A stretch of 64,000 bases of DNA, taken from the NCBI RefSeq assembly GCF_000143965.1, contig NC_014365.1, positions 709,501 to 773,500 on the forward strand, in the 5' to 3' direction. The first letter of the stretch is position 1. Every line of letters starts with the position of its first letter. The notes beneath the pieces are model-generated. The model saw only the letters and a list, made by a program, of their open reading frames with translations. It was not told where the DNA came from and did not search any database. Shown piece by piece: positions 1-64,000 of the stretch. Origin of the DNA: Desulfarculus baarsii DSM 2075. Lineage in GTDB: Bacteria; Desulfobacterota; Desulfarculia; Desulfarculales; Desulfarculaceae. Made by a program: the position numbers and the translations under genes.

Positions 1-669
1 ATCACCCAGGCCAAGGCCGATCTGGCCCGCCAGCGCGAGATGCTGGCCGACACCGTCATCAGCGCGCCCTTTGACGGCGTGGTCGGCGCGCGCACCATCG
101 CCGTGGGCGATTATCTCAAGACCGGCGACAAGGTCGTCACCGTCGTTGGCCTGGACCCTCTGGAGGTCGGCTTCAACGTGCCCGAGCGCTACAAGCCCAA
201 GCTGGCCCTGGGCCACAAGGTCCACGTGCAGGTGGCCGCCGAGGGCGATCGGCTCTTTGATGGCGAGATTTTTTTCATCGCGCCCATCGTCGATCCGGCC
301 ACGCGGTCTTTCCAGGTCAAGGCCCGCGTGGGCAACCGTGACGGTCGCCTGAACCCGGGCATGTTCGCCAACGTGCGCCTGGTGGCCGACGTGCGGCCCC
401 AGGCCGTGACCATCCCCTGGACGGCGGTGATCGTCACCGAGGAGGGCTCCTACGCCTATGTGGTCGAAAACGGCAAGGCCAAAAAGGTCGTGCTGAACCT
501 GGGCCAGGTGACCCACGACTGGGCCGAGGTGCTGGACGGGGCCATCAAACCGGGGGACGAGTTGATCGTCGAGGGCAAGTTCGCCGCCCGCGACGGCGCG
601 CCGGTGGTGATCAAGAACCAAGGCCAAGAGAAAACCTCGCCCGCCGGGCAAGCCAAACAGGGGGCCTGA
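1..669 (+). CDS. RND efflux periplasmic adaptor subunit (HlyD/MFP family), 5' end missing
   Basis: The reading frame is open from the first base of the window, so the N-terminus, with the first half of the lipoyl and hairpin domains, lies outside. The visible part begins in the end of the alpha-hairpin (ITQAKADLARQREML). It then shows the second lipoyl half-motif (ISAPFDGVVGARTIAVGDYLKTGD), here read as separate short pieces, followed by the beta-barrel and membrane-proximal domains typical of AcrA/MexA-like adaptors. Such proteins bridge the inner-membrane pump to an outer-membrane channel in the periplasm. The stop is 3 bases before the start of the RND pump gene, so the two are almost certainly co-transcribed. 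The C-terminal tail is Gln/Lys-rich and low complexity. Substrate cannot be told from sequence. Confidence 0.9.
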   Translation: MTQAKADLARQREMLADTVISAPFDGVVGARTIAVGDYLKTGDKVVTVVGLDPLEVGFNVPERYKPKLALGHKVHVQVAAEGDRLFDGEIFFIAPIVDPATRSFQVKARVGNRDGRLNPGMFANVRLVADVRPQAVTIPWTAVIVTEEGSYAYVVENGKAKKVVLNLGQVTHDWAEVLDGAIKPGDELIVEGKFAARDGAPVVIKNQGQEKTSPAGQAKQGA

Positions 670-672
670 CCC

Positions 673-3600
673 ATGTTCCTGCCCAATTTTTCCATCCGGC
701 GGCCGGTGGCGGCCACGATGATCATCGCGGCGCTGGTGGTCTTTGGCCTGATCGGCATCAGCCGGCTGGGCGTGGCCCTCTACCCGGACGTGGATTTTCC
801 CATGGTCACCGTGACCACGGTCTGGGAAAACGCCATGCCCGAGGAGATCGACAACCAGATCACCGACAAGCTCGAGGACGCCATCGCCGGCGTCAGCGGC
901 ATCAAGCACATCACCTCCCAGAGCATGCAGGGCAAAAGCACCATCACCGTCGAGTTCGAGCTGGGCAAGGACGTCGACGTGGCCGCCCAGGAGGTGCGCG
1001 ACAAGGTCTCGGCCAAGCTCTACGACCTGCCCGACGACATCGAAACGCCCGTCATCAACAAGCTCGACATCAACGCCCAGCCCATCATCTGGCTGGCGGT
1101 CACCGGCCAGCAGGCCATCGAGAACCTGACCAAGCTGGCCGACGAGCAACTGCGGCCGATGTTGCAGCGCATCATGGGCGTGGGCGAGGTGCGCGTGGGC
1201 GGCGCGCGGGCCAAGGAAGTGCACTTGCTGCTCAATCGCCAGAAACTGGCGGCCTATGGCGTGGGCGTCGACGAGGTTTCGCGGGCGGTGAAAAGTCAGC
1301 ACGTGGAGCTGCCCGGCGGCAAGATCGAGTCCAAGGACGACGAGTTTCTGATCCGCATCATGGGCGAGTTCGCCAGCCCCGAGGCCTTCAACGATTTGAT
1401 CGTGACCTGGCGCGACGGCCATCCCGTGCGCCTGCGCGAGCTGGGCCGGGCCGTCTCGGCCCGCGAGGAAACCAGCGCCGTGGCCCGCTTCACCACCAAG
1501 GACGGCGCGGAAAAGACCGTGGGCCTGGGCATCTCGCCCCGCTCGGGCGCCAATCAGGTGGAGATCGCCCAGAACGTGCGGGCCATGCTGCCCCAGATCC
1601 GGGCCATGGTGCCCGAGGGCGTCAAGATCCACATCGCCTCCGACTCGACCAAGTTCATCGAGGACTCCATCGCCGAAGTGCGCGAGCAGCTCTTTCTGGG
1701 CGGCGTCATCGCGGCGCTGGTCATCTTCGTGTTTTTGCAGAACACCCGCACCACCATCATCAGCGCCCTGGCCATTCCCACCTCGATCATCGCCACCTAC
1801 GCCTGCATGTACTGGCTGGGCTTCACCATGAACAACATGACCATGCTGGCCTTGGTCACGGCCGTGGGCTTGGTCATCGACGACGCCATCGTCATGGTCG
1901 AAAACATCTTTCGCCACCGCGCCGAGCTGGGCAAGGGGCCCTTTCAGGCGGCCTACGAGGGCTCCCACGAGATCTCCTTCGCCGTGGTGGCCACGACCCT
2001 GGCCTTGTCGGGCGTGTTTTTGCCGGTGGCCTTCATGGGCGGCATGGTGGGCAAGTTTTTCTACGAGTTCGCCGTGACGCTGGCCTTTGCCGTGGTGGCC
2101 TCGACGCTGGTGGCCCTGACCGTGGTGCCCATGCTCTCGGCCCGTTTCCTGACCGTCTCGGAGAGCCGTTCGCGGCTGTTTGGCGTGTTCAACGACATGA
2201 TGAACTGGCTCTCCAGAACCTATCGGCCCATGCTGGCCTGGGGCCTGCGCCACCGGCTGAGCATGGTGGCCCTGGGCGTGGTCGCCCTGCTGGTGGGCGG
2301 GTTCTTGTTCAGCCTGCTGGGCAAGGAGTTCGTCACCGAGGACGATCAGTCGCGCTTCATGGTGCGCCTGGAGACGCCGCTTTCCTACTCCACCAGCAAG
2401 ACCGACGAGTTGCTGCGCCGCCTGGAAAAAGAGCTGATCGTCCTGCCGGCGGTGGACCACTTCTTCTCGGTGGCCGGCTGGAACGGCGCCAACAAGGCCA
2501 TCGCCATCGTCGAATTGGTGGGCAAGAAAGAACGCCCCCTGACCCAGGCCCAGGTGCAGGGCCAGGTGCGCAAGCTCACCGAAGAGCTGCCCGACGTGCG
2601 GGCCAGCGTCTCGCCCATCGGCATCTTTGGCGGCATGGCCCGCAACGAGGAGATTCAGTTCGTCATCCAGGGCCCGGACATCGCGGAGCTCGACCGCTTC
2701 TCGCGCCAGATCATGGACCGCCTGGAAAACACCCCCGGCTACGTGGGCATCACCCGCGACCTGGAGATCGGCAAGCCCGAGGTGCGCGTGCTCATCGACC
2801 GCGAACGCGCCGCCGACCTGGGCGTGAGCGTCAGCGACATCGCCACCGCCGTGGCCTCTCTGCTGGGCGGCGTCAAGATCGCCGACTACAAGGAGGGCGG
2901 CAAGCGCTACGACGTGCGCGTGCGCCTGACCGAGCGCCAGCGCCTGCTGCCCCAGGACGTGCAACGCATCTACGTGCGCGCCGCCGACGGCAAGCTCCAC
3001 GACATCAGCGGCTTCATCACCCTGCAAACCGGCGTGGGCCCCAGCGTGATCAACCGCCTCGACCGCAGCCGCTCGGCCACCGTCTACGCCAACCTTAACG
3101 GCAAGCTGCTGGGCGACGCCCTGCCCGAGGTCAGGGCCATCGGCCAGGAGATCCTGCCCGAGGGCTACAACAGCAAATTCGCCGGCCGGGCCGAGAGCTT
3201 CGACGAGACGGTGGGCTATATCGCCTTTGCCTTCATGTTGGCCATTTTGCTGACCTACATGGTTCTGGCCGCCCAGTTCGAAAGCTTTGTCCAGCCCTTT
3301 TCGATCATGGTGGGCCTGCCGCTTTCGTTCATCGGGGCCTTTGGCCTGCTTTTGCTTTTGGGCAACACCTTCAACCTGTTTTCGATGATCGGCCTGGTGC
3401 TGCTGGTGGGCCTGGCCACCAAAAACGGCGTGCTGCTCATCGACTACGCCAACCAGATGCGCCAGGCCGGCATGGGCGTCCACGAGGCGCTGATCGAGGC
3501 CGGGGCCACCCGTATGCGGCCGATTCTGATGACGGCCGTCTCGACCATCGGCGGCGTGATCCCGGTGGCCCTGGGCCTGGGCGAGGGCGCCGAAAGCCGC

Positions 3601-3792
3601 CAGCCCATGGCCGTGGCCATCGCCGGCGGCATGCTCTCCTCGACGGTGCTGACGCTTTTGGTGGTGCCGGTCATCTATTCCTATATGGACCAGATGGTCA
3701 ACTGGCCGCCGCTCAAGCGCTTCCAGGCGCGGATCATGGCCAAGCGCCGCGGCCAGCAAGCGCCCGTCGGCGGCGACCAGCCGGCCGCCTGA
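673..3792 (+). CDS. RND efflux transporter, inner-membrane permease (AcrB/HAE1-type)
   Basis: This 1039-residue protein has the full RND architecture: an N-terminal membrane segment ([18 protein letters not shown]), the periplasmic PDVDFP motif just after it, two large periplasmic porter regions, and two bundles of membrane helices around residues 340-540 and 855-1020. The proton-relay motif is present in the first bundle ([14 protein letters not shown], two adjacent Asp), and [15 protein letters not shown] marks the second bundle. It should be a proton-driven trimeric exporter of the HAE1 (hydrophobe/amphiphile) type rather than a heavy-metal CusA type, because the metal-binding Met pairs of CusA are not evident. 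It starts at an ATG 3 bases after the adaptor stop with a G-rich ribosome site inside the preceding gene. No outer-membrane channel gene follows; an intrinsic terminator lies 22 bases downstream. Confidence 0.95.
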
Positions 3793-3813
3793 TTCCGGCC
3801 ACGTCAAACCTTG

Positions 3814-3850
3814 CCGCCGCCCGGGCCTTGCCGCCGGGGCGGCGGTTTTT
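3814..3850 (+). terminator. intrinsic terminator after the RND pump gene
   Basis: A 9-bp GC-only stem (CCGCCGCCC / GGGCGGCGG) with a 14-base loop is followed directly by TTTTT. It lies 22 bases after the pump stop codon and ends the adaptor-pump transcript. Confidence 0.85.
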
Positions 3851-3997
3851 CGTGGCCGACGGGCGCGGCCTCGGCCCGCGCGATCATACGCCAATGTCGG
3901 TTTTTACGGGCGAAGTCACGCGCAAGTATGTTTACACGCCATTTTGCCCGCCAAAGAGGCCTCTGGCCAAGGCACGGTTCTTGCTGCGATAATCGGC

Positions 3998-5572
3998 ATG
4001 GACAGTCGCCTCATAGAAGCCGAGCTCCAGGTGCTCCACGAAATATCCAGCATCCTGGGCAAGGCGCTCGACCTGCAACGGGCCCTGGAAATGGTGCTTT
4101 CGGTGCTTTCCGAAAAGCTGGCCATGAAACGGGCCACGGTGACCCTGCTGGACAAGGCCGGCGGGCGGTTGCAGATCCGCGCCTCCCACGGGCTGTCGGC
4201 CGAGGAGCGCGGCCGCGGCGTCTACCAGATGGGCGAGGGCGTCACCGGCGAGATCGGCCGTAGCGGCCAGCCCTTCTGGTCGCCCGACGTCAGCCTAGAG
4301 CCCAAGTTTCTCAACAAGACCCAGTCGCGCCGGCTTGATAAGGAAAAGCTCGCCTTCGTGGGCGTGCCGGTGGTGCTGCGCGGCCAGGTCATCGGCGTGC
4401 TGACCGTCGACCGCCTCTTCGACGCCGACGTTTCGGCCGAGGAGGACATCCGTTTCCTGAGCATCGTGGCCCAGATCATCGGCCAGTTCGTGCACCTCAA
4501 CCAGGAGGTCGAGGCCCGCGAGCGCACGCTGCGTCGCCAGAATATTCAGCTAAAACGCGAGGTTTCGGCCACCTACAACGATTTTTTCATCATCGGCCGC
4601 AGCGAGGCCATGAAGCGCGTGCAGCAGATGATCAGCCGGGTGGCCCCGTCGATGGCCTCGGTGCTGTTGCTGGGCGAATCGGGCACGGGCAAGACATTGG
4701 TGGCGCGCATCATCCACGAACTGAGCCTGCGCGCCGAGGGGCCCTTCATCAAGGTCAACTGCGCGGCGCTGCCGGGCAACCTGCTGGAATCGGAGCTGTT
4801 CGGCCACGAGAAAGGCTCGTTCACCGGGGCCCACGCCGCCAGGGCCGGCCGTTTCGAGGAGGCCGACGGCGGCACGGTCTTTTTGGACGAGATCGCCGAA
4901 ATGCCCCTGGAGTTGCAGGCCAAGCTGCTGCGTTTTCTGCAAGACAAGGAGTTCGAGCGCCTGGGCTCCAGCCGCACCATCAAGGTCGACGCGCGCATCG
5001 TCGCCGCCACCAACCGCGAGCTGCCGGCCATGGTCGACGCCGGCTCGTTCCGGGCCGACCTCTACTATCGGCTCAACGTCTTTCCCATCCATATCCCGCC
5101 CCTGCGCCAGCGGCCCCAGGACATCGAGATCCTGCTCAGCCATTTTCTCGACCGCAACTCGGCCAACTACGGCCAGAGCCTCAGCGTCGAGCCGGCCGCC
5201 CGCCGCGTGCTGTTGGATTATCCCTGGCCCGGCAACGTGCGCGAGATGCAAAACATCATGGAGCGCCTGGCCATCATGAGCGAAAACGGCCGCATCACCA
5301 TGGAGACCCTGCCGTTGTTTTTGCACTCGGCGGCCAGCCCGCCGCCCCAGGCCCCATCGCCGGCTCTGGCCATTGCCGCCAGCGGCCGGCCCAAGCTGTG
5401 GGAGATGGAAAAAGACCAGCTCCTTCAGGCCCTGGAGCGCAACCGTTGGGTGCAGTCGCGGGCGGCGGCCGAACTGGGCATCACCCTGCGCCAGATGGGC
5501 CATCGGGTCAAAAAATTCGGCATCGACAAGCTGGTCAAGCAGCGGCGGTCCCAGCTCCTGGGCAAATCATGA
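3998..5572 (+). CDS. NifA-like sigma-54-dependent activator (GAF, AAA+, Fis-type HTH)
   Basis: The protein (524 residues from ATG 3998) has three parts. An N-terminal GAF sensor domain covers about residues 25-165. A sigma-54 interaction AAA+ domain covers about 195-425, with Walker A GESGTGKT, the sigma-54 contact loop as GSFTGA (Ser instead of the usual Ala) and Walker [11 protein letters not shown]-terminal helix-turn-helix reads [20 protein letters not shown]. The HTH and overall order resemble NifA more than NtrC, and there is no receiver domain. A TTG 18 codons upstream is in frame, but the family N-terminus (LEVLHEIS-like) fits the ATG. No nif genes are in the window. It converges on the 4-hydroxybutyryl-CoA dehydratase gene, which could be a target, but I found no well-spaced -24/-12 promoter there. 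The target is unknown. Confidence 0.85.
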
Positions 5573-5606
5573 AAAAACGCCGCCGGCCCGTGACGAACCG
5601 GCGGCG
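5572..5606 (-). terminator. intrinsic terminator of the 4-hydroxybutyryl-CoA dehydratase gene
   Basis: On the minus strand a 9-bp stem (CGCCGCCGG / CCGGCGGCG, 11-base loop) is followed by TTTTTT. It sits 24 bases beyond the abfD stop. The T-run abuts the stop codon of the convergent sigma-54 activator gene, so both genes share this short spacer. On the plus strand no T-run follows the stem. Confidence 0.85.
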
Positions 5607-5629
5607 CGATTATCGGGCGTGATTTTGGC

Positions 5630-7078
5630 TCAGGCCAGGTCCAGCAACGACTTGACCTTTTGCATCTTGCCCTCCAGGTCGCCCTGGCGGCCGATCATGA
5701 TGCGTTGGGCCGTGGGCGGCCCGGCCCCGTGCATGGACTCGATGAGGTAGGCCACCGAACCCGCGCCGGCCACCAGGTTTTCGATGAAGCGCAGCACCTT
5801 GAAGCGGTCCTCGACGGCCACGCCGTCGGCGGCCTTGAGGTACTTGCGGATGTAGGGGCCGGCCACCGGGTCTTCCAGGTCGGCCGCCGCGGGCATGGTG
5901 CCCAGCAGGCCGCCGCCGATGTCGGTGGCCAGGCGGGCCAGCTCGTAGGGGAAACGGGTGACGTTTAGCTTGCAGACGTTGGCCAGCAGCATGTCCACCA
6001 GATAATTGCCCGAGGCCGTGGGCTGGCCCATGGCCGAGCAGGCCAGGCCGCAGGAATAGAGCGTCTCGTTGAGGTGGATCATCTCGACGAGCTTTTCGCG
6101 GATGTGGCTGGCCGCGGCCACGCCGTTCATCTGGGCGGCCAGGGCCGCCGCGCCGATGAGCAGATCACCCACGCCGACCTTGCAGCCGCCGTAGCTCTGG
6201 CGATGGTAAGAGGCGAAGCGCTCCACCAGCGTGCCCGAAAAGGCCGTCTCGCCGGCCATGAACACCCGCTCCCAGGGCACCAGCACGTCCTCGAAGACGG
6301 TGAGCACCTCTTGGCCGCCGAACTTGGGATTGCCCACGTCCAGGCGGCAGGATTCGAGCTTGCGGGTGTCGCTGGTCTGGCGGCCATAGATGTAGCGCAC
6401 GCCGGGGGCGGTGGTGGGCACGGCGCAGCAGACGGCCCAGGGCTCCTCGCCGGGTCGCAGGCTGATGGTGGGCATGATGAGGATCTCGTGGGAGTTGAGC
6501 ATGCCCGTCTGGTGCAGTTTGGCCCCGCTGATGATCACGCCGTCCTGGCGGCGCTCCTTGATGCGCAGGTACATGTCCGGGTCGGTCTGATCCTTGGGCC
6601 GCTTGCCGCGGTCGCCCTTGGGATCGGTCATGGCCCCGTCGACGACCAGGTCGTTCTTTTGCACCCAGGCCCAATATTCCTTGAAGCGCTGGTGATAAGC
6701 GGAGCCCGTGGCCGCGTCGATGTCGAAGGTGCTCGAATAGACCGCGTTGGCCGCGTCCATGCCCACGCAGCGCTGGAAACAGCAGCCGGTGAGGTTGCCG
6801 CAGTGACGCTGCATGCGCACTTTGTTGACCAAATCCTGGGCGCTTTGGTGCAAGTGGGTGAAACGGTTGACTTCTTCGTTGCATAGCGGCGAAATGACGC
6901 GGAAGAGGTCTTTGCTTTGGGGATCGTGGGCGCAGTCGTAGGTCTGGGCCACCGCGCGCATGGACGGCTCGACCAGGGCGTGGCTGGTCAGCCCGCCGGC
7001 CGCTTGGCCCATGACGTGGGCCTTGAGGTCGAGCTCCTTGAGTGACTGGATATATTCGTCACCGGTTTTTAACGCCAT
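5630..7078 (-). CDS. abfD: 4-hydroxybutyryl-CoA dehydratase / vinylacetyl-CoA delta-isomerase
   Basis: The 482-residue protein is the length of the Clostridium aminobutyricum enzyme, which turns 4-hydroxybutyryl-CoA into crotonyl-CoA using FAD and a [4Fe-4S] cluster. The four cluster ligands can be recognised: Cys100 and Cys104 (CFQRC), then His292 and Cys299 in HRQSYGGC, matching the known Cys/Cys/His/Cys set. The FAD-binding acyl-CoA-dehydrogenase-like core (SGAKLHQTGMLNSHE; DVGNPKFGGQEV) is intact. The start has a GAGAGG ribosome site. It stands alone on its strand and is divergent from the HdrD-like gene. In anaerobes this enzyme serves 4-aminobutyrate/succinate fermentation or 4-hydroxybutyrate use. 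No 4-hydroxybutyrate CoA-transferase or dehydrogenase is nearby, so the pathway here is open. Confidence 0.93.
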   Translation of the reverse strand: MALKTGDEYIQSLKELDLKAHVMGQAAGGLTSHALVEPSMRAVAQTYDCAHDPQSKDLFRVISPLCNEEVNRFTHLHQSAQDLVNKVRMQRHCGNLTGCCFQRCVGMDAANAVYSSTFDIDAATGSAYHQRFKEYWAWVQKNDLVVDGAMTDPKGDRGKRPKDQTDPDMYLRIKERRQDGVIISGAKLHQTGMLNSHEILIMPTISLRPGEEPWAVCCAVPTTAPGVRYIYGRQTSDTRKLESCRLDVGNPKFGGQEVLTVFEDVLVPWERVFMAGETAFSGTLVERFASYHRQSYGGCKVGVGDLLIGAAALAAQMNGVAAASHIREKLVEMIHLNETLYSCGLACSAMGQPTASGNYLVDMLLANVCKLNVTRFPYELARLATDIGGGLLGTMPAAADLEDPVAGPYIRKYLKAADGVAVEDRFKVLRFIENLVAGAGSVAYLIESMHGAGPPTAQRIMIGRQGDLEGKMQKVKSLLDLA

Positions 7079-7514
7079 AAAAGCCTCTCGTTTTTTTTGT
7101 GCTGCCCGCCAGCGGTCGCGTGGGCCGGGGTGGCGGCCCGCGCGCGGCGCGGCGGATCAGAAGTGATATGTTGGCATTATTCCATGAAATGGCATGGTTG
7201 GGCCAGAGTTTTCCTGGGCGGCGCGCGGCGGATTTAGCATGGCTGATCCATGGGAAATTTTCCCTATCAAATCGATATTTTATCGAAAATACCTATTGAT
7301 GATCAAACACCTATCGCAATTAGCTATTTGATTGCCGGACGCCAGGGGCATATAGAAAATAGTGAAAAAAGACATTAATGCGCCCGGTCCGCGCCGCTGG
7401 CGCACCATGTCAGGCAAGACATCGAAAACACTACAAATCGACGAAGGCATCCGCCGCGGCGGGCGCTTTCGTGAAACACGTTATTCACCCGCGCCCATTT
7501 TGAAGGAGGTCTCC
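7079..7514. promoter_or_regulatory. 436-base divergent control region with an AT-rich core and two palindromes
   Basis: This gap separates abfD (minus) from the HdrD-like gene (plus). From about 7165 to 7390 base composition drops sharply to AT-rich, unlike the flanking genes. It holds two perfect short dyads: GGGAAA-T-TTTCCC at 7252-7264 and TCGATA-TTT-TATCGA at 7272-7286. A third, looser one is CCATG-N6-CATGG at 7182-7197. The spacing suggests operators for one or more regulators serving both genes. A weak in-frame extension of the HdrD-like gene reaches back to about 7362, but the strong ribosome site at 7503-7510 argues this part is untranslated leader. I see no confident sigma-70 or sigma-54 promoter. 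Confidence 0.55.
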
Positions 7515-8861
7515 ATGGCCGACGTAGCCAAGCTGACCAAATTGCCCCCCGAGGTTGCCGACCGCCTGAAGGCCTTCAACCTTAATTACTGTTTGACCTG
7601 CGGCACCTGTAGCGGCGGCTGCCCCATCACCGGCACGCCGGGCATGGAGGGCTGGGACACGCGCAAGGTTTTGCGCATGTTGGTCTACGGCATGGTCCAG
7701 GATGTCGTCGACAGCAAGTTTCCCTGGCTGTGCACCGGCTGCGGCCGTTGCGCGGCGGCCTGCCCGATGGACATCGACATCCCCTACATCATGGGCTACA
7801 TGAAGCATCTGCGCGCCCGTGACCAGGTGCCGGGCATCATCCACAAGGGTTGCCAGAACAACATCGACACCGGCAACAACATGGCCATCCCCAAGGAAGA
7901 CTATCTCTTCAACATGGCCGACATGGGCAAGGAACTGGCCGCCGACGAACTGCCCGGTTTCTTCGTGCCCGTCGATCGCCAGGACGCCTCGATCCTCTTC
8001 TTCCCCAACTCCAAGGAAGTCTTCAGCGACTACGAAGACATGATCTGGTGGTGGAAGATCTTCTATGCCGCCCGCGAAAAGTGGACCATCCCCAGCGAGA
8101 ACTGGGAGGCCGTGGATTGGGGCCTGTTCACCGGCAACTACGAGGCCACCAAGCTCTTCGCCCAGCGCAAGATCGACATGATGAAGCAATTCAACATCCA
8201 GCGGATGATCATGCCCGACTGCGGCGGCGGCTCCTACGGTTGCCGCGTGGGCATGAAAAACTGCGCGCTGGAGAGCCCCGAGAACAAGATCAACAGCATC
8301 TATCTGTTCGAGTATCTCAAGGAGATCATCGAGCAGGGCCGCATCAAGCTCGACAAGAGCGTCCACGCCGGCAAGGTCTTCACCTGGCATGACAGCTGCA
8401 AGCACGGCCGCGAGCTGGAGCGCCACTTTGGCCACGGCTACTTCGAGGAGCCCCGTTGGGTCATCCAGCAGTGCGTCGACGAGTTTGTCGACATGGAGCC
8501 CAGCCGCATGAACAACTACTGCTGCGGCGCCGGCGGCGGCATGTGGCCCATGCCCTACGAGGCCGAGAGCGCCTGGCACGGCCGCAAGAAGTACGAGCAG
8601 ATCAAAAACTCCGGGGCCAACGTGGTGGTGGTGGGCTGCTCCAACTGCCACGACCAGATCATGAAGCGCCTGCCCAAGTTCTACACCGACTACAAATACG
8701 AGGTGAAGTACATCTGGGAAGTGGTGGCCGACGCCCTGGTCATCGACCCCTACACCGAGGAAGAGATCGCCGCCAACATGGCCGAGGCCGCCGCCCAGTG
8801 GGAGCGCCTTGGCATCGAGATCGAAGACGAAGACGACGACTGGACCCCTCCCGAGGAGTAG
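7515..8861 (+). CDS. HdrD-like iron-sulfur protein (two 4Fe-4S sites plus CCG domain)
   Basis: The 448-residue soluble protein begins with a ferredoxin-type pair: CLTCGTCSGGCP near residue 30 and CTGCGRCAAACP near residue 75, each suited to one [4Fe-4S] cluster. The rest resembles the HdrB/HdrD catalytic region. A clear CCG motif occurs near residue 335 (NNYCCGAGGGMWPM) followed by VVGCSNCHDQ. The first half has only a degenerate equivalent (MPDCGGGSYGCRVGMKNC). So one cysteine-rich-domain cluster is likely, the second doubtful. The start is fixed by AAGGAGGT at 7503-7510. The tail is very acidic (EIEDEDDDW). Family members pass electrons to disulfides, quinones or CoA-ester reductases. The divergent abfD suggests a role in CoA-ester metabolism, but the partner and substrate are not shown. 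Confidence 0.8.
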   Translation: MADVAKLTKLPPEVADRLKAFNLNYCLTCGTCSGGCPITGTPGMEGWDTRKVLRMLVYGMVQDVVDSKFPWLCTGCGRCAAACPMDIDIPYIMGYMKHLRARDQVPGIIHKGCQNNIDTGNNMAIPKEDYLFNMADMGKELAADELPGFFVPVDRQDASILFFPNSKEVFSDYEDMIWWWKIFYAAREKWTIPSENWEAVDWGLFTGNYEATKLFAQRKIDMMKQFNIQRMIMPDCGGGSYGCRVGMKNCALESPENKINSIYLFEYLKEIIEQGRIKLDKSVHAGKVFTWHDSCKHGRELERHFGHGYFEEPRWVIQQCVDEFVDMEPSRMNNYCCGAGGGMWPMPYEAESAWHGRKKYEQIKNSGANVVVVGCSNCHDQIMKRLPKFYTDYKYEVKYIWEVVADALVIDPYTEEEIAANMAEAAAQWERLGIEIEDEDDDWTPPEE

Positions 8862-8884
8862 CATCCTCGGATCGATCGCCGACG

Positions 8885-8917
8885 GCGGGGGCCCCCCACG
8901 GGGCTCCCCGCTTTTTT
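8885..8917 (+). terminator. intrinsic terminator of the HdrD-like gene
   Basis: A long GC stem (GCGGGGGCCCC pairing with GGGGC-T-CCCCGC, one bulge) is followed by TTTTTT. A second perfect hairpin without a T-run, CGGTCGCC-N7-GGCGACCG, follows at 8922-8944. Confidence 0.85.
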
Positions 8918-9044
8918 CAGGCGGTCGCCCGCGCGCGGCGACCGATAAATGCCCGCTGGCGCTTCCGTGGCGGTTGTGGTATTTATCTCACGAGTTGGCG
9001 GCTGACGACAAACGTCGGCCGTCGTTGTTCGTGGGCCTGCCCGT

Positions 9045-10874
9045 ATGCGCACGAAATCTATGACCGAAGCCAAAGCACATCCGTCGCCATGGCTCCACGT
9101 CGCCGTGGCGATCATGCTGCTGACGCTGGCCATCTTTTGCCTGGGGCCCGACAATCGCGCCGTGGCCGTGGACGGCCTGCGCGGCGGTTCGGGCGTGGAC
9201 GTGACCCTGGCCCCTGGCCAGGGCCTGGAGCTGGCCTTTGTCCACGACGAGCCGCTGGACGGCCAGTGGCTGCTGGTGGCCCTCACCCAACAGGACGGCC
9301 AGGCCCGCTCGCTGCGCTTGGCCGATGCGGCGCAAGCCACGGTCAAGCCGTGGAAAATAGAGGGCAAACGAGCCTTTTTTCTTTGCCCGCAAGGCCTGGC
9401 CGGCCCGCTGTGGCTGAAAAACGCCGGACCCCAGGCCATCGAATTGGCCAAGTATCAGGCCCGCAACTATCGCGGCCGCAATTCGCATTTTCCGCGGGTG
9501 ACGATTCTGCTGCCCGGCCACGACCAACGTGGCAGCCAGTGGGCCTGGTGGCGGATTCCGCTGCTGGCCGCCCTGGCCCTGATCATGGGCCTGGCGGCGG
9601 CTAGCGCGCCGGGACGCTGGCCCAGGCGACTGGCCCTGGCCCCGCCGGCGGCGGCCTGCCTGGCCGCGGCGCTTATGCCTCTGGCCGGCGGTCGGCTGCT
9701 GCTGGCCTACGACGCCTATCTGCTGCTCGCCGGGCTGGGCGCTGGTTTGGCCGTGGCCGCGCGCCTGCCGCGTTGGGCCGGCTTGGCCTGGCCTTTGGCG
9801 GTGCGCTTTGGGCGCTGGGCGCGGGCCTGGCGGCCGTGGGCCAACTGGCGCCTGCCCCAGGGCCTGATGCTGGCGCTGGTGCTGGCCATCGTCTTCGCGC
9901 CGGCGGCGCTGCTGCCCAACCCCGGCGTCAAAGTGCCCTTCGACCGCCAGTGGCTCGACGAGCTGAACCAGAAACGGCCCTACGTGGTGGCCATCGGCAA
10001 CTCCATGACCGGCTCGCGCATCGACGCCCCGCGCCTGAGCCAGCTCCTGGGCGGTCGGCCGGTCGAGCTGAAATGGTACGCCGGCACCAGCCAGCGCCTG
10101 TGGTACCTGATGTTTCGCTATTACGTCTGCCAGGCCCGGCACAAACCCAAGTATGTGATCATGATGTTCGGCGACTATGACATGCCCTGGATCAGGCGCG
10201 GCTTTGTCAACGAGTGGGACCGCCGCCAGATCGAGAGCATGACCCCCGACAGCATGGATTTCGATCCGCTGTTCAAACAGCGCTGCCTGGATGACCCCAG
10301 CCCCCGCGAGGCCCTGCACATGGCCCTGCGCCGCTGGCTGGGCGTGTCCAACTATTCCTTCGAACTGACGGAATGGCTGGCCGACGCGGCCATGCGCCTG
10401 ACCGTGCCGCCGCCGTGGGTCGACGCCTACCCAATGGAGTTGCGCGCGGTGCACTGGCGGCGCGCCGTCAACGGCCGTTTTGACCTGGGCCACCTGCGGC
10501 CGGGCGTGTTCAATCCGCCGCCGCCTGGCCCCAAGCCCGACGCCAACTTGGCCGCCACGGCCCTGCGCGGCAAGTCGTTCCTGCCCGAGATTGCCCGCCT
10601 AGCCAAGGAAAATGGCGTCCAGTTGATCTTGCTGCACTTTCAGCACCGCCGCTTCAACGCCTTCCACGGCCAGCGCCAGCCGGACGACGTGAGCAAGGTT
10701 GTGGCGGCTGTTGCGGATTTTTGCAAGAAAAACGGCATATTATATCACGACTTCCTCTACGACCCCAACATCACCGAAGATCTTTACAGCGCGGGCGACC
10801 ACATCGGCTATGACCATCGCCGCACCCGCTGGACCGAAAACATGTTCAAGCGCATCGGGCACTTCTTCAAATGA
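9045..10874 (+). CDS. membrane-anchored SGNH/AlgJ-like protein, partner of the MBOAT acyltransferase
   Basis: The protein has about 609 residues. It shows one N-terminal membrane segment (about 20-37), a beta-rich stretch, a cluster of further membrane segments at about 165-300, and a C-terminal periplasmic domain. That domain has the marks of an SGNH/GDSL acyl-transfer or esterase fold: the Ser-bearing GNSMT motif near residue 320 and, near 585, a DHIGYDHR segment that can supply the Asp-His pair. The gene overlaps the next one (an MBOAT acyltransferase) by four bases (ATGA). In AlgI/AlgJ/AlgX and PatA/PatB-like systems the MBOAT protein exports an acetyl group and the SGNH protein places it on a polysaccharide. 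The acceptor here is unknown. A second ATG at 9060 is an equally good start; no clear ribosome site decides. Confidence 0.7.
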   Translation: MRTKSMTEAKAHPSPWLHVAVAIMLLTLAIFCLGPDNRAVAVDGLRGGSGVDVTLAPGQGLELAFVHDEPLDGQWLLVALTQQDGQARSLRLADAAQATVKPWKIEGKRAFFLCPQGLAGPLWLKNAGPQAIELAKYQARNYRGRNSHFPRVTILLPGHDQRGSQWAWWRIPLLAALALIMGLAAASAPGRWPRRLALAPPAAACLAAALMPLAGGRLLLAYDAYLLLAGLGAGLAVAARLPRWAGLAWPLAVRFGRWARAWRPWANWRLPQGLMLALVLAIVFAPAALLPNPGVKVPFDRQWLDELNQKRPYVVAIGNSMTGSRIDAPRLSQLLGGRPVELKWYAGTSQRLWYLMFRYYVCQARHKPKYVIMMFGDYDMPWIRRGFVNEWDRRQIESMTPDSMDFDPLFKQRCLDDPSPREALHMALRRWLGVSNYSFELTEWLADAAMRLTVPPPWVDAYPMELRAVHWRRAVNGRFDLGHLRPGVFNPPPPGPKPDANLAATALRGKSFLPEIARLAKENGVQLILLHFQHRRFNAFHGQRQPDDVSKVVAAVADFCKKNGILYHDFLYDPNITEDLYSAGDHIGYDHRRTRWTENMFKRIGHFFK

Positions 10875-12292
10875 CGTTCAATAGCCTAGACTTTTTGGCC
10901 TTTTTCGCCATCGTCCTGACGGTTTACTGGCTGTTGCCCCACCGTGGGCAGAACGTCTTTTTGCTGGTGGCCAGCTATTTTTTTTACGGTTACGTCCACC
11001 CTTGGTTTCTGGCCCTGATCCTGGCGGCCACGGGCGTAAACTATCTGGCCGCCCTGGCCATCGAGCGCTGGCGCTGGCGGGGAAAACTCATCCTGACGGC
11101 GGACCTTGTCGTCAGCCTTGGCGTGTTGGGCGTTTATAAGTATCTGGATTTTTTCATCGATAACGTCGCGGCCCTGCTCAGCCTGGCCGGCCTGCCCACC
11201 GCCGAAACCACTTTGCAGATATTTTTGCCCGTGGGCATTTCGTTCTACACCTTCCAGGTCATCGGCTACACCATCGACGTTTATCGCGGCAAGCTGCAAG
11301 CCCGGCGCGATTTTCTCGATTTCGCGCTGTTCGTCTCGTTTTTCCCGCAGTTGGTGGCCGGGCCCATCGAGCGGGCCGCCCACCTGCTGCCCCAGGTGGA
11401 GCAAAAGCGCTCCTTTAGCGTCGAAAACCTTTACAGCGGCCTGTTGTTGATGATCTGGGGCTTTTTCCAGAAGCTGGTGGTGGCCGACAACGTCGCGCCC
11501 ATCGCCGACAAGGCCTTCGCCATCCAGGATCCCACGTTCTATCTGCTGTGGACGGGCGCGCTGGCCTTCACCGTGCAGATCCTGGCCGATTTCTCGGCCT
11601 ACACCGACATCGCCCGGGGCGCGGCGCGGATGATGGGCTTCAGGCTGGTCAACAACTTCGACAATCCCTATTTTTCGCGTTCCATCGGCGATTTCTGGCG
11701 GCGTTGGCACATGTCGCTGTCTTATTGGTTCCGCGACTACGTCTACATCCCCCTGGGCGGCAACCGCCACGGGCCGTGGCGCGGGGCGCGCAATATCCTC
11801 ATCACCTTTCTGCTCTCGGGCCTGTGGCACGGCGCGTCGTGGAACTTTGTGCTGTGGGGCGGTTATCACGGGCTGCTGGTGCTGGCCGAGCGCCTCTACA
11901 AAACCTACGTCCCGGCCTTGCCGGCGCGGCTGGGCCGCCTGCTTTTGCCGCTGAAGGTGGCGGCTACCTTCGTGTTGATCGTCTTTGGCTGGATGCTCTT
12001 CCGCGAGTCCAACGGCCTGGAGTGGATCGCCACGCATCTGGCCCTCCGCCCGGCGGCCGGCCCGCCCGAGGACGTGGAGATAGCTCAGTACCTGCTGGCC
12101 CTGGTCGGCGTCTATTCGTTGCCCCTGTGGCTCAAGGCCGCCTACGCCTGGCTGGAGGCCAAGCTTGGCTCTGGCGGCGGCCCCGGCCAGATGGCCATGC
12201 TGACGCGGGCCTGCCTGGCCTCGGCGCTGTTCATGGGCATTTTGATCTTCCGCGGCCAAGACTCGGCCACGTTCATCTATTTTCAGTTTTAG
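10871..12292 (+). CDS. MBOAT family membrane-bound O-acyltransferase (AlgI/DltB-like)
   Basis: This 473-residue polytopic membrane protein carries the MBOAT signature: GPIERAAHLLPQ, DFSAYTDIARGAARMMG, the conserved FWRRWHMSLSYWFRDYVYIP block, and the catalytic-histidine motif SGLWHGASWNFVLWGGYHG. The family moves acyl groups, usually acetyl, across the inner membrane for O-acylation of alginate, teichoic acid, peptidoglycan or O-antigen. Its start overlaps the end of the SGNH partner gene, so the pair is translationally coupled and should act together. Its stop codon overlaps by four bases the stop of the hybrid kinase gene coming from the other strand, with no room for a separate terminator. 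Confidence 0.92.
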   Translation: MTFNSLDFLAFFAIVLTVYWLLPHRGQNVFLLVASYFFYGYVHPWFLALILAATGVNYLAALAIERWRWRGKLILTADLVVSLGVLGVYKYLDFFIDNVAALLSLAGLPTAETTLQIFLPVGISFYTFQVIGYTIDVYRGKLQARRDFLDFALFVSFFPQLVAGPIERAAHLLPQVEQKRSFSVENLYSGLLLMIWGFFQKLVVADNVAPIADKAFAIQDPTFYLLWTGALAFTVQILADFSAYTDIARGAARMMGFRLVNNFDNPYFSRSIGDFWRRWHMSLSYWFRDYVYIPLGGNRHGPWRGARNILITFLLSGLWHGASWNFVLWGGYHGLLVLAERLYKTYVPALPARLGRLLLPLKVAATFVLIVFGWMLFRESNGLEWIATHLALRPAAGPPEDVEIAQYLLALVGVYSLPLWLKAAYAWLEAKLGSGGGPGQMAMLTRACLASALFMGILIFRGQDSATFIYFQF

Positions 12293-15200
12293 GCCTCGGC
12301 CGGCGGTTGGCCCAGGGCTTGGCGGATGGCCGCCGAGAGTTGGCCGGCGGTGACGGGCTTGAGCAGATAGCGCCTGATGCCCATGTTCAGGGCGTCGGCC
12401 TCGGAGATCTGGCCGCTGTAGCCGGTGCAGAGGATGACCGGCAAATCCGGCCGCAGGGCCATGGCCCGTTGGGCCAGTTCGGCCCCGGTGATCTCGGGCA
12501 TGGTGTAGTCGGTGATCAAGAGGTCGAAGGCCGCCGGGTCGGCGCTGAACAGGCGCAGGGCCTCGTCGGCCGATTGGGTGGCCGTCACCCGGTAGCCCAG
12601 GCGCTCGAGCATGCGTTTGCCCACGTCCACCAGCGGCCTTTCGTCGTCGACGAACAAGACCGCCTCGCCGCCGCTGGGCGCGGCGCGCTGGGCCGCCTCG
12701 TCGGGTGGCTCGGGGGCCGCTTCGGCCAGGGCCGGCAGATATATCTCGAACAACGAGCCCTGTCCCGGCCGGCTGCGCGCCTCGATGGCCCCGCCGTGGC
12801 TGGTGACGATGCCATGGGCCACGGCCAGGCCCATGCCCGTGCCGCCCTCGGCCTTGCGGCTGGTGAAAAAGGGCTCGAAAATGCGGGCGAGAGTGGCCTG
12901 ATCCATGCCCCGGCCGCTGTCGCGCACGCTCAGGCGCAGCCATCGACCGGCCGGCAGGCGTTGGCCCAGGCCCAACTCCACCGCCTCCAGCCCCAGCTCC
13001 AACACGCCGCGTTGGCCCTCCATGGCCTGGGCCGCGTTGGTGCAGAGGTTTAGCAGCACCTGATGCATCTGGGTGGGGTCGGCCATGACCAGTTCGTCGG
13101 CGGCCTCGACGCGTTGGATGATCTCGATGGTCGCCGGCAGCGACGAGCGCAGAAGCGTCAGCACTTCCTCGAGCACCGTGGCCAACCGTAGCGGCCGGCG
13201 CGTTTCGTCGCTGGGCCGGCTGAAACCGAGGATCTGGCGGATCAGGCCCTTGGCCCTGGCCCCGGCCCGCAGCACCTGCTCCAGGCATTGGCGCGAGGAA
13301 TGCCCGGCCGGCAGATCCTCCAGGGCCAACTCGGCGTAGCCGTTCATGGCCGAAAGTATGTTGTTGAAATCGTGGGCGATGCCGCCAGCCAGCGCGCCGA
13401 TGGCCTCCATTTTTTGGGCTTGGCGCAGTTGGCGCTCCAGCTTGGCCTGCTGCTCCTGGGCCCGGCGGCGCTCGGTGACGTCTTGGAAGATGCAGGCGAA
13501 CTGGCCTGGCCGCGGTCGAAAGGCCACCACCTCGAAGTGCTTGTCCAGGGCGGCGGCGTAGCTCTCGAAGCGGGCCGGTCGGCCGGTCAGGGCCACCTGA
13601 CCGTAGGTCTCGACCCAATGATCCTCGGCCTGGGGCATGATCTGGCGCAGGCTCTTGCCCAGGATGTCGGCGGCCCTGAGCCCGGTCATGCCTTCGAAGG
13701 CCGGGTTGACGTCGAGGAAGACATAGTCCACGGGCCGGCCGCCTTGGTCGCAAACGATGCGGTGCAGGGCGAAGCCGTCGAGCATGCCGTCGAAGATCAT
13801 GCGATAGTTGCGCTCGGAAAGGCGCAGTTTGGTGATGTCGCGGGCGATGGAGACCACGGCCTCGACCTGGCCCGTGGCCCCGCGCTGGGGAAACAGGCGC
13901 CAGTTGAAGATGCGTGGCCCGGCCTCCAGGTCCAGCTCGATCTCGCCCTCGGCCGGCTGGCCCAGTCGCAGCACGCGGTCGATTTGCTCTTGCCAGTGCA
14001 GGCCCACGTCGCTGTTGCAGGTCAGCTCGGCCATGGTCTTGCCCAGGCGGCGTTGCAGGTCCGCGCCCAGGTGGGGCGCGGCCGCCGGGCTCAGGTAGAC
14101 CAGGCGGCCCTTGTTGTCCCAGCGGCAGATGACGTCGGCCAGGTTTTCCACCAGGTTTTTGAAGGCCCGGCGGCTTTCGCGCAGGGCGGCCTCGGCCCGC
14201 CGCTGGTGGACGATGGCCATCATGCCGTTCATCAAAAGCTGCAACTGCAACACGTCGGCATGACTGTAGTCCTGGTCCTTGTTGGCCATGCCGGCCACGG
14301 CGGCGATGCGGCCCTGGTCGATGACCGGCACGTGGATGTGGCGGCGCAGGGGCAGATGGCCGGGCGGAGCGCCGCGCTTGAGGGGGTGGGCGGCGTGGTC
14401 GTTGATGACCACCGGTCGCCGCTGGCGCACGGCCTCGGCGCAGATGCCCGATTGGGCGATGGGTTGGGGGCCGAAGGTCTGGGCGTCGAAGATCTGGCAG
14501 TCGCGCAGGGCCGTCTCCGACCAGACGCGCCGCGCGAAGGCCGTTTCGTTTTCATCGAGCAGATACAAATAGCCGTATTGCGATTCGGTCAGGCGCACGC
14601 CCTCGTCGACGACGAAGTCATAGATCTCCTGCTCGGTGGCTTGGGTCATCTGGCTGAGGCGAAAGAGGGCCTCCAGGCGCATTTCATTGAAATTGGTCGC
14701 TTTTTGCGCGGCAAGGCGATCGGATATGTCGCGGAAGGCGCCCAAGGCCACCTGACGGCCGTCCAGTTCGAAGACGCTGGAGCGCACCTCGGCCTGGCCA
14801 ATGCGGCCGTCGGCCAACTGCAGGCGCAGCAGGACCGGGCCGCGGCTGGGCGGTCGACCCAGGCGGGGGAAGGACAGCGAAAAGTCGTCTTGCCAATCCT
14901 CGGGCGGATGCAGCAAGCGCTGATGGCGGCCGATGATCTCGGCGCGCGGCCGGCCGACGAGCTTGGCCAGGGCCTGGTTGCAATCGATGACCACGCCGCT
15001 TTGGCGATCGACCAGGGCCAAGCCGTCGGTGGCCTCGGCGAAGACGCGGGCGTGTTTTTCCTCGGAGCGGCGCAGGTCGGCCAGGGCTCGGCGTTCGATG
15101 GTGACGTCGGCCGCCAAAATCCCCACGCCGTCGATGCCGCCGTCCCTGGTGAAAATGGGGAAGATCGAGGCCTGATACTGTCGCCGCCGCTCCGGCGGTT

Positions 15201-15573
15201 GGTCGTCGGGGCCGTCGAAGCGGCAGTCGTGAATGGCCAGGCCCTGGCCAAGGGCTTGGCGGACGAACTCGGCGGCCAGGCGCGATCCGCAGGGCGGGCA
15301 CTGCCCGACGCCCAGGCCGGGGTGATCGGCCAGCGAGCGGCCGTTGAAGTCGGCCATGGCCTGGTTGGCGAGGATATAACGCGGGTGGTGGTCCAACAGG
15401 GCCATGCCCAGGGGCAGGTTTTCCAGGAAAGAACGGACCACGCGGCTCTTGGCCAGGATCGTTCGCACCACCGCGCCGTCGCCCAGGCTGATGGCCTCGA
15501 AGGCGCTGAGGAAATCGCCGAAGCTCATCGGCTCGACGAAAGGGGCGGCTCGGTCTTTGCGGTCGGCGGCCAT
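12289..15573 (-). CDS. PAS/GAF hybrid sensor histidine kinase with C-terminal receiver
   Basis: From the ATG at 15573 the protein is about 1094 residues and has no membrane segment, so it is cytoplasmic. Order of domains: PAS (about 50-150), PAS (170-285), GAF (300-450, [20 protein letters not shown]), PAS (460-580), PAS (590-705), then the HisKA phosphoacceptor [17 protein letters not shown] near 730. An HATPase_c domain follows (N-box [11 protein letters not shown]-box [13 protein letters not shown]). Last is a receiver domain with acceptor Asp in [10 protein letters not shown] near 1020 and Lys in LLKPV. The first PAS has a CPPCG motif that could bind metal or form a disulfide. An upstream in-frame TTG adds two residues only. 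No DNA-binding response regulator is adjacent, so a phosphorelay partner must be elsewhere. Confidence 0.92.
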
Positions 15574-15701
15574 GGCCAATCAACAAGTTGGCGTTTTCGC
15601 TGAATCACGGCTGGGCGCCACGGCAAGGACCGACCCGGCCGCTGGGCCACATTGGCCGAATTCTAATACGGCCGCGCGCGCAAAGGAAAGAAGTTTCCGG
15701 G

Positions 15702-16985
15702 CTATTCCAGGGTTTCGGCGTCGAAGTCGGCGCAGAGGATGAAGCGGCGGCCGTCGGCGGCGTGAAACCACGACGAGACGGTAACGCAGCGGTTGCCCGA
15801 GGCCATCGAGATGTAGGGCGTGGAGACATAGCGCTCCAGCCCCGCGCCCAAAAGCAGGTAGTAGCGCTTGAGCGACTGGTCGGCGCCTTTGGGGGCCGGG
15901 CGGTAGAGCACCTGGCCGCGATAGTTGATCTTGTGGGGCGCGCAGACCGTCTCGCTGACCTGGCGGCCGTTTTCGTCCAGGACGTAGACGCACTCCAGCC
16001 AGGGATGAACGCGGATCATCTCGCGCAGCCGCGCCTCGATGTCGGCCAAGGCCACGCCGCTGACCATGGCCAGCAGGCTGCTCTCGACCTGCTCCAGGCG
16101 GCGGCCCCACTCCTTGCTGCGCACGGCGTTGGCCATGGCGTGCTGGCGCAGGCAGGCGGCCAACTCGCCTATTTCGCCGCGCGATGCGCCATTTGCCGCG
16201 CCGCCGTCCTCCGACGGCCGGCCCAGCAGATAGCCCTGCAAGAGGTTGACGCCCATGTCCAGGGCGGCGATGGCCTCTTCCTGACGCTCGACGCCCTCGG
16301 CCAGCACCAGCGCGCCGATGCTGTGGCCCAGGGCCACCAGGGCCCGCACCACCTGCTGCTTGTAGAAGTGCCGGTCCAGGTCTTGGACCAGCGAGCGGTC
16401 GATCTTGATGACGTCGGGCTTCAACAGGGCGATGCGCTCCAGGTTGCTGTGGCCCGAGCCCACGTCGTCCAGGGCCAGCACGAAGCCGTGAGCGCGGTAG
16501 GTCTCGACGAAGCGCTGGAGCGAGTCCATGTCCCGCACCTTGGACTCGATGATCTCGATGGCCACCGTGGCCGGGTCCAGCCCGGCGGCCTCCACCGCGC
16601 GCAGCAGGTGGTTGGAGCCGGCCACGCCTTGGTCCAGCAGCGAGGCCTCGAAGTTGATTGAAACGACCTGATCGCGCCGCCGCCGGGGCAGGGCGCGGAA
16701 GCCCTCCAGGGCCTTGCGCCGGCAGAGGCGGTCCAGTTCCAACAGCAACCCGCAAGCGCGCGCCGCCCGGAAAAGCTCGGGCGGCGGCACGGGTTGGCCG
16801 GTGAAGGGATGGCTGGCCCGGGCCAGGGCCTCGTAACCGATGACGGCCTGGGCCATCATCGAGACCACGGGCTGATAGTGGCTGCGCACCAACTCGCGCT
16901 CGATGATCGCCGCCACGTCGGCGGGCGACAAACCTGGCGTTGGCCGGGGTTGCGGGCGTTGCTGCTGGGGGGCTTGGCCGTTCAC
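15702..16985 (-). CDS. EAL-domain cyclic-di-GMP phosphodiesterase with C-terminal PAS/Cache-like domain
   Basis: The protein has 427 residues with an N-terminal EAL domain (about 20-265) and all usual catalytic signatures: GYEALAR, Asn in SINFEASLL, EIIES, LDDVGSG, DVIKID, VLAEGVE and LLQGYLLG. It is therefore likely an active enzyme hydrolysing c-di-GMP to pGpG. The C-terminal part (about 300-425, ECVYVLDENGRQVSETV, YISMASGNRCVTVSSWF) resembles the YkuI-type PAS/Cache-like sensor region, which has no membrane anchor here. The GTG start has GGAAAG seven bases upstream. It lies between the hybrid kinase and the trp operon, all on one strand, with its own upstream gap containing a strong dyad at 17165-17183. 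Confidence 0.9.
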   Translation of the reverse strand: MNGQAPQQQRPQPRPTPGLSPADVAAIIERELVRSHYQPVVSMMAQAVIGYEALARASHPFTGQPVPPPELFRAARACGLLLELDRLCRRKALEGFRALPRRRRDQVVSINFEASLLDQGVAGSNHLLRAVEAAGLDPATVAIEIIESKVRDMDSLQRFVETYRAHGFVLALDDVGSGHSNLERIALLKPDVIKIDRSLVQDLDRHFYKQQVVRALVALGHSIGALVLAEGVERQEEAIAALDMGVNLLQGYLLGRPSEDGGAANGASRGEIGELAACLRQHAMANAVRSKEWGRRLEQVESSLLAMVSGVALADIEARLREMIRVHPWLECVYVLDENGRQVSETVCAPHKINYRGQVLYRPAPKGADQSLKRYYLLLGAGLERYVSTPYISMASGNRCVTVSSWFHAADGRRFILCADFDAETLE

Positions 16986-17164
16986 GAGGGTCTTTCCGCC
17001 GGTTGCCGTTGGGGTTGTGCCGATTCTGCGCGGAGCCTGGCCGCCAACAAATGCAAGCGGCGGGCCATCGGGATGCGTTTCCGATAAGGCCCACCGCTTA
17101 CTTGGTTTTTGCCGGCCGCGCCCTGGTCCGGCGAGGCGGTGGTCTGTTGGCGTGCGTTACCTTT

Positions 17165-17183
17165 TTGTAAGATCGTCTTACAA
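17165..17183. promoter_or_regulatory. perfect dyad upstream of the EAL gene
   Basis: TTGTAAGA-TCG-TCTTACAA is a perfect 8-bp inverted repeat in the 217-base gap between the trpA stop and the EAL-gene start. No T-run follows on either strand (AAAAAGG on the minus strand), so it does not look like a terminator. A regulator-binding site is the simplest reading. Confidence 0.5.
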
Positions 17184-17202
17184 GTGATACCCCGGCGTAA
17201 CT

Positions 17203-18015
17203 TTAGGCCGCGCCGGCCTGGGCGATGGCCCGGGCCAATTGGCCGGCCAGATCCAGGGCCGCGTCCACGCCGGCGGCGGCGTCGGCGGCGGCGAGCATGC
17301 GCCGCACGATGGCGCTACCGACGATGACGCCATCGGCGTGCCTGGCCAGGGCCGCGGCCTGTTCGGGCGTGCCCACGCCAAAGCCCACGGCCACCGGCAG
17401 CGGCGAGGCCGCCCGCACCTGGGCCAGGCGCTCCAGCAGCGGCCCGCCCACCTCCAGGGCCGCGCCGGTGACGCCGGTCATGGAGACATAGTACAAAAAG
17501 CCCCGGCACTGGGCCAGCACCAGGGGCAGGCGCTGGTCATCGGTGGTGGGCGTGGCCAGGAATATCGTGTCCAGATCGGCCGCGTTGGCGGCCGCGTCCC
17601 ACGGCTTGGCCTCCTCGGGCGGCAGATCGGGGATGATCAGGCCCCGCGCGCCGCTCTGGGCCGCCCGCCTGGCGAACTCCTCCAGGCCCATGTGCAGAAT
17701 GGGATTGTAATAGCTCATGATCACGATGGGCGTTTGCAGCTTGGGGCTCAGCTCGGCCAGGGCCGCCAGCAGCGAACCCGGCGTGACGCCCCGGTCCAGG
17801 GCCAGTTGGCTGGACTCCTGGATCACCGGGCCGTCGGTCATGGGGTCGGAAAATGGCAGGCCCACCTCGATGATGTCGGCTCCTGCTTGCTCCAGGCCCA
17901 GCAGCAGCCGGGCGAAGCCCTGGGCGTCGGGCAGGCCGCCGGTGACAAAGGGGATGAAGGCGGCGCGTTTTTCTTGTTTGGCCCGGGCAAAGGCCTGGGC
18001 GATCGTCCTGCTCAT
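17203..18015 (-). CDS. trpA: tryptophan synthase alpha subunit
   Basis: The 270-residue TIM-barrel protein cleaves indole-3-glycerol phosphate to indole and glyceraldehyde 3-phosphate and hands indole to TrpB. The family signatures are clear: FIPFVTGGLPD, the catalytic Glu in ADIIEVGLPFSDPMTDGP (both acid residues of the active site visible), YYNPI and VGFGVGTPEQA. It starts 2 bases after the trpB stop and is the last gene of the operon. The reading frame is open far upstream, but the Met at 18015 begins the standard SRTIAQAFARAK N-terminus. No obvious intrinsic terminator follows. Confidence 0.97.
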   Translation of the reverse strand: MSRTIAQAFARAKQEKRAAFIPFVTGGLPDAQGFARLLLGLEQAGADIIEVGLPFSDPMTDGPVIQESSQLALDRGVTPGSLLAALAELSPKLQTPIVIMSYYNPILHMGLEEFARRAAQSGARGLIIPDLPPEEAKPWDAAANAADLDTIFLATPTTDDQRLPLVLAQCRGFLYYVSMTGVTGAALEVGGPLLERLAQVRAASPLPVAVGFGVGTPEQAAALARHADGVIVGSAIVRRMLAAADAAAGVDAALDLAGQLARAIAQAGAA

Positions 18016-18017
18016 GG

Positions 18018-19244
18018 CTACTCCTCGATCAGGGCGGCGGTCTGGCTGCCGTCCTTGTCGCCGCGTCCCGAAAGGCACACGACGATGATGGAATCCTGGG
18101 GCATGCGCGGCGCGACGTGTTTCAGGTGGGCCAGGGCGTGGCTGCTCTCCAGGGCGGGGATGATCCCCTCCAGGCGCGAAAGCAGCTTGAAGGCCTCCAG
18201 CGCCTCCTGGTCGGTGACCGAGGCGTACTCGGCCAGGCCGGCGGCCTGGAAGTGGCAGTGCTCCGGGCCGGTGCCGGGATAATCCAGGCCGGCGGCGATG
18301 GAGTGGGCCTCCAGCACCTGGCCCCAGGCGTCTTGCAGCAGGCGGATCAAGGCCCCGTGCAGCACGCCGTCGTGGCCGGCGCCGAGGCAGGCCGAATGCT
18401 TGCCGCTGTCCAGGCCCAGGCCGCCGGCCTCCACGCCGATCTTGCGCACGCCGGGCTCGTCGATGAAGGGGTGGAACATGCCCATGGCGTTGGAGCCGCC
18501 GCCCACGCAAGCCAGCAGCACATCGGGCAGCTTGCCTGTTTTTTCGACGATCTGGGCGCGGGTCTCGCGGCCGATCACCGCTTGAAAGTCGCGGGCCATG
18601 GCCGGGTAGGGGTGGGGGCCCACCACCGAGCCGATGATGTAATGGGTGTCGGCCAGGTTGGTGACCCAATAACGCATGGCGTCGCTGACGGCGTCTTTTA
18701 GCGTGCGCGCCCCGCAACTGACGGGTTTTACGCTGGCGCCCAAGAGCTTCATGCGCGTGACGTTTAGGGCCTGGCGCTCGATGTCCACCTCGCCCATGCA
18801 GACCACGCACTCCATGCCCAGTAGGGCGCAGGCCGTGGCCGTGGCCACGCCGTGCTGGCCCGCGCCGGTCTCGGCGACGATGCGCATCTTGCCCATGCGC
18901 CGGGCCAGCAGGGCTTGGCCCAGGGCGTTGTTGATCTTGTGCGAACCGGTGTGGGCCAGATCCTCGCGTTTGAGGAAAATGCGCGCCCCGCCGTAATGGG
19001 CGCTCAGGCGCTTGGCCTCGTAGAGCGGGGTCTGGCGGCCGACGTAGTCTTGCAGAAGCTGGTCCAACTCGGCCTGGAAGGTCGGATCGACCTTGGCCGC
19101 GGCGTAGGCCGCCTCCAGTTCATGGATGGCCGGCATCAGCGTTTCGGGCACGAAGCGCCCGCCAAAGCGTCCGAAACGGCCTTGCGCGTCGGGCAGCTCA
19201 GAGCGCGGCGCGGGCGTTTTGGATGAATCTTGCAAGTTTGGCAT
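18018..19244 (-). CDS. trpB: tryptophan synthase beta subunit
   Basis: This 408-residue PLP enzyme condenses indole with serine. The PLP lysine sits in [15 protein letters not shown], the phosphate-binding loop in [12 protein letters not shown], and the usual N-terminal [18 protein letters not shown] is present, marking the canonical TrpB1 type that pairs with TrpA. Translation starts at an ATG with GGGAGA upstream, inside the 3' end of trpF. The two genes overlap by 47 bases in different frames. There is no other Met before the conserved region, so the overlap is real unless a rare start is used. Confidence 0.97.
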
Positions 19245-19815
19245 GATCTTTTCTCCCAGGTTGGGCTTCCACGCCGCTGGAGACGTCCACGGCGAAGGGC
19301 TTGACGGTCTGGATGGCCAAGCGAACGTTATCGGGGTTGAGGCCGCCGGCCAGGATGATCGGCCGGCTCTGGGCCACGGCCAGGGCCAGGGGCCAGTCGA
19401 AGGTTTTTCCCGTGCCGCCGGCCAGGCCCTGGACCTTGGCGTCGAGGAGCATGGCGGCCTCGGGGTGGGCGGCGGGGTCGGGGGCTTGATCCAGCCCCAC
19501 CGAGACGACGCGGATGACGCGGCGCGGCCCGCCCAGCAGGCGGTCGGCGGCCTGGTTGGCTGGGCCGTGGAGCTGGACCATGTCCAGGCCGCAAAAATCG
19601 CGCACGTTTTGCACCTCGGCCACGGCGGCGTTCACGAACACGCCCACCGTGACCACCAGCGGCGGCAACTGGGCCACGATGTGGCGGACCTGGTCGGGCC
19701 GCAGTTGGCGCGGGCTATCGGCCAGCACGAAGCCCAGGGCGTCGGCCCCGGCGGCCACGGCGGCCATGGCGTCTTCGAGGCTGGTGAGGCCGCAGATCTT
19801 GACGCGCGTGCTCAT
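19198..19815 (-). CDS. trpF: phosphoribosylanthranilate isomerase
   Basis: The protein has 205 residues with the family start [12 protein letters not shown] (catalytic Cys), the VGVFVNA strand, VQLHGP, and the phosphate-binding [17 protein letters not shown] near the end (catalytic Asp in DVSSGVE). It catalyses the Amadori rearrangement in tryptophan synthesis. Its start codon overlaps the trpC stop (ATGA-type, 4 bases), and its own end overlaps trpB by 47 bases. Confidence 0.96.
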
Positions 19816-20609
19816 CGGGCGGCCTCGGCGGCTTGGCGCAGCGCCGCGCAGGCCGCCAGCGGGTCGGCGGCGGCCATCAGCGCCCCGCCCACCAAAAAGG
19901 CGTCCAGGCCGGCGGCGCGCAGACGGGCCACGTCGGCCGGGCCGCTCACGCCGCTCTCGGCCACGGTCAGCACATGGGCCGGGATCATGGGCCGCAGGCG
20001 CGCCGCCGTTTGCACATCGACCTTCAGCGTGTCCAGGTTGCGGTTATTGACGCCGATCAACGGCGGGTCCAGGGCCAAGGCGGCGGGCAGCTCCTCGGCG
20101 GCGTGAACCTCCACCAGCGGGGTCAGGCCCAGGGCCAGGGCCTCGGCGTAGAGAGCGGCCAGGCGCTGGGGCGACAGGGCCGCGGCGATGAGCAGGGCCG
20201 CGTCGGCCCCGGCCAGGCGGGCGGCGGCCAGTTGCAACTCGTCGATGTGAAAGTCCTTGGCCAAAAGCGGCAGGTCCACCGCCGCGCGCACGGCGGCCAG
20301 ATCGGCCAGCGAGCCCTTGAAATAGCTGGCGTCGCAGAGCACCGAGCAGGCCGCCGCGCCGCCGGCGGCGTAAAGCCGGGCCTGGGCCGCCGGATCGGCG
20401 GCGGGGTTGATGTCGCCGAGCGAGGGCGAGGCCTTTTTGACTTCGGCGATGATGGCCGCGCCGGGCCGGGCGCGCAGGGCGGCCAGAAAATCGCGGCCAG
20501 GGGCCATGGCCAGGGCCTGGGCGCGCAGCTCGGCGACGTCGGGCCGGGCGTGCAGGGCGCGGACCTCCTGGGCCTTCACGGCCAGCATGCGGGCAAGAAA
20601 ATCGCTCAT
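19812..20609 (-). CDS. trpC: indole-3-glycerol phosphate synthase
   Basis: This 265-residue (beta/alpha)8 enzyme has the standard signatures: IAEVKKASPSLGDI with the catalytic Lys, LLAKDFHIDELQL, LVEVHAAEEL, GVNNRNLDTLKVD and VAESGVSGPADV. The start chosen (MSDFLARMLAVKAQEV) lies one base after the trpD stop; longer in-frame readings would run through trpD and lack family similarity. It is separate from trpF, unlike the enteric fusion. Confidence 0.96.
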   Translation of the reverse strand: MSDFLARMLAVKAQEVRALHARPDVAELRAQALAMAPGRDFLAALRARPGAAIIAEVKKASPSLGDINPAADPAAQARLYAAGGAAACSVLCDASYFKGSLADLAAVRAAVDLPLLAKDFHIDELQLAAARLAGADAALLIAAALSPQRLAALYAEALALGLTPLVEVHAAEELPAALALDPPLIGVNNRNLDTLKVDVQTAARLRPMIPAHVLTVAESGVSGPADVARLRAAGLDAFLVGGALMAAADPLAACAALRQAAEAAR

Positions 20610-20610
20610 C

Positions 20611-21648
<1,038 letters not shown>

Positions 21649-21691
21649 TTTATCCCTCGGCGTGTGTGTGAGAGCCTTTTTGCCGCGCCCC

Positions 21692-21730
21692 AAAAATAAA
21701 AGCCGCGGACCCGATGGCGGCGTCCGCGGC
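21692..21730 (-). terminator. trp operon attenuator terminator
   Basis: On the minus strand the 9-bp stem GCCGCGGAC / GTCCGCGGC (11-base loop) is followed by TTTTATTTTT. It lies 25 bases after the stop of the leader peptide and 43 bases before trpD. The first six bases of its 5' arm (GCCGCG) are complementary to CGCGGC inside the leader ORF (21777-21782), just after the cluster of Trp codons. That gives a candidate antiterminator pairing. Confidence 0.85.
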
Positions 21731-21755
21731 TGGATGAACCCTGTGCGGGAGGAAT

Positions 21756-21839
21756 TCAGACCCAACAAGGCCCACGGCCGCGCCGACGCCAGCGAACGCG
21801 CCAGTTGCGCCAAGCCATGTCGCGGGTCGTGTTGGTCAT
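21756..21839 (-). CDS. trpL: trp operon leader peptide
   Basis: This 27-codon ORF has a good ribosome site (GGAGG, 6 bases before ATG). It holds four Trp codons: three close together (AWRNWRVRW, residues 9-17) and one next to the end (PCWV). It lies between a sigma-70 promoter and an intrinsic terminator that precedes trpD. This is the classical arrangement for ribosome-mediated attenuation: with scarce Trp-tRNA the ribosome stalls in the Trp cluster and the terminator cannot form. Identification rests on position and codon content, as such peptides are not conserved in sequence. Confidence 0.88.
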   Translation of the reverse strand: MTNTTRDMAWRNWRVRWRRRGRGPCWV

Positions 21840-21856
21840 CGATGGCCTCCAAAGTT

Positions 21857-21871
21857 TGTATACGGTATACA
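21857..21871. promoter_or_regulatory. palindromic operator candidate at the trp transcription start
   Basis: TGTATAC-G-GTATACA is a 15-base dyad with perfect 7-base arms. It begins at the last base of the predicted -10 box and spans the predicted start of the trp leader transcript, a position where a bound repressor would block initiation. It does not match the CTAG-containing TrpR operator. GTATAC-type dyads are common among GntR-family and other repressors, but the protein is not identified. Confidence 0.6.
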
Positions 21872-21898
21872 TTTTATCCAAGCCGACGGGCGCGTCAA
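21871..21898 (-). promoter_or_regulatory. sigma-70 promoter of the trp operon
   Basis: On the minus strand TTGACG (-35), a 16-base spacer and TAAAAT (-10) predict a start near 21864, about 25 bases before the leader peptide ATG. Confidence 0.75.
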
Positions 21899-22064
21899 GG
21901 GAAAATGGCGGCAAAGCGCGGCGCGCGGCAAAAAAAATCGCCCGGCGCCGATCCGAGGCGGCGCGGGGCGGCATTGTCGATTCATACGCTGGCTGCAATT
22001 TGGCCGGCTTGGCCGGTGGTTGGCTCTGACGGGGGCGGCGCGGGGCGGCGATGCTAAACCGTGT

Positions 22065-22093
22065 TTGCCGAAATTTACTTGTGTTGCTATATT
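22065..22093 (+). promoter_or_regulatory. sigma-70 promoter of the TetR gene
   Basis: TTGCCG, a 17-base spacer and TATATT predict a start near 22100. This lies upstream of the ATG at 22132 and downstream of a possible earlier in-frame ATG (22051), which supports the later start. Confidence 0.7.
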
Positions 22094-22131
22094 ATGAAGA
22101 TACTTTGTCACAGCTTTTGGAAGAAAACCTA

Positions 22132-22755
22132 ATGTCCGACACAAAAAACACCCTGGAAAAGCTGCGTCAGGAAGAACGCGAGGCCCGGCGCAACCTGATC
22201 CTCGACGCGGCCGTGCGCCTTTTCTCCAGCATGCCCTTCCGCCAGGTTGGCATGCGCGACATCGCCGCCGAGGCGGGCATGAGCGCGGCCTCGCTCTATC
22301 GTTATTTCGCCGACCGCGACGACCTGTTCATCGAGGCGTTCATGCGCGAAAGCCAGATGATCGCCGCCGAGTTCGACCGCTACATGGCCGACAACCACAA
22401 CCTGGGCGATCCGCTGGTGGGCGTGGCCAAGGTGCTGGCTCATTATCTGATCGACAACGAGTCGTTTTTTCGCATGATGACCTATTTCATGGTCGGCGCG
22501 CAGATCAAGCCCGAGGCGTTGGAGCGCTTTAACCAGACCGAGCGGCACCTGCTCAACGTCTTCGAGGACGCCTTCAAAAGCGCCGGCGTCACCGAAAACC
22601 TGCGCCTGCTCTCGCACGCGATGTTTGCGGCCATCAACGGCATCGTCATCACCTTCCGCAACTATCCCGGCCGCGACCTGGACGAGGCCAGGCGGCACAT
22701 CCTGCGCCTGAGCGACCTGGCCGCCGAGACGTTCCGCTTGTGGGCCAAAAAATAG
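22132..22755 (+). CDS. TetR family transcriptional regulator
   Basis: The 207-residue protein has an N-terminal TetR helix-turn-helix (about residues 20-65: NLILDAAVRLFSSMPFRQVG, MRDIAAEAGMSAASLYRYFADRDDLF) and an all-helical ligand-binding C-terminal half. The start at 22132 fits a promoter at 22065-22093 and a GGAAGAA ribosome site. It is divergent from the trp operon across about 290 bases and convergent with the dCache hybrid kinase. The ligand is not evident. It may regulate itself or distant genes; no inverted repeat in its own promoter matches the trp-side palindrome. Confidence 0.9.
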   Translation: MSDTKNTLEKLRQEEREARRNLILDAAVRLFSSMPFRQVGMRDIAAEAGMSAASLYRYFADRDDLFIEAFMRESQMIAAEFDRYMADNHNLGDPLVGVAKVLAHYLIDNESFFRMMTYFMVGAQIKPEALERFNQTERHLLNVFEDAFKSAGVTENLRLLSHAMFAAINGIVITFRNYPGRDLDEARRHILRLSDLAAETFRLWAKK

Positions 22756-22764
22756 GCGGGGCGT

Positions 22765-25389
<2,625 letters not shown>

Positions 25390-25536
25390 CGGCGTTTGGA
25401 TTCATCTTGGACGCCAAGGCCGGCGCTGCCGGAGCGCACGGCGCGCGCCGCGCGAAAAACGGCCTTGTTGGTCCGGGGCAAGCGTCTACATGCTATTTCT
25501 TCATATTACAATGATCTCTGCAAGACAAACGAAAAT

Positions 25537-26745
25537 TCAGTCACGGCCGGCCGGCGGCGCGGGAACCAGCGGCGCCAACTGGCCGTCGCGCACGACCTGC
25601 AACTGGAGCGCGGCCGTGGGGTCGCCGTAGCGATCCATGGTGATGGGCCCCAGCAGGCCGTTGATCAGGCCCACGCTTTGCAAGCCCTGCTTGAGGCTCA
25701 GCTTCCGCGACAACGAGGCCTCCAGGCCCAGGGCCAGAAATTGCACGGCGTTGTGGCTGTGCACGCCGGTCAGCGAGGGCTGATATCCGAAGCGCCCGTG
25801 AAAATCCGCTTCGAAGCGTTTCAGACGTGGTTGGGCCTCGGGCAGGCAGGCCAGTTCGCTGGTGATCACGCCTTCCACCGACGCGCCGCCCTGCTGGGCC
25901 AGGGCCGGCGACAGGGCCCAACCGGCCAACATGATCGGGCCCTTGAAGCCCATTTTGCGCACTTGTTGACAGATGAAGGCCGCGTCCAGGGCGTTGGCGG
26001 CCATGGTCAGGCCGTCGGGCTTGGCGGCCAGGGCCTTTCGCGCCGCGGCCATGGCGTAGCCGCCCAGGGCCCCCTCGATCTCGATGCGTTCGACCATCTG
26101 GCCGCCGCCCTTGGTGAATTCTCGGTAAAACGACTCCATCCAGTCGCGGGTGTAGGCGGCGTTGGCCAGATCGACGATGGCCACCAGGCGTTTGAGGCCC
26201 AGCACGTCGCGGGCGTAGGCGGCCAAAATCTTGGCCAGTTGGGCGTTGGCCGGCCGCATGCGCCACAGGTAGTCGTCCTTGCCCACCAGGGCGTTGAGGC
26301 TGACGGTGGGGCTGATCAGGGGCACGCGACGCTGGTTGAAGGTCGCCACGGCGGGCACGGTCATGTCGCTGGTCATGTGACCGATCACCGCCGCCACGCC
26401 GGCGTCCAGCAGTTCTTGATCCATCACCCGCGCCGTTTCCTCGTCACCGCCGTCGTTGCGGGCCAACAGCTCCAGCCGCCGGCCGGCCACGCCGCCGCGG
26501 GCGTTGATCTGCTCCACCGCCAAAATCACCGCGTCGCGGCCGACCACGCCCGCGTCGGCCCCCCGGCCGGTCAGGGTGCCGCAATAGCCGATCTTGATCG
26601 GCTCCGGGGCCTCGCCACAGGCCGGCAGCAGGCACAGAGTCAGCCACAGCGCCACCAGCCGCCAGAGGCGTTCAACCCCGCCGGATGACGCGCAGTTTGC
26701 CTTCACGGATTGTCTCGAGCCAGAATCGGCCGCTCGCATCGCCAT
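25537..26745 (-). CDS. periplasmic binding lipoprotein, Leu/Ile/Val-type (second of a tandem pair)
   Basis: This protein belongs to the type I periplasmic binding family (Peripla_BP_6) used by branched-chain amino acid ABC systems: IKIGYCGTLTGRGADAG, AVILAVEQINARGGVAG, AVIGHMTSDMTVPAV. A lipobox (LCLLPAC) predicts a lipid-anchored periplasmic protein. The start is uncertain. ATG codons at 26745 and 26739 overlap the upstream paralogue by about 70 bases and give an unusually long signal N-region. A GTG nearer the hydrophobic core would give a short signal. It is a close paralogue of the gene before it. No permease or ATPase gene is in the window. Confidence 0.85.
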   Translation of the reverse strand: MAMRAADSGSRQSVKANCASSGGVERLWRLVALWLTLCLLPACGEAPEPIKIGYCGTLTGRGADAGVVGRDAVILAVEQINARGGVAGRRLELLARNDGGDEETARVMDQELLDAGVAAVIGHMTSDMTVPAVATFNQRRVPLISPTVSLNALVGKDDYLWRMRPANAQLAKILAAYARDVLGLKRLVAIVDLANAAYTRDWMESFYREFTKGGGQMVERIEIEGALGGYAMAAARKALAAKPDGLTMAANALDAAFICQQVRKMGFKGPIMLAGWALSPALAQQGGASVEGVITSELACLPEAQPRLKRFEADFHGRFGYQPSLTGVHSHNAVQFLALGLEASLSRKLSLKQGLQSVGLINGLLGPITMDRYGDPTAALQLQVVRDGQLAPLVPAPPAGRD

Positions 26746-27823
26746 ATCGATCCAACTCTATCGGCCCCTGCAGGCCGTCCAGCCGCCGGATATCGTTCAG
26801 GGCCTCCTTCAGGCCGCCGCCGCGCCGCGCCGCTTTCTCGGCGGCGGCGAACAAAAGCTGGGCCGCGTCAAAGGCGTGCATGGCCGCGAAGTTGGGCTCG
26901 TAGCCAAACCTGGCCACGAAGCCTTCCACGAAGGCCCGCCACTTGGCGTTGTTGGCGTCGTCGACGTGGGGCAGGGCCGCCACGACGCCTTCGACGGCCA
27001 TGCCGCCGTGTTGCACCAAAAGCGGGGTCATGGCCCAGCCGGCCAGGATGATCATGCCCACGAAGCCGTGTTTGCGCAGTTGCTGGCAGAGCATGGCCGC
27101 GTCGGCGGCGTCGGCGGCGATGGCCACGGCCTGGGGCTTTTGGGCCATTATGTCTTTTATTATAATACGATAATCTGGCCGAGGGTTGGAACTGAAGACG
27201 TGGCGGCTGATTTTTTGCCCGCCGTGGCGGATGAAGGCCTCGTCAAAGCGCTCGGCCCAGTCGAAGGTGTATTGTCGATTGATCCATTCGACGGCCACCA
27301 CCACCTGGCGCACGCCGGCCACCAGCGCCGCGTAGTGGGCCACGGCGTCGGTCTCGCCGCTGTTGCCCTGGCGCAGGCGAAAAAAATAGTCGTCGCGGCC
27401 GGCCAGGGTCGAGGCCGCGGCCGTGGGGCTGAGCAGCACCACCCGCCGCCGATTGATCAGGGGCAGGGCCGCAGTGGTCAGATCGGAAGTCATGTGGCCG
27501 ATGATGGCCACGGCCCCGGCGTCGATCAGCCCCTGGTCGGCGCGCACGGCCGTCTCCGGCGACTGCTGGTCGTTGGCCACCAGCAGCCGCACCGGCCGGC
27601 CGGCCACGCCGCCGCGCCGGTTGCGCTGTTCCACGGCCATGGTCACCGCGTCGCGGGCCGGCACGCCCAGGTCGGCCGTCTTGCCCACCAGGCAACCGCA
27701 AAAACCGATGATCAGTTCCTCTCCGCGCCGGCAAGCCGCCGTGGCGGCCGCCAACATGACGATCAACCCCGCCAGGGCCAGGACCAAGCCGGCGCGAGGG
27801 ATGCGTGTGCTGGTTGTTTTCAT
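26672..27823 (-). CDS. periplasmic binding lipoprotein, Leu/Ile/Val-type (first of a tandem pair)
   Basis: The 383-residue protein has a lipoprotein signal (hydrophobic stretch then TAAC near residue 31) and a Peripla_BP_6 fold: IIGFCGCLVGKTADLG, AVTMAVEQRNRRGGVAG, AIIGHMTSDLTTAA. It shares the distinctive IGHMTSD and the ending pattern (GLQGPIELDRYGDA here, LLGPITMDRYGDP in the next gene) with its neighbour, so the two arose by tandem duplication. Both lack neighbouring ABC membrane and ATPase genes, and a dCache hybrid kinase follows on the same strand. Transport with distant components or a sensory role are both possible. Confidence 0.87.
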   Translation of the reverse strand: MKTTSTRIPRAGLVLALAGLIVMLAAATAACRRGEELIIGFCGCLVGKTADLGVPARDAVTMAVEQRNRRGGVAGRPVRLLVANDQQSPETAVRADQGLIDAGAVAIIGHMTSDLTTAALPLINRRRVVLLSPTAAASTLAGRDDYFFRLRQGNSGETDAVAHYAALVAGVRQVVVAVEWINRQYTFDWAERFDEAFIRHGGQKISRHVFSSNPRPDYRIIIKDIMAQKPQAVAIAADAADAAMLCQQLRKHGFVGMIILAGWAMTPLLVQHGGMAVEGVVAALPHVDDANNAKWRAFVEGFVARFGYEPNFAAMHAFDAAQLLFAAAEKAARRGGGLKEALNDIRRLDGLQGPIELDRYGDASGRFWLETIREGKLRVIRRG

Positions 27824-28080
27824 CGTTGCTGCTTCACATGCCCATGCCGTTCGCCGGGTTGGCGACGATTTTCATGATGACGACGCTGGCGTGGCGGTGA
27901 CGAGGCCGCCGGCCGGGTTGGGGCGGGCCGGTTTTGACAAACCAAGGCGTTGAGCGATCGCAAAGGGGTAGACCACCCCACGCCCGATTGTTTGGATTAT
28001 GCCAGCGGTCGGCGCGGAAAGGCAAAGTTGTTTTTTTGGGGGGGAGAAGATGCGGTGGCCCCGGGGCGGCCGCCGGCGGG

Positions 28081-28263
28081 CTAGTGTTTTTTATCGCAGC
28101 CGCGGCAGGCGGCGTCGTCGGGGGCGTGGCCCCTGGCGGCGGGCGGGGCTTGGCAGCCCTCGCAACCGCCGCACGAACCTTCCCGTGATTCGTTCCACAG
28201 CCGCCGGGCCACCATGAAAACGGCCACGGCCACCACCACGACCACGACGATCGTCTGCCACAT
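28081..28263 (-). CDS. FeoB-associated Cys-rich small membrane protein
   Basis: The protein has 60 residues: one membrane helix (TIVVVVVVAVAVFMVARRL) followed by a cytoplasmic-type Cys-rich tail (CGGCEGC and later CRGC) with several small residues between. It starts 5 bases after the feoB stop. Short proteins of this form regularly accompany feoB in anaerobes and are thought to help ferrous-iron uptake, analogous to FeoC. The Cys pairs could bind iron or a cluster. The gene is too short for homology-free certainty, but the context is strong. Confidence 0.85.
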   Translation of the reverse strand: MWQTIVVVVVVAVAVFMVARRLWNESREGSCGGCEGCQAPPAARGHAPDDAACRGCDKKH

Positions 28264-28268
28264 GGTTC

Positions 28269-30410
28269 TCACCCCAAGCCCAGGGCCAAGCCGCCCTGAT
28301 GCACCGCCAGGGCCAGCAGGTAGGCCAGGGCGGTGGTGTAGGCCAGGCCGAAAAGCGCCCAGCGCCACGAGGCCGTTTCCTTTTTGATCACCGCCACCGT
28401 CACCAGGCACGGCGCGTAGACCATCACAAAGATCATCAGCGTCAACGCCGTCAGCGGGCTCCAGCCCGGTTCGGCGGCCAGGCGCTGGGCCAGGCCCAGC
28501 GGCTCGTCGGCCTCGACCTGGCCCAGGCTGTAGGCCGTGCCCAGGGTCGAGACGATGACCTCCTTGGCCGCGAAGCCGCCCACCAGGGCCACGTTGACCC
28601 GCCAATCAAAGCCCAGCGGGGCCATGATGGCGTCCAAGCCCCGGCCCATGCGGCCGGCCGCCGAGTTGGCCAGAGCGGCCTGGGCCATCTGGCCGGCCAG
28701 TTGCTCGCCCGTCTCCTGGCTGGGCGCCGCGTCGATGCGCGCCCGCCAGGCGGCGGCCTGGTCGTCGGGCAGGCCGGGGTAGGTCATCAGCGCCCACATG
28801 ATGATGCTGATGCCCAAGATCACCGTGCCGGCTTTCTTTATATATTGCCACGTGCGCTCCCAGGTGTGAATCAAAAGGCCGCGCGCGGTGGGCAGGCGGT
28901 AGGGCGGCAACTCCATGACAAACGGCGCGCTCCGGCCGCGCAGGATCGTCCAGCGCAGCAGCCGGGCGGCCAGCAGGGCCAGGCACCAACTGACGATGGT
29001 CAGGCCGAACATCACCGCCGCCTGGCGTTGGCCGAAAAAGGCCGCCGTCAACACCGCGTAGACCGGCAGCTTGGCTCCGCAGTTCATCAGCGGCACGGTG
29101 AGGATGGTTGCCAGGCGGGCCTTGGGGTCGGCCAGGGTGCGCGTGGCCATCACGCCGGGCACGGCGCAGCCGCCAGTGATTCCGCCGCCGACGATCAGGG
29201 CGATGACCGAGTTGCCGTGCAGGCCAAAGGCCCGCAGCACCCGGTCGAGCAGGAAGGCCGCCCGGGCCAGGTAGCCCGAGTCTTCCAGGAAAGCCACGGC
29301 CAGGAACATCAGCATGATCAGCGGCACGAAGCCCATCACCCCGCCCACGCCGTCGATGACGCCGCTGATGAGCATCTCGCGCAGCACCCCCGGCGGCGCG
29401 TGGGCCGCGACCATGTCGCCCAGCCAGCCGAAACCGGCCTCCAGCCAGGCCACTGGCGTCTCGGAGGCCCAGAAGACGAATTGATAGACCGCATAGAGCA
29501 CGAAAAGCAAAAACAGCGGCCCGAACAGGCGGTTGAGCAGCACCTTGTCGATCTGGTCGCTCATCTCCAGGCGCTGCACGCGGGGCTCGGTGACGCACTG
29601 ACGGTAAATGCTGCCGATGAAGCCATAGCGATAATCGGCGATGACGCCTTCGACGTCGTCGTCGAGGGTGGCCTGGATGTGCCGAGCCACGCCCTCGCGG
29701 ATGGCCTCCAGGCGTTGGGCCAGGCCCGGCGTCTGGCCGACAAGCTTTTGCACTTCGGCGTCGCGCTCCAGGAGCTTGACGGCCAGCCAGCGCGGCGAAA
29801 GGCCCTGGCCCGCGCCGGCCCCGTGGGCGGCGATACAGGCGCTCATGCGCACGATGGCCTCGTCCACGTCGGGGCCGTAGGATATCTCCAGCGGCCGCCA
29901 CGGCGCGCCCTGAGCGGCCACCTGGGCCACGGCGCGCAGCAACCCGTCCAGGCCCTTGCCCGTGCGGGCGACCAAGGGCGCCACCGGCGCGCCCAGCAGG
30001 TCGGTCAGGCGCTGGGCGTCGATCTTGAGCCCCCGCGATTCGGCCAGGTCCATCATGTTCAGGGCCACGACCAGCGGCGCGCCCAGTTCCATGATCTGCA
30101 CGGCCAGATAAAGATTGCGCTCCAGGTTGGAGGCGTCGACCACGGCCACGACCACGTCGGGCCGGTCTTGGATGATGAAGTTGCGGGCGACGACTTCCTC
30201 GAGCGAATAGGCGCTGAGGCTGTAGGTGCCGGGCAGGTCGACGATCTCGAAAAGTTGGCCCTCGCGCTGGGCCTGGCCCGATTTTTTTTCGACGGTGATG
30301 CCGGGGTAGTTGCCCACGTGCTGGCGCGCGCCGGTGAGGGCGTTGAACAGCGAGGTCTTGCCGGCGTTTGGGTTGCCGGCCAGGGCCACGACGATCTTGC
30401 CGCCGGCCAT
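28269..30410 (-). CDS. feoB: ferrous iron transport protein B
   Basis: The 713-residue protein has an N-terminal G-domain: G1 GNPNAGKTSLFN, G3 DLPGTYSL and G4 NMMD. A helical spacer follows, then a membrane domain of two Gate regions (CAVPGVMATRTLADPKARLATIL; GGFAAKEVIVSTLGTAYSLG). It transports Fe2+ across the inner membrane. The start overlaps the feoA stop by one base (TGATG), so the two are translationally coupled. The order is feoA, feoB, then the Cys-rich accessory gene. Confidence 0.96.
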   Translation of the reverse strand: MAGGKIVVALAGNPNAGKTSLFNALTGARQHVGNYPGITVEKKSGQAQREGQLFEIVDLPGTYSLSAYSLEEVVARNFIIQDRPDVVVAVVDASNLERNLYLAVQIMELGAPLVVALNMMDLAESRGLKIDAQRLTDLLGAPVAPLVARTGKGLDGLLRAVAQVAAQGAPWRPLEISYGPDVDEAIVRMSACIAAHGAGAGQGLSPRWLAVKLLERDAEVQKLVGQTPGLAQRLEAIREGVARHIQATLDDDVEGVIADYRYGFIGSIYRQCVTEPRVQRLEMSDQIDKVLLNRLFGPLFLLFVLYAVYQFVFWASETPVAWLEAGFGWLGDMVAAHAPPGVLREMLISGVIDGVGGVMGFVPLIMLMFLAVAFLEDSGYLARAAFLLDRVLRAFGLHGNSVIALIVGGGITGGCAVPGVMATRTLADPKARLATILTVPLMNCGAKLPVYAVLTAAFFGQRQAAVMFGLTIVSWCLALLAARLLRWTILRGRSAPFVMELPPYRLPTARGLLIHTWERTWQYIKKAGTVILGISIIMWALMTYPGLPDDQAAAWRARIDAAPSQETGEQLAGQMAQAALANSAAGRMGRGLDAIMAPLGFDWRVNVALVGGFAAKEVIVSTLGTAYSLGQVEADEPLGLAQRLAAEPGWSPLTALTLMIFVMVYAPCLVTVAVIKKETASWRWALFGLAYTTALAYLLALAVHQGGLALGLG

Positions 30411-30655
30411 CAGGCTTGCTCCTCTGGCTGGACAAAGACGTGGTCGGCCTCGTTGTTGCGCAGCGTCAAGTTGTAGCCGCGCAGCTTGATCTCCACCGGA
30501 TCCTTCAGCGGCGCGCGGCACATCATCTGCAACCTGGCGCCCGGCGCCAGGCCCATGTCACGCAGACGCCGGCCCAATTCGCCCTTGGCCGTCAGCTTGG
30601 TGACCACCGCCCACTGGCCTTGGGCCAGGGTGCGCAGGGTGGGGTTGTCGTTCAT
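30410..30655 (-). CDS. feoA: ferrous iron transport protein A
   Basis: This 81-residue SH3-like protein has the FeoA pattern: GQWAVVTKLTAKGELGRRLRD, MGLAPGARLQM, PVEIKLRGYNLTLRNNEADHVFV. It works with the cytoplasmic G-domain of FeoB. A longer in-frame N-terminus is possible but is basic, low complexity and not FeoA-like; the Met at 30655 is chosen. It is the first gene of the feo operon. Confidence 0.95.
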   Translation of the reverse strand: MNDNPTLRTLAQGQWAVVTKLTAKGELGRRLRDMGLAPGARLQMMCRAPLKDPVEIKLRGYNLTLRNNEADHVFVQPEEQA

Positions 30656-30729
30656 CGATCTTCTCCGGCGGCCTTCTGGCCGCCCGTGGTCGTGGTGATG
30701 TTTGGCCCCCCTCGAGCGACGCGGCGTAT

Positions 30730-30768
30730 AAATTAACCCATCGTTGGATGCTGTCAAGCTTGTTTGAC
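30730..30768 (-). promoter_or_regulatory. candidate feo promoter with overlapping dyad
   Basis: On the minus strand a consensus TTGACA (30752-30757) is followed after 16 bases by TAATTT (30730-30735), a weak -10. The dyad GTCAA-N6-TTGAC (30753-30768) overlaps the -35 box and could bind a metal regulator. A classical Fur box was not recognised. Confidence 0.45.
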
Positions 30769-30821
30769 CTGACGAAAGTTTACGCGCCGCCGGCCGACGG
30801 GGCAAGGCGCGCGTTTTTTTC

Positions 30822-30861
30822 TTGGCGCGGCGCGCCCGGCTGTGCTACCGTCACAAACGGT
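30822..30861 (+). promoter_or_regulatory. candidate promoter and dyad upstream of the Tyr-rich leader
   Basis: TTGGCG (30822-30827), an 18-base spacer and TACCGT with a TG extension predict a start near 30858. The dyad ACCGT-N5-ACGGT (30847-30861) overlaps the -10 and predicted start. The -10 match is weak, so the dyad may be the better signal. Confidence 0.4.
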
Positions 30862-30891
30862 CAATGTTCCGGGAGTCATGCGAAACCGATC

Positions 30892-30966
30892 ATGAACAAC
30901 GCCAGCCTACATAATTGTCTCTGCCTCTACCGCTATTATTATTACTATCAGCCGCTGGGCGGCTGA
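30892..30966 (+). CDS. candidate Tyr-codon leader peptide upstream of the TRAP operon
   Basis: This 24-codon ORF contains six Tyr codons, in the order YRYYYYYQ, five of them in a row. Such a run is the hallmark of a ribosome-stalling leader peptide. The end of the ORF, including its stop codon, lies inside a perfect hairpin (30948-30966). The ribosome site is weak: GGGAG is 16 bases upstream. It precedes dctP by 123 bases on the same strand. By analogy with known leaders this would make TRAP expression respond to charged Tyr-tRNA. It could be chance, as no protein homology can be used at this size. Confidence 0.55.
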   Translation: MNNASLHNCLCLYRYYYYYQPLGG

Positions 30967-31064
30967 AACTATTTAACCCAGACAATTTACTAGCTTTTTT
31001 CACCAACCAGCGAAGACGTTCGTCCGCGCGGGCCCAAAAAGCCACGGGCTTGGCTTGGCCGCGC
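30948..31064 (+). promoter_or_regulatory. structured leader between the Tyr ORF and dctP
   Basis: Three elements can be drawn. Hairpin A is TCAGCCGC-TGG-GCGGCTGA (30948-30966), perfect 8 bp. A competing pairing is CTGGG (30955-30959) with CCCAG (30977-30981). A two-tier hairpin spans 31026-31064 (GCGCGG.CC pairing with GGCCGCGC, inner AAGCC-ACG-GGCTT). A TTTTTT run at 30995-31000 is not immediately preceded by a stem, so this is not a textbook terminator. The mutually exclusive pairings fit a conditional leader. Confidence 0.45.
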
Positions 31065-31089
31065 CATGGGCGACCATGGAGAAGATATC

Positions 31090-32106
31090 ATGTTGAAACG
31101 TTTGGCGGTTTTTGTAGCGGCCCTGATGCTGGCCGGCGCGTGCGGCGTGGCCCAGGCCCAGCAGACCCTGACTTACAGCAATTTTTTCCCGCCCACCCAC
31201 GCCCAATCGGTGCTGGCCCAGCAGTGGTGTGACGAGGTGGCCAAGCGCACCGACGGCAAGCTGCGGGTGCAGTACTTCCCCGGTCAGACCCTGACCAAGG
31301 CCCCCCAGGCCTTCGAGGGCGTCACCGCCGGCCTTTCCGACATCGCCATGGGCTGCTTCAGCTACACTCGCGGCCGCTTCCCGGTGATGGAGGTGGTGGA
31401 TCTGCCCCTGGGCTACCAGAATGGCCAGGCGGCCACCGCCGTCATCAACGAGGTCTACGCCCAGCTCAAGCCCAAGGAGCTTGACGGCGTGGAGGTGCTC
31501 TATCTGCACGCCCATGGGCCGGGCCTGTTGTTCACCAAGGACAAGCCCGTGGCCAAGCTGGAGGACATGAAGGGCCTGAAGATCCGCTCCCACGGCTCGT
31601 CGGCCCGGCTGGTGCAGGCCCTGGGCGGCACGCCGGTGACCATGGCCATGCCCGAATCCTACCAGGCCCTGTCGCGGGGCACCGTCGACGGTTCGGTCCA
31701 CCCCACCGAATCCAACCTGGGCTGGAAGCTGGGCGAGGTGGTCTCCTATCGCACGGCCTCGTTCCCCGTGGCCTACACCACCGGCTTTTTCGTGGTGATG
31801 AACAAGGCCAAGTGGGACGCCCTGCCCGAGGACGTCAAGGCCACCGTGCGCCAGGTCAACCAAGAGTGGATCGCCAAATCGGCCGCGGCCTGGGACAAGG
31901 CCGACGAGGCCGGCCTGGAGTACTTCCTGAGCCTGCCCGGCCGCAAGGACATCGCCCTCGACGCGGCCGAAAGCGCCCGTTGGGCCGCGGCGGCCAAGCC
32001 GGTGCTCGACGAATACGCCAAGGCCATGGACGAGCGCGGCTTTGACGGCAAGGCCATCGTGAGCGCGGCCCAGGCGGCCCTGGCCAAGCACAACGCCGCC
32101 AAATAG
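31090..32106 (+). CDS. TRAP transporter substrate-binding protein (DctP family)
   Basis: The protein has 338 residues from the ATG at 31090 (GGAG upstream), with a Sec signal peptide ending near AQAQ. DctP-family marks include SNFFPPTHAQS near the mature start, LKIRSHGSSARLVQALGGTP with the conserved substrate-binding Arg, and ESYQALSRGTVDGSV. It binds an organic acid in the periplasm for the DctQM membrane pair encoded just downstream. The ligand is not evident from sequence; if the upstream Tyr-codon leader is real, an aromatic acid is a reasonable guess. Confidence 0.93.
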   Translation: MLKRLAVFVAALMLAGACGVAQAQQTLTYSNFFPPTHAQSVLAQQWCDEVAKRTDGKLRVQYFPGQTLTKAPQAFEGVTAGLSDIAMGCFSYTRGRFPVMEVVDLPLGYQNGQAATAVINEVYAQLKPKELDGVEVLYLHAHGPGLLFTKDKPVAKLEDMKGLKIRSHGSSARLVQALGGTPVTMAMPESYQALSRGTVDGSVHPTESNLGWKLGEVVSYRTASFPVAYTTGFFVVMNKAKWDALPEDVKATVRQVNQEWIAKSAAAWDKADEAGLEYFLSLPGRKDIALDAAESARWAAAAKPVLDEYAKAMDERGFDGKAIVSAAQAALAKHNAAK

Positions 32107-32120
32107 AAAGGATCAGCCCC

Positions 32121-32600
32121 ATGTTGGAGCGGCTTACGTCCTTGGTCAGCCGATTGTTTTCCATCGCCGCCGGCGCGGCCCTGGTGCTGATGATGGCCCT
32201 GACCTGCCTGGACGCCATCCTGCGCGACATCAACATGCCTCTGGTCGGCATCAACGAATCGGTGACCTATCTGGGCGCCCTGGTGCTGGGCTTCAGCCTG
32301 CCCATGACCCAGCGCCGGGGCGGCCAGGTGGGCGTGGAGCTGCTCAGCCGCAAGCTGACGGGCCGGCCGGCCGAGGCGCTGGCGGTGCTGGTGAGTCTGG
32401 TCTCGCTGATTCTCTGCGCGGTGACGGCCTGGCAGTGCTGGGCCTACGCCGGCGAGCTCAAGGCCAGCGGTGAGGTCTCGATGAACCTGGGCCTGCCGGT
32501 GCATCTGGTGACCCAGGCCATCGCGGTGTCGTTTGGCGCGCTGTGCCTGGTGATCCTCAATCAGATGGTCGCGGCCATCGGAAGGCTGGCGGCCAAATGA
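32121..32600 (+). CDS. TRAP transporter small membrane subunit (DctQ family)
   Basis: The 159-residue protein has four predicted membrane helices and the DctQ-like core VGINESVTYLGALVLGFSLPM, followed by a HxGQV-like basic turn (RRGGQVGVELL). It supports the large permease in sodium-coupled uptake. It lies 14 bases after dctP with GAAAGGA as ribosome site, and its stop overlaps the dctM start (ATGA). Confidence 0.92.
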   Translation: MLERLTSLVSRLFSIAAGAALVLMMALTCLDAILRDINMPLVGINESVTYLGALVLGFSLPMTQRRGGQVGVELLSRKLTGRPAEALAVLVSLVSLILCAVTAWQCWAYAGELKASGEVSMNLGLPVHLVTQAIAVSFGALCLVILNQMVAAIGRLAAK

Positions 32601-33919
32601 GCCCCGATGTGGTCGGTTTGGTCGGCATCATCTTGATGCTCATGATCTTTCTCACCGGCATGCCCGTGACCTACGTCATGGCCCTGGTCGGTTGGCTGGG
32701 CTTTTCCTACATCGTCTCGCCCGAGGCCGGCTTGCAGCTTCTGGCCCGCGACATGGTGGGCACCTTCCAATCGAGCACGCTGGTGGTGGTGCCGCTGTTC
32801 ACGCTGATGGGCCAGTTCGCCTTGCAGGCCGGGGTCAGCAAGCGGCTCTACGAAGTGGCCCACCGCTTCACCGGAGCCATGCCCGGCGGCCTGGCCATGG
32901 CCACCGTCCTGGCCTGCACCGGCTTTGGCGCGGTGTGCGGCTCATCCACGGCCACGGCGGCGACCATGGCCACCGTGGGCCTGCCCGAGATGAGCCGGCG
33001 CAATTATTCCCCGGCCCTGGCCACCGGCGCGGTGGCCAGCGGCGGCAGCCTGGGCATGCTCATGCCGCCCAGCGTGGTGCTGATCGTCTATGGCGTGCTG
33101 ACCGAGGCCTCCATCGGGCGATTGTTCGTGGCCGGCATCATCCCGGCGCTGCTGATCGCCCATCTGTTCATCGTGGCCATCGCCGTGGTCTGCTGGCTGC
33201 GGCCCAAGGCCTGCCCGGTGGGCGAGAGCTACTCGTGGGCCGACAAGTTCGCCGCGCTGCGCGAGGTGGGCGAGGTGATCCTGGTCTTTTTGCTGGTGCT
33301 GGGCGGGCTGGTGCGCGGCTGGTTCACCGAGATCGAGGCCGGCGGCGTTGGCGCGATGCTGATGCTGATGGTCGGCCTGGCTCGCCGGCAGATGACCTGG
33401 CTGGCCTTTCGCAAAGCCCTCAACGACACCCTGTGGACCTCGTGCATGACGATGATGCTGGTGGCCGGGGCGGTGGTCTTCGGCCACTTTCTGACCATCA
33501 CGCGCATCCCCTTCGCCGTGGCCGAACTGGTGGCCGGGCTGGACTGGCCGGCCTGGGCGGTGATCGTGGCCATCGGCGCGGTTTATCTGATCGGCGGCTG
33601 CATCATCGACGCCCTGGCCCTGGTCATGCTGACGGTGCCGATCTTCCTGCCCATCGTCACGGGGCTGGGCTTCGATACGATCTGGTTCGGCGTGATCATC
33701 GTGCTGCTGACGCAGATGGGCGTGATCACCCCGCCGGTGGGCATAAACGTCTATGTCGTGCAGGGCATCGCCCGCGACGTCAAGCTGGAGGCCATTTTCA
33801 AGGGCTCGATGCCTTTCCTGGTCGCGCTGATCGTGGGCATGCTGATCCTGGTGACCTTCCCGCTCATCGCCACCTGGCTGCCCGACCAAGTCTATCAACA
33901 CCTGGCCGTGGGGCGCTGA
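32597..33919 (+). CDS. TRAP transporter large permease subunit (DctM family)
   Basis: This 440-residue protein has about 12 membrane helices and the DctM signatures CTGFGAVCGSSTATAATM, SGGSLGMLMPPSVVLIVYG and QMGVITPPVGINVYVVQG. It is the ion-coupled carrier of the TRAP system. The start ATG overlaps the dctQ stop. No T-run terminator follows; a 9-bp stem-loop lies about 60 bases downstream. Confidence 0.94.
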   Translation: MSPDVVGLVGIILMLMIFLTGMPVTYVMALVGWLGFSYIVSPEAGLQLLARDMVGTFQSSTLVVVPLFTLMGQFALQAGVSKRLYEVAHRFTGAMPGGLAMATVLACTGFGAVCGSSTATAATMATVGLPEMSRRNYSPALATGAVASGGSLGMLMPPSVVLIVYGVLTEASIGRLFVAGIIPALLIAHLFIVAIAVVCWLRPKACPVGESYSWADKFAALREVGEVILVFLLVLGGLVRGWFTEIEAGGVGAMLMLMVGLARRQMTWLAFRKALNDTLWTSCMTMMLVAGAVVFGHFLTITRIPFAVAELVAGLDWPAWAVIVAIGAVYLIGGCIIDALALVMLTVPIFLPIVTGLGFDTIWFGVIIVLLTQMGVITPPVGINVYVVQGIARDVKLEAIFKGSMPFLVALIVGMLILVTFPLIATWLPDQVYQHLAVGR

Positions 33920-33980
33920 CGCGCCAGCGGCTCAGGCCTTTTTCGCGCGCGGGCGCGCCGCCGGGGGCCCAGACCTCTGG

Positions 33981-34015
33981 GGCGCGCCCCGCCTTTGCCG
34001 GCGGCCGGGCGCGCC
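33981..34015. repeat. 9-bp GC inverted repeat between dctM and the next gene
   Basis: GGCGCGCCC-N17-GGGCGCGCC, with a further GGCGCGCC-like block nearby, lies in the 106-base gap between convergent genes. No T-run on either strand; it may help end both transcripts but this is weak. Confidence 0.35.
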
Positions 34016-34025
34016 GCCTTGGCCC

Positions 34026-34316
34026 TCAGCCGACGATCACCGGCTGGCCCAGGTTGCCGAACGAGAAGTTGTAGAACACATTGTGGCCGTTGTAGTCCAG
34101 CACGCGCAGGTCGTCCTCCTGCAAGACGTCGCCCATGATGTAGTCGAACTTCTTGCCGTACTTCCTGCGCACCTCGTCCACGTCCAGTTCGTAGGCGATG
34201 AACTTCATGATGCCCTTGGCCTGAAGCTTTTCGACGAACTTTGGCTCGCTCAGCGAACCGTAGCTGGTCAGGATCAGGATCGGGCCGGTGCCCGTGAAGA
34301 TAACTCCCGCCTTCAT
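34026..34316 (-). CDS. small cytoplasmic protein of unknown function (96 aa)
   Basis: I do not recognise the family. The 96-residue protein has no signal or membrane segment. It alternates strands and helices (GVIFTGTGPILILTSYGSL; KFIAYELDVDEVRRKYGKKFDYIMGDV) and ends FGNLGQPVIVG. The ribosome site is strong (AAGGAGG, then ATG at 34316), and the composition is less GC-biased than its neighbours, with many Lys, Tyr and Phe. Both argue for a real, well expressed gene. It stands alone between the TRAP operon and an exported protein. Confidence 0.75.
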   Translation of the reverse strand: MKAGVIFTGTGPILILTSYGSLSEPKFVEKLQAKGIMKFIAYELDVDEVRRKYGKKFDYIMGDVLQEDDLRVLDYNGHNVFYNFSFGNLGQPVIVG

Positions 34317-34466
34317 GACGCGCCTCCTTGTCAGAAGTTAAGAGCCCCTCCCTTGCTTCTGATTTCAGTCTGCGGCCGGTGGCGTGGCGCTGTCAATGGG
34401 CCAAATCACGGCGTGACGACGGGGTTTTGGTGGGTCGTGGCGCGGCCTGGCCGGCCGCCGGGCGGG

Positions 34467-35348
34467 TCAGCGCGCCAGCAGGCCCTTGAGCGCGGCCCAG
34501 TCGATGGCCGCCACAACCTCGGCGGCCCGCTTGGCGTCGGCCTGCACCTGGACGACGACGGTCTGCGCCGCGTCGTAGGGCGCCTCGGCGTCTGGCTCGG
34601 CCTCCATGAACACGCCGCCTTCCTCCTCGATCATGCGCCAATCGCCGATGAAGATGGTGGTCACGCCCTCTTGCCAGCCGTTGTGCGGGTCTTGCTCGCC
34701 TTCGCTGCGGAAGGCCTGGAGGCCCTCCACCGCCTCGATCGGCTTGACCGGCCGGGCGAAGCTTTCGGAAAACGAATTGGCGGTGAGGATGATCTCCAGC
34801 TTGGCGTCGTGGGGGGCGTAGGCCTCTTCGACGCCGCGCAACTCCTGCTCGCGGCCGGCGTAGACGGCGTCGAGCCTCTGCGAGACCTCCTCGGCCTGGC
34901 GCTGCAAGACCTGGGCCCGCTGGTAGTCGCCCTTTTCCATGGCCGTGGCCATCTCGGCCACCAGCTTTTCGAATTGCTCCTGGATCTGTTTGGACGACTG
35001 ATCGTCTTCCTGCTTTTTGAGGATCTCCACGCCGTCGCTGATGACCTTGGCCTGGGCCTCCTCCAGGCGGGGCGTGTCCTGCCACGAGACCTGATAGGCC
35101 ACCATCAGCGGCGCTTCCTCGGCGCCCACGCCCATGTAATCGGGGGCGACGACCTCGGTCTGGTCGACCAGATCCCAGCCCTCCGGCCCGGCCGGATGGG
35201 CCTTGGCGAAACAGTCCAGCACCCGCACGTAAAATTCGCGCTCGTTGGGCAGAGCCTGACGCGATTCGCCGTCGGCCAGGGCCGACTGGGCCGGCCAGGC
35301 CAGCAGCCAGCACAGCATCAAAGCGTAATTGATTGATTTGCCAAGCAT
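34467..35348 (-). CDS. exported protein of unknown function with central coiled coil
   Basis: The 293-residue protein has an N-terminal signal peptide (hydrophobic core LMLCWLLAWP, cleavage after ALA). A central helical, charged segment (about 100-165) is likely coiled coil: EEAQAKVISDGVEILKKQED and QRQAEEVSQRLDAVYAGREQ. A C-terminal part has strands and an acidic tail. No enzymatic motif is visible. It is probably periplasmic. The gene has no operon partner, lying between a small cytoplasmic protein and the Spy-like gene, all on the same strand but with gaps of 150-180 bases. Confidence 0.75.
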   Translation of the reverse strand: MLGKSINYALMLCWLLAWPAQSALADGESRQALPNEREFYVRVLDCFAKAHPAGPEGWDLVDQTEVVAPDYMGVGAEEAPLMVAYQVSWQDTPRLEEAQAKVISDGVEILKKQEDDQSSKQIQEQFEKLVAEMATAMEKGDYQRAQVLQRQAEEVSQRLDAVYAGREQELRGVEEAYAPHDAKLEIILTANSFSESFARPVKPIEAVEGLQAFRSEGEQDPHNGWQEGVTTIFIGDWRMIEEEGGVFMEAEPDAEAPYDAAQTVVVQVQADAKRAAEVVAAIDWAALKGLLAR

Positions 35349-35530
35349 GAGCCTATTGCGCCCTTTTGTCGCTCACGGTTGGGCCCGCGGTCGCCACGAA
35401 ATGATTCACCCCTCCGGCGCGGCCGGAAGTTGGGCATAATTTACACGATATTCGGTCGAACCGGCTGGGAAAATTGAACAACGACCACCAACGACCCACT
35501 TTGGCCGCGTCGCGCCGGCCTACCCCCGGA

Positions 35531-36103
35531 TTACAGCCCCAGCCAGGCCGCCTGCTCGGGGCCGACGGTGTCGGCCAGGCCAGCCAGATATTCGCGCCCG
35601 ACCATGAACGCCGCCGCGCGCAGCCGGCCGATCTCGGCCATGGTCTGGGCCAGCTTTTCCTGGTCAACCGTGGGCGCGCTCATCTGATAGGCCGCCTCCA
35701 GGCAAAGGGCGCAGATCTGGCCGTGCAGGGCCATGAGCTTTTTCAGCCCGGCGTGGGCCAACTCGCGCACCCGCGCCAACTGGGCCTGGCTCAGGCCTTG
35801 CTGGGCCAGGTCCGGCCCTTTGTAGCCGCCCGCCATGCCCGCCATCATGCCGCAGCCGGCCATGGCCTCGCCGCCGGCCACCAACGCCGCCGCGCCGCCG
35901 GCCGCTTTCATGTGGGCCATCATCATGGCCATCATCCCGCCCTGGCCCATGGCGGCCATCTTGCCCATGGCCGGTTTTTTGGGCTTGGCCCGGGCGGCGG
36001 CGGCCGGTTTGGCCAGGCCCTGGCCGTGACCTGGCTGGGCCAGGGCCGCGCCGCCGCACAAAACAAACGCCGCGACGACAAGCAAAACAAACGCGCGTTT
36101 CAT
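35531..36103 (-). CDS. Met-rich exported protein resembling Spy/CpxP or zinc-resistance proteins
   Basis: The protein has 190 residues from the ATG at 36103 (GGAGGG upstream). A Sec signal (VLLVVAAFVLCGGAALA) is followed by a basic Ala/Lys/Pro stretch and a Met/Gly-rich segment (MGKMAAMGQGGMMAMMMAHM). The C-terminal helical half has an LSQAQLARVRELAHAGL repeat-like start, as in the LTxxQ motif of Spy/CpxP. Met clusters, two Cys and several His suggest copper or other soft-metal binding, or an envelope-stress chaperone. It is divergent from the radical SAM gene with about 100 bases between them. Confidence 0.65.
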   Translation of the reverse strand: MKRAFVLLVVAAFVLCGGAALAQPGHGQGLAKPAAAARAKPKKPAMGKMAAMGQGGMMAMMMAHMKAAGGAAALVAGGEAMAGCGMMAGMAGGYKGPDLAQQGLSQAQLARVRELAHAGLKKLMALHGQICALCLEAAYQMSAPTVDQEKLAQTMAEIGRLRAAAFMVGREYLAGLADTVGPEQAAWLGL

Positions 36104-36174
36104 GATCAACCCTCCAAAGGATCAGCCCATGGTTGAAATTATCAGGCCCCGCGCCCCGGTCGCGCAAGAGCCGA

Positions 36175-36203
36175 TTGCCCCGCCGGCCGGCCGGCCCTAT
36201 ACT
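36175..36203 (+). promoter_or_regulatory. sigma-70 promoter placing +1 at the radical SAM start codon
   Basis: TTGCCC (36175-36180), exactly 17 bases, then TATACT (36198-36203). The predicted start falls at about 36210, the A of the chosen ATG, implying a leaderless transcript. No Shine-Dalgarno sequence precedes the ATG. Confidence 0.6.
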
Positions 36204-36209
36204 TGCCCG

Positions 36210-37946
36210 ATGAAAAGCCTTCACGACCAAACCCTGGCCCAGCCGCCGTTTCTACCCGCCAGCCGCGCCGAGATGGACGACCTGGGCTGGGCCGAACTGG
36301 ACGTGCTGCTGGTCAGCGGCGACGCCCACGTCGATCATCCCGCCTTTGCCATGGCCCTGCTGGGCCGCTGGCTGGTGGCCCACGGCTTTCGCGTGGGCGT
36401 GGCGGCCCAGCCCGATTGGCGGCGGCCCGATTCCGTCACGGCCATGGGCCGGCCCAGGCTGCTGGCCGGCGTGGGCGCGGGGGCGGTGGACTCCATGCTG
36501 GCCCACCGCACGGCCTTCAACCTGCCGCGCAGCGACGACGCCTACACCCCCGGCGGCAAGGCCGGGGCCAGGCCCGATCGGGCCACCATCGTCTATGTCA
36601 ACCTGGTCAAGCAGGCCTTCCCCGGCCTGCCGGTGGTCATCGGCGGCATCGAGGCCTCGCTGCGGCGGGTGACGCACTATGATTTCTGGACCGACAAGCT
36701 GCGACGCTCGATCCTCCTGGACGCCAAGGCCGACGCCCTGGTTTACGGCATGGGCGAGCTGCCGCTTTTGGCGATCGCCCGCCGCCTGGCCCAAGGCGAC
36801 GCCGACGAGCCGGTGGCCCGGCGGCTGCTGGGCGCGCCCGGCGTGGCCGTCATGGGTCGCATCGAAGACCTGCCGCCCCAGGCCGAGGTCGTGATCCTGC
36901 CCAGCCACGAGGAAATCGTGGCCCAGCCGGCCCGCCTGATGGAGGCCACCCTGGCCCTGGAGCGCCAGGCCCACCAAGGCTGGCGCTGGGCCGCCCAGGC
37001 GGTCGGCGGCCGGGCCTTGCTCGTGGCCCCGCCGGCCCGGCCCCTGAGCACCGCCGAGCTGGACATGCTCCACGATCTGCCCTTCCGCCGCGTGGCCCAC
37101 CCGATCCATGATCAGCCCGTGCCCGGCCTGGCCACGGTGGCCACCTCGATCATCTCGCACCGTGGCTGCGGCGGCGGATGCAGCTTTTGTAGCCTGGCCC
37201 TGCACCAGGGCCGGGCCATCAGCTCGCGCTCGGCCCGATCGATCCTGGCCGAGGCCCAGGAATTGGCGCGCCTGAACAACGGCCGCGTGGCCATCAGCGA
37301 CGTGGGCGGGCCCAGCGCCAACATGTGGGGCGGCCGCTGCGCCGGCGATCGCCAAAGCTGCGCCCGCGCCAGTTGCCTGACGCCAAAGATCTGCCCACAG
37401 TTCCAGGTCGACCAGATGGCCATCATCGATCTGCTGACGCGCCTGGCCGCCACGCCCGGCGTGGGCCACGTGCGGGTGGCCAGCGGCGTGCGTTTCGATC
37501 TGGCCCTGCAACAACCCGCCTACGCGCGGGCCCTGGTCGAGCGCTTCGTGGGCGGCCAACTGAAGCTGGCCCCCGAACACGTCAGCCCCGGCGTTCTGGC
37601 CCTGATGCGCAAGCCCGGCCTGGATGTTTTCGAGCGATTTTTGCGGGTGTTCGAGCAGATCAGCCGTCAGGCGGGCAAAGAGCAATACGTCGTGCCCTAC
37701 TTCATGAGCGCCTTTCCCGGCTGCGGCGACGCCCAGATGCGCGAGCTGACCCAGTGGCTGGGCCAACGCCACTGGCGGCCCCAACAGGTGCAGTGCTTCG
37801 AGCCCACCCCCGGCACGGTGGCCACGGCCATGTTCGCCACCGGCCAAGACCCCCAGGGCCGGCCGATCTTCGTGGCCCGCGACGGGGCCCAGCGCCGGCG
37901 ACAGCACGGCCTGCTCACGCCGCGGCCCGGCCGCCGGCGCGGATAA
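36210..37946 (+). CDS. YgiQ-family radical SAM protein
   Basis: The 578-residue protein begins with the family's FLPASRAEMDDLGW motif and has an N-terminal domain (about 1-290). The radical SAM core follows, with cluster motif SHRGCGGGCSFCSLALHQGR (three Cys, C-x3-C-x2-C) near residue 315. A further Cys group (GGRCAGDRQSCARASCLTPKICPQF) may bind an extra cluster. Later motifs LKLAPEHVSPGVLALMRKPG and YVVPYFMSAFPGC are typical of YgiQ. The reaction of this family is not established. Two upstream in-frame ATGs (36102, 36129) would lie before the predicted promoter, so 36210 is preferred. Confidence 0.9.
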   Translation: MKSLHDQTLAQPPFLPASRAEMDDLGWAELDVLLVSGDAHVDHPAFAMALLGRWLVAHGFRVGVAAQPDWRRPDSVTAMGRPRLLAGVGAGAVDSMLAHRTAFNLPRSDDAYTPGGKAGARPDRATIVYVNLVKQAFPGLPVVIGGIEASLRRVTHYDFWTDKLRRSILLDAKADALVYGMGELPLLAIARRLAQGDADEPVARRLLGAPGVAVMGRIEDLPPQAEVVILPSHEEIVAQPARLMEATLALERQAHQGWRWAAQAVGGRALLVAPPARPLSTAELDMLHDLPFRRVAHPIHDQPVPGLATVATSIISHRGCGGGCSFCSLALHQGRAISSRSARSILAEAQELARLNNGRVAISDVGGPSANMWGGRCAGDRQSCARASCLTPKICPQFQVDQMAIIDLLTRLAATPGVGHVRVASGVRFDLALQQPAYARALVERFVGGQLKLAPEHVSPGVLALMRKPGLDVFERFLRVFEQISRQAGKEQYVVPYFMSAFPGCGDAQMRELTQWLGQRHWRPQQVQCFEPTPGTVATAMFATGQDPQGRPIFVARDGAQRRRQHGLLTPRPGRRRG

Positions 37947-37967
37947 AAAAGCCGCTTCCGGCCCGGC
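37945..37967 (-). terminator. weak intrinsic terminator after the lipoprotein gene
   Basis: On the minus strand a short stem (GCCG / CGGC, 9-base loop) ends in TTTTTT, about 50 bases past the lipoprotein stop. The stem is only 4 bp, so this is tentative. The T-run abuts the end of the convergent radical SAM gene. Confidence 0.35.
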
Positions 37968-38015
37968 CGCCAAACAGCGCGGGGCTTGATCCGCCCGCGC
38001 GCCCCCGGCCAGGGT

Positions 38016-38654
38016 TTAGCGCAAGCGCAGCGGCAGCCTCAGCGTGCCCGGCGCGCCGCTGATGACCAGATCCACCGTGTTTTGCCCTTCGGCCAGCAAG
38101 GGTTTGCCGTCGCCATCGTTCAGGCCAAAGCGCATCAGGTAGAGCTTGGACCACGGCCCCCAGAACGGATAGAGCGCCTCGTCGATGGCCGTGCGCCTGG
38201 TCAGGCGGCGACGGTCGAGGGGCGAGATCTTGCGTCCGTCTGGCGTTTGCAGATAGACCACGAAGGTTGGCTCGCTGGAGGCCAGGTTGTTCCATTTGTC
38301 CTCGGGCACGTAGAGGCTGAGGATCACGTCGTGGAACTTGGCCAGGGCCGATGCGGCCTCGGCCTGGGCCTGGGCCTGGGCCTTGGGCCCCAGGTCGAAG
38401 GCGGCCACGCGGCGCTGGATCTGGGCCTGGCGCACCGCCGCGTTGAGGGGCAGGGCCGCCGCGTTCATGACCATGGCCACGCCGTCGTGATCCTGGGCCT
38501 GGGCCAGGTCCGGTTCGATGACGGCCAGATAGGCCTGCTGTTCGGGCCGCTGAGCGGGGTCGAACTCGGCCCCGATCTTTTTGGCCGTCTGGCAGCCGCA
38601 GAGCGCCGCCGTCAGCAGGCAGCACAGGGCCAGGGCCAGCCTTGCCTTGCTCAT
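38016..38654 (-). CDS. lipoprotein of unknown function
   Basis: The protein has 212 residues with a clear lipoprotein signal (CCLLTAALCGC, Cys at about residue 21). The mature part holds an Ala/Gln-rich helical stretch (GPKAQAQAQAEAASALAKF) and a C-terminal strand-rich region (FVVYLQTPDGRKISPLDRRR; VDLVISGAPGTLRLPLRLR). No known domain is recognised. Its start overlaps the purB stop by four bases, so it is co-translated with purB, though a functional link is not apparent. Confidence 0.75.
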   Translation of the reverse strand: MSKARLALALCCLLTAALCGCQTAKKIGAEFDPAQRPEQQAYLAVIEPDLAQAQDHDGVAMVMNAAALPLNAAVRQAQIQRRVAAFDLGPKAQAQAQAEAASALAKFHDVILSLYVPEDKWNNLASSEPTFVVYLQTPDGRKISPLDRRRLTRRTAIDEALYPFWGPWSKLYLMRFGLNDGDGKPLLAEGQNTVDLVISGAPGTLRLPLRLR

Positions 38655-39970
38655 CGAGCGCCTCCTTTGGGCCCGAAGACCTCGCCAAAGATGAAATCGA
38701 CGTTTTTGAAGTGGGGGGCCAGGTCGAACTGTTTTTCGATCAGCGCCGGCCCGCCCTGGCCCAGGGCGGCCATGACCTCGGCGTCGGCCAGCAGGCGTTG
38801 TTTGAAGCTGCCGCCCTCGGCCCAGGTGGCCATGGCGTTGCGTTGCACCAGGCGGTAGGCGTCCTCGCGGCTGAGGCCGGCCTCGACCAGGGCCAGCAGC
38901 ACCTGTTGGCTGTGGATCAGTCCGCCGGTGAGGTTGAGGTTTTTGAGCATGCGCTCGGGGTGGACCGTCAGGCGCTCGACCACGCCGGCCAGGCGATGCA
39001 GCGAGTAGTGGGCCAGCACGTTGGCGTCGGGGCCGATGGCCCGCTCCACCGACGAATGGCTGATGTCGCGCTCATGCCACAGGGCCATGTCCTCCAGGGC
39101 GGCCATGGCGTAGGCCCGCAGCAGCCGGGCCTGACCCGAGAGGTTTTCGCTGCTGACGGGGTTGCGCTTGTGGGGCATGGCGCTGGAGCCCTTTTGGCCC
39201 TTGCCGAAGCTCTCCTCGACCTCCAGCACCTCGGTGCGCTGCAAATGGCGGATCTCCACGGCCAGGCGTTCGACGCTGCCGCCCAGGATGGCCAGGGCGC
39301 AGAAATACTCGGCCAGGCCATCACGGCTGACGACCTGGGTCGAGGCCACGGCGGCGCGCAGGCCCAGCTCCTCCATGACCATGGCCTCCAACTCGGTGGG
39401 CAGATGGGCGTAGGTGCCCACCGCGCCGCTGATCTTGCCCCGGGCGGCGGCGTCGATGGCGCTGACGACGCGGTCGCGGTCGCGCTGGAACTCGGCGTGA
39501 AAGCCGGCCAGCTTGAGGCCGAAGGTCACCGGCTCGGCGTGGATGCCGTGGCTGCGGCCCATCTGGGGCGTGAGCTTGTGCTCGTGGGCGCGCTTTTCCA
39601 GGGCGGCCAGCAGGCGATCGAGGGCGGCCAGGATCAACTGGCCGGACTGCTTGATCAAAAGGGCGTAGGCCGTGTCGAGGACGTCGGAGCTGGTCATGCC
39701 CATGTGGATGAAGCGGCTCGACGGCCCGACGTGTTCGGCCACGTTGGTCAAAAAGGCGATGACGTCGTGGCGGGTCTCTTTTTCGATTTCTTCGATGCGC
39801 GCCGCGTCAAAGGCGGCCTTGGCCTCGATCTGGGCCAGATCCTCGGCCGGGATGCGGCCCAGCTTATGCCAGGCGCGGCAGGCGGCCAGTTCGACCCGCA
39901 GCCAGGCGGCGTATTTGCTCTCGTCGGTCCAGAGTCGGCCCATTTCGGGCAGGGTGTAGCGGGCGATCAC
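38651..39970 (-). CDS. purB: adenylosuccinate lyase
   Basis: The 439-residue member of the fumarase/aspartase superfamily cleaves SAICAR and adenylosuccinate in purine synthesis. The signature GSSAMPHKRNPVSSENLS is present, as are the active-site regions MGMTSSDVLDTAYALL and MGRSHGIHAEPVTFG. Translation starts at GTG 39970 with GGAGGAA seven bases before it; the next Met follows at residue 10. The downstream lipoprotein gene overlaps its end by four bases. Confidence 0.96.
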   Translation of the reverse strand: MIARYTLPEMGRLWTDESKYAAWLRVELAACRAWHKLGRIPAEDLAQIEAKAAFDAARIEEIEKETRHDVIAFLTNVAEHVGPSSRFIHMGMTSSDVLDTAYALLIKQSGQLILAALDRLLAALEKRAHEHKLTPQMGRSHGIHAEPVTFGLKLAGFHAEFQRDRDRVVSAIDAAARGKISGAVGTYAHLPTELEAMVMEELGLRAAVASTQVVSRDGLAEYFCALAILGGSVERLAVEIRHLQRTEVLEVEESFGKGQKGSSAMPHKRNPVSSENLSGQARLLRAYAMAALEDMALWHERDISHSSVERAIGPDANVLAHYSLHRLAGVVERLTVHPERMLKNLNLTGGLIHSQQVLLALVEAGLSREDAYRLVQRNAMATWAEGGSFKQRLLADAEVMAALGQGGPALIEKQFDLAPHFKNVDFIFGEVFGPKGGAR

Positions 39971-40077
39971 GTCGGGGTTCCTCCACTGGGACGCGGCGAC
40001 GGCGGCCGCGTGGTTTTAGCGATTATCGTAGAGCCTGGCGGCGCTTGAGTCAATGCGATACGGCGGCCGCGCGCCCC

Positions 40078-41382
40078 TCAGCCCAGGATGATCCAGCCGC
40101 CCAGCCACAACGCCGCCGCCACCGCCACCACGGCCAAGGCCGGGGCGAAGACGCCGTAGCAGCGGCCCAACGAACAGGCAAAGTAGTCGCGGCTCATCAA
40201 AAAGCAGATATGCACCGGCGAAAGCATCATGCCGGCATAGCCACAGAAAAAGGCCAGCGCGCCCCAGGCCATGAAGGCCACGCCCTGGGCGTCGGCGAAC
40301 AGCGGGACCACCAGCGGAAAGCTGGTGGCCACGAAGGCGAAGGCGATGCCCGTGAGCATCCCGCTGAGAAAGGGCAACGCCGCCACCATGGCCAGGGTGG
40401 GCACGCCGTAGCGCGCCAGGTCGAGCTGCACCAGGGCCACCGCGCCCGATTCGCTCATGAACGTCTGGAAGATCGTCACGCCCAGCACCAGCAAGGTCAT
40501 GTCCAGGGTTTCCATGCGTTTCAGCGCCGCCCAGAGGTCGCGCCAGCCCAGCCGGCCCTTCAGGCAGACCTGGGCCACCGCCGCCACGAGCCCGGCCAAA
40601 AGCGGCGCGCCCGGCGGCCATGGGGCCGGCCGGCCGGCGGCGGAAAGGCCCAGCTCCACAAGCCAAAACAGCGGCAGCGCCGCCACCACCGTGATGATCG
40701 GCCCCACCTCGCGCAAAAAGGCCGCCCAGCCGCCCCGACGATCGGTGAGGGCCGGCGCGGGCAGCTCCAGCGGCCGCAGCAGGAAATACCAGCCAGCCGC
40801 CACGTGAACCAGGGCCAATGGCAGCATCAACAGAACATAAGCCCACAGTTGGACGTGCAACAGGGCCACCGAGAAGATCACGCCCGGATAGAGCGGCCAC
40901 CAATATTCGCCGTGGTGCCGGAACCAATAGTTGACCGTGGCCAGCTTGGCCCCCAGGTCGTCCTGGGCCCGCCAGCCGGGGCAGGAGGCCTCGACCATGG
41001 GCGCGGAAAAAAGCGCCCCGCCAGGCATGGGCAACAGGCCGATCAACGCCGGCATCACCGCCGCGGCGGCCTTGGGCGAGCGGGCCGCCACGCCGAAGCT
41101 CTCCACGATGCGTTGCAACTGGCCGGTTTGCTGCATCAGGCGGCTCAGCACCAGGATCAACAGCACCACCAGCACCAGGTTGATCGTCAGCGGCCGGCCC
41201 AGGGCCAGGGCGCACGGCTCGGCCAGATCGCTCGGGCCCAGGCCCATCCACAGGCCCAGCAGCGGCCCGGCCAGGGCCAACGCCAGGCCCAGCTTGAGCC
41301 CCAGCCGGCCGGCCGCCAGCACCGCCACGAAACAAATCAACACCTTGGCCAACGCCGGCCAGGCCATGAAGTCAGCAAACAT
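40078..41382 (-). CDS. DUF401 family membrane protein (putative permease)
   Basis: The protein has 434 residues with about ten membrane helices. The DUF401 pattern is clear: LLPMPGGALFSAPMVEAS, then LATVNYWFRHHGEYWWPLYPG, and GMLTGIAFAFVATSFPLVVP with GYAGMMLSPVHICFLMSRDYF near the end. Proteins of this family resemble the gluconate/citrate/anion permease superfamily, but no substrate is proven. It follows the DUF115/MAF-like gene after 3 bases and is probably co-transcribed with it. Confidence 0.85.
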   Translation of the reverse strand: MFADFMAWPALAKVLICFVAVLAAGRLGLKLGLALALAGPLLGLWMGLGPSDLAEPCALALGRPLTINLVLVVLLILVLSRLMQQTGQLQRIVESFGVAARSPKAAAAVMPALIGLLPMPGGALFSAPMVEASCPGWRAQDDLGAKLATVNYWFRHHGEYWWPLYPGVIFSVALLHVQLWAYVLLMLPLALVHVAAGWYFLLRPLELPAPALTDRRGGWAAFLREVGPIITVVAALPLFWLVELGLSAAGRPAPWPPGAPLLAGLVAAVAQVCLKGRLGWRDLWAALKRMETLDMTLLVLGVTIFQTFMSESGAVALVQLDLARYGVPTLAMVAALPFLSGMLTGIAFAFVATSFPLVVPLFADAQGVAFMAWGALAFFCGYAGMMLSPVHICFLMSRDYFACSLGRCYGVFAPALAVVAVAAALWLGGWIILG

Positions 41383-41385
41383 GAT

Positions 41386-43131
41386 TCAAGCGGAGGCCTT
41401 TCCCGGTGGCCGGCCCCAGCAAGGGCCGACCCGGCCAAGCGAATGCGCGAGCCTGCGCATGTCTTGGGACATTTTTTGCAATCCGCCGGCCAGCTTGCCC
41501 ACGCGGGCGCGCATTTCCTCCAGGCACGATTGCAGTTGACGGGCGGCCTCTTCCACCGGCAGCGAGCGGCTGGCCGCCCAGCAGGCCAGGCGGTGGCGGC
41601 GGCGGAAGGCCCGCACCAGGCAACCCTCGAGCAGGGCCGAAAGCATGGGGTCGGCGGCGGCCTGATCGCTGAGGGCCACGAACAGGGCGTCGGCGGCGTT
41701 CAGCCAGAGATGGGCCTGGCGGCCGGCCCGACGAGGGTAGTCGGCCAGGGGCGCGGCGGCCCGCTGCCAAAAGCGCGTGGCCGTCAACGCCGCCTGGCCC
41801 AGGGCCTGGCCATAGGCGTCCAACTCGGCCGGGCTCAGCAACGTCTCGCCCTCCAGGGCCGCCAGGCGCGGCGGCTGGCCGGGGCCGCCCAGGCGTTTGG
41901 CCACCTCCAGCAGGTCCACCGCCACCGTTCGCGGCAGCTCCAGGCCCTGGCCGGCGTTGAAGGCCGTTTGGTCGTAGCGGGCCAGCACCCGGCCGAAGGC
42001 TCCGGCCGCCGCGGCCTGGGCCATGTTGGCCTGGGTCAGCCCGCCGCCGACGGCGCTCATGCACAGATCGCCGGTGGGGTCGGCCATGTCGCCGCCGGCC
42101 ACGATCAGTGGCGCGCAACCGGCCAAAAGGGCCAACTCGGCCAGGCGCGGCAGGGGATGGTGTTGGGCCGTGAACCACTTGGCCATGCCCGCCAGCGGCC
42201 CCAAGGCCGTGCCCCTGGGCCCCAGGCAGGGAAACACCGAGCCGGGATGGGCGGCCAGGGTCGCCGAGTGGGCGATCTCCTCGGCCACCAGCGGCACCAG
42301 CGGCAGATTGGGGTGATCGAAACCCAAAAGCGGCCCGGCCTGACAGCGGGTGACGCCGGCGGCGGTGGGCGTGAGCCCGGCGTTCAAGATCGCCGGCAGG
42401 GCCTCGTCATCGCAGAAAAGGGCCGCCCCGCCCAGATGGCCGCGCAGGGCCTCGATGGCCGGCTCCAGGCCCGGGCCGGCCAGCAGCAGCACCGCCGGCG
42501 CGCCACGCAAGGCCCCGGCCAGGCTGGACCAGGCGCCCATGAAGGCGGCGTAGACCAGGTTGCCCACCAGGTTTTCGGCGCTGTGGCTTTCGCAGCTCAG
42601 CGCCAGATCGCGGGCGCAGAGGGCCCGGCCCCACAGGTGATAGAGCGCCGCCGAGGCCTGGCGGCAGGCCGGCTCGTCGGCGGCCAGGTATAGATGCACC
42701 AGGCGCACGTTGGCCCCCAGGGCCAGTTGGGGGTTGCGGCTGAGGGCCTCCTCCAGGCTGGCCTCGCCGGGGGCCATGATCACCAGGTCTTCCTGGCCCA
42801 GATGGCCGGACAAATCGTGGCGGCCCAGGGCGGCCAGCAGCAACCAGGCCCGCGGCTCCAGCAAAAAGACCTGATGGCCGGCGGGCATGCGCCGTAAAAA
42901 GTCGCTGACCTCGTCCAGCAACCCGCCGCCCAACACCAGCGTGATATCGCCTTCGCGGGCGCTTTCGGCGGGCAGGTTTTGTTTGCGGCGGCAGCAGTGG
43001 CGGCGCAGGGTCTCGGCGGCGTTGGGGTCGGCCCGCTGGCCCTTGAGCCACCTGGCCACTTCCGGCGCGACAAAGGCCAGGGCCTCCAGGTTGCGCTGCA
43101 GGCGCTCTGCGGAAAAGGGCATGGCCGCCAC
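41386..43131 (-). CDS. DUF115 / MAF-like protein (6-hydroxymethylpterin pyrophosphokinase MptE-like)
   Basis: The protein has about 581 residues without signal or membrane segments. A central Rossmann-like region matches the DUF115/MAF pattern: AVLLLAGPGLEPAIEALRG, then LFCDDEALPAILNAGLTPTA, and LALLAGCAPLIVAGGDMADP, as in flagellin glycosylation accessory factors and archaeal MptE. The N-terminal 190 residues form a second, SAM-methyltransferase-like half (DITLVLGGGLLDEVSDFLRR). GTG 43131 is chosen because AGAGG lies nine bases upstream; ATG 43122 is the alternative. No flagellin is in the window, so the sugar or pterin role is open. Divergence from known members is high. Confidence 0.65.
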   Translation of the reverse strand: MAAMPFSAERLQRNLEALAFVAPEVARWLKGQRADPNAAETLRRHCCRRKQNLPAESAREGDITLVLGGGLLDEVSDFLRRMPAGHQVFLLEPRAWLLLAALGRHDLSGHLGQEDLVIMAPGEASLEEALSRNPQLALGANVRLVHLYLAADEPACRQASAALYHLWGRALCARDLALSCESHSAENLVGNLVYAAFMGAWSSLAGALRGAPAVLLLAGPGLEPAIEALRGHLGGAALFCDDEALPAILNAGLTPTAAGVTRCQAGPLLGFDHPNLPLVPLVAEEIAHSATLAAHPGSVFPCLGPRGTALGPLAGMAKWFTAQHHPLPRLAELALLAGCAPLIVAGGDMADPTGDLCMSAVGGGLTQANMAQAAAAGAFGRVLARYDQTAFNAGQGLELPRTVAVDLLEVAKRLGGPGQPPRLAALEGETLLSPAELDAYGQALGQAALTATRFWQRAAAPLADYPRRAGRQAHLWLNAADALFVALSDQAAADPMLSALLEGCLVRAFRRRHRLACWAASRSLPVEEAARQLQSCLEEMRARVGKLAGGLQKMSQDMRRLAHSLGRVGPCWGRPPGKASA

Positions 43132-43226
43132 GATAGCAAACCTCTGCGGGATGTTGGGGGCTGGAGTGAACCTTGGCCGAATTCTACCCTCTGGGCGGGG
43201 GGCTTTCAACCTCGGGCCGAAACGAC

Positions 43227-43252
43227 CGCGGGCCGCCAAGTGGCGGCCCGCG
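43227..43252 (-). terminator. 11-bp hairpin after the SH3 gene, possible terminator
   Basis: CGCGGGCCGCC-AAGT-GGCGGCCCGCG is a perfect 11-bp stem just beyond the SH3 gene's stop. On the minus strand it is followed by GTCGTTTCG rather than a clean T-run, so termination would be inefficient. Confidence 0.4.
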
Positions 43253-43264
43253 CGCGGCGCTCGG

Positions 43265-44035
43265 TCAATCCAGCAAACCCTGGCGGCGCTTGCGCCGGTG
43301 CAGGGACAGGCCCATCAGCCAGCCGACGATCAACACGCCGGCCCCGGCCAGGAACCACTTGAGGCTGCCGGCCGAGCGCAACGAATCGACCTCGATGGTC
43401 AACTCGTCGAGCTTGGCTTTTTGCCGGGCCGCCTCCTGGCGCAACTCGTCGCGCTCCTTTTGCAGGCCGACCACGTCGCCGGCGTCCTTGGTCAGGGCGG
43501 CGTAGCGATCCTCGGCCAGCTCGGCCTGACGCAGGGCCTGCTGCACCTGCTGCTTGAGCGAGGCGTTCTCGGCCACTAATTCGGTGACTTTATCGCCGCC
43601 GCTGGCCAGCTTTTGGCTGGCCTCCTCCAGGGCCGTCTTGACCGCCTCCAGGTTTTCGACCTTCAATTTGAGTTCCTGGTTTTCGGCGGTCAGGGCCTCC
43701 AGCTTGCCCGACATCTCCGAGGCCTGGGGGCTGATCTCGGCCAGGCGCAGCATCGCCGGCCGCTCGCTCAGCAGATAACGTTTTTGCAGCCAGCCTTCCT
43801 TGCCGTCGGCCAGGCGCACGCGGCTCCAGCCGTCCTCGTTGGTCTCCTGGACATCGGCCCATTCGCCGGTGCGCACGTAACCGACCACCCGGCCGTCCAG
43901 GGTGGGCTGGGCGCGCATGGTCAATTGAAGCTGATCGCTGACCCAGAGCTTCTCACCGGCCAGGGCGGTTGGGCCGGCGATGACCACCGACAAAATGGCG
44001 AGCAGTGCGCCGCAAGCCAAACGCGAGAGTTTCAT
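43265..44035 (-). CDS. SH3-domain, coiled-coil, C-terminally anchored envelope protein (YgiM-like, TIGR04211 type)
   Basis: The 256-residue protein has a Sec signal (residues 1-26), a bacterial SH3 domain (about 28-90: WVSDQLQLTMRAQPTLDGRV, EDGWSRVRLADGKEGWLQK) and a long coiled coil (about 100-220). A membrane helix near 230-247 (WFLAGAGVLIVGWLMGLSL) and a basic tail RRKRRQ end it. This order is that of the YgiM family. The SH3 domain would sit in the periplasm, possibly binding peptidoglycan. The gene stands alone. Confidence 0.85.
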   Translation of the reverse strand: MKLSRLACGALLAILSVVIAGPTALAGEKLWVSDQLQLTMRAQPTLDGRVVGYVRTGEWADVQETNEDGWSRVRLADGKEGWLQKRYLLSERPAMLRLAEISPQASEMSGKLEALTAENQELKLKVENLEAVKTALEEASQKLASGGDKVTELVAENASLKQQVQQALRQAELAEDRYAALTKDAGDVVGLQKERDELRQEAARQKAKLDELTIEVDSLRSAGSLKWFLAGAGVLIVGWLMGLSLHRRKRRQGLLD

Positions 44036-44219
44036 GATGGCTTCCCGGTTCCGGTTTTACGAAATCGTCTTTGCGTAAGCTACCAAATGAACAGCACTTT
44101 GTCAACGAGGCCCTCGGCGGGGCGATTTATTGCATTTGACTGTTTGACGCCGGTTGAAAGCGAGTGCTAACTTTTTATCTATCGGCAGTTTTTATTCCGA
44201 CAAAAAAAGCGAAAAAACA

Positions 44220-45776
44220 GTGGCTCAAGCCGTCTCCAGGGAAAAAATCAAGGCGCGGATACTCATCGTCGATGACGAGCCGATCAACATCGAGATCATG
44301 TCCGAGCTTTTTAGCTTGCATGGGGCCGAGACCATCTCGGCCTCCGACGGGGCCACGGCCCTGGAATTGGCCCGCCGCGAAATGCCCGACCTGGTCCTTT
44401 TGGACGTGATGATGCCGGGCATGAACGGCTACGAGGTCTGTCGCCGGCTCAAGGCCGACGAGGTGACCCGCCGCCTGCCGGTGGTCATGGTCACCGGCCT
44501 GGGCCAGATCGACGACAAGATCAAAGGTCTGGAGGCCGGCGCCGACGACTTCCTCAGCAAACCCGTGCATATGGCCGAGCTGGTCACCCGCACGCGCTCG
44601 CTGCTGCGCGTCAAGGAACTCAACGACGACCTGGAAGGGGCCTATCGCAGCTTGGCCGGCATCGCCTCCTTCACCAACAACCTCCTGCGCGATTTCGACC
44701 CCTATCACTTCGACATGACCCGCAGCCTCGATGGCCTGATGGCCTTTTTGCTGGGTTCGGCCGCCGGGGCCAAGATGCGGCCCCAGCGGGTGCTGTTGTT
44801 CAACGCCGTGGATTCGAACGGTTGGGAGGGCTGGGTCTACAATCTGGAAAAGGGCAAGGTTCTGCGTCGCGCCCTGCAAAACGGCGTGGACGAGTCGATG
44901 CTCAAGCCCCTGTTCGGCGGATCGGGCCGCAAGGCCAGCGGCCAGGTCTATCTCAATCTCGACGAAGGCCAACGCCAGGCCATGGCCGAAGCGCCGCTGT
45001 GGCGGCTCATCGGCCAGCTCCCGCCCTGGCGCAACATCGTGGCCTTCCGCAGCCCCGGCGTGGCCGTGGCCGCCCTGGACGTGCAAAAGGCCGTGGGCCC
45101 CTACGACGCCCAGGTGCTTTCGGCCATGGTGGCCAACATCCATTTCTTTTTGCGCACAATCAGCTCACAGGTGCAGGAGGTCGAGCGGGCCTTCCTCTAC
45201 ACCATCGGGGCCCTGGCCCGCGCCGCCGAGACCCATGACGAGGACACCGGCGACCACATCATGCGGGTCAACGGCTACGCCGAGGCCTTGGCCCAGGCCC
45301 TGGGCTGCGAGGACGAGTTCTGCCGCGTGCTGGCCTATTCGGCCCAGATGCACGACGTGGGCAAGCTTCACGTCCACCCCGACATCCTGCGCAAGCCGGC
45401 CGGCCTGGACGCCCGCGAGTGGGAGGCCGTCAAGCTGCACACCGTCTACGGCGCGCGCATCCTCGGCGACGACCCCCGCCTGGCCATGGCCAAGGAGATC
45501 GCCCTCAGCCACCACGAGAAATGGGACGGCAGCGGCTACCCCAACGGCCTGGCCGGCGAGGACATCCCGCTGTCGGGGCGCATCACCATGATGGCCGATG
45601 TCTACGACGCCCTGCGCTCGGCGCGGCCCTACAAGCGCCCCTTCGACCACCAGGCGTCGGTTGACATCATCCGCCGCGGCGACGAGCGCCTGCGGCCTGG
45701 CCACTTCGACCCCAGGGTCTTGGAGGCCTTTCTGGACAACCACCGCCTCTTCGACGAGATCTTCGCGCGTTACTAG
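44220..45776 (+). CDS. response regulator with HD-GYP phosphodiesterase domain
   Basis: The 518-residue protein begins with a receiver domain (about 12-130: ILIVDDEPINIEIMSELF; acceptor Asp in LVLLDVMMPGM; Lys in DDFLSKPV). A linker region of about 200 residues resembles nothing obvious. It ends with an HD-GYP domain (about 340-510): THDEDTGDHIMRVNGYAE, MHDVGKLHV, and HHEKWDGSGYPNGLAGEDI with the GYP motif intact. HD-GYP enzymes hydrolyse c-di-GMP. The GTG at 44220 is the best start near the receiver domain; a TTG at 44154 coincides with a -35-like TTGAAA and is less likely. Confidence 0.9.
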   Translation: MAQAVSREKIKARILIVDDEPINIEIMSELFSLHGAETISASDGATALELARREMPDLVLLDVMMPGMNGYEVCRRLKADEVTRRLPVVMVTGLGQIDDKIKGLEAGADDFLSKPVHMAELVTRTRSLLRVKELNDDLEGAYRSLAGIASFTNNLLRDFDPYHFDMTRSLDGLMAFLLGSAAGAKMRPQRVLLFNAVDSNGWEGWVYNLEKGKVLRRALQNGVDESMLKPLFGGSGRKASGQVYLNLDEGQRQAMAEAPLWRLIGQLPPWRNIVAFRSPGVAVAALDVQKAVGPYDAQVLSAMVANIHFFLRTISSQVQEVERAFLYTIGALARAAETHDEDTGDHIMRVNGYAEALAQALGCEDEFCRVLAYSAQMHDVGKLHVHPDILRKPAGLDAREWEAVKLHTVYGARILGDDPRLAMAKEIALSHHEKWDGSGYPNGLAGEDIPLSGRITMMADVYDALRSARPYKRPFDHQASVDIIRRGDERLRPGHFDPRVLEAFLDNHRLFDEIFARY

Positions 45777-45786
45777 GGGTGGCGCG

Positions 45787-46185
45787 CTACTGGGGCTGGG
45801 CCCTGGTCCAGACCTCCGCGCCGAGCTTGCCCTGCCGGTCGTGGAAATAAACCCACCGGCCGCGTAGCGCGCCATCGGGCTGGAGCTTGAGCGCCGTCGC
45901 GCCCCTGGCCTTGCCGCCCTCGGCCTCGAACATCACGCTGAACACGCCGCTGGCGGGGTCGAACAGGCCCACGCCGGCGTAGGACTCGCCGTCCATCTGG
46001 CCGCTGAAATAATAGCCCTCGCCGCGCTGCGCCAGCCGCGCCTGGCCCACGTAATCCGGCTCGGCCGTGGCCCGATGGCCCGGCTCCCAGCCGCGCACAT
46101 CCCATACTCCGGTCAGCGGATCGGCGGCCACAGCCGTGGCCAGCGCGAAAACAATCAACAACGGCAATAACTTGATGCAGCGCAT
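45787..46185 (-). CDS. small exported protein of unknown function (132 aa)
   Basis: The protein has a signal peptide (LLPLLIVFALATAVAA) and a compact beta-rich mature region of about 110 residues: LTGVWDVRGWEPG, YYFSGQMDGESYAGVGLFD, LRGRWVYFHDRQG. The repeated Gly-Trp/Tyr strands suggest a small beta-barrel or lipocalin-like sandwich. No known family is recognised. The ribosome site is AAGGAC before ATG 46185. It converges on the HD-GYP gene and lies downstream of kdsB on the same strand. Confidence 0.75.
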   Translation of the reverse strand: MRCIKLLPLLIVFALATAVAADPLTGVWDVRGWEPGHRATAEPDYVGQARLAQRGEGYYFSGQMDGESYAGVGLFDPASGVFSVMFEAEGGKARGATALKLQPDGALRGRWVYFHDRQGKLGAEVWTRAQPQ

Positions 46186-46317
46186 GGCGTGTCCTTTCTT
46201 TGATGACGCCGAAACGGCCGGCGGCCTGGCGTGATTGACGTCGAGGGCGTTGTCATGTCGTTTTGTCGGATGAGCCGCGAGGGCCGGGCGTGGCCCCCGC
46301 GGCGCTTGGCGGATTGG

Positions 46318-47052
46318 TCAGGCCCCGGCCAGCAGCGCGGCCACGCGCTGGGCGTCGGCCGGCCGGTCAACCTCGGGCGAATCGAACTGGCTGATCACGC
46401 AGCGCAGCTTGTAGCCGTGCTCCAGCACCCGCAGTTGCTCGAGCTTTTCGGCCTCCTCCAGAACGCCGTCGGCCAGGCCGGCGAAGATGTCCAGGAAGCC
46501 CTTGCGGAAGATATAGACCCCAAGGTGCTTGTAAAACGTCACCTGGCCGCCGTCGCGGGGGTGGGGGATGGCCAGGCGCGAAAAGTAGAGCGCGTCGCCG
46601 CGGACGTCCATCACCGCCTTGACGTGGTTGGGGTCGGCGATCTCCTCGGGCCGGCGGATGGGCGTCACCGGCGTGGCCATGAGCACATCGGCATCGGCCA
46701 GCATGACCGCCGACAGCTCGTCGATGAGTTGGGGCGGCAGCAAGGGTTGGTCGCCCTGGACGTTGACGACCAGTTCATCGGGCCCCAGCCCCAACTCGGC
46801 GGCGGCGTGGGCCACGCGGTCGGAGCCGGTGCGCATGGGTCGGTCGGTCAGCACCACCCGGCCGCCAAAGGCGCTCACGGCCTGGGCGATGCGTTGGTCG
46901 TCGGTGGCCACGGCCACGGTTTGCACGCCCTTGGCCTGGGCCACCCGCTCCATGACGCGCTGGATCATGGGTTTGCCGCCGATGTCCACCAGGGGCTTGC
47001 CCGGAAAACGGCTGGAGCCGTAACGCGCCGGAATGACCACGTGCAGGGCCAT
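46318..47052 (-). CDS. kdsB: 3-deoxy-manno-octulosonate cytidylyltransferase (possibly 8-amino-Kdo specific)
   Basis: The 244-residue nucleotidyltransferase has the KdsB signatures: VVIPARYGSSRFPGKPLVDI at the N-terminus, LTDRPMRTGSDRVA, and VNVQGDQPLLPP. It activates Kdo as CMP-Kdo for transfer to lipid A. Its start lies 2 bases after the stop of a KdnA-like aminotransferase gene. In Shewanella the equivalent KdnA/KdsB pair makes and activates 8-amino-3,8-dideoxy-Kdo, so this enzyme may prefer the amino sugar. That is inferred from context; specificity cannot be read from the sequence alone. Confidence 0.93.
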   Translation of the reverse strand: MALHVVIPARYGSSRFPGKPLVDIGGKPMIQRVMERVAQAKGVQTVAVATDDQRIAQAVSAFGGRVVLTDRPMRTGSDRVAHAAAELGLGPDELVVNVQGDQPLLPPQLIDELSAVMLADADVLMATPVTPIRRPEEIADPNHVKAVMDVRGDALYFSRLAIPHPRDGGQVTFYKHLGVYIFRKGFLDIFAGLADGVLEEAEKLEQLRVLEHGYKLRCVISQFDSPEVDRPADAQRVAALLAGA

Positions 47053-47054
47053 GC

Positions 47055-48251
47055 CTAAAGCTCCTTGGCCGCCTTGGCCACGGCCTGGCGCATGGCCTCG
47101 ATCTTGGCGTCATCCCAGTTGAGCATGATCTGCCAGCTCAGGCAGCGGCCCAGAAGCTCTTTGGTGTTGGGCAGATCCGCCGGGCCAAAGCGCAGGTCCG
47201 CGCCGCCGGGGCGCTTGAAGGGCCAGCCGCTGGCGATGGGCGTGGCCCCGGCGTGCAGTTGCTCCCAGTTGGGGTAGGAGTGCCAGGTGTTGACGCCCCA
47301 GGGCACCGCGCCGCAACCCGAATCGGCCAGGGATTTGTTGAAGCGCGCCGCGGCCTGGGCGTCGGGCAGAAACCAACTGACAAACGTCGCCGCATCGCCG
47401 GAACGGTCGGCCACCCGGCGCGGGCTCAGGCCGGGCACTTGGCCCAGGGCCTCGAGCATGGCGTTTTTGTGCTTTTGATACGTCTGGACCATGGCCGGCA
47501 TCTTGGCCAACTGGGCCAGGCCAATGGCCCCCTGCAACTCCATCATGCGGAAGTTGAAGCCGAAAAAGTTGCGGCCCTCGTTGCCGCGGCCCACGGGTCG
47601 GTGGTCGTGGCCGTGGTCGTGGTATTCGCTGGCCCGCCGCCAGAGGTCGGCGTCGTCGGTGATGACCATGCCGCCCTCGCCGGTGGTCAGGGTCTTGACC
47701 GCGTCGAAGCTGAAGGTGCCGACCTTGCCGAAGGTTCCCATGTGACGGCCGTTCAGGAAGCAGCCGGCGGCCTGAGCGGTGTCCTCCAGCACGGGCACGC
47801 CGTGGGCGTCGGCGACGGCCTTGATGCGGCCGATGTCGGCGGGCGCGCCCATCATGTGCACGGGCACGATGCAGCGGGTGCGGGGGGTGATTTTCTTTTC
47901 CAGGTCGGCCGGGTCCATGCACAGGGTGTCGTCGATTTCGCAGAAGACCGGCTCGGCCCCGCAGTCGAGGATGGCCTCCCAGGTGGCCACGAAAGTGAAG
48001 CCCTGGGTGATCACTTCATCGCCCGGGCCCACGCCCAGGGCGCAGAGGGCCACCTTGAGCGCGGCGCTGCCCGAGGTCACGGCCAGGGCGTGCTTGGCCC
48101 CGGCGTAGGCGGCGAAGGCCTCCTCGAACTGACGCACGCGCCAGGCGTCGCCGCGTTTTTCGGCAAACTCGTAACGAAACAGCACGCCCCGGTCCATCAC
48201 ATCGACCACGGCCTCTTTTTCCTCGCGGCCCAACCACTCGAATCCAGGCAT
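47055..48251 (-). CDS. kdnA: DegT/DnrJ/EryC1/StrS aminotransferase, KdnA-like (8-amino-Kdo synthesis)
   Basis: The protein has 398 residues from the ATG at 48251 (GGAGAG upstream). It is a PLP enzyme with the sugar-aminotransferase pattern: TSGSAALKVALCALGVGPGD, VLEDTAQAAGCFLNG, and the PLP Lys in FSFDAVKTLTTGEGG. The start MPGFEWLGREEKEAVVDVMD with GVLFRY, and the DHGHDH motif in the middle, agree with my memory of Shewanella KdnA, which puts an amino group on C8 of Kdo. The directly following kdsB supports this. The oxidase KdnB needed for the same step is not in the window. A generic sugar aminotransferase remains possible. Confidence 0.75.
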   Translation of the reverse strand: MPGFEWLGREEKEAVVDVMDRGVLFRYEFAEKRGDAWRVRQFEEAFAAYAGAKHALAVTSGSAALKVALCALGVGPGDEVITQGFTFVATWEAILDCGAEPVFCEIDDTLCMDPADLEKKITPRTRCIVPVHMMGAPADIGRIKAVADAHGVPVLEDTAQAAGCFLNGRHMGTFGKVGTFSFDAVKTLTTGEGGMVITDDADLWRRASEYHDHGHDHRPVGRGNEGRNFFGFNFRMMELQGAIGLAQLAKMPAMVQTYQKHKNAMLEALGQVPGLSPRRVADRSGDAATFVSWFLPDAQAAARFNKSLADSGCGAVPWGVNTWHSYPNWEQLHAGATPIASGWPFKRPGGADLRFGPADLPNTKELLGRCLSWQIMLNWDDAKIEAMRQAVAKAAKEL

Positions 48252-48351
48252 ATCGTCTCTCCAGATGGCCTCGTCAGGCCCCCGCAACGGTTCGTGTCCA
48301 TCACACGGTCAACCCCGCCGCCGGCCGCCGGCCGCCGCGCGGGGGCGTCAA

Positions 48352-49443
48352 TCAATCCTCGTCTTCGCTTTCTTCTTGTTCTTCTTGGGCTTCTCGCGCG
48401 GCTTTTTTGCGCTCGGTGGCCGCCACCAGCCAGATCGACACCTCGTAGAGCAGCATCATGGGCACGGCCATGAAAATCTGGGTGGTCACGTCGGGCGGGG
48501 TGAGAACAGCCCCGATCACGAAGGCCGCCAGGATGGCGTATTTGCGCGTCTTGCGCAGCTTGGCGGCGTTGACCACGCCCACCCGACCCAGAAACACCAG
48601 CACCAGTGGCGTTTCGAAAATCACGCCAAAGGCGAACAACAGCGTGGTGGTGAAGGCCAGATAGTTGCGCATGGTGAACTGGGCCTTGATCTCCAACTGA
48701 CCCGGCCCGGGTCCGCTGGCCACGGCCTGGCCGGCGCTCAGGGCCACGATGGCCCGCTCCAAAACGTTGTCCTCGATCTGGCGGGCCAACTGGCCGGCCT
48801 TGTCCTCCGGCAGCTTGGCCACCACGGCCGCGCCACCGGCCTGGCGCAGTTGTTCGGCCACCTCGGCCCGCACCATCTCGCGGAAGCCCGGCTTTTGCAG
48901 CTCCGGGCCGGCCGCTTGCTCCAACGCCGTCGGCGGCTTGGCCTGGCTGGTCTCGAAACTGCGGAAAAACTCGAAGGCGAAGGGAAACACCGCCAAAAAG
49001 CAAAACACCGCCCCGCCTACGAACAACGTCGACGAACTGATCACGAACGGCCAGACCATGCGCCGCTCGCGGTCATAAAGCCCCGGGGCCACGAAACGCC
49101 ATAGTTGATAGAAAATCCACGGCGCGCACAGCACCACCGCGGCCAGGAAGGCGGCCTTGATGTAGGTGAAAAAGGCCTCGGTGGGGTCGAGGTAGATCAA
49201 CTCGACGCCCTGGGGCGCGGCCTGGCGCAGGGGCTCGGTCAGGAAATGATAGATGTTTTCCTTGAAGGCGTAGGTCAGGATGAAACAGGCCAGCAGGCCC
49301 CAGCCGATGCGCACCAGGCGCACGCGCAGCTCGTCCAGGTGGTCCATGAAGCTCATGTGGCCCAAGGGCGGCGCGGCCGGCTCCTCGTCGTGATCGACAA
49401 AGGGCGTTTCGTCCTGGATGGCCTTGTCCTGGGGCTCAGGCAT
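48352..49443 (-). CDS. tatC: twin-arginine translocase subunit TatC with an enlarged periplasmic loop
   Basis: The protein has 363 residues, about 100 more than usual. The TatC core is clear: MSFMDHLDELRVRLVR, YLDPTEAFFTYIKAAF, the FVAPGLYDRERR turn, and AFGVIFETPLVLVFLGRVGVV. The extra length comes from a soluble insertion of about 80 residues (roughly 165-245, Ala/Glu/Gln-rich, helical) between membrane helices 3 and 4, on the periplasmic side, plus an acidic C-terminal tail. The receptor function for twin-arginine signals should be kept. It overlaps the tatB end by 8 bases. Confidence 0.93.
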   Translation of the reverse strand: MPEPQDKAIQDETPFVDHDEEPAAPPLGHMSFMDHLDELRVRLVRIGWGLLACFILTYAFKENIYHFLTEPLRQAAPQGVELIYLDPTEAFFTYIKAAFLAAVVLCAPWIFYQLWRFVAPGLYDRERRMVWPFVISSSTLFVGGAVFCFLAVFPFAFEFFRSFETSQAKPPTALEQAAGPELQKPGFREMVRAEVAEQLRQAGGAAVVAKLPEDKAGQLARQIEDNVLERAIVALSAGQAVASGPGPGQLEIKAQFTMRNYLAFTTTLLFAFGVIFETPLVLVFLGRVGVVNAAKLRKTRKYAILAAFVIGAVLTPPDVTTQIFMAVPMMLLYEVSIWLVAATERKKAAREAQEEQEESEDED

Positions 49444-49831
49444 CGGCTTTGGGCTGGGCCTGGCCGGCTGCCGGGGCCGGCGGAGGCGTGGTCGGCGCGA
49501 CGGCGGCCTGTTCGTCGTCGATGGCCTGGTAGACGGCCTGACGCGCGGCCAGGTCGGGCTTGGGCTCGCTGGGTTCGAGTTTGGCCGAGGCGTCGAAGAC
49601 CGTGCGCGGGTTCATGGCGTCGACGGTCTGCCTGAAGTCCTCGCGCATGTTCTGGACATCCTTGACGACTTCGTTTTCGTTGAGCTGGCTTTTGAATTCG
49701 TCGGTGGCCCGGCGGAACTCACTGAGCCCCTTGCCAAGGTTCTTGGCGATATCGGGCAGTTTGCGCGGACCGACAACCACCAGCGCCACCACGAGAATCA
49801 GCAGCAACTCGGGCATGCCTATGCCGAACAT
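49436..49831 (-). CDS. tatB: Sec-independent translocase protein TatB
   Basis: The 131-residue protein has the TatA/B form: a short N-terminal membrane helix (ELLLILVVALVVVG), the hinge GPRKLPDIAKNLGKG, a long amphipathic helix and a disordered Pro/Ala/Gln tail. The Glu in MFGIGMPELL and the longer helix favour TatB over TatA. It starts with GGAGGAC upstream and overlaps tatC by 8 bases. No separate tatA is adjacent, so either tatA is elsewhere or this protein serves both roles. Confidence 0.85.
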   Translation of the reverse strand: MFGIGMPELLLILVVALVVVGPRKLPDIAKNLGKGLSEFRRATDEFKSQLNENEVVKDVQNMREDFRQTVDAMNPRTVFDASAKLEPSEPKPDLAARQAVYQAIDDEQAAVAPTTPPPAPAAGQAQPKADA

Positions 49832-49858
49832 ATAGTCCTCCCCGGGGGTTGGGCAAGT

Positions 49859-51718
49859 CTACTGGGGCCCCTCCAAGGTGTCAAGGGCGGCCAGAAAGGC
49901 CTCGACCCGCCCGGCCGTGGGCCGGTCCAGGCCGGCCTGTTCGACCATCTCGCGGGCGCTGGCCCTTTTCAGCGCGGCCAGCGAGCCAAAGGCGGTCAGC
50001 AGCTTTTTCTTGCGGCCGGGGCCCACGCCGGGAATTTCATCCAGTATGGACCTTTTCAGGGCCTTGGAGCGCAAGAGTTTGTGATATTCCACGGCGAAAC
50101 GATGGGCCTCGTCGCGCAGGCGCATGACCAGCAACAGCGCCCGATCCCTGGCCGCCAGGTTGAGGGGATTTTTGCGCCCCGGCGCGAAGAGGCGGTCGGG
50201 CTCACCGGGGGCCTGGCCCTTGGCGATGGCCGCCAGGGCGGGGGCCTGGGCCGGCCGCAAGCGGGTCAGCACGTCCACGGCCACGGCCAACTGGCCCTTG
50301 CCGCCGTCGACGATCAACAGATCGGGCGGCGGGTCGTCGCCGCTCAGGCGGCGCTCCAGGGCCTGGGCCATGGAGGCGTAGTCGTCGGGCGCGCCCTCCT
50401 GGCCCAGTAGCTTGTAGCGCCGGTAGCCGGCCTTGCGCGGCCGGCCGTCCTCGAAGGCGGCCACGCTGGCCACGGTCAGCCGGCCGCCCAGGTGCGAGAT
50501 GTCCACGCACTCCATGCGGCGCGGCGGGCCGGCCAGGTTCAGCTTGCGGGCCAGGGTCGCCAGGGCCGGGCCGGAGTCGTCGTCCTGGGCCGCGCGGGGC
50601 TGGCCAGCGTTGATCATGGCCAGCTCCAGCAGGCCGCGTTTGTCGCCGCGCCGGGGTCGGCGCAGCTCCACGGACCGGCCGGCCCGCTCCGCGAGCACCT
50701 CGGCCAGCAACTCGGGCTCCTCGGGCAGGTGCGAAAGCAGGATCAGCGGCGGCGGCGGCGCGGTGGCGTAAAGCGAAAGCAGGGCCTGGCCCATGACCTC
50801 GGCCGGGCTCAGGGCCTCGGACTCGAACTCGAAGACGCGGCTGTCCTCCACCCGGCCCAGGCGCACCTTCAGCACGGCCAGGCGCAGGGCGCCCTCGGCG
50901 TCGTGCAGGGCCACGGCGTCGAGCTGCGAGCCGTCGGTCAGCGAGACTTGCTGGCGCTCCAGGGTGCTTTGCAGGGCGCGCAGGCGGTCGCGCAGGCGGG
51001 CGGCGTCCTCGAAGCGCTCCTCGGCGGCGGCCGCCAGCATCCGGGCTTCCATCTCGGCGGCCAGACGGCGGCCGCCGCCGCCGAAAAACTCCAGCACCTG
51101 GCGGGCCAGTTGCTGATAACCCTCGCGGTCGATGGCCCCCACGCAGGGGCCCAGGCAGCGGCCGGTTTCGAAATCCAGGCAGGGCCGGACGCGGTTTTTC
51201 AGCGCCGCGTCGGCGCAGCGCCGCAGGGGAAAGATGCGCTGGAGCATGCGCAGGGTCTGCTTGGCCGCCCCGGCGCTGTCAAAGGGCCCGAAGTAGCGCG
51301 CGCCATCGGCCGGGTTGGGCCGGCGCACCAGGCTCAGGCGGGGGAAGTCGTCGGCCAGCGCGAGGCGAAAATAAGGATAGCTCTTGTCGTCGCGCAGTTC
51401 GACGTTGTAGCGCGGCCGATGGCGCTTGATCAGCGTGTGCTCCAGCAGCACGGCCTCTTTATCCGAGGCCGTGACCACGAACTCCACCGCGGCCACCTTG
51501 GCCTTCATGGCCTCGACCTTGTTGGTGTAGTAGGTGTGGCTGGCCGGCGGCCGGGTGTAGGAGCCCAGGCGGGCCTTGAGGCGCTTGGCCTTGCCCACGT
51601 AGATGACCTGGCCGGCGGCGTCTTTCATCAGATAGCAGCCGGGGTTGTCGGGCGTGTGGGCCAGAACCTGGCGGATGGCCTCGACGCCGTGGGCTGGCTG
51701 GATGTCGGTGCTGGTCAT
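49859..51718 (-). CDS. uvrC: excinuclease ABC subunit C
   Basis: The 619-residue nucleotide-excision-repair nuclease shows the GIY-YIG domain (about 15-100: NPGCYLMKDAAGQVIYVGKA, KRLKARLGSY), a UVR helical motif near 205-240, and the RNase H-like C-terminal nuclease domain (MECVDISHLGGRLTVASVA; LLIVDGGKGQL). A helix-hairpin-helix closes it (ILDEIPGVGPGRKKKLLTAF). The Met at 51718 gives the family's N-terminus; the frame is open further upstream (Met at 51769). It lies just upstream of tatB on the same strand, 28 bases apart. Confidence 0.95.
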   Translation of the reverse strand: MTSTDIQPAHGVEAIRQVLAHTPDNPGCYLMKDAAGQVIYVGKAKRLKARLGSYTRPPASHTYYTNKVEAMKAKVAAVEFVVTASDKEAVLLEHTLIKRHRPRYNVELRDDKSYPYFRLALADDFPRLSLVRRPNPADGARYFGPFDSAGAAKQTLRMLQRIFPLRRCADAALKNRVRPCLDFETGRCLGPCVGAIDREGYQQLARQVLEFFGGGGRRLAAEMEARMLAAAAEERFEDAARLRDRLRALQSTLERQQVSLTDGSQLDAVALHDAEGALRLAVLKVRLGRVEDSRVFEFESEALSPAEVMGQALLSLYATAPPPPLILLSHLPEEPELLAEVLAERAGRSVELRRPRRGDKRGLLELAMINAGQPRAAQDDDSGPALATLARKLNLAGPPRRMECVDISHLGGRLTVASVAAFEDGRPRKAGYRRYKLLGQEGAPDDYASMAQALERRLSGDDPPPDLLIVDGGKGQLAVAVDVLTRLRPAQAPALAAIAKGQAPGEPDRLFAPGRKNPLNLAARDRALLLVMRLRDEAHRFAVEYHKLLRSKALKRSILDEIPGVGPGRKKKLLTAFGSLAALKRASAREMVEQAGLDRPTAGRVEAFLAALDTLEGPQ

Positions 51719-51906
51719 GGCCTTTGCTTCGCGTTTGGCGCTTTTGGGCTCCGGGCTCGCCTCAATCATAATGCAAGATCGGCCCGTGGGCTTGAACAAA
51801 CGCCGTGGCGGCGCGCCAGCCGGCCGGCGGGGGTATAATTTTTTGCGAACCCAAAACCGCCCGCGCCGCCGCGGGCGCGCCCCGACATCGACAAGGGAGC
51901 CAAAAA

Positions 51907-52293
51907 ATGACGCGATACGAACAAGGGTGGCGCAAATTGCTGGAGATCGACGGCCAAGCCGGCGTCGCCGTCACCGAAAGCCTGGCCGACATCGCCCCGG
52001 ACCTGGCCAAATACGTCGTCGAGTTCGCCTTTGGCGACATCTACCAGCGGCCGGGCCTGGATCTGCGCTCGCGGGAGATCGCCACCATCGCCGCCCTCAC
52101 CGCCCTGGGCACGGCCACGCCCCAACTGAAGGTGCACATCCGCGGCGGGCTCAACGTGGGCCTGAGCCGCCAGGAGATCGTCGAGGTCATCATGCAGATG
52201 GCCGTCTACGCCGGCTTTCCGGCGGCCCTCAACGGCTTGTTCGCCGCCAAGGAAGTCTTCGCCCAGGGCGACGAGGCGGGGCCGAGCAAATAA
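51907..52293 (+). CDS. carboxymuconolactone decarboxylase family protein
   Basis: This 128-residue all-helical protein has the family pattern RSREIATIAALTALGTATPQ followed by KVHIRGGLNVGLSRQEIVEV and QMAVYAGFPAALNG. It lacks the CxxC of AhpD-type peroxidase members, so a decarboxylase or related lyase/oligomeric fold is more likely than a peroxidase. The start is set by AAGGGAGCC before ATG 51907. It stands alone, divergent from uvrC and convergent with lpxC. The substrate is unknown. Confidence 0.88.
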   Translation: MTRYEQGWRKLLEIDGQAGVAVTESLADIAPDLAKYVVEFAFGDIYQRPGLDLRSREIATIAALTALGTATPQLKVHIRGGLNVGLSRQEIVEVIMQMAVYAGFPAALNGLFAAKEVFAQGDEAGPSK

Positions 52294-52317
52294 AAACCGG
52301 GCCCGCGAGGGGCCCGG
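52288..52317 (-). terminator. intrinsic terminator of lpxC
   Basis: On the minus strand CCGGGCCC-N5-GGGCCCGG is followed by TTTTTATTT. It lies 21 bases past the lpxC stop, and its T-run overlaps the stop codon of the convergent gene. Confidence 0.85.
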
Positions 52318-52338
52318 CGATGACTGCCCGGGGGGCGA

Positions 52339-53259
52339 TCAGGCCACGGCCTGCTGGGGCATGGCCAGCGCGCCGGCGGCCTCGAAATCCAGCGGCGCGG
52401 CCTCGGGCGAGACAAGTTGCCAGGCCTGGGGGTCGGCCAGGAACTTGCGGAAAAGCTTGTTGTTGAGGGCGTGGCCCGATTTGTGGGCCACGAAAGCACC
52501 CATGATCGGCCGGCCGACCAGGGCCATGTCGCCGACAAAGTCGAGCACCTTGTGGCGGACGAATTCGTCGTCGAAACGCAGGCCGTCGTCGTTGAGCACG
52601 CGGTAGTCGTCGACGACCACGGCGTTGTCCAGCGAGCCGCCCAGGGCCAGGTTGGCCTCTTGCAGGCGGCGGAATTCGCTGAGGAAACCGAAGGTGCGCG
52701 CCCGGCTGAGCTGGCGGTCGTAAGAGCCGTTTTTCTGCGAATAGACCATGCGCTGGCGGCGGATCAGCGGGTGATCGAACTCGATGGTGTAGTCCACCGA
52801 GAAGTGATCGGCCGGCAGCACCTTGAGGAATTTGTCGCCTTCGCTGACGCAGACCTCGCGGCGCACGGCGAAGTACTTGCGCGGCTGGTCCTGGCTTTTC
52901 AGGCCGGTGTGCTTGAGCAAAAAGACGAACGGCGCGCTGGAGCCGTCCATGACCGGGATCTCGGGGGCGTCGACCTCCACCAGGACGTTGTCCACGCCCA
53001 CGCCGGCCAGGGCGCTCATCAGGTGCTCGACCGTGGCCACGCACGCGCCGCCGGAGCCCACGGTGGTGCACATCTCGGTGGAGACCACGGCGTTGACGTC
53101 GCCGGGGATCAGCGGCGAGTCGGGAATGTCGGTGCGCTTGAAGACCACGCCCGTGTCCGGCTCGGCCGGCCGCAGGCACAGGTTGATGCGCCTTCCCGAA
53201 TGGAGCCCGATGCCGGTGCAGGCCACGGGTCGACTCAGTGTCCGCTGGTAGATTGTCAT
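52339..53259 (-). CDS. lpxC: UDP-3-O-acyl-N-acetylglucosamine deacetylase
   Basis: The 306-residue zinc enzyme commits UDP-sugar to lipid A synthesis. It begins with the typical QRTLSRPVACTGIGLHSG and carries the zinc and active-site motifs TVEHLMSAL, MDGSSAPFVF, then KVLDFVGDMALVG and AHKSGHALNN. Met 53259 with GGGTGAG upstream is preferred over the longer open frame, which has a basic non-homologous extension. It is followed by its own terminator, so it is probably a single-gene unit. Confidence 0.96.
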   Translation of the reverse strand: MTIYQRTLSRPVACTGIGLHSGRRINLCLRPAEPDTGVVFKRTDIPDSPLIPGDVNAVVSTEMCTTVGSGGACVATVEHLMSALAGVGVDNVLVEVDAPEIPVMDGSSAPFVFLLKHTGLKSQDQPRKYFAVRREVCVSEGDKFLKVLPADHFSVDYTIEFDHPLIRRQRMVYSQKNGSYDRQLSRARTFGFLSEFRRLQEANLALGGSLDNAVVVDDYRVLNDDGLRFDDEFVRHKVLDFVGDMALVGRPIMGAFVAHKSGHALNNKLFRKFLADPQAWQLVSPEAAPLDFEAAGALAMPQQAVA

Positions 53260-53431
53260 CAACTCACCCTTGCATCGCGTTTGATTCCGCTCTGGCTCGC
53301 TTCGGCGGCGGGTTTGACCGCCTTCCGCGCAACTGCCGCGCCCAAAACATAAGCAAAATTCGCGCCAAAGCGCACGGCGGGCGACGATGGGGCCAAAAGC
53401 GCGGCAGGGGCGGGGTTTGGCCGCTGGCCGC

Positions 53432-54103
53432 TCAGCGCGGGCCGGATTTCGCGGAGGGCTGTTGTGTGCCGTCGGCCACACTCTCGGCGATTGATGTGTC
53501 TGTTTTGACACATTCGCCCATCAGCCGCCGGGCCAGGGCCAGGTCCTCGGGCCGGTTGACGTTGATGAAACTGAGGCCTTGCGGGTCCAATTGGGCCAGT
53601 TCGGCCGGGCCGATGAAGCGCGTGCAGTGACGGCCCAGCAGGCGCTTCATGCGCGGCTGGCCGCCCTTCAGCAGGCCCAGGGCCTGGCCCAGCACATCGC
53701 GCGAATACCAGGCCAAAAGGGGCTCCGGGCCAAGGGGGCCCAGCGGGGCCACGGCCCGCATGCGCCCGTCGCCTTGGGCCAGGCGGGCCAGCAGCGCCGG
53801 CTGGACCAGGGGCGCGTCCACCGCCAGCAGCAGCACGCTGGCCGCGCCGGTGTCGAGAAAGGCCGTGGCCAGGCCGCCCAACGGCCCCTGGCCCGGCCAG
53901 CGGTCGGCCAGCACCTCCACGGTCAGATCGGCCATGGCCGCCACCTCGGCGCAGACCACCGCCACCCGTGGGCAGGCGGCGGCGAGCTTTTCCACGGCCA
54001 GGTCGATCAGCCGACGGCCGGCCACCGTCCGCCAGGGCTTGCCGCCGCCCAGGCGGCGGCCCGGCCCGCCGGCCAGCACCACGCCCAGGGGCGGCTCAGG
54101 CAT
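53432..54103 (-). CDS. mobA: molybdenum cofactor guanylyltransferase
   Basis: The 223-residue protein opens with the nucleotidyltransferase signature VVLAGGPGRRLGGGKPW and has the Asp of LLLAVDAPLVQPALL and the late motif GLSFINVNRPEDL. It attaches GMP to molybdopterin to make the bis-MGD cofactor of formate dehydrogenases and related oxidoreductases, which fits a selenocysteine-using anaerobe. It overlaps by 8 bases the end of a Cys-rich MerR-type regulator gene. The C-terminal tail beyond the domain is short and unstructured. Confidence 0.92.
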   Translation of the reverse strand: MPEPPLGVVLAGGPGRRLGGGKPWRTVAGRRLIDLAVEKLAAACPRVAVVCAEVAAMADLTVEVLADRWPGQGPLGGLATAFLDTGAASVLLLAVDAPLVQPALLARLAQGDGRMRAVAPLGPLGPEPLLAWYSRDVLGQALGLLKGGQPRMKRLLGRHCTRFIGPAELAQLDPQGLSFINVNRPEDLALARRLMGECVKTDTSIAESVADGTQQPSAKSGPR

Positions 54104-54521
54104 CGCCCGCGCCGGCGTGGCCGTGGCCTTGGCGTTCGAGCACGGCGACGGCGTCGTGGCCTCGGTTGAGGAAGATGGCGCAACGCGGGCAGGGGCCCTG
54201 GCAGAGGGTCTGGTCGGTGCGCCGCACCTCGTAGCAGGGGGTGTGCGGTCTGTGATAGGCCGGGCACAGCTCTTTCTGGGCGCAGCCGAAGATGTTCCAA
54301 CAGGGGGCCATCAGCAGGAGATTGCGCAGGCAGGCCAGGGTGAAGCCGCGCTCGTGGATGAGGGCGGTGATGCGCCGGATCTGGGCGATATCGAAGTCGC
54401 TGTAGAGGCGGTTGTTGGTCTTGGCCTCGCGCAGGGGTTTGATGAAGCCTTCTTTTTCATACTCGCGGATGCGTTTTTGCGACAGGTCCACCCGCCGCGA
54501 GACTTCGTTGATCAGATGCAT
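54096..54521 (-). CDS. MerR-type regulator with Cys-rich C-terminus, coupled to mobA
   Basis: The 141-residue protein has an N-terminal winged helix of MerR type (about 1-70: VSRRVDLSQKRIREYEKEGF, then LREAKTNNRLYSDFDIAQIR). Its C-terminal half is unusual, with eight Cys between about residues 64 and 113 (APCWNIFGC, ELCPAYHRPHTPC, TLCQGPCPRC). It could hold a [4Fe-4S] cluster or metal and so sense redox, iron or molybdenum status. The 8-base overlap with mobA implies co-translation and a role in molybdenum-enzyme control. The signal is inferred, not shown. Confidence 0.8.
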   Translation of the reverse strand: MHLINEVSRRVDLSQKRIREYEKEGFIKPLREAKTNNRLYSDFDIAQIRRITALIHERGFTLACLRNLLLMAPCWNIFGCAQKELCPAYHRPHTPCYEVRRTDQTLCQGPCPRCAIFLNRGHDAVAVLERQGHGHAGAGDA

Positions 54522-54642
54522 TTCGCGTGGCTATCCGGCAAAAAGCGCGGCCCCGGCCCAGGTCGGCGCGTATAAACGAAACTTCGTGCAAGTGGCCGAG
54601 GCAATTTCTACCACGCCGCCGGCCGATTTCGCAAGGCCTGGT

Positions 54643-54834
54643 TCAGCGCCGCCGGCCACGCCGCAGGCCGGTGCGCAGCACCAGCCAACCGGCGATGAAC
54701 AGGGCGAACATCACCCAGCGGGCCTGGGTGAACTCCAGCCACCACCAGGCCTGGGGTGAGGGGTAAAAATGGCACAGGGCCACGTAGCCCAGGCCAGCCA
54801 GGATCAAAACTAGTCCGATGACGACTTTGTTCAT
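54643..54834 (-). CDS. small membrane protein of unknown function (63 aa)
   Basis: The protein has two membrane helices (VVIGLVLILAGLGYVALCHF and FALFIAGWLVLRTGL) joined by a short Trp-rich loop (WWWLEF), with a basic end GLRRGRRR. No family is recognised. The ATG at 54834 lacks a strong ribosome site. It lies 60 bases after the GGDEF gene on the same strand and may be its operon partner. Confidence 0.55.
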   Translation of the reverse strand: MNKVVIGLVLILAGLGYVALCHFYPSPQAWWWLEFTQARWVMFALFIAGWLVLRTGLRRGRRR

Positions 54835-54894
54835 GGCGCGCAATGCTTGTTTTGGGTTGTCGTGGCGCGCGGCCGACTCCGGCTGGGCGGTCGC

Positions 54895-55854
54895 CTAGCA
54901 CTCGCGGGTGCGGTTGATGCACGCCCCGGCGGTGACGCTGCGGTTGCCGCCGGCCCGTTTGGCCTCGTACATGGCCAGGTCGGCGCGCATGAGCAGGCTG
55001 TCGGGCTTTTCGCCCGGCTGGAGTTGGGCCACGCCAAGGCTCATGTACACCGGTTCCATGCCCTTATGCAAGAAACTCATGGCGATGGGCCACTGATCGT
55101 TGAAGGCGCGGCGAAAGCGGTCGGCGGCGATGGTGGCGTTGTCCTCGTTGGTCTCGACCATCAGCAGGCAGAACTCGTCGCCGCCCACGCGGAAGGCGGT
55201 GTCCTGGCCGCGCAGCACGCCGCGGGCGCAGGTGGCCACCAACTGCAAAATGGAATCGCCGACCTGGTGGCCAAAATTGTCGTTGAAGGGCTTGAAGTTG
55301 TCCAGATCCAGGCAGATCAGGCTCAGCGGCCGGCCGTAGCGGCAGGCCCGGGCCGTTTCGTCGTGCAGCACGCTGTGAAATTGCCGCCGGTTGTAGAGGC
55401 CGGTGAGCGAGTCGGTGATGGAGAGCCGGCGCAGTTCGTCCTCGAGTTGTTTGCGGCGGGTCATGTCGTGGAAAAAGCCCACGCTGCCCACCTCCTGGCC
55501 GTCCTTGAACAGCACGATGGCCGAAAGGCGCACCGGCGCGCAGACGCCCTGACGGCTGACGCCCTCGGTCTCGTAACCCTCCAGGCGGCCCGGGCCGCCG
55601 TATTCGTCGCTGTAGAGGGCTTTTTTGATCTCGCGGGCCCGCTGGCGCGAGCCATAGATCACGTCGATGGTCAGTTTGCCCAGAGCCTCGGCGGCCGGAT
55701 AACCGGTGAGGCGTTCGGCCGCCGGGTTGAAAATGGTGACCACGCCGCGCCGGTCGACGCCGATGATGGCGTCGGGGCAGAGGGTCACCATCTTGCCGAC
55801 GAAGTCTTCCATCAAAACCAGGCTTTCTCTGAGGGCGGGTCCGATCGAGTCCAT
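54895..55854 (-). CDS. PAS-GGDEF diguanylate cyclase
   Basis: The protein has 319 residues from the ATG at 55854. A PAS domain (about 20-135: PDAIIGVDRRGVVTIFNPAA, ERLTGYPAAEALG) precedes a GGDEF domain (about 150-310) with SITDSLTGLYNRRQF and the active-site FRVGGDEFCLL. The inhibitory I-site RGQD lies five residues before GGDEF, so product feedback is likely. There is no membrane segment. A longer frame up to 55950 adds an unlikely Cys/Arg-rich start. It makes c-di-GMP and counters the EAL and HD-GYP enzymes of the window. Confidence 0.9.
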   Translation of the reverse strand: MDSIGPALRESLVLMEDFVGKMVTLCPDAIIGVDRRGVVTIFNPAAERLTGYPAAEALGKLTIDVIYGSRQRAREIKKALYSDEYGGPGRLEGYETEGVSRQGVCAPVRLSAIVLFKDGQEVGSVGFFHDMTRRKQLEDELRRLSITDSLTGLYNRRQFHSVLHDETARACRYGRPLSLICLDLDNFKPFNDNFGHQVGDSILQLVATCARGVLRGQDTAFRVGGDEFCLLMVETNEDNATIAADRFRRAFNDQWPIAMSFLHKGMEPVYMSLGVAQLQPGEKPDSLLMRADLAMYEAKRAGGNRSVTAGACINRTREC

Positions 55855-56076
55855 GGGTCGTTTGTCGCCTTGCGGGGGTGATCTGGCCTGGTGCGCGGTC
55901 CTGGCGCAACGCTTTGGGCAATCTTGCACCATTGTGGCGACCACTTGCAATATGTGATTTATGTGCCGTTTTCTGGCGGAAGATCGGTTGGTGTGAATAA
56001 ATCGTCACCACGAGGGCTGTTTAAGAATCCCGATAAAAAACCATGATATCGTCCGCGGATGACGCTTTTGTCGTTT

Positions 56077-56103
56077 TTGTGTGAAATGTCCGTGCGGTAT
56101 AAT
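56077..56103 (+). promoter_or_regulatory. promoter of the PAS sensor gene
   Basis: A perfect TATAAT (56098-56103) follows a weak TTGTGT (56077-56082) by 15 bases, in an AT-rich intergenic stretch. The predicted start is near 56110, about 30 bases before the ATG at 56141. Confidence 0.6.
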
Positions 56104-56140
56104 TTAAGCTAAAATTCACTACTTGGAGCATCTTCGACCA

Positions 56141-57304
56141 ATGACGACCCATCTCGACGACAACCCGGGCGGCCAAGGGCCTGCCGGGCCAGACACCGAC
56201 GGCCCGGCGGACCAGGCCGGGCCGCCCGCCGGGGCTGGCCCGCCGCGGGGCGAGGAGCGTTTTCGCCAACTGGTGGAGATGCTGCCCGAAACGGTCTTCG
56301 AGTCCGACATCACCGCCAGGCTGACCTTCGCCAATCGCCAGGCCTTCAAGACCTTCGGCTTTAGCCCGCGCGATTTCGCCCGTGGCGTCAGCGGCTACAT
56401 GCTGCTGGCCCCCGAGGATCGACCCAGGGCCTTCGACTACATGGCCAGCGTGGCCGGCGGCGGCCCCGGCGAGGGTGTGGAGTTCACCGCCCTGCGCAAG
56501 GACGGCGGCGTTTTTCCGATCATGATGTACGCCTCGCCCATCGTGCGCCAGGACGAAGTGGTCGGGTTCAGGGGCATCGTCGTCGACATCAGCGGCCTCA
56601 AGCAGGCCCAGGAGGCCCTGCGTCGCTCCGAGGAAAAATATCGGTTGGTGGTGCAGAACGCCAGCGAGGGCCTGCTGGTCAGCGTGGATCTGCGCTTCGC
56701 CTTCGTCAACCCCAAGGCCGAAGCGATCCTGGGCCACGCCGCCGAGGCCCTGCTAGGGATGACCTACCGCGACGTGATCCACCCCGACGACCTGCCCGCC
56801 GTGGTCGAAATCTCCAGGCAGCGGGCGCGCATGGACCCGGCCCAGAGCGGGGCGTCCCATGCCTGCCGGGTGCTGCGCGGCGACGGCCGCACGGTCTGGG
56901 TGGAGTTCAGCGGCGTGCCCATCGACTGGGACGGCCGCCAAGGCTGGCTGAATTTCGTCAGCGATGTGACCGCCAGACGCCAGGCCCACGAGGAAGCCCT
57001 GCTGCGGGCCAAGCTCCAGGCGGCCATCGAGACCGCCGGCGCGGCCTGTCACGAACTGAATCAACCCCTGCAATCGATCGTCCTGATGGCCGAACTGACC
57101 CTGGCCCAACTGCCCGCCAACGACCCCCTGCGGCCGCGCATGGAAAAAATGCGCCAGGAAATGCGCCGCATGGCCGCCATAACCCACCGCCTCAGCGGCA
57201 TCACGGTCTACCGTAGCCGCGACTACCTGGGCGCGCACAGCCGCATCCTCGACCTGGAAGGGGCCGGACAGGCCGTCGGCCCGCCCGGCGACGAACAGGC
57301 CTAG
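56141..57304 (+). CDS. two-PAS sensor with HisKA-like segment but no ATPase domain
   Basis: The 387-residue protein starts with a Gly/Pro/Asp-rich disordered leader (to about residue 38). A PAS/PAC domain (about 40-155: LPETVFESDITARLTFANRQ) and a second PAS (about 165-285: NASEGLLVSVDLRFAFVNPK) follow. A helical segment next has a histidine motif (ACHELNQPLQSIVLMAELTL, near residue 307), like the HisKA phosphoacceptor of PAS kinases. The protein then ends after about 80 residues; no N, G1 or G2 box of an HATPase domain is present. It may be a phosphotransfer protein, a partner of a separate kinase, or a degenerate kinase. GGAG lies 13 bases upstream. Confidence 0.82.
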   Translation: MTTHLDDNPGGQGPAGPDTDGPADQAGPPAGAGPPRGEERFRQLVEMLPETVFESDITARLTFANRQAFKTFGFSPRDFARGVSGYMLLAPEDRPRAFDYMASVAGGGPGEGVEFTALRKDGGVFPIMMYASPIVRQDEVVGFRGIVVDISGLKQAQEALRRSEEKYRLVVQNASEGLLVSVDLRFAFVNPKAEAILGHAAEALLGMTYRDVIHPDDLPAVVEISRQRARMDPAQSGASHACRVLRGDGRTVWVEFSGVPIDWDGRQGWLNFVSDVTARRQAHEEALLRAKLQAAIETAGAACHELNQPLQSIVLMAELTLAQLPANDPLRPRMEKMRQEMRRMAAITHRLSGITVYRSRDYLGAHSRILDLEGAGQAVGPPGDEQA

Positions 57305-58107
57305 GGCCGGCCCTGGTTGAAGCGCGTCGGCCGTTTTTCGAAAAAGGCCCGCAAGCCCTCGGCGAAGTCGGGCTGGCCGCACAGGTCCATGATGCCCTGG
57401 CGCTCGTTTTCCAGCACCACCTCCAGGTCACCGAAGACCGCCTGGTTGAGCAGGGCCTTGGTGCGGGCCAGGGCCTGGGCCGGGGCCTGGGCCAGGCGCT
57501 CGGCCGCCTCCAGGGCGCGCGGCAGCAGCTCCGCCGGGGCCACGACCTGGTTGATCAGGCCCCAGTCACGGGCCGTGGCCGCGTCGATGGCCCGGCCCAG
57601 CAGGAAAAACTCGCTGGCCCGCTTGTGGCCGATCAGCCGGGGCACGATGGCCGAGGCCCCGCCATCGGGGCAGACGGCGATGCGGATGTAGGCCGGATCG
57701 AAACGGACGCCTTCGGCCGCCAAGGCCAGGTCGGCCGCCAGGGCCCAGGCCAGGCCGCCGCCGGCGGCCACGCCGTTTATCGCCGCGATCACCGGCAACC
57801 GCAGCCGCCGCAGGGTGATGGTCGTCTTGGCCAGGATATAGGCCAGATCCGAGAAAAAGCGTCGGATATCGCCACCATTTTCAACGATATCGCGCATCTG
57901 GCGCACATCACCGCCGGCGGCGAAGGCTTTGCCCGCCCCGGTCAGCACCACCGCGCCCACCCCGGCGGCGGCCTGTGCGTCCTCCAGGGCGCGGGCCAAC
58001 TCGGGGCCGCTGGCGAAATCCAGCGGATTGAAGCGCTGGGGTTGGTTTAGGGTCAGCAGGCGCACCGCGCCATGGTCTTGGACGCTCAGCGTTTCGTAGG
58101 GTTCCAC
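57301..58107 (-). CDS. enoyl-CoA hydratase/isomerase family protein (crotonase)
   Basis: The 268-residue crotonase-fold protein has the oxyanion-hole segments AFAAGGDVRQM and INGVAAGGGLAWALAADLAL. The usual catalytic Glu positions are replaced: the region reads DPAYIRIAVCPDGGASAIVPRL, with Asp in the PDGG loop, as in isomerase-type (PaaG-like) members. So isomerisation of an unsaturated acyl-CoA is at least as likely as hydration. GTG 58107 is chosen, with GGGAG nine bases upstream. A -10 box (58180-58185) lies ahead. Its stop overlaps the stop of the PAS sensor gene in the palindrome CTAG. Confidence 0.88.
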   Translation of the reverse strand: MEPYETLSVQDHGAVRLLTLNQPQRFNPLDFASGPELARALEDAQAAAGVGAVVLTGAGKAFAAGGDVRQMRDIVENGGDIRRFFSDLAYILAKTTITLRRLRLPVIAAINGVAAGGGLAWALAADLALAAEGVRFDPAYIRIAVCPDGGASAIVPRLIGHKRASEFFLLGRAIDAATARDWGLINQVVAPAELLPRALEAAERLAQAPAQALARTKALLNQAVFGDLEVVLENERQGIMDLCGQPDFAEGLRAFFEKRPTRFNQGRP

Positions 58108-58179
58108 GGCTCTTTTCTCCCGTAATTTCAGCCAGCATCGACGCGTCAACCCTTCGCGGGCCGACTGGCCGACGCCAAC

Positions 58180-58185
58180 ATTATA
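58180..58185 (-). promoter_or_regulatory. -10 box upstream of the crotonase gene
   Basis: TATAAT on the minus strand predicts a start near 58173, about 66 bases before the GTG. No good -35 is seen 16-18 bases upstream. Confidence 0.45.
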
Positions 58186-58298
58186 AACACGTCGCCCGGC
58201 CGAAAACACCCGCTGTTTGGCCCGGGCGTTGATTGGCTAACCCTTGCTCACAATTGGGCTTTATGCTAGCCTTTAGCTGAACGGAACAGGAGGCCGCA

Positions 58299-59120
58299 TT
58301 GGGCAGAAGCGTCAAAAGGAACATCGATGTCCATGGCATGGCCCAACGTCTCAAAAAGATTAAGCTATCTTCGCTGGAAGCCGTGCTGGGGGGCCTGATC
58401 CTCGTCGGCATGCTATATCTTGTTTCCATCTGGATGGGCGCTTTTGGCGCGGCCGACCGGCCCGCCACCCAGGCCGAAGCCGCCCCGCAGAAAGGCAAGC
58501 TCAACGCCGCCATCGTGGCCAGCGAAAGGGCCTTGGCCCGCCTGGAGGCCATGGAGGCCGACATAGAAGCCATGCGCCGTCGCATGGACGAGGCCGGCTT
58601 GGGCGACGACAAGCCCGACGGCCTGTTCGGCGGCGCCAGGGAAGCCGGCCAGTCCTCGGCCCTGGCCGCCGCGGACCCCAACGTCGCGCGCAAGCTCGAC
58701 GATCTCGAACGCCGCATGGGCCCCTTCGACAAAGGCAACTCGGCCCAGCGGATGACCGTCATGGAGCGCCTGGGGCGCCTGGAACGTCAGATGGTTTTAT
58801 TGGCCAAGTGGACCAACGACGTCAAGAACGCCATGGGCCAGACGGCCAAGGGCGCCGCGCCGTCGCCGACGATAGCCGCCGTCAGCGGCCGACAACAAAC
58901 CGTCAAGGCCGCCGCCGTGGCCAAACCCAAATCCAAGGCCAGGGCCGCCAACAACCATCGCATCGTCTACAAGGTCCGCGCCGGAGACACCTTGGCGCGC
59001 ATCGCCAGGGTTCACGCGGTTACGATCGCCGACATCCAGCGCTGGAATCCCGATATCGGTTCGGGCCACCGCATCATGGTCGGCCAAGGCCTGGTGATCT
59101 TTTCCGGCGAGGCCTCGTGA
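58299..59120 (+). CDS. membrane-anchored LysM-domain protein
   Basis: The 273-residue protein has a cytoplasmic basic N-terminus, one membrane helix (about 29-46: VLGGLILVGMLYLVSIWM) and an extracytoplasmic coiled coil (about 75-180). A Lys/Ala-rich linker and a C-terminal LysM peptidoglycan-binding domain (about 225-268: YKVRAGDTLARIARVHAVTI, ADIQRWNPDIGSGHRIMVGQ) follow. The TTG start is supported by AGGAGG six to seven bases upstream, whereas the first in-frame ATG, 13 codons later, has none. Its stop overlaps the cca start (GTGA). Confidence 0.85.
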   Translation: MGRSVKRNIDVHGMAQRLKKIKLSSLEAVLGGLILVGMLYLVSIWMGAFGAADRPATQAEAAPQKGKLNAAIVASERALARLEAMEADIEAMRRRMDEAGLGDDKPDGLFGGAREAGQSSALAAADPNVARKLDDLERRMGPFDKGNSAQRMTVMERLGRLERQMVLLAKWTNDVKNAMGQTAKGAAPSPTIAAVSGRQQTVKAAAVAKPKSKARAANNHRIVYKVRAGDTLARIARVHAVTIADIQRWNPDIGSGHRIMVGQGLVIFSGEAS

Positions 59121-60553
59121 GTGAGGGCTGGCCGGCCTTTTTCTCCGACAATCGACTGCAACTGGCCCGGCGCTTGGCCCTTCGGCGGGAACAAACCCTG
59201 TGGCTGTGCGGTGGAGCCATCCGCGATGCGCTCCTCGACCGCCGGCCCGCCGACCTGGATCTGGCCGCCGACGGCGACGCCGCGGCCCTGGCCCAAGACC
59301 TGGCCCACGAACTGAACGGCCGCTACATCCTCCTCGACCCGGATCACCAATCGTGCCGCGTCGTGGCCGACGGCCAAGCCATCGACCTGACCGGCCTGCG
59401 CGCCCCGACCATCGAGCAAGACCTGGTCGCCCGCGATTTCACCATCAACGCCATGGCCGCACCGCTGGACGCCCTGTTGGCCGGCCGGCCGGTCCTGCTC
59501 GACCCCACCGGCGGCCAGGCCGACCTGCGCGCCGGCCTGCTGCGCCCGGCCGGGTCGGGCGTGCTGCGCGCCGACCCCTTGCGCGTGCTGCGTGCCGGGC
59601 GCTTGGCCGCCGAACTGGGCCTGAGCCCCGCGCCGGGCCTGCCGGAGCGCCTGGGCCGCGCCGCGTCGGGCCTGGCCCAGACGCCCAAGGAACGCCTGGC
59701 CCACGAGTGGCTGGCCATGCTGGAGGCCGCCGACCCGAACCGCGGCGTGAACCTGCTGGAGCAATGCGGCGCGCTGGGCCTTTTGCTGCCAGCCCTGGAA
59801 GCCGGCCGCGGCCTGGGCCAGAACCCGTTTCACCACCTGGACGTCTTCGACCATAACCTGGCCTGCCTGGCGGCGGCCCAAGATATCTGGCGCGACCCCT
59901 CGCCCCTTTTCGGGGCAATGGCCGCCGAGACGGCCGACTACTTGACGCCGCCGCGCCGCCGCGCCCTGCTTTTCTGCGCGGCCCTGTTGCACGACGTGGG
60001 CAAATCCGCCACTCGCCTCGAAACCGGCCCCGGCTGGGCCACGTTTTACCGCCATGACAGCGTCGGCGCGGAGCTGGCCCACGCCGCCTGCCAGCGTTTG
60101 GGCTTGGCCAAGGCCGATAGCCGCTTTGTCGCTCGCATGACGGCCATGCACATGCGGCCTTTTCACCTGCTGGGCGCGCAAAATCGTGGGCAGTTGACCG
60201 CTCGCGGCGCGCGGCGGCTGATCCAGGCAGTCGGCGATGACCTACCGGGTTTGTTTATCCTGGCCATGGCCGACACCGTGGCCGGCCGGGGGGCCCAGCG
60301 ACCGCCCGACGCCGAAAAACGCCTGACCAGGCTTTACGGCCGCGTTGCCCACCTGCGCGACAGCCAGCTCAAGGCCGCCCTGGCCGCGCCGCCCCTGCTT
60401 GACGGACGCCAGCTCATGGCCGCCCTCGGCGTCGGCCCCGGCCCGGAAGTGGGCCGCCTGTTGGCCTTGCTGCGCGAGGCCCAACTCGACGGCGCAATCA
60501 CCAACCCATACGAAGCCTTGAACTTGGCACGCCGGCGCATGCGGCGCGGTTGA
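59117..60553 (+). CDS. cca: CCA tRNA nucleotidyltransferase / poly(A) polymerase family with HD domain
   Basis: The protein has 478 residues from GTG 59117, which overlaps the LysM gene's stop. The class II nucleotidyltransferase head shows LCGGAIRDALLDRRPADLDL (Gly pair, Arg-Asp, DxD metal site), RDFTINAMA and the RADPLRVLRAGRLAAELG neck helix. An HD domain follows (FCAALLHDVGKSATR) as in enzymes with 2',3'-cyclic phosphodiesterase activity. It adds or repairs CCA ends of tRNA. Immediately downstream (32 bases) is selC, whose CCA is genomically encoded, so tRNA repair rather than addition may dominate, at least for that tRNA. Confidence 0.9.
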   Translation: MSEGWPAFFSDNRLQLARRLALRREQTLWLCGGAIRDALLDRRPADLDLAADGDAAALAQDLAHELNGRYILLDPDHQSCRVVADGQAIDLTGLRAPTIEQDLVARDFTINAMAAPLDALLAGRPVLLDPTGGQADLRAGLLRPAGSGVLRADPLRVLRAGRLAAELGLSPAPGLPERLGRAASGLAQTPKERLAHEWLAMLEAADPNRGVNLLEQCGALGLLLPALEAGRGLGQNPFHHLDVFDHNLACLAAAQDIWRDPSPLFGAMAAETADYLTPPRRRALLFCAALLHDVGKSATRLETGPGWATFYRHDSVGAELAHAACQRLGLAKADSRFVARMTAMHMRPFHLLGAQNRGQLTARGARRLIQAVGDDLPGLFILAMADTVAGRGAQRPPDAEKRLTRLYGRVAHLRDSQLKAALAAPPLLDGRQLMAALGVGPGPEVGRLLALLREAQLDGAITNPYEALNLARRRMRRG

Positions 60554-60585
60554 CGGCCCCGATGGCTGCTGTTAGATTTGCCGAT

Positions 60586-60683
60586 GGAAGTGGATAGCTC
60601 TCTGGTGGGGCTCCCGGACTTCAAATCCGGTGTGGGGCATGAGTAATGTCTCGGGTGGGTTCGATTCCCATGCACTTCCGCCA
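60586..60683 (+). tRNA. selC: selenocysteine tRNA (anticodon TCA)
   Basis: The 98-base RNA folds as a tRNA with acceptor GGAAGTG pairing CACTTCC. The anticodon stem-loop is CCGGA-CTTCAAA-TCCGG, with TCA at 60621-60623. A long variable arm (GTGGGGCATGAGTAATGTCTC region) and a TTCGATTC T-loop follow, and the CCA end is encoded at 60681-60683. The TCA anticodon, extra length and long variable arm are those of tRNA-Sec, which reads UGA with SelB. The host therefore makes selenoproteins. None was recognised in this window. Confidence 0.93.
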
Positions 60684-60702
60684 TAATAAAATCAAGGGGT
60701 TG

Positions 60703-60726
60703 GGGCCTGACGGTCCGGCCCTTTTT
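60703..60726 (+). terminator. intrinsic terminator of selC
   Basis: GGGCC-N9-GGCCC followed by TTTTT, 20 bases after the tRNA end. Confidence 0.75.
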
Positions 60727-60760
60727 GTTTTGAGGCGCGGCGAGATGACCGGTGGGAGGG

Positions 60761-61780
60761 TTACTCCTTGGTGTAGTAGGCGCCGTCCTGGCCCACGAAA
60801 AAGCCTTCGTTGCCCAGATTTTGGTCGCGGCCAAAGATGCGGCCGTCTGGAGCCATGACGTATTGGTCGGCGTTGGCGTCGATTTCCCTGGGGTTGCCGT
60901 CGGGGCCGGTGAAGGTGCGCGTGCCCCGAATGTATTCGGTCCATTTTTGGTGGGCCTCGTCGGCCACCTGCTGGCGGTGGTAGGTCATTTCCTGAATGAT
61001 ACGGGCCAGTTCGTTTTCGGTGCGCGAGACCACGTAGCTGGTGGCGCCCACCTGACGCATCTGGCCTTCCCACCAATAAGGATCCCACTGAAAGCTGCCC
61101 AAGGCCCGGGTGTATATCCGCCAGGCCTGGGGTAGGGCCTGGGGCGCGGCCAGGTAGCCCGAGAGCTTGGTAACCTCCCAGTTGCCCATGTCCGGCGCGC
61201 CGGGCGCGATTATCAAACGTGTCTGGATCAGCAAATAGCCCTGGCGCGGGCCCTGGGCCTCGGTGGTCTGGAAGGTCAGGTCGGCGGTGTCGACCCGACC
61301 CTGGATGCCGGCGCTGGCCATGATGCTCATGGCCTGGTTGGAAGGCTGGTTGAGTTCGCGCACGATGACTTGGCTGATGGGCCCCAGGCTTTTGGGCAGG
61401 TAGTAGTCGAGGGCGAAGCGGGCTCCGGGCAGATAGCGCATGACCAGCATGTTGACGCCGTAGCCGGGGCTGTACCAGCGTCCTTCGACGAAGCCCATGG
61501 CGGCCATTTGTTGGTTGGGCTGGACCATGGTCGGGTTGGCGGCGTCGCCGATGCGGATGAAAATCAGCCCGTCGGGGCTGGTCATGGTCACCTCGGGCCG
61601 CACGTCCACGGCGGCGTGGCGTCGCAGGCCGCCTTCCACCCGCCAGCCCGCGGGCGCGTCCAGCGAAAAGGCCCGCTCGGCCGGATCGACCCAGCGTATC
61701 CAGCCCTCCTGGGCCGTGGCTGGTTGGGCCACGGCGGCGGCGATGATCATTGTCAGCAACAGGCGGATAAAGAAGCGCAT
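60761..61780 (-). CDS. exported protein of unknown function (339 aa)
   Basis: The protein has a signal peptide (LLLTMIIAAAVAQPATA) and a mature part of about 315 residues. The pattern WVDPAERAFSLDAPAGWRVE, then DGLIFIRIGDAANP and YSPGYGVNMLVMRYLPGARF, resembles the PsbP/Mog1-like surface-protein fold seen in many exported bacterial proteins. The C-terminus (PDGRIFGRDQNLGNEGFFVG) has short WG/YG-type beta repeats. No enzymatic motif is visible. ATG 61780 has GGAGGC upstream. It converges on selC and is divergent from the hydrolase gene. Confidence 0.75.
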   Translation of the reverse strand: MRFFIRLLLTMIIAAAVAQPATAQEGWIRWVDPAERAFSLDAPAGWRVEGGLRRHAAVDVRPEVTMTSPDGLIFIRIGDAANPTMVQPNQQMAAMGFVEGRWYSPGYGVNMLVMRYLPGARFALDYYLPKSLGPISQVIVRELNQPSNQAMSIMASAGIQGRVDTADLTFQTTEAQGPRQGYLLIQTRLIIAPGAPDMGNWEVTKLSGYLAAPQALPQAWRIYTRALGSFQWDPYWWEGQMRQVGATSYVVSRTENELARIIQEMTYHRQQVADEAHQKWTEYIRGTRTFTGPDGNPREIDANADQYVMAPDGRIFGRDQNLGNEGFFVGQDGAYYTKE

Positions 61781-61895
61781 TTTTTGCCTCCGCTTTGCAA
61801 TCGTCCTCGCACGTTCGGCTTGGCGAGTTGGCCAGCGCATCAAAGCAAAGCACAAGCCGGGGGGCAAATCAAGTTCACTTGCGCACCTGGGGCTG

Positions 61896-61904
61896 TGTTA
61901 AAAT
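61896..61904 (+). promoter_or_regulatory. extended -10 promoter placing +1 at the hydrolase start codon
   Basis: TGTTAAAAT (TG-n-TAAAAT) ends 6 bases before ATG 61911, so the predicted transcript begins at or next to the start codon. No Shine-Dalgarno precedes the ATG, and no good -35 is needed for an extended -10. Confidence 0.55.
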
Positions 61905-61910
61905 CGTTTC

Positions 61911-62762
61911 ATGATCGGCAAACGGCATCGGCTACGGGGATCGGCGGCGTTGGGGGCGCTGGCCGTCGGGGCGGGGGTGTTGCTCATGGCCACTTGGTTG
62001 AGCGGTTGGCAACGGCTGGTCGAGAGCCAGATATTCTATCCCGAAAAGCAAATTCACTACACGCCGCGCGACATGGGCCTGGCCTACGAGGACGTCTGGT
62101 TCGAGTCGGCCGGCGGGGTGCGCCTGCACGGTTGGTTCGTGCCGGCGGCGGTGGGGCGCACGGTGTTGTTATTCTGTCATGGCAACGCCGGCAACGTTGG
62201 CGACCGGGTCGACAACATCATGCGTCTCAACCGCATCGGCATAAGCGTGTTCATCTTCGATTATCGCGGCTACGGCAACAGCCGGGGCCGGCCCAGCGAG
62301 GAAGGCCTCTACCGCGACGTGGAGGCGGCCTGCAACGTGGCCCAGGCCCGGGCCAAGCAGGAAAAGGCCCGCCTGGTGATCTTCGGCCGCTCGTTGGGCG
62401 GGGTGGCCGCCGTCCACGTGGCCGCGCGCAACCACTGCGCCGGGTTGATCCTGGAGTCGACCTTCACCCATCTGGGGGCCATGGCCCGCATTCATTTTCC
62501 CATGCCCCTGCCCGAACAATGGCTCAGCAGCCGCTTCAACGCCCGCAAAAAGATCAGCGCCGTGCGCGCGCCGATCCTGTTTTTCCACGGCGACCAGGAC
62601 GACATCGTGCCCCTGGCCCTGGGCCGGCGGCTGTTCATGGCCGCGCCCGAGCCCAAGGAGTTCGTGACCCTGGAAGGCGCGGGCCACAACGACACCTACC
62701 TGATCGGTGAGGACGCCTATTTCGCCAAGTTCCGGGCATTTTGCGAGGGCCTGCCGCTTTAG
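61911..62762 (+). CDS. alpha/beta hydrolase (BEM46-like serine hydrolase)
   Basis: The 283-residue protein has an N-terminal membrane helix or signal anchor (about 10-28: AALGALAVGAGVLLMATWL) and an alpha/beta-hydrolase fold. The oxyanion region is VLLFCHGNAGNVGDRVDNI, the nucleophile is Ser in FGRSLGGVAAV, the Asp lies in GDQDDIVPLAL and the His in GAGHNDTYLI. The order and motifs match BEM46/YqiA-like esterases of the inner membrane face. The substrate is unknown. It is divergent from the exported protein gene and lacks a ribosome site (see promoter entry). Confidence 0.9.
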   Translation: MIGKRHRLRGSAALGALAVGAGVLLMATWLSGWQRLVESQIFYPEKQIHYTPRDMGLAYEDVWFESAGGVRLHGWFVPAAVGRTVLLFCHGNAGNVGDRVDNIMRLNRIGISVFIFDYRGYGNSRGRPSEEGLYRDVEAACNVAQARAKQEKARLVIFGRSLGGVAAVHVAARNHCAGLILESTFTHLGAMARIHFPMPLPEQWLSSRFNARKKISAVRAPILFFHGDQDDIVPLALGRRLFMAAPEPKEFVTLEGAGHNDTYLIGEDAYFAKFRAFCEGLPL

Positions 62763-62858
62763 TCGGCCCGGCCCGGCCAAGACGGCGTTGCTTTTGCGGG
62801 CGGGGCTGGTTAAATTGGGCCAGGGCTACCGCACTCTCGCCGAAAGGATCGCGCCTCG

Positions 62859-63059
62859 ATGAGCAAGTTGAACGTGTTGTTGCTGCGCCTGGGCCTGGGC
62901 CTGGTCAGCGGTTGGTTTTTGAACCTGCTGTTTTTCAGCAAACTGCCGATGGCGGCGGCGTTCCGTTCCGGGGTGGACTGGCTGATCTCTTTGATCCTGG
63001 CCGGCATCGTGGTGGGCGCGGCCTACATGTCCGAGGCCCTGCGCAAACGCGGCCAATGA
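62859..63059 (+). CDS. small two-helix membrane protein (66 aa)
   Basis: The protein has two membrane segments (LLLRLGLGLVSGWFLNLLFF and WLISLILAGIVVGAAYM) separated by a short charged loop, and a basic C-terminus. The start is ATG 62859 with GAAAGGAT some 12 bases upstream. It lies about 100 bases after the hydrolase gene on the same strand. No family is recognised. Confidence 0.65.
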   Translation: MSKLNVLLLRLGLGLVSGWFLNLLFFSKLPMAAAFRSGVDWLISLILAGIVVGAAYMSEALRKRGQ

Positions 63060-63069
63060 CGCGGCCGCC

Positions 63070-63106
63070 AAAAAACGGCCGGCCCGGCGACGAGCGCCAG
63101 GCCGGC
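63070..63106 (-). terminator. intrinsic terminator of the DUF1330 gene
   Basis: On the minus strand GCCGGCC-N15-GGCCGGC is followed, after CG, by TTTTTT. It lies 22 bases past the gene's stop. Confidence 0.8.
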
Positions 63107-63128
63107 GGTGGTTGCCGTTGGGGGCCGC

Positions 63129-63443
63129 TCAGTCCAGGCGCTGGCAGCGGATCAAGAGCGAATCGGTGATGGCCTCCTCGCGCAGGTGGACGATGGCCTG
63201 ATAATCCGGGTCGGCCATGAACTGCTTGAACACCGTCCAGCTTGGCCATTCCACAAAGAAAATCAAGTCGGCGTCGAACTTGCCGATCACGGCCTTGAAG
63301 GGCTTGAACGACGGCAGGGGCCGACCGCCGAAGCGCAGGACAATGGGCCCGGCCGCCCGCAGATACTCTTGGTATTTTTCGCGGCCGCCGTCGGGTTTGA
63401 ACCACAGGGCGTTGAGCATGTAAAATTTGTCTTCACTGTTCAT
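63129..63443 (-). CDS. DUF1330 family protein
   Basis: The 104-residue protein of the dimeric alpha-beta barrel (ferredoxin-like) fold has the DUF1330 pattern: YMLNALWFKPDGGREKYQEY, LRAAGPIVLRFGGRPL, LIFFVEWPSWTVFKQFMADP. The function of the family is not established; related small barrels bind or modify small aromatic or polyketide-like compounds. The ATG at 63443 has AGAGGCGA upstream. It stands between a small membrane protein and cheW. Confidence 0.85.
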   Translation of the reverse strand: MNSEDKFYMLNALWFKPDGGREKYQEYLRAAGPIVLRFGGRPLPSFKPFKAVIGKFDADLIFFVEWPSWTVFKQFMADPDYQAIVHLREEAITDSLLIRCQRLD

Positions 63444-63534
63444 CGTCGCCTCTTTTTGTTTCGCGTTCGCGCCAAACCCCACCCGTCCAACCAAATTTGT
63501 TTCATAGCCCGGCCGCCGTCGCGCGACCGCCGGC

Positions 63535-64000
63535 TCAGACCGCCTCCAGCATGTTCATGTCCTGATCGCTGAGCAGGCGGTCGATGTTGAGCAGGATCTT
63601 GACCCGCCCGCCCACTTGGACCAGGCCCTGGATGTGGCGGGTGTCCAGTTGGGCGCCGAAGTTGGGCGCCTCCATGATCTGATCCTGGCGGATGTTTAGC
63701 ACCTCCGTCACCGAGTCGACGACCACGCCCGTCTGGACCACGCCCTTGCGGCCCATCACCTCCACGACGATGACGCAGGTGCGTTCGTCGTAGGCGCGCT
63801 GGTCCATGCCCAGCTTCAGGCGCAGGTCGACCAGGGGGATCACCCGGCCGCGCAGGTTGATCACCCCGCGGATGTATTCGGGCATTCGCGCGACCTTGGT
63901 CACCGGCTGCATGCCCACGATCTCGCGGGTTTTCAGCACGGCCATGGCCCAGTCCTCGCCGCCCAGGGCAAAGCTGAGGTACTTGCCTTCGGAGGTGAGC
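63535..64000 (-). CDS. cheW: chemotaxis coupling protein CheW, N-terminus beyond the window
   Basis: The frame is open to the right edge, so the gene continues outside. The visible 154 residues hold most of a CheW SH3-like pair of barrels: a start EGKYLSFALGGEDWAMAVLK, then IRGVINLRGRVIPLVDLRLK, VVQTGVVVDSVTEVLNI and a C-terminal GRVKILLNIDRLL. The INLRG-VIPLVDL signature is diagnostic. CheW links chemoreceptors to CheA. An internal Met at 63945 would remove the first strand, so it is not the start. Confidence 0.92.
   Translation of the reverse strand, partial: LTSEGKYLSFALGGEDWAMAVLKTREIVGMQPVTKVARMPEYIRGVINLRGRVIPLVDLRLKLGMDQRAYDERTCVIVVEVMGRKGVVQTGVVVDSVTEVLNIRQDQIMEAPNFGAQLDTRHIQGLVQVGGRVKILLNIDRLLSDQDMNMLEAV

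Follow-up and report, generated by a model that had tools for sequence, protein, structure and literature searches.

Gene content of the locus

The window, the whole 64-kb stretch of DNA analysed here, is G000:C1:709501-773500 of a single-contig genome of 3,655,731 bp, and it contains a TRAP transporter operon preceded by a short ORF rich in Tyr codons. The features of this region, in window coordinates, are as follows.

30822..30851, + strand: promoter-like TTGGCG-N18-TACCGT with extended -10 TGC; transcription predicted to start near 30858
30847..30861, no strand: dyad ACCGT-N5-ACGGT that overlaps the -10; present in this genome alone
30871..30875, + strand: GGGAG, Shine-Dalgarno-like, 16 nt 5' of the leader ATG (unusually far)
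30892..30966, + strand: Tyr leader ORF, with counterparts in nine other genomes
30928..30948, + strand: Tyr codons at conserved positions -7, -5, -3 and -1 (plus -4 and -2) before Q/R-P
30948..30966, + strand: hairpin H1 over the leader stop codon, 8 bp, loop of 3; present in all ten leaders
30967..31011, + strand: G-poor stretch after the ORF, 7% G, 36% GC against 67% GC for the window; candidate Rho-loading region
31026..31064, + strand: hairpin H2, with no T-run; form not conserved
31078..31081, + strand: dctP Shine-Dalgarno GGAG; a GGAG-type site also precedes dctP in relatives
31090..32106, + strand: dctP, TRAP solute-binding protein, aromatic-acid type
32121..32600, + strand: small TRAP permease subunit, assigned by position (no NCBIfam match)
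32597..33919, + strand: dctM, large TRAP permease subunit

The leader ORF at 30892-30966 encodes MNNASLHNCLCLYRYYYYYQPLGG in 24 codons, of which six specify Tyr, one at 30928-30930 and five in succession at 30934-30948, exactly as an earlier note on this DNA had described. Five consecutive TAY codons occur at a single site within the whole 64 kb, and that site is this ORF. A census of short ORFs (8-60 codons, both strands of the window) returned 714, among which the leader was unique in exceeding two Tyr per seven residues, with six. Divergent from the TRAP operon, and having the upstream region in common with it, are feoA and feoB (28269-30805, - strand); elsewhere, the window contains a selenocysteine tRNA at 60586-60679 (Rfam RF01852, 72.8 bits).

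The TRAP transporter and its predicted substrate

The AlphaFold2 model of DctP (pLDDT 93, pTM 0.88) matched aromatic-acid-type TRAP solute-binding proteins in each of the best 27 PDB chains whose title names a ligand class, and a gap separates these chains (E 1e-28 or better) from the next (8e-24). They include Desal_3247, Rfer_2570, BB24xx, a metagenomic protein "specific for aromatic acid ligands", and Dde_0634, the ligands of which we take to be indole pyruvate and D-Trp. TarP of three species is also among them, with coumarate, caffeate, ferulate, cinnamate or 4-hydroxyphenylacetate bound. The DctP fold matches these ligand-bound structures of the TarPQM system (TarP, RPA1782) at 26-31% identity, and the DctP ligand is a prediction; TarP itself binds coumarate with a Kd of 8 nM (PMC3610893). 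On the evidence of the model, DctP belongs to the TarP/Dde_0634 group of aromatic-acid TRAP binding proteins, in agreement with the earlier suggestion that the transporter imports an aromatic acid.

The window's genome encodes the alpha subunit of indolepyruvate ferredoxin oxidoreductase, which in principle would open a route from 4-hydroxyphenylacetate or 4-hydroxyphenylpyruvate to tyrosine. A prephenate dehydrogenase domain was detected in 17/20 family genomes, including every leader genome, which rules out Tyr auxotrophy as the reason for uptake; given that tyrosine biosynthesis is present, uptake would be salvage. In most leader genomes (L162, L166, L167 and others), dctPQM is followed by genes for a CNNM/CBS-domain membrane protein and a pyridine-nucleotide disulphide oxidoreductase, a pair that is absent downstream of dctM in the window.

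Conservation and distribution of the leader

We searched 98 genomes for DctP and inspected the 500 nt upstream of each hit. Nine other Desulfarculaceae genomes, including that of Desulfocarbo indianensis (L008), carry an intact counterpart of the leader in the same place, making ten related sulfate reducers with the window's own. Eight were evident as Tyr-rich short ORFs 5' of dctP (L002-L006, L008, L009 and L021), and the leader of L007 was recognised by inspecting its reading frames. The peptides of these relatives are MVSNASHSVRTYAYVYCYYYRPPRG, MVSSASHSVRAYAYVYCYYYRPPRG, MASNAAHSVRAYAYVYCYHYRPPRG, MASNASYSVRAYAYVYCYDYRPPRG, MSNSISHSSPAQAYLYSYDYRPPRG, MARTASHSAHAQAYLYSCDYRPPRG, MFQSRPAYAYLYSYYYRP, MTSRTSDNAVRAYSYAYYYRPSGR and MLSQPAANLYYAYAYYYRPSGR, and examples of leader ends are ...YAYVYCYYYRPPRG-stop and ...YAYLYSYYYRP-stop. 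Counting back from the R/Q-P pair, Tyr occupies positions -1, -3, -5 and -7 in 39 of 40 cases over the ten leaders, with TAT and TAC used interchangeably; positions -4, -6 and -8 are free to vary. The Pro after R/Q is invariant and lies 0 or 3 codons from the stop. Because Tyr is kept through TAT/TAC changes while its neighbours vary, and because the N-terminal parts are dissimilar between lineages, the alignment indicates codons under selection rather than a conserved small protein. The orthologue comparison proposed in the earlier note therefore came out as that note had anticipated, the Tyr codons being conserved while most other residues change.

The leader was not found 5' of about 90 other Desulfobacterota homologues, and among 80 further GTDB loci fetched with the DctP alignment just 4 had it, all in genomes already known to carry it. 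A covariance model of the leader core gave good scores only in family members among 297 Desulfobacterota genomes, and since it missed Desulfocarbo (L008), leaders with shorter stems are out of its reach. Scanning 20 family genomes with the pattern TAYNNNTAYNNNTAYYRNCC recovered nine TRAP leaders, the other matches including long ORFs or sites that do not have the leader form. The leader region gave no match in a plasmid search and nothing above the gathering score in Rfam, a permissive scan included.

In the DctP tree, nine leader-bearing proteins fall within one group of 13; the other four members belong to other families and have no leader, and within the family 9/9 DctP proteins of the leader clade have one. 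The tenth leader, L021 (G015), precedes a DctP from a different group, about 49% identical. L021 and L009 (G013) have upstream genes in common and occupy the same chromosomal place, so the leader has stayed where it was although a different transporter now stands behind it, and the regulator appears to have outlived this change in G015. In G011, the sister of L021, a leader Tyr codon has become TAG and the start of dctP is deleted (L180, 4251-4700); leader and dctP seem to have decayed together, though this is a MAG contig in which an assembly fault is possible.

Promoter and translation signals

The promoter predicted before the leader is a weak extended -10 type. A TG.GCTA-type extended -10 lies at a similar position in L001-L007, and TTGACA-N17-TAxxAA lies 5' of the leader in L008, L009 and L021; by hexamer score, promoter-like elements precede the leader in 7/10 loci, and the other three have the TG.GCTA motif. 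These predictions place transcription starts upstream of the leader in most relatives, which supports the core of the earlier interpretation. The dyad that the earlier note had seen overlapping the promoter does exist, but as an operator-like element it is not conserved; in L002-L007 an inverted repeat of another kind lies 3' of the promoter.

The GGGAG at 30871-30875 is also at good spacing for an ATG at 30878, the start of a 5-codon ORF (MRNRS) that ends in an ATGA overlap with the leader ATG (window 30871-30895), and a coupled start of the two ORFs is possible. Spacing from GGAG to the leader ATG is 16-18 nt in seven members (L001-L007), which is poor for leader translation and counts against the leader acting as a sensor. 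In L002-L007 only, folding predictions pair the region around the leader GGAG with the Tyr codons; a few paired changes accompany this helix, which may limit re-initiation.

Hairpins, terminators and the G-poor stretch

H1, TCAGCCGC-TGG-GCGGCTGA, is a perfect 8-bp stem that runs from the last Tyr codon across the stop codon, so the earlier description of a hairpin at this point holds and can be extended to all ten leaders. It has a predicted energy of -14.0 kcal/mol in the window (55-nt context; z = -3.6 against dinucleotide shuffles) and is predicted in 10/10 leaders with 8-10 bp and z from -2.4 to -5.5. The pair at the third base of the last Tyr codon is U-A in nine leaders and C-G in L008, and that at the second base of the next codon is G-U, A-U or G-C; the stop-codon stem is thus retained with paired changes, the covariation that had been proposed as a check. 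Sliding the stem as a control lowered the paired fraction from 89% to at most 43%, and the shuffle control for changes on both sides of H1 (67/500) is weak because few pairs vary. RNAalifold on the ten leaders returned part of H1 plus a weak long-range helix only and was not used.

The other pairings fared differently. The proposed competition between CTGGG (30955-30959) and CCCAG (30977-30981) exists in this genome but is not present in relatives, and the two-tier hairpin at 31026-31064 is real but takes a different form in every relative. No downstream partner of the H1 arms is shared, with 1 of 20 duplexes beating shuffles at 1%, and no mutually exclusive antiterminator was found in the ten TRAP leaders. 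Our scan also returned no intrinsic terminator between leader and dctP in the window, upholding the earlier statement that no textbook terminator precedes dctP. Applied to all ten leaders, the same scan gave matches in L008 and L009 alone, which lie inside or next to H1 and lack a T-run, and it picked out strong terminators in 7/7 aro leaders that form a single orthologous group.

Directly after the leader stop codon, C minus G over 45 nt reaches or exceeds the 95th percentile of local sequence in 9/10 leaders (the window is at the 97th, L002-L007 and L021 at the 99th or higher, and L008, the exception, at the 75th). The G-poor stretch is only moderate in the window, weaker than in relatives, and ordinary in L008. 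Its composition would fit a Rho-loading region.

Similar leaders before DAHP synthase

A phylum-wide search for five consecutive Tyr codons detected short ORFs before DAHP synthase. Within the family, seven orthologous DAHP synthases have Tyr/Phe leaders, e.g. MNHQRGQFKSLDAAIGGRPRAYVFGYYYYYAPATGTVSLHGARKA, followed by a perfect intrinsic terminator, and the leaders of a second DAHP-synthase group include ...YFYFSFYYFTAVCPVPGEV.

L213-L219: DAHP-synthase leaders in G010, G012, G017, G019, G002, G007 and G018
L243 leader region, 3380-3900, - strand: G000:C1 about 548.0-548.3 kb, outside the window

No such leader was found before the orthologues L220-L222, which include that of the window's genome. 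That genome does have a second-group Phe/Tyr leader, MTGRTEIAAPRSLANGFKGVYYFSYFYFTGVCPPAREVLA, before a DAHP synthase (L243); it is followed by two inverted repeats with T-rich tails and is apparently a classical aromatic attenuator. Because most such leaders have textbook terminators, tyrosine attenuation is probably in use at the DAHP synthases of this family.

The two kinds of leader have the same front end, with a Tyr/Phe cluster YxYxYYY-A-P before DAHP synthase and YxYxYYYxP before the TRAP operon. G007 has both, AAYLYSYYYAP before DAHP synthase and QAYLYSCDYRP before TRAP, and the shared cluster shows when its AAYLYSYYYAPVSRTVS is set against QAYLYSCDYRPPRG of its TRAP leader. This resemblance suggests a common origin. 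A hairpin at the ORF end is a further feature that the seven DAHP-synthase leaders have in common with the TRAP leaders. Downstream they differ: in the seven, an intrinsic terminator follows and there is an antiterminator-like complement, whereas the TRAP leaders lack both terminator and antiterminator.

Proposed mechanism and alternatives

We think it likely that the leader is a cis-acting leader-peptide sensor of tyrosyl-tRNA charging, and that the TRAP operon under its control takes up an aromatic acid that the cell can use for tyrosine or makes from it. A shortage of charged tRNA-Tyr would stall the leading ribosome on the Tyr codons, where it would either prevent H1 from folding or hold a paused polymerase, and the operon would be transcribed. 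When tyrosine is plentiful, the ribosome would finish the leader and depart, the naked G-poor RNA would then be open to Rho (or dctP translation would be lowered), and uptake would fall. The sensing step, in which the ribosome reads the Tyr codons, is well supported, better than the output step, which together with its sign is our proposal. The output would be non-canonical and possibly Rho-dependent, and we tentatively prefer a Rho-type mechanism to control of dctP translation or to an arrest peptide. Geometry weighs against the model, in that a ribosome stalled on the Tyr codons does not obviously shield the RNA 3' of the stop from Rho.

The leader shares with attenuators an ORF with a codon run and a hairpin at the ORF end over the codon run and stop. 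A classical attenuator switch is ruled out by the lack of a terminator and of a shared antiterminator, for which reason we class the element as attenuator-like, and since the competing pairing, the two-tier hairpin and the dyad are not conserved, a classical alternative-hairpin switch is not supported.

An output at the level of translation, in which the position of the ribosome in the leader alters folding around H2 and the dctP ribosome-binding site, would account for the absence of a terminator in 10/10 leaders, and several predicted folds do place small helices near the dctP start. These helices and H2 differ among relatives, with no shared alternative pairing, and the leader stop is at least 100 nt from dctP; we consider this route unlikely.

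Arrest of the kind described for E. coli TnaC is a different possibility, and to our minds quite improbable. Here the nascent YxYxYYYRP, aided in the exit tunnel by an aromatic acid or free tyrosine, would stall the ribosome at R-P or the stop, and the parked ribosome would cover the G-poor stretch and block Rho, so that the importer would be induced by what it imports. In TnaC, the stalled ribosome has Pro24, the final residue of the peptide, in its P site, and control is Rho-dependent with a rut site directly after the stop (PMC8429421). The TRAP leader likewise precedes an operon with an aromatic transporter (as in tnaCAB), has a candidate Rho region immediately 3' of its stop codon, and shows Tyr at alternating fixed positions with an invariant P after R/Q; L008 even ends YYYRP-stop. 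However, Pro is the last residue in L008 only, the number of codons between P and the stop is not constant (0 or 3), the H1 stem also accounts for R/Q-P, and Tyr is lost at -2 and gained at -4 and -8, just as a count of codons would allow. The aro leaders of the same family, with the same Tyr pattern, end A-P and rely on intrinsic terminators. For TnaC, sensing of free Trp depends on the critical residues Trp12, Asp16, Ile19 and Pro24 with no codon run, whereas the TRAP leader has a Tyr-codon cluster and a variable C-terminus. That the ORF is not regulatory at all, its Tyr codons being a by-product of an AT-rich patch, of a promoter inside 30915-30942 (where a promoter-like match overlaps the Tyr run) or of another DNA or RNA motif, is scarcely credible, as that match depends on a TATTAT present in this genome only, Tyr is retained through TAT/TAC changes in ten genomes, and relatives have better promoter matches upstream.

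Relation to known leaders

Most known cases of leader-peptide attenuation concern biosynthesis and tRNA-synthetase operons of Proteobacteria and Actinobacteria. The E. coli leaders pheL (pheA) and that of pheST, and C. glutamicum aroR, are likewise short ORFs with aromatic codons upstream of aromatic-amino-acid operons, but they work by terminator and antiterminator and their targets are biosynthesis or tRNA-synthetase genes, whereas the TRAP leader has no terminator and precedes an importer. The aroR leader of aroF carries Phe-Tyr-Phe (PMC11802643) and responds to Phe rather than Tyr, unlike the TRAP leader with its Tyr-only codons. The open-access literature that we searched yielded no account of a Tyr-only leader preceding a TRAP operon or other transporter, nor any comparable leader for TarPQM. 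The novelty claimed earlier for a Tyr leader on a TRAP operon therefore stands for the Tyr-only TRAP arrangement, but not for aromatic leaders as such, given the Tyr/Phe DAHP-synthase leaders of the same family and the aromatic leaders elsewhere.

A conserved Tyr-only TRAP leader would extend attenuation to uptake and to the Desulfobacterota, and it offers a direct clue to what this transporter, with its predicted ligand, carries. Aro leaders with a terminator and TRAP leaders that lack one form a natural pair with which to probe how a stalled ribosome acts when there is no terminator. More tentatively, a terminator-less Tyr leader might gate Rho through ribosome position and H1 (or might be an arrest peptide sensing tyrosine or an aromatic acid), having been recruited from a DAHP-synthase-type attenuator to an importer, and sister leaders with different outputs might tune tyrosine synthesis and salvage; we regard this combined scenario as doubtful. 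Further short ORFs with penta- or hexa-Tyr were also observed: at L198 (G305), MKNFSGRTNSYDYYYYYAFGLPAAG precedes a class-I-like DAHP synthase, and at L188 (G313), MTANQSRAYLYYYYYYTKRRGLLMD precedes another ORF. Tyr leaders may be commoner in Desulfobacterota.
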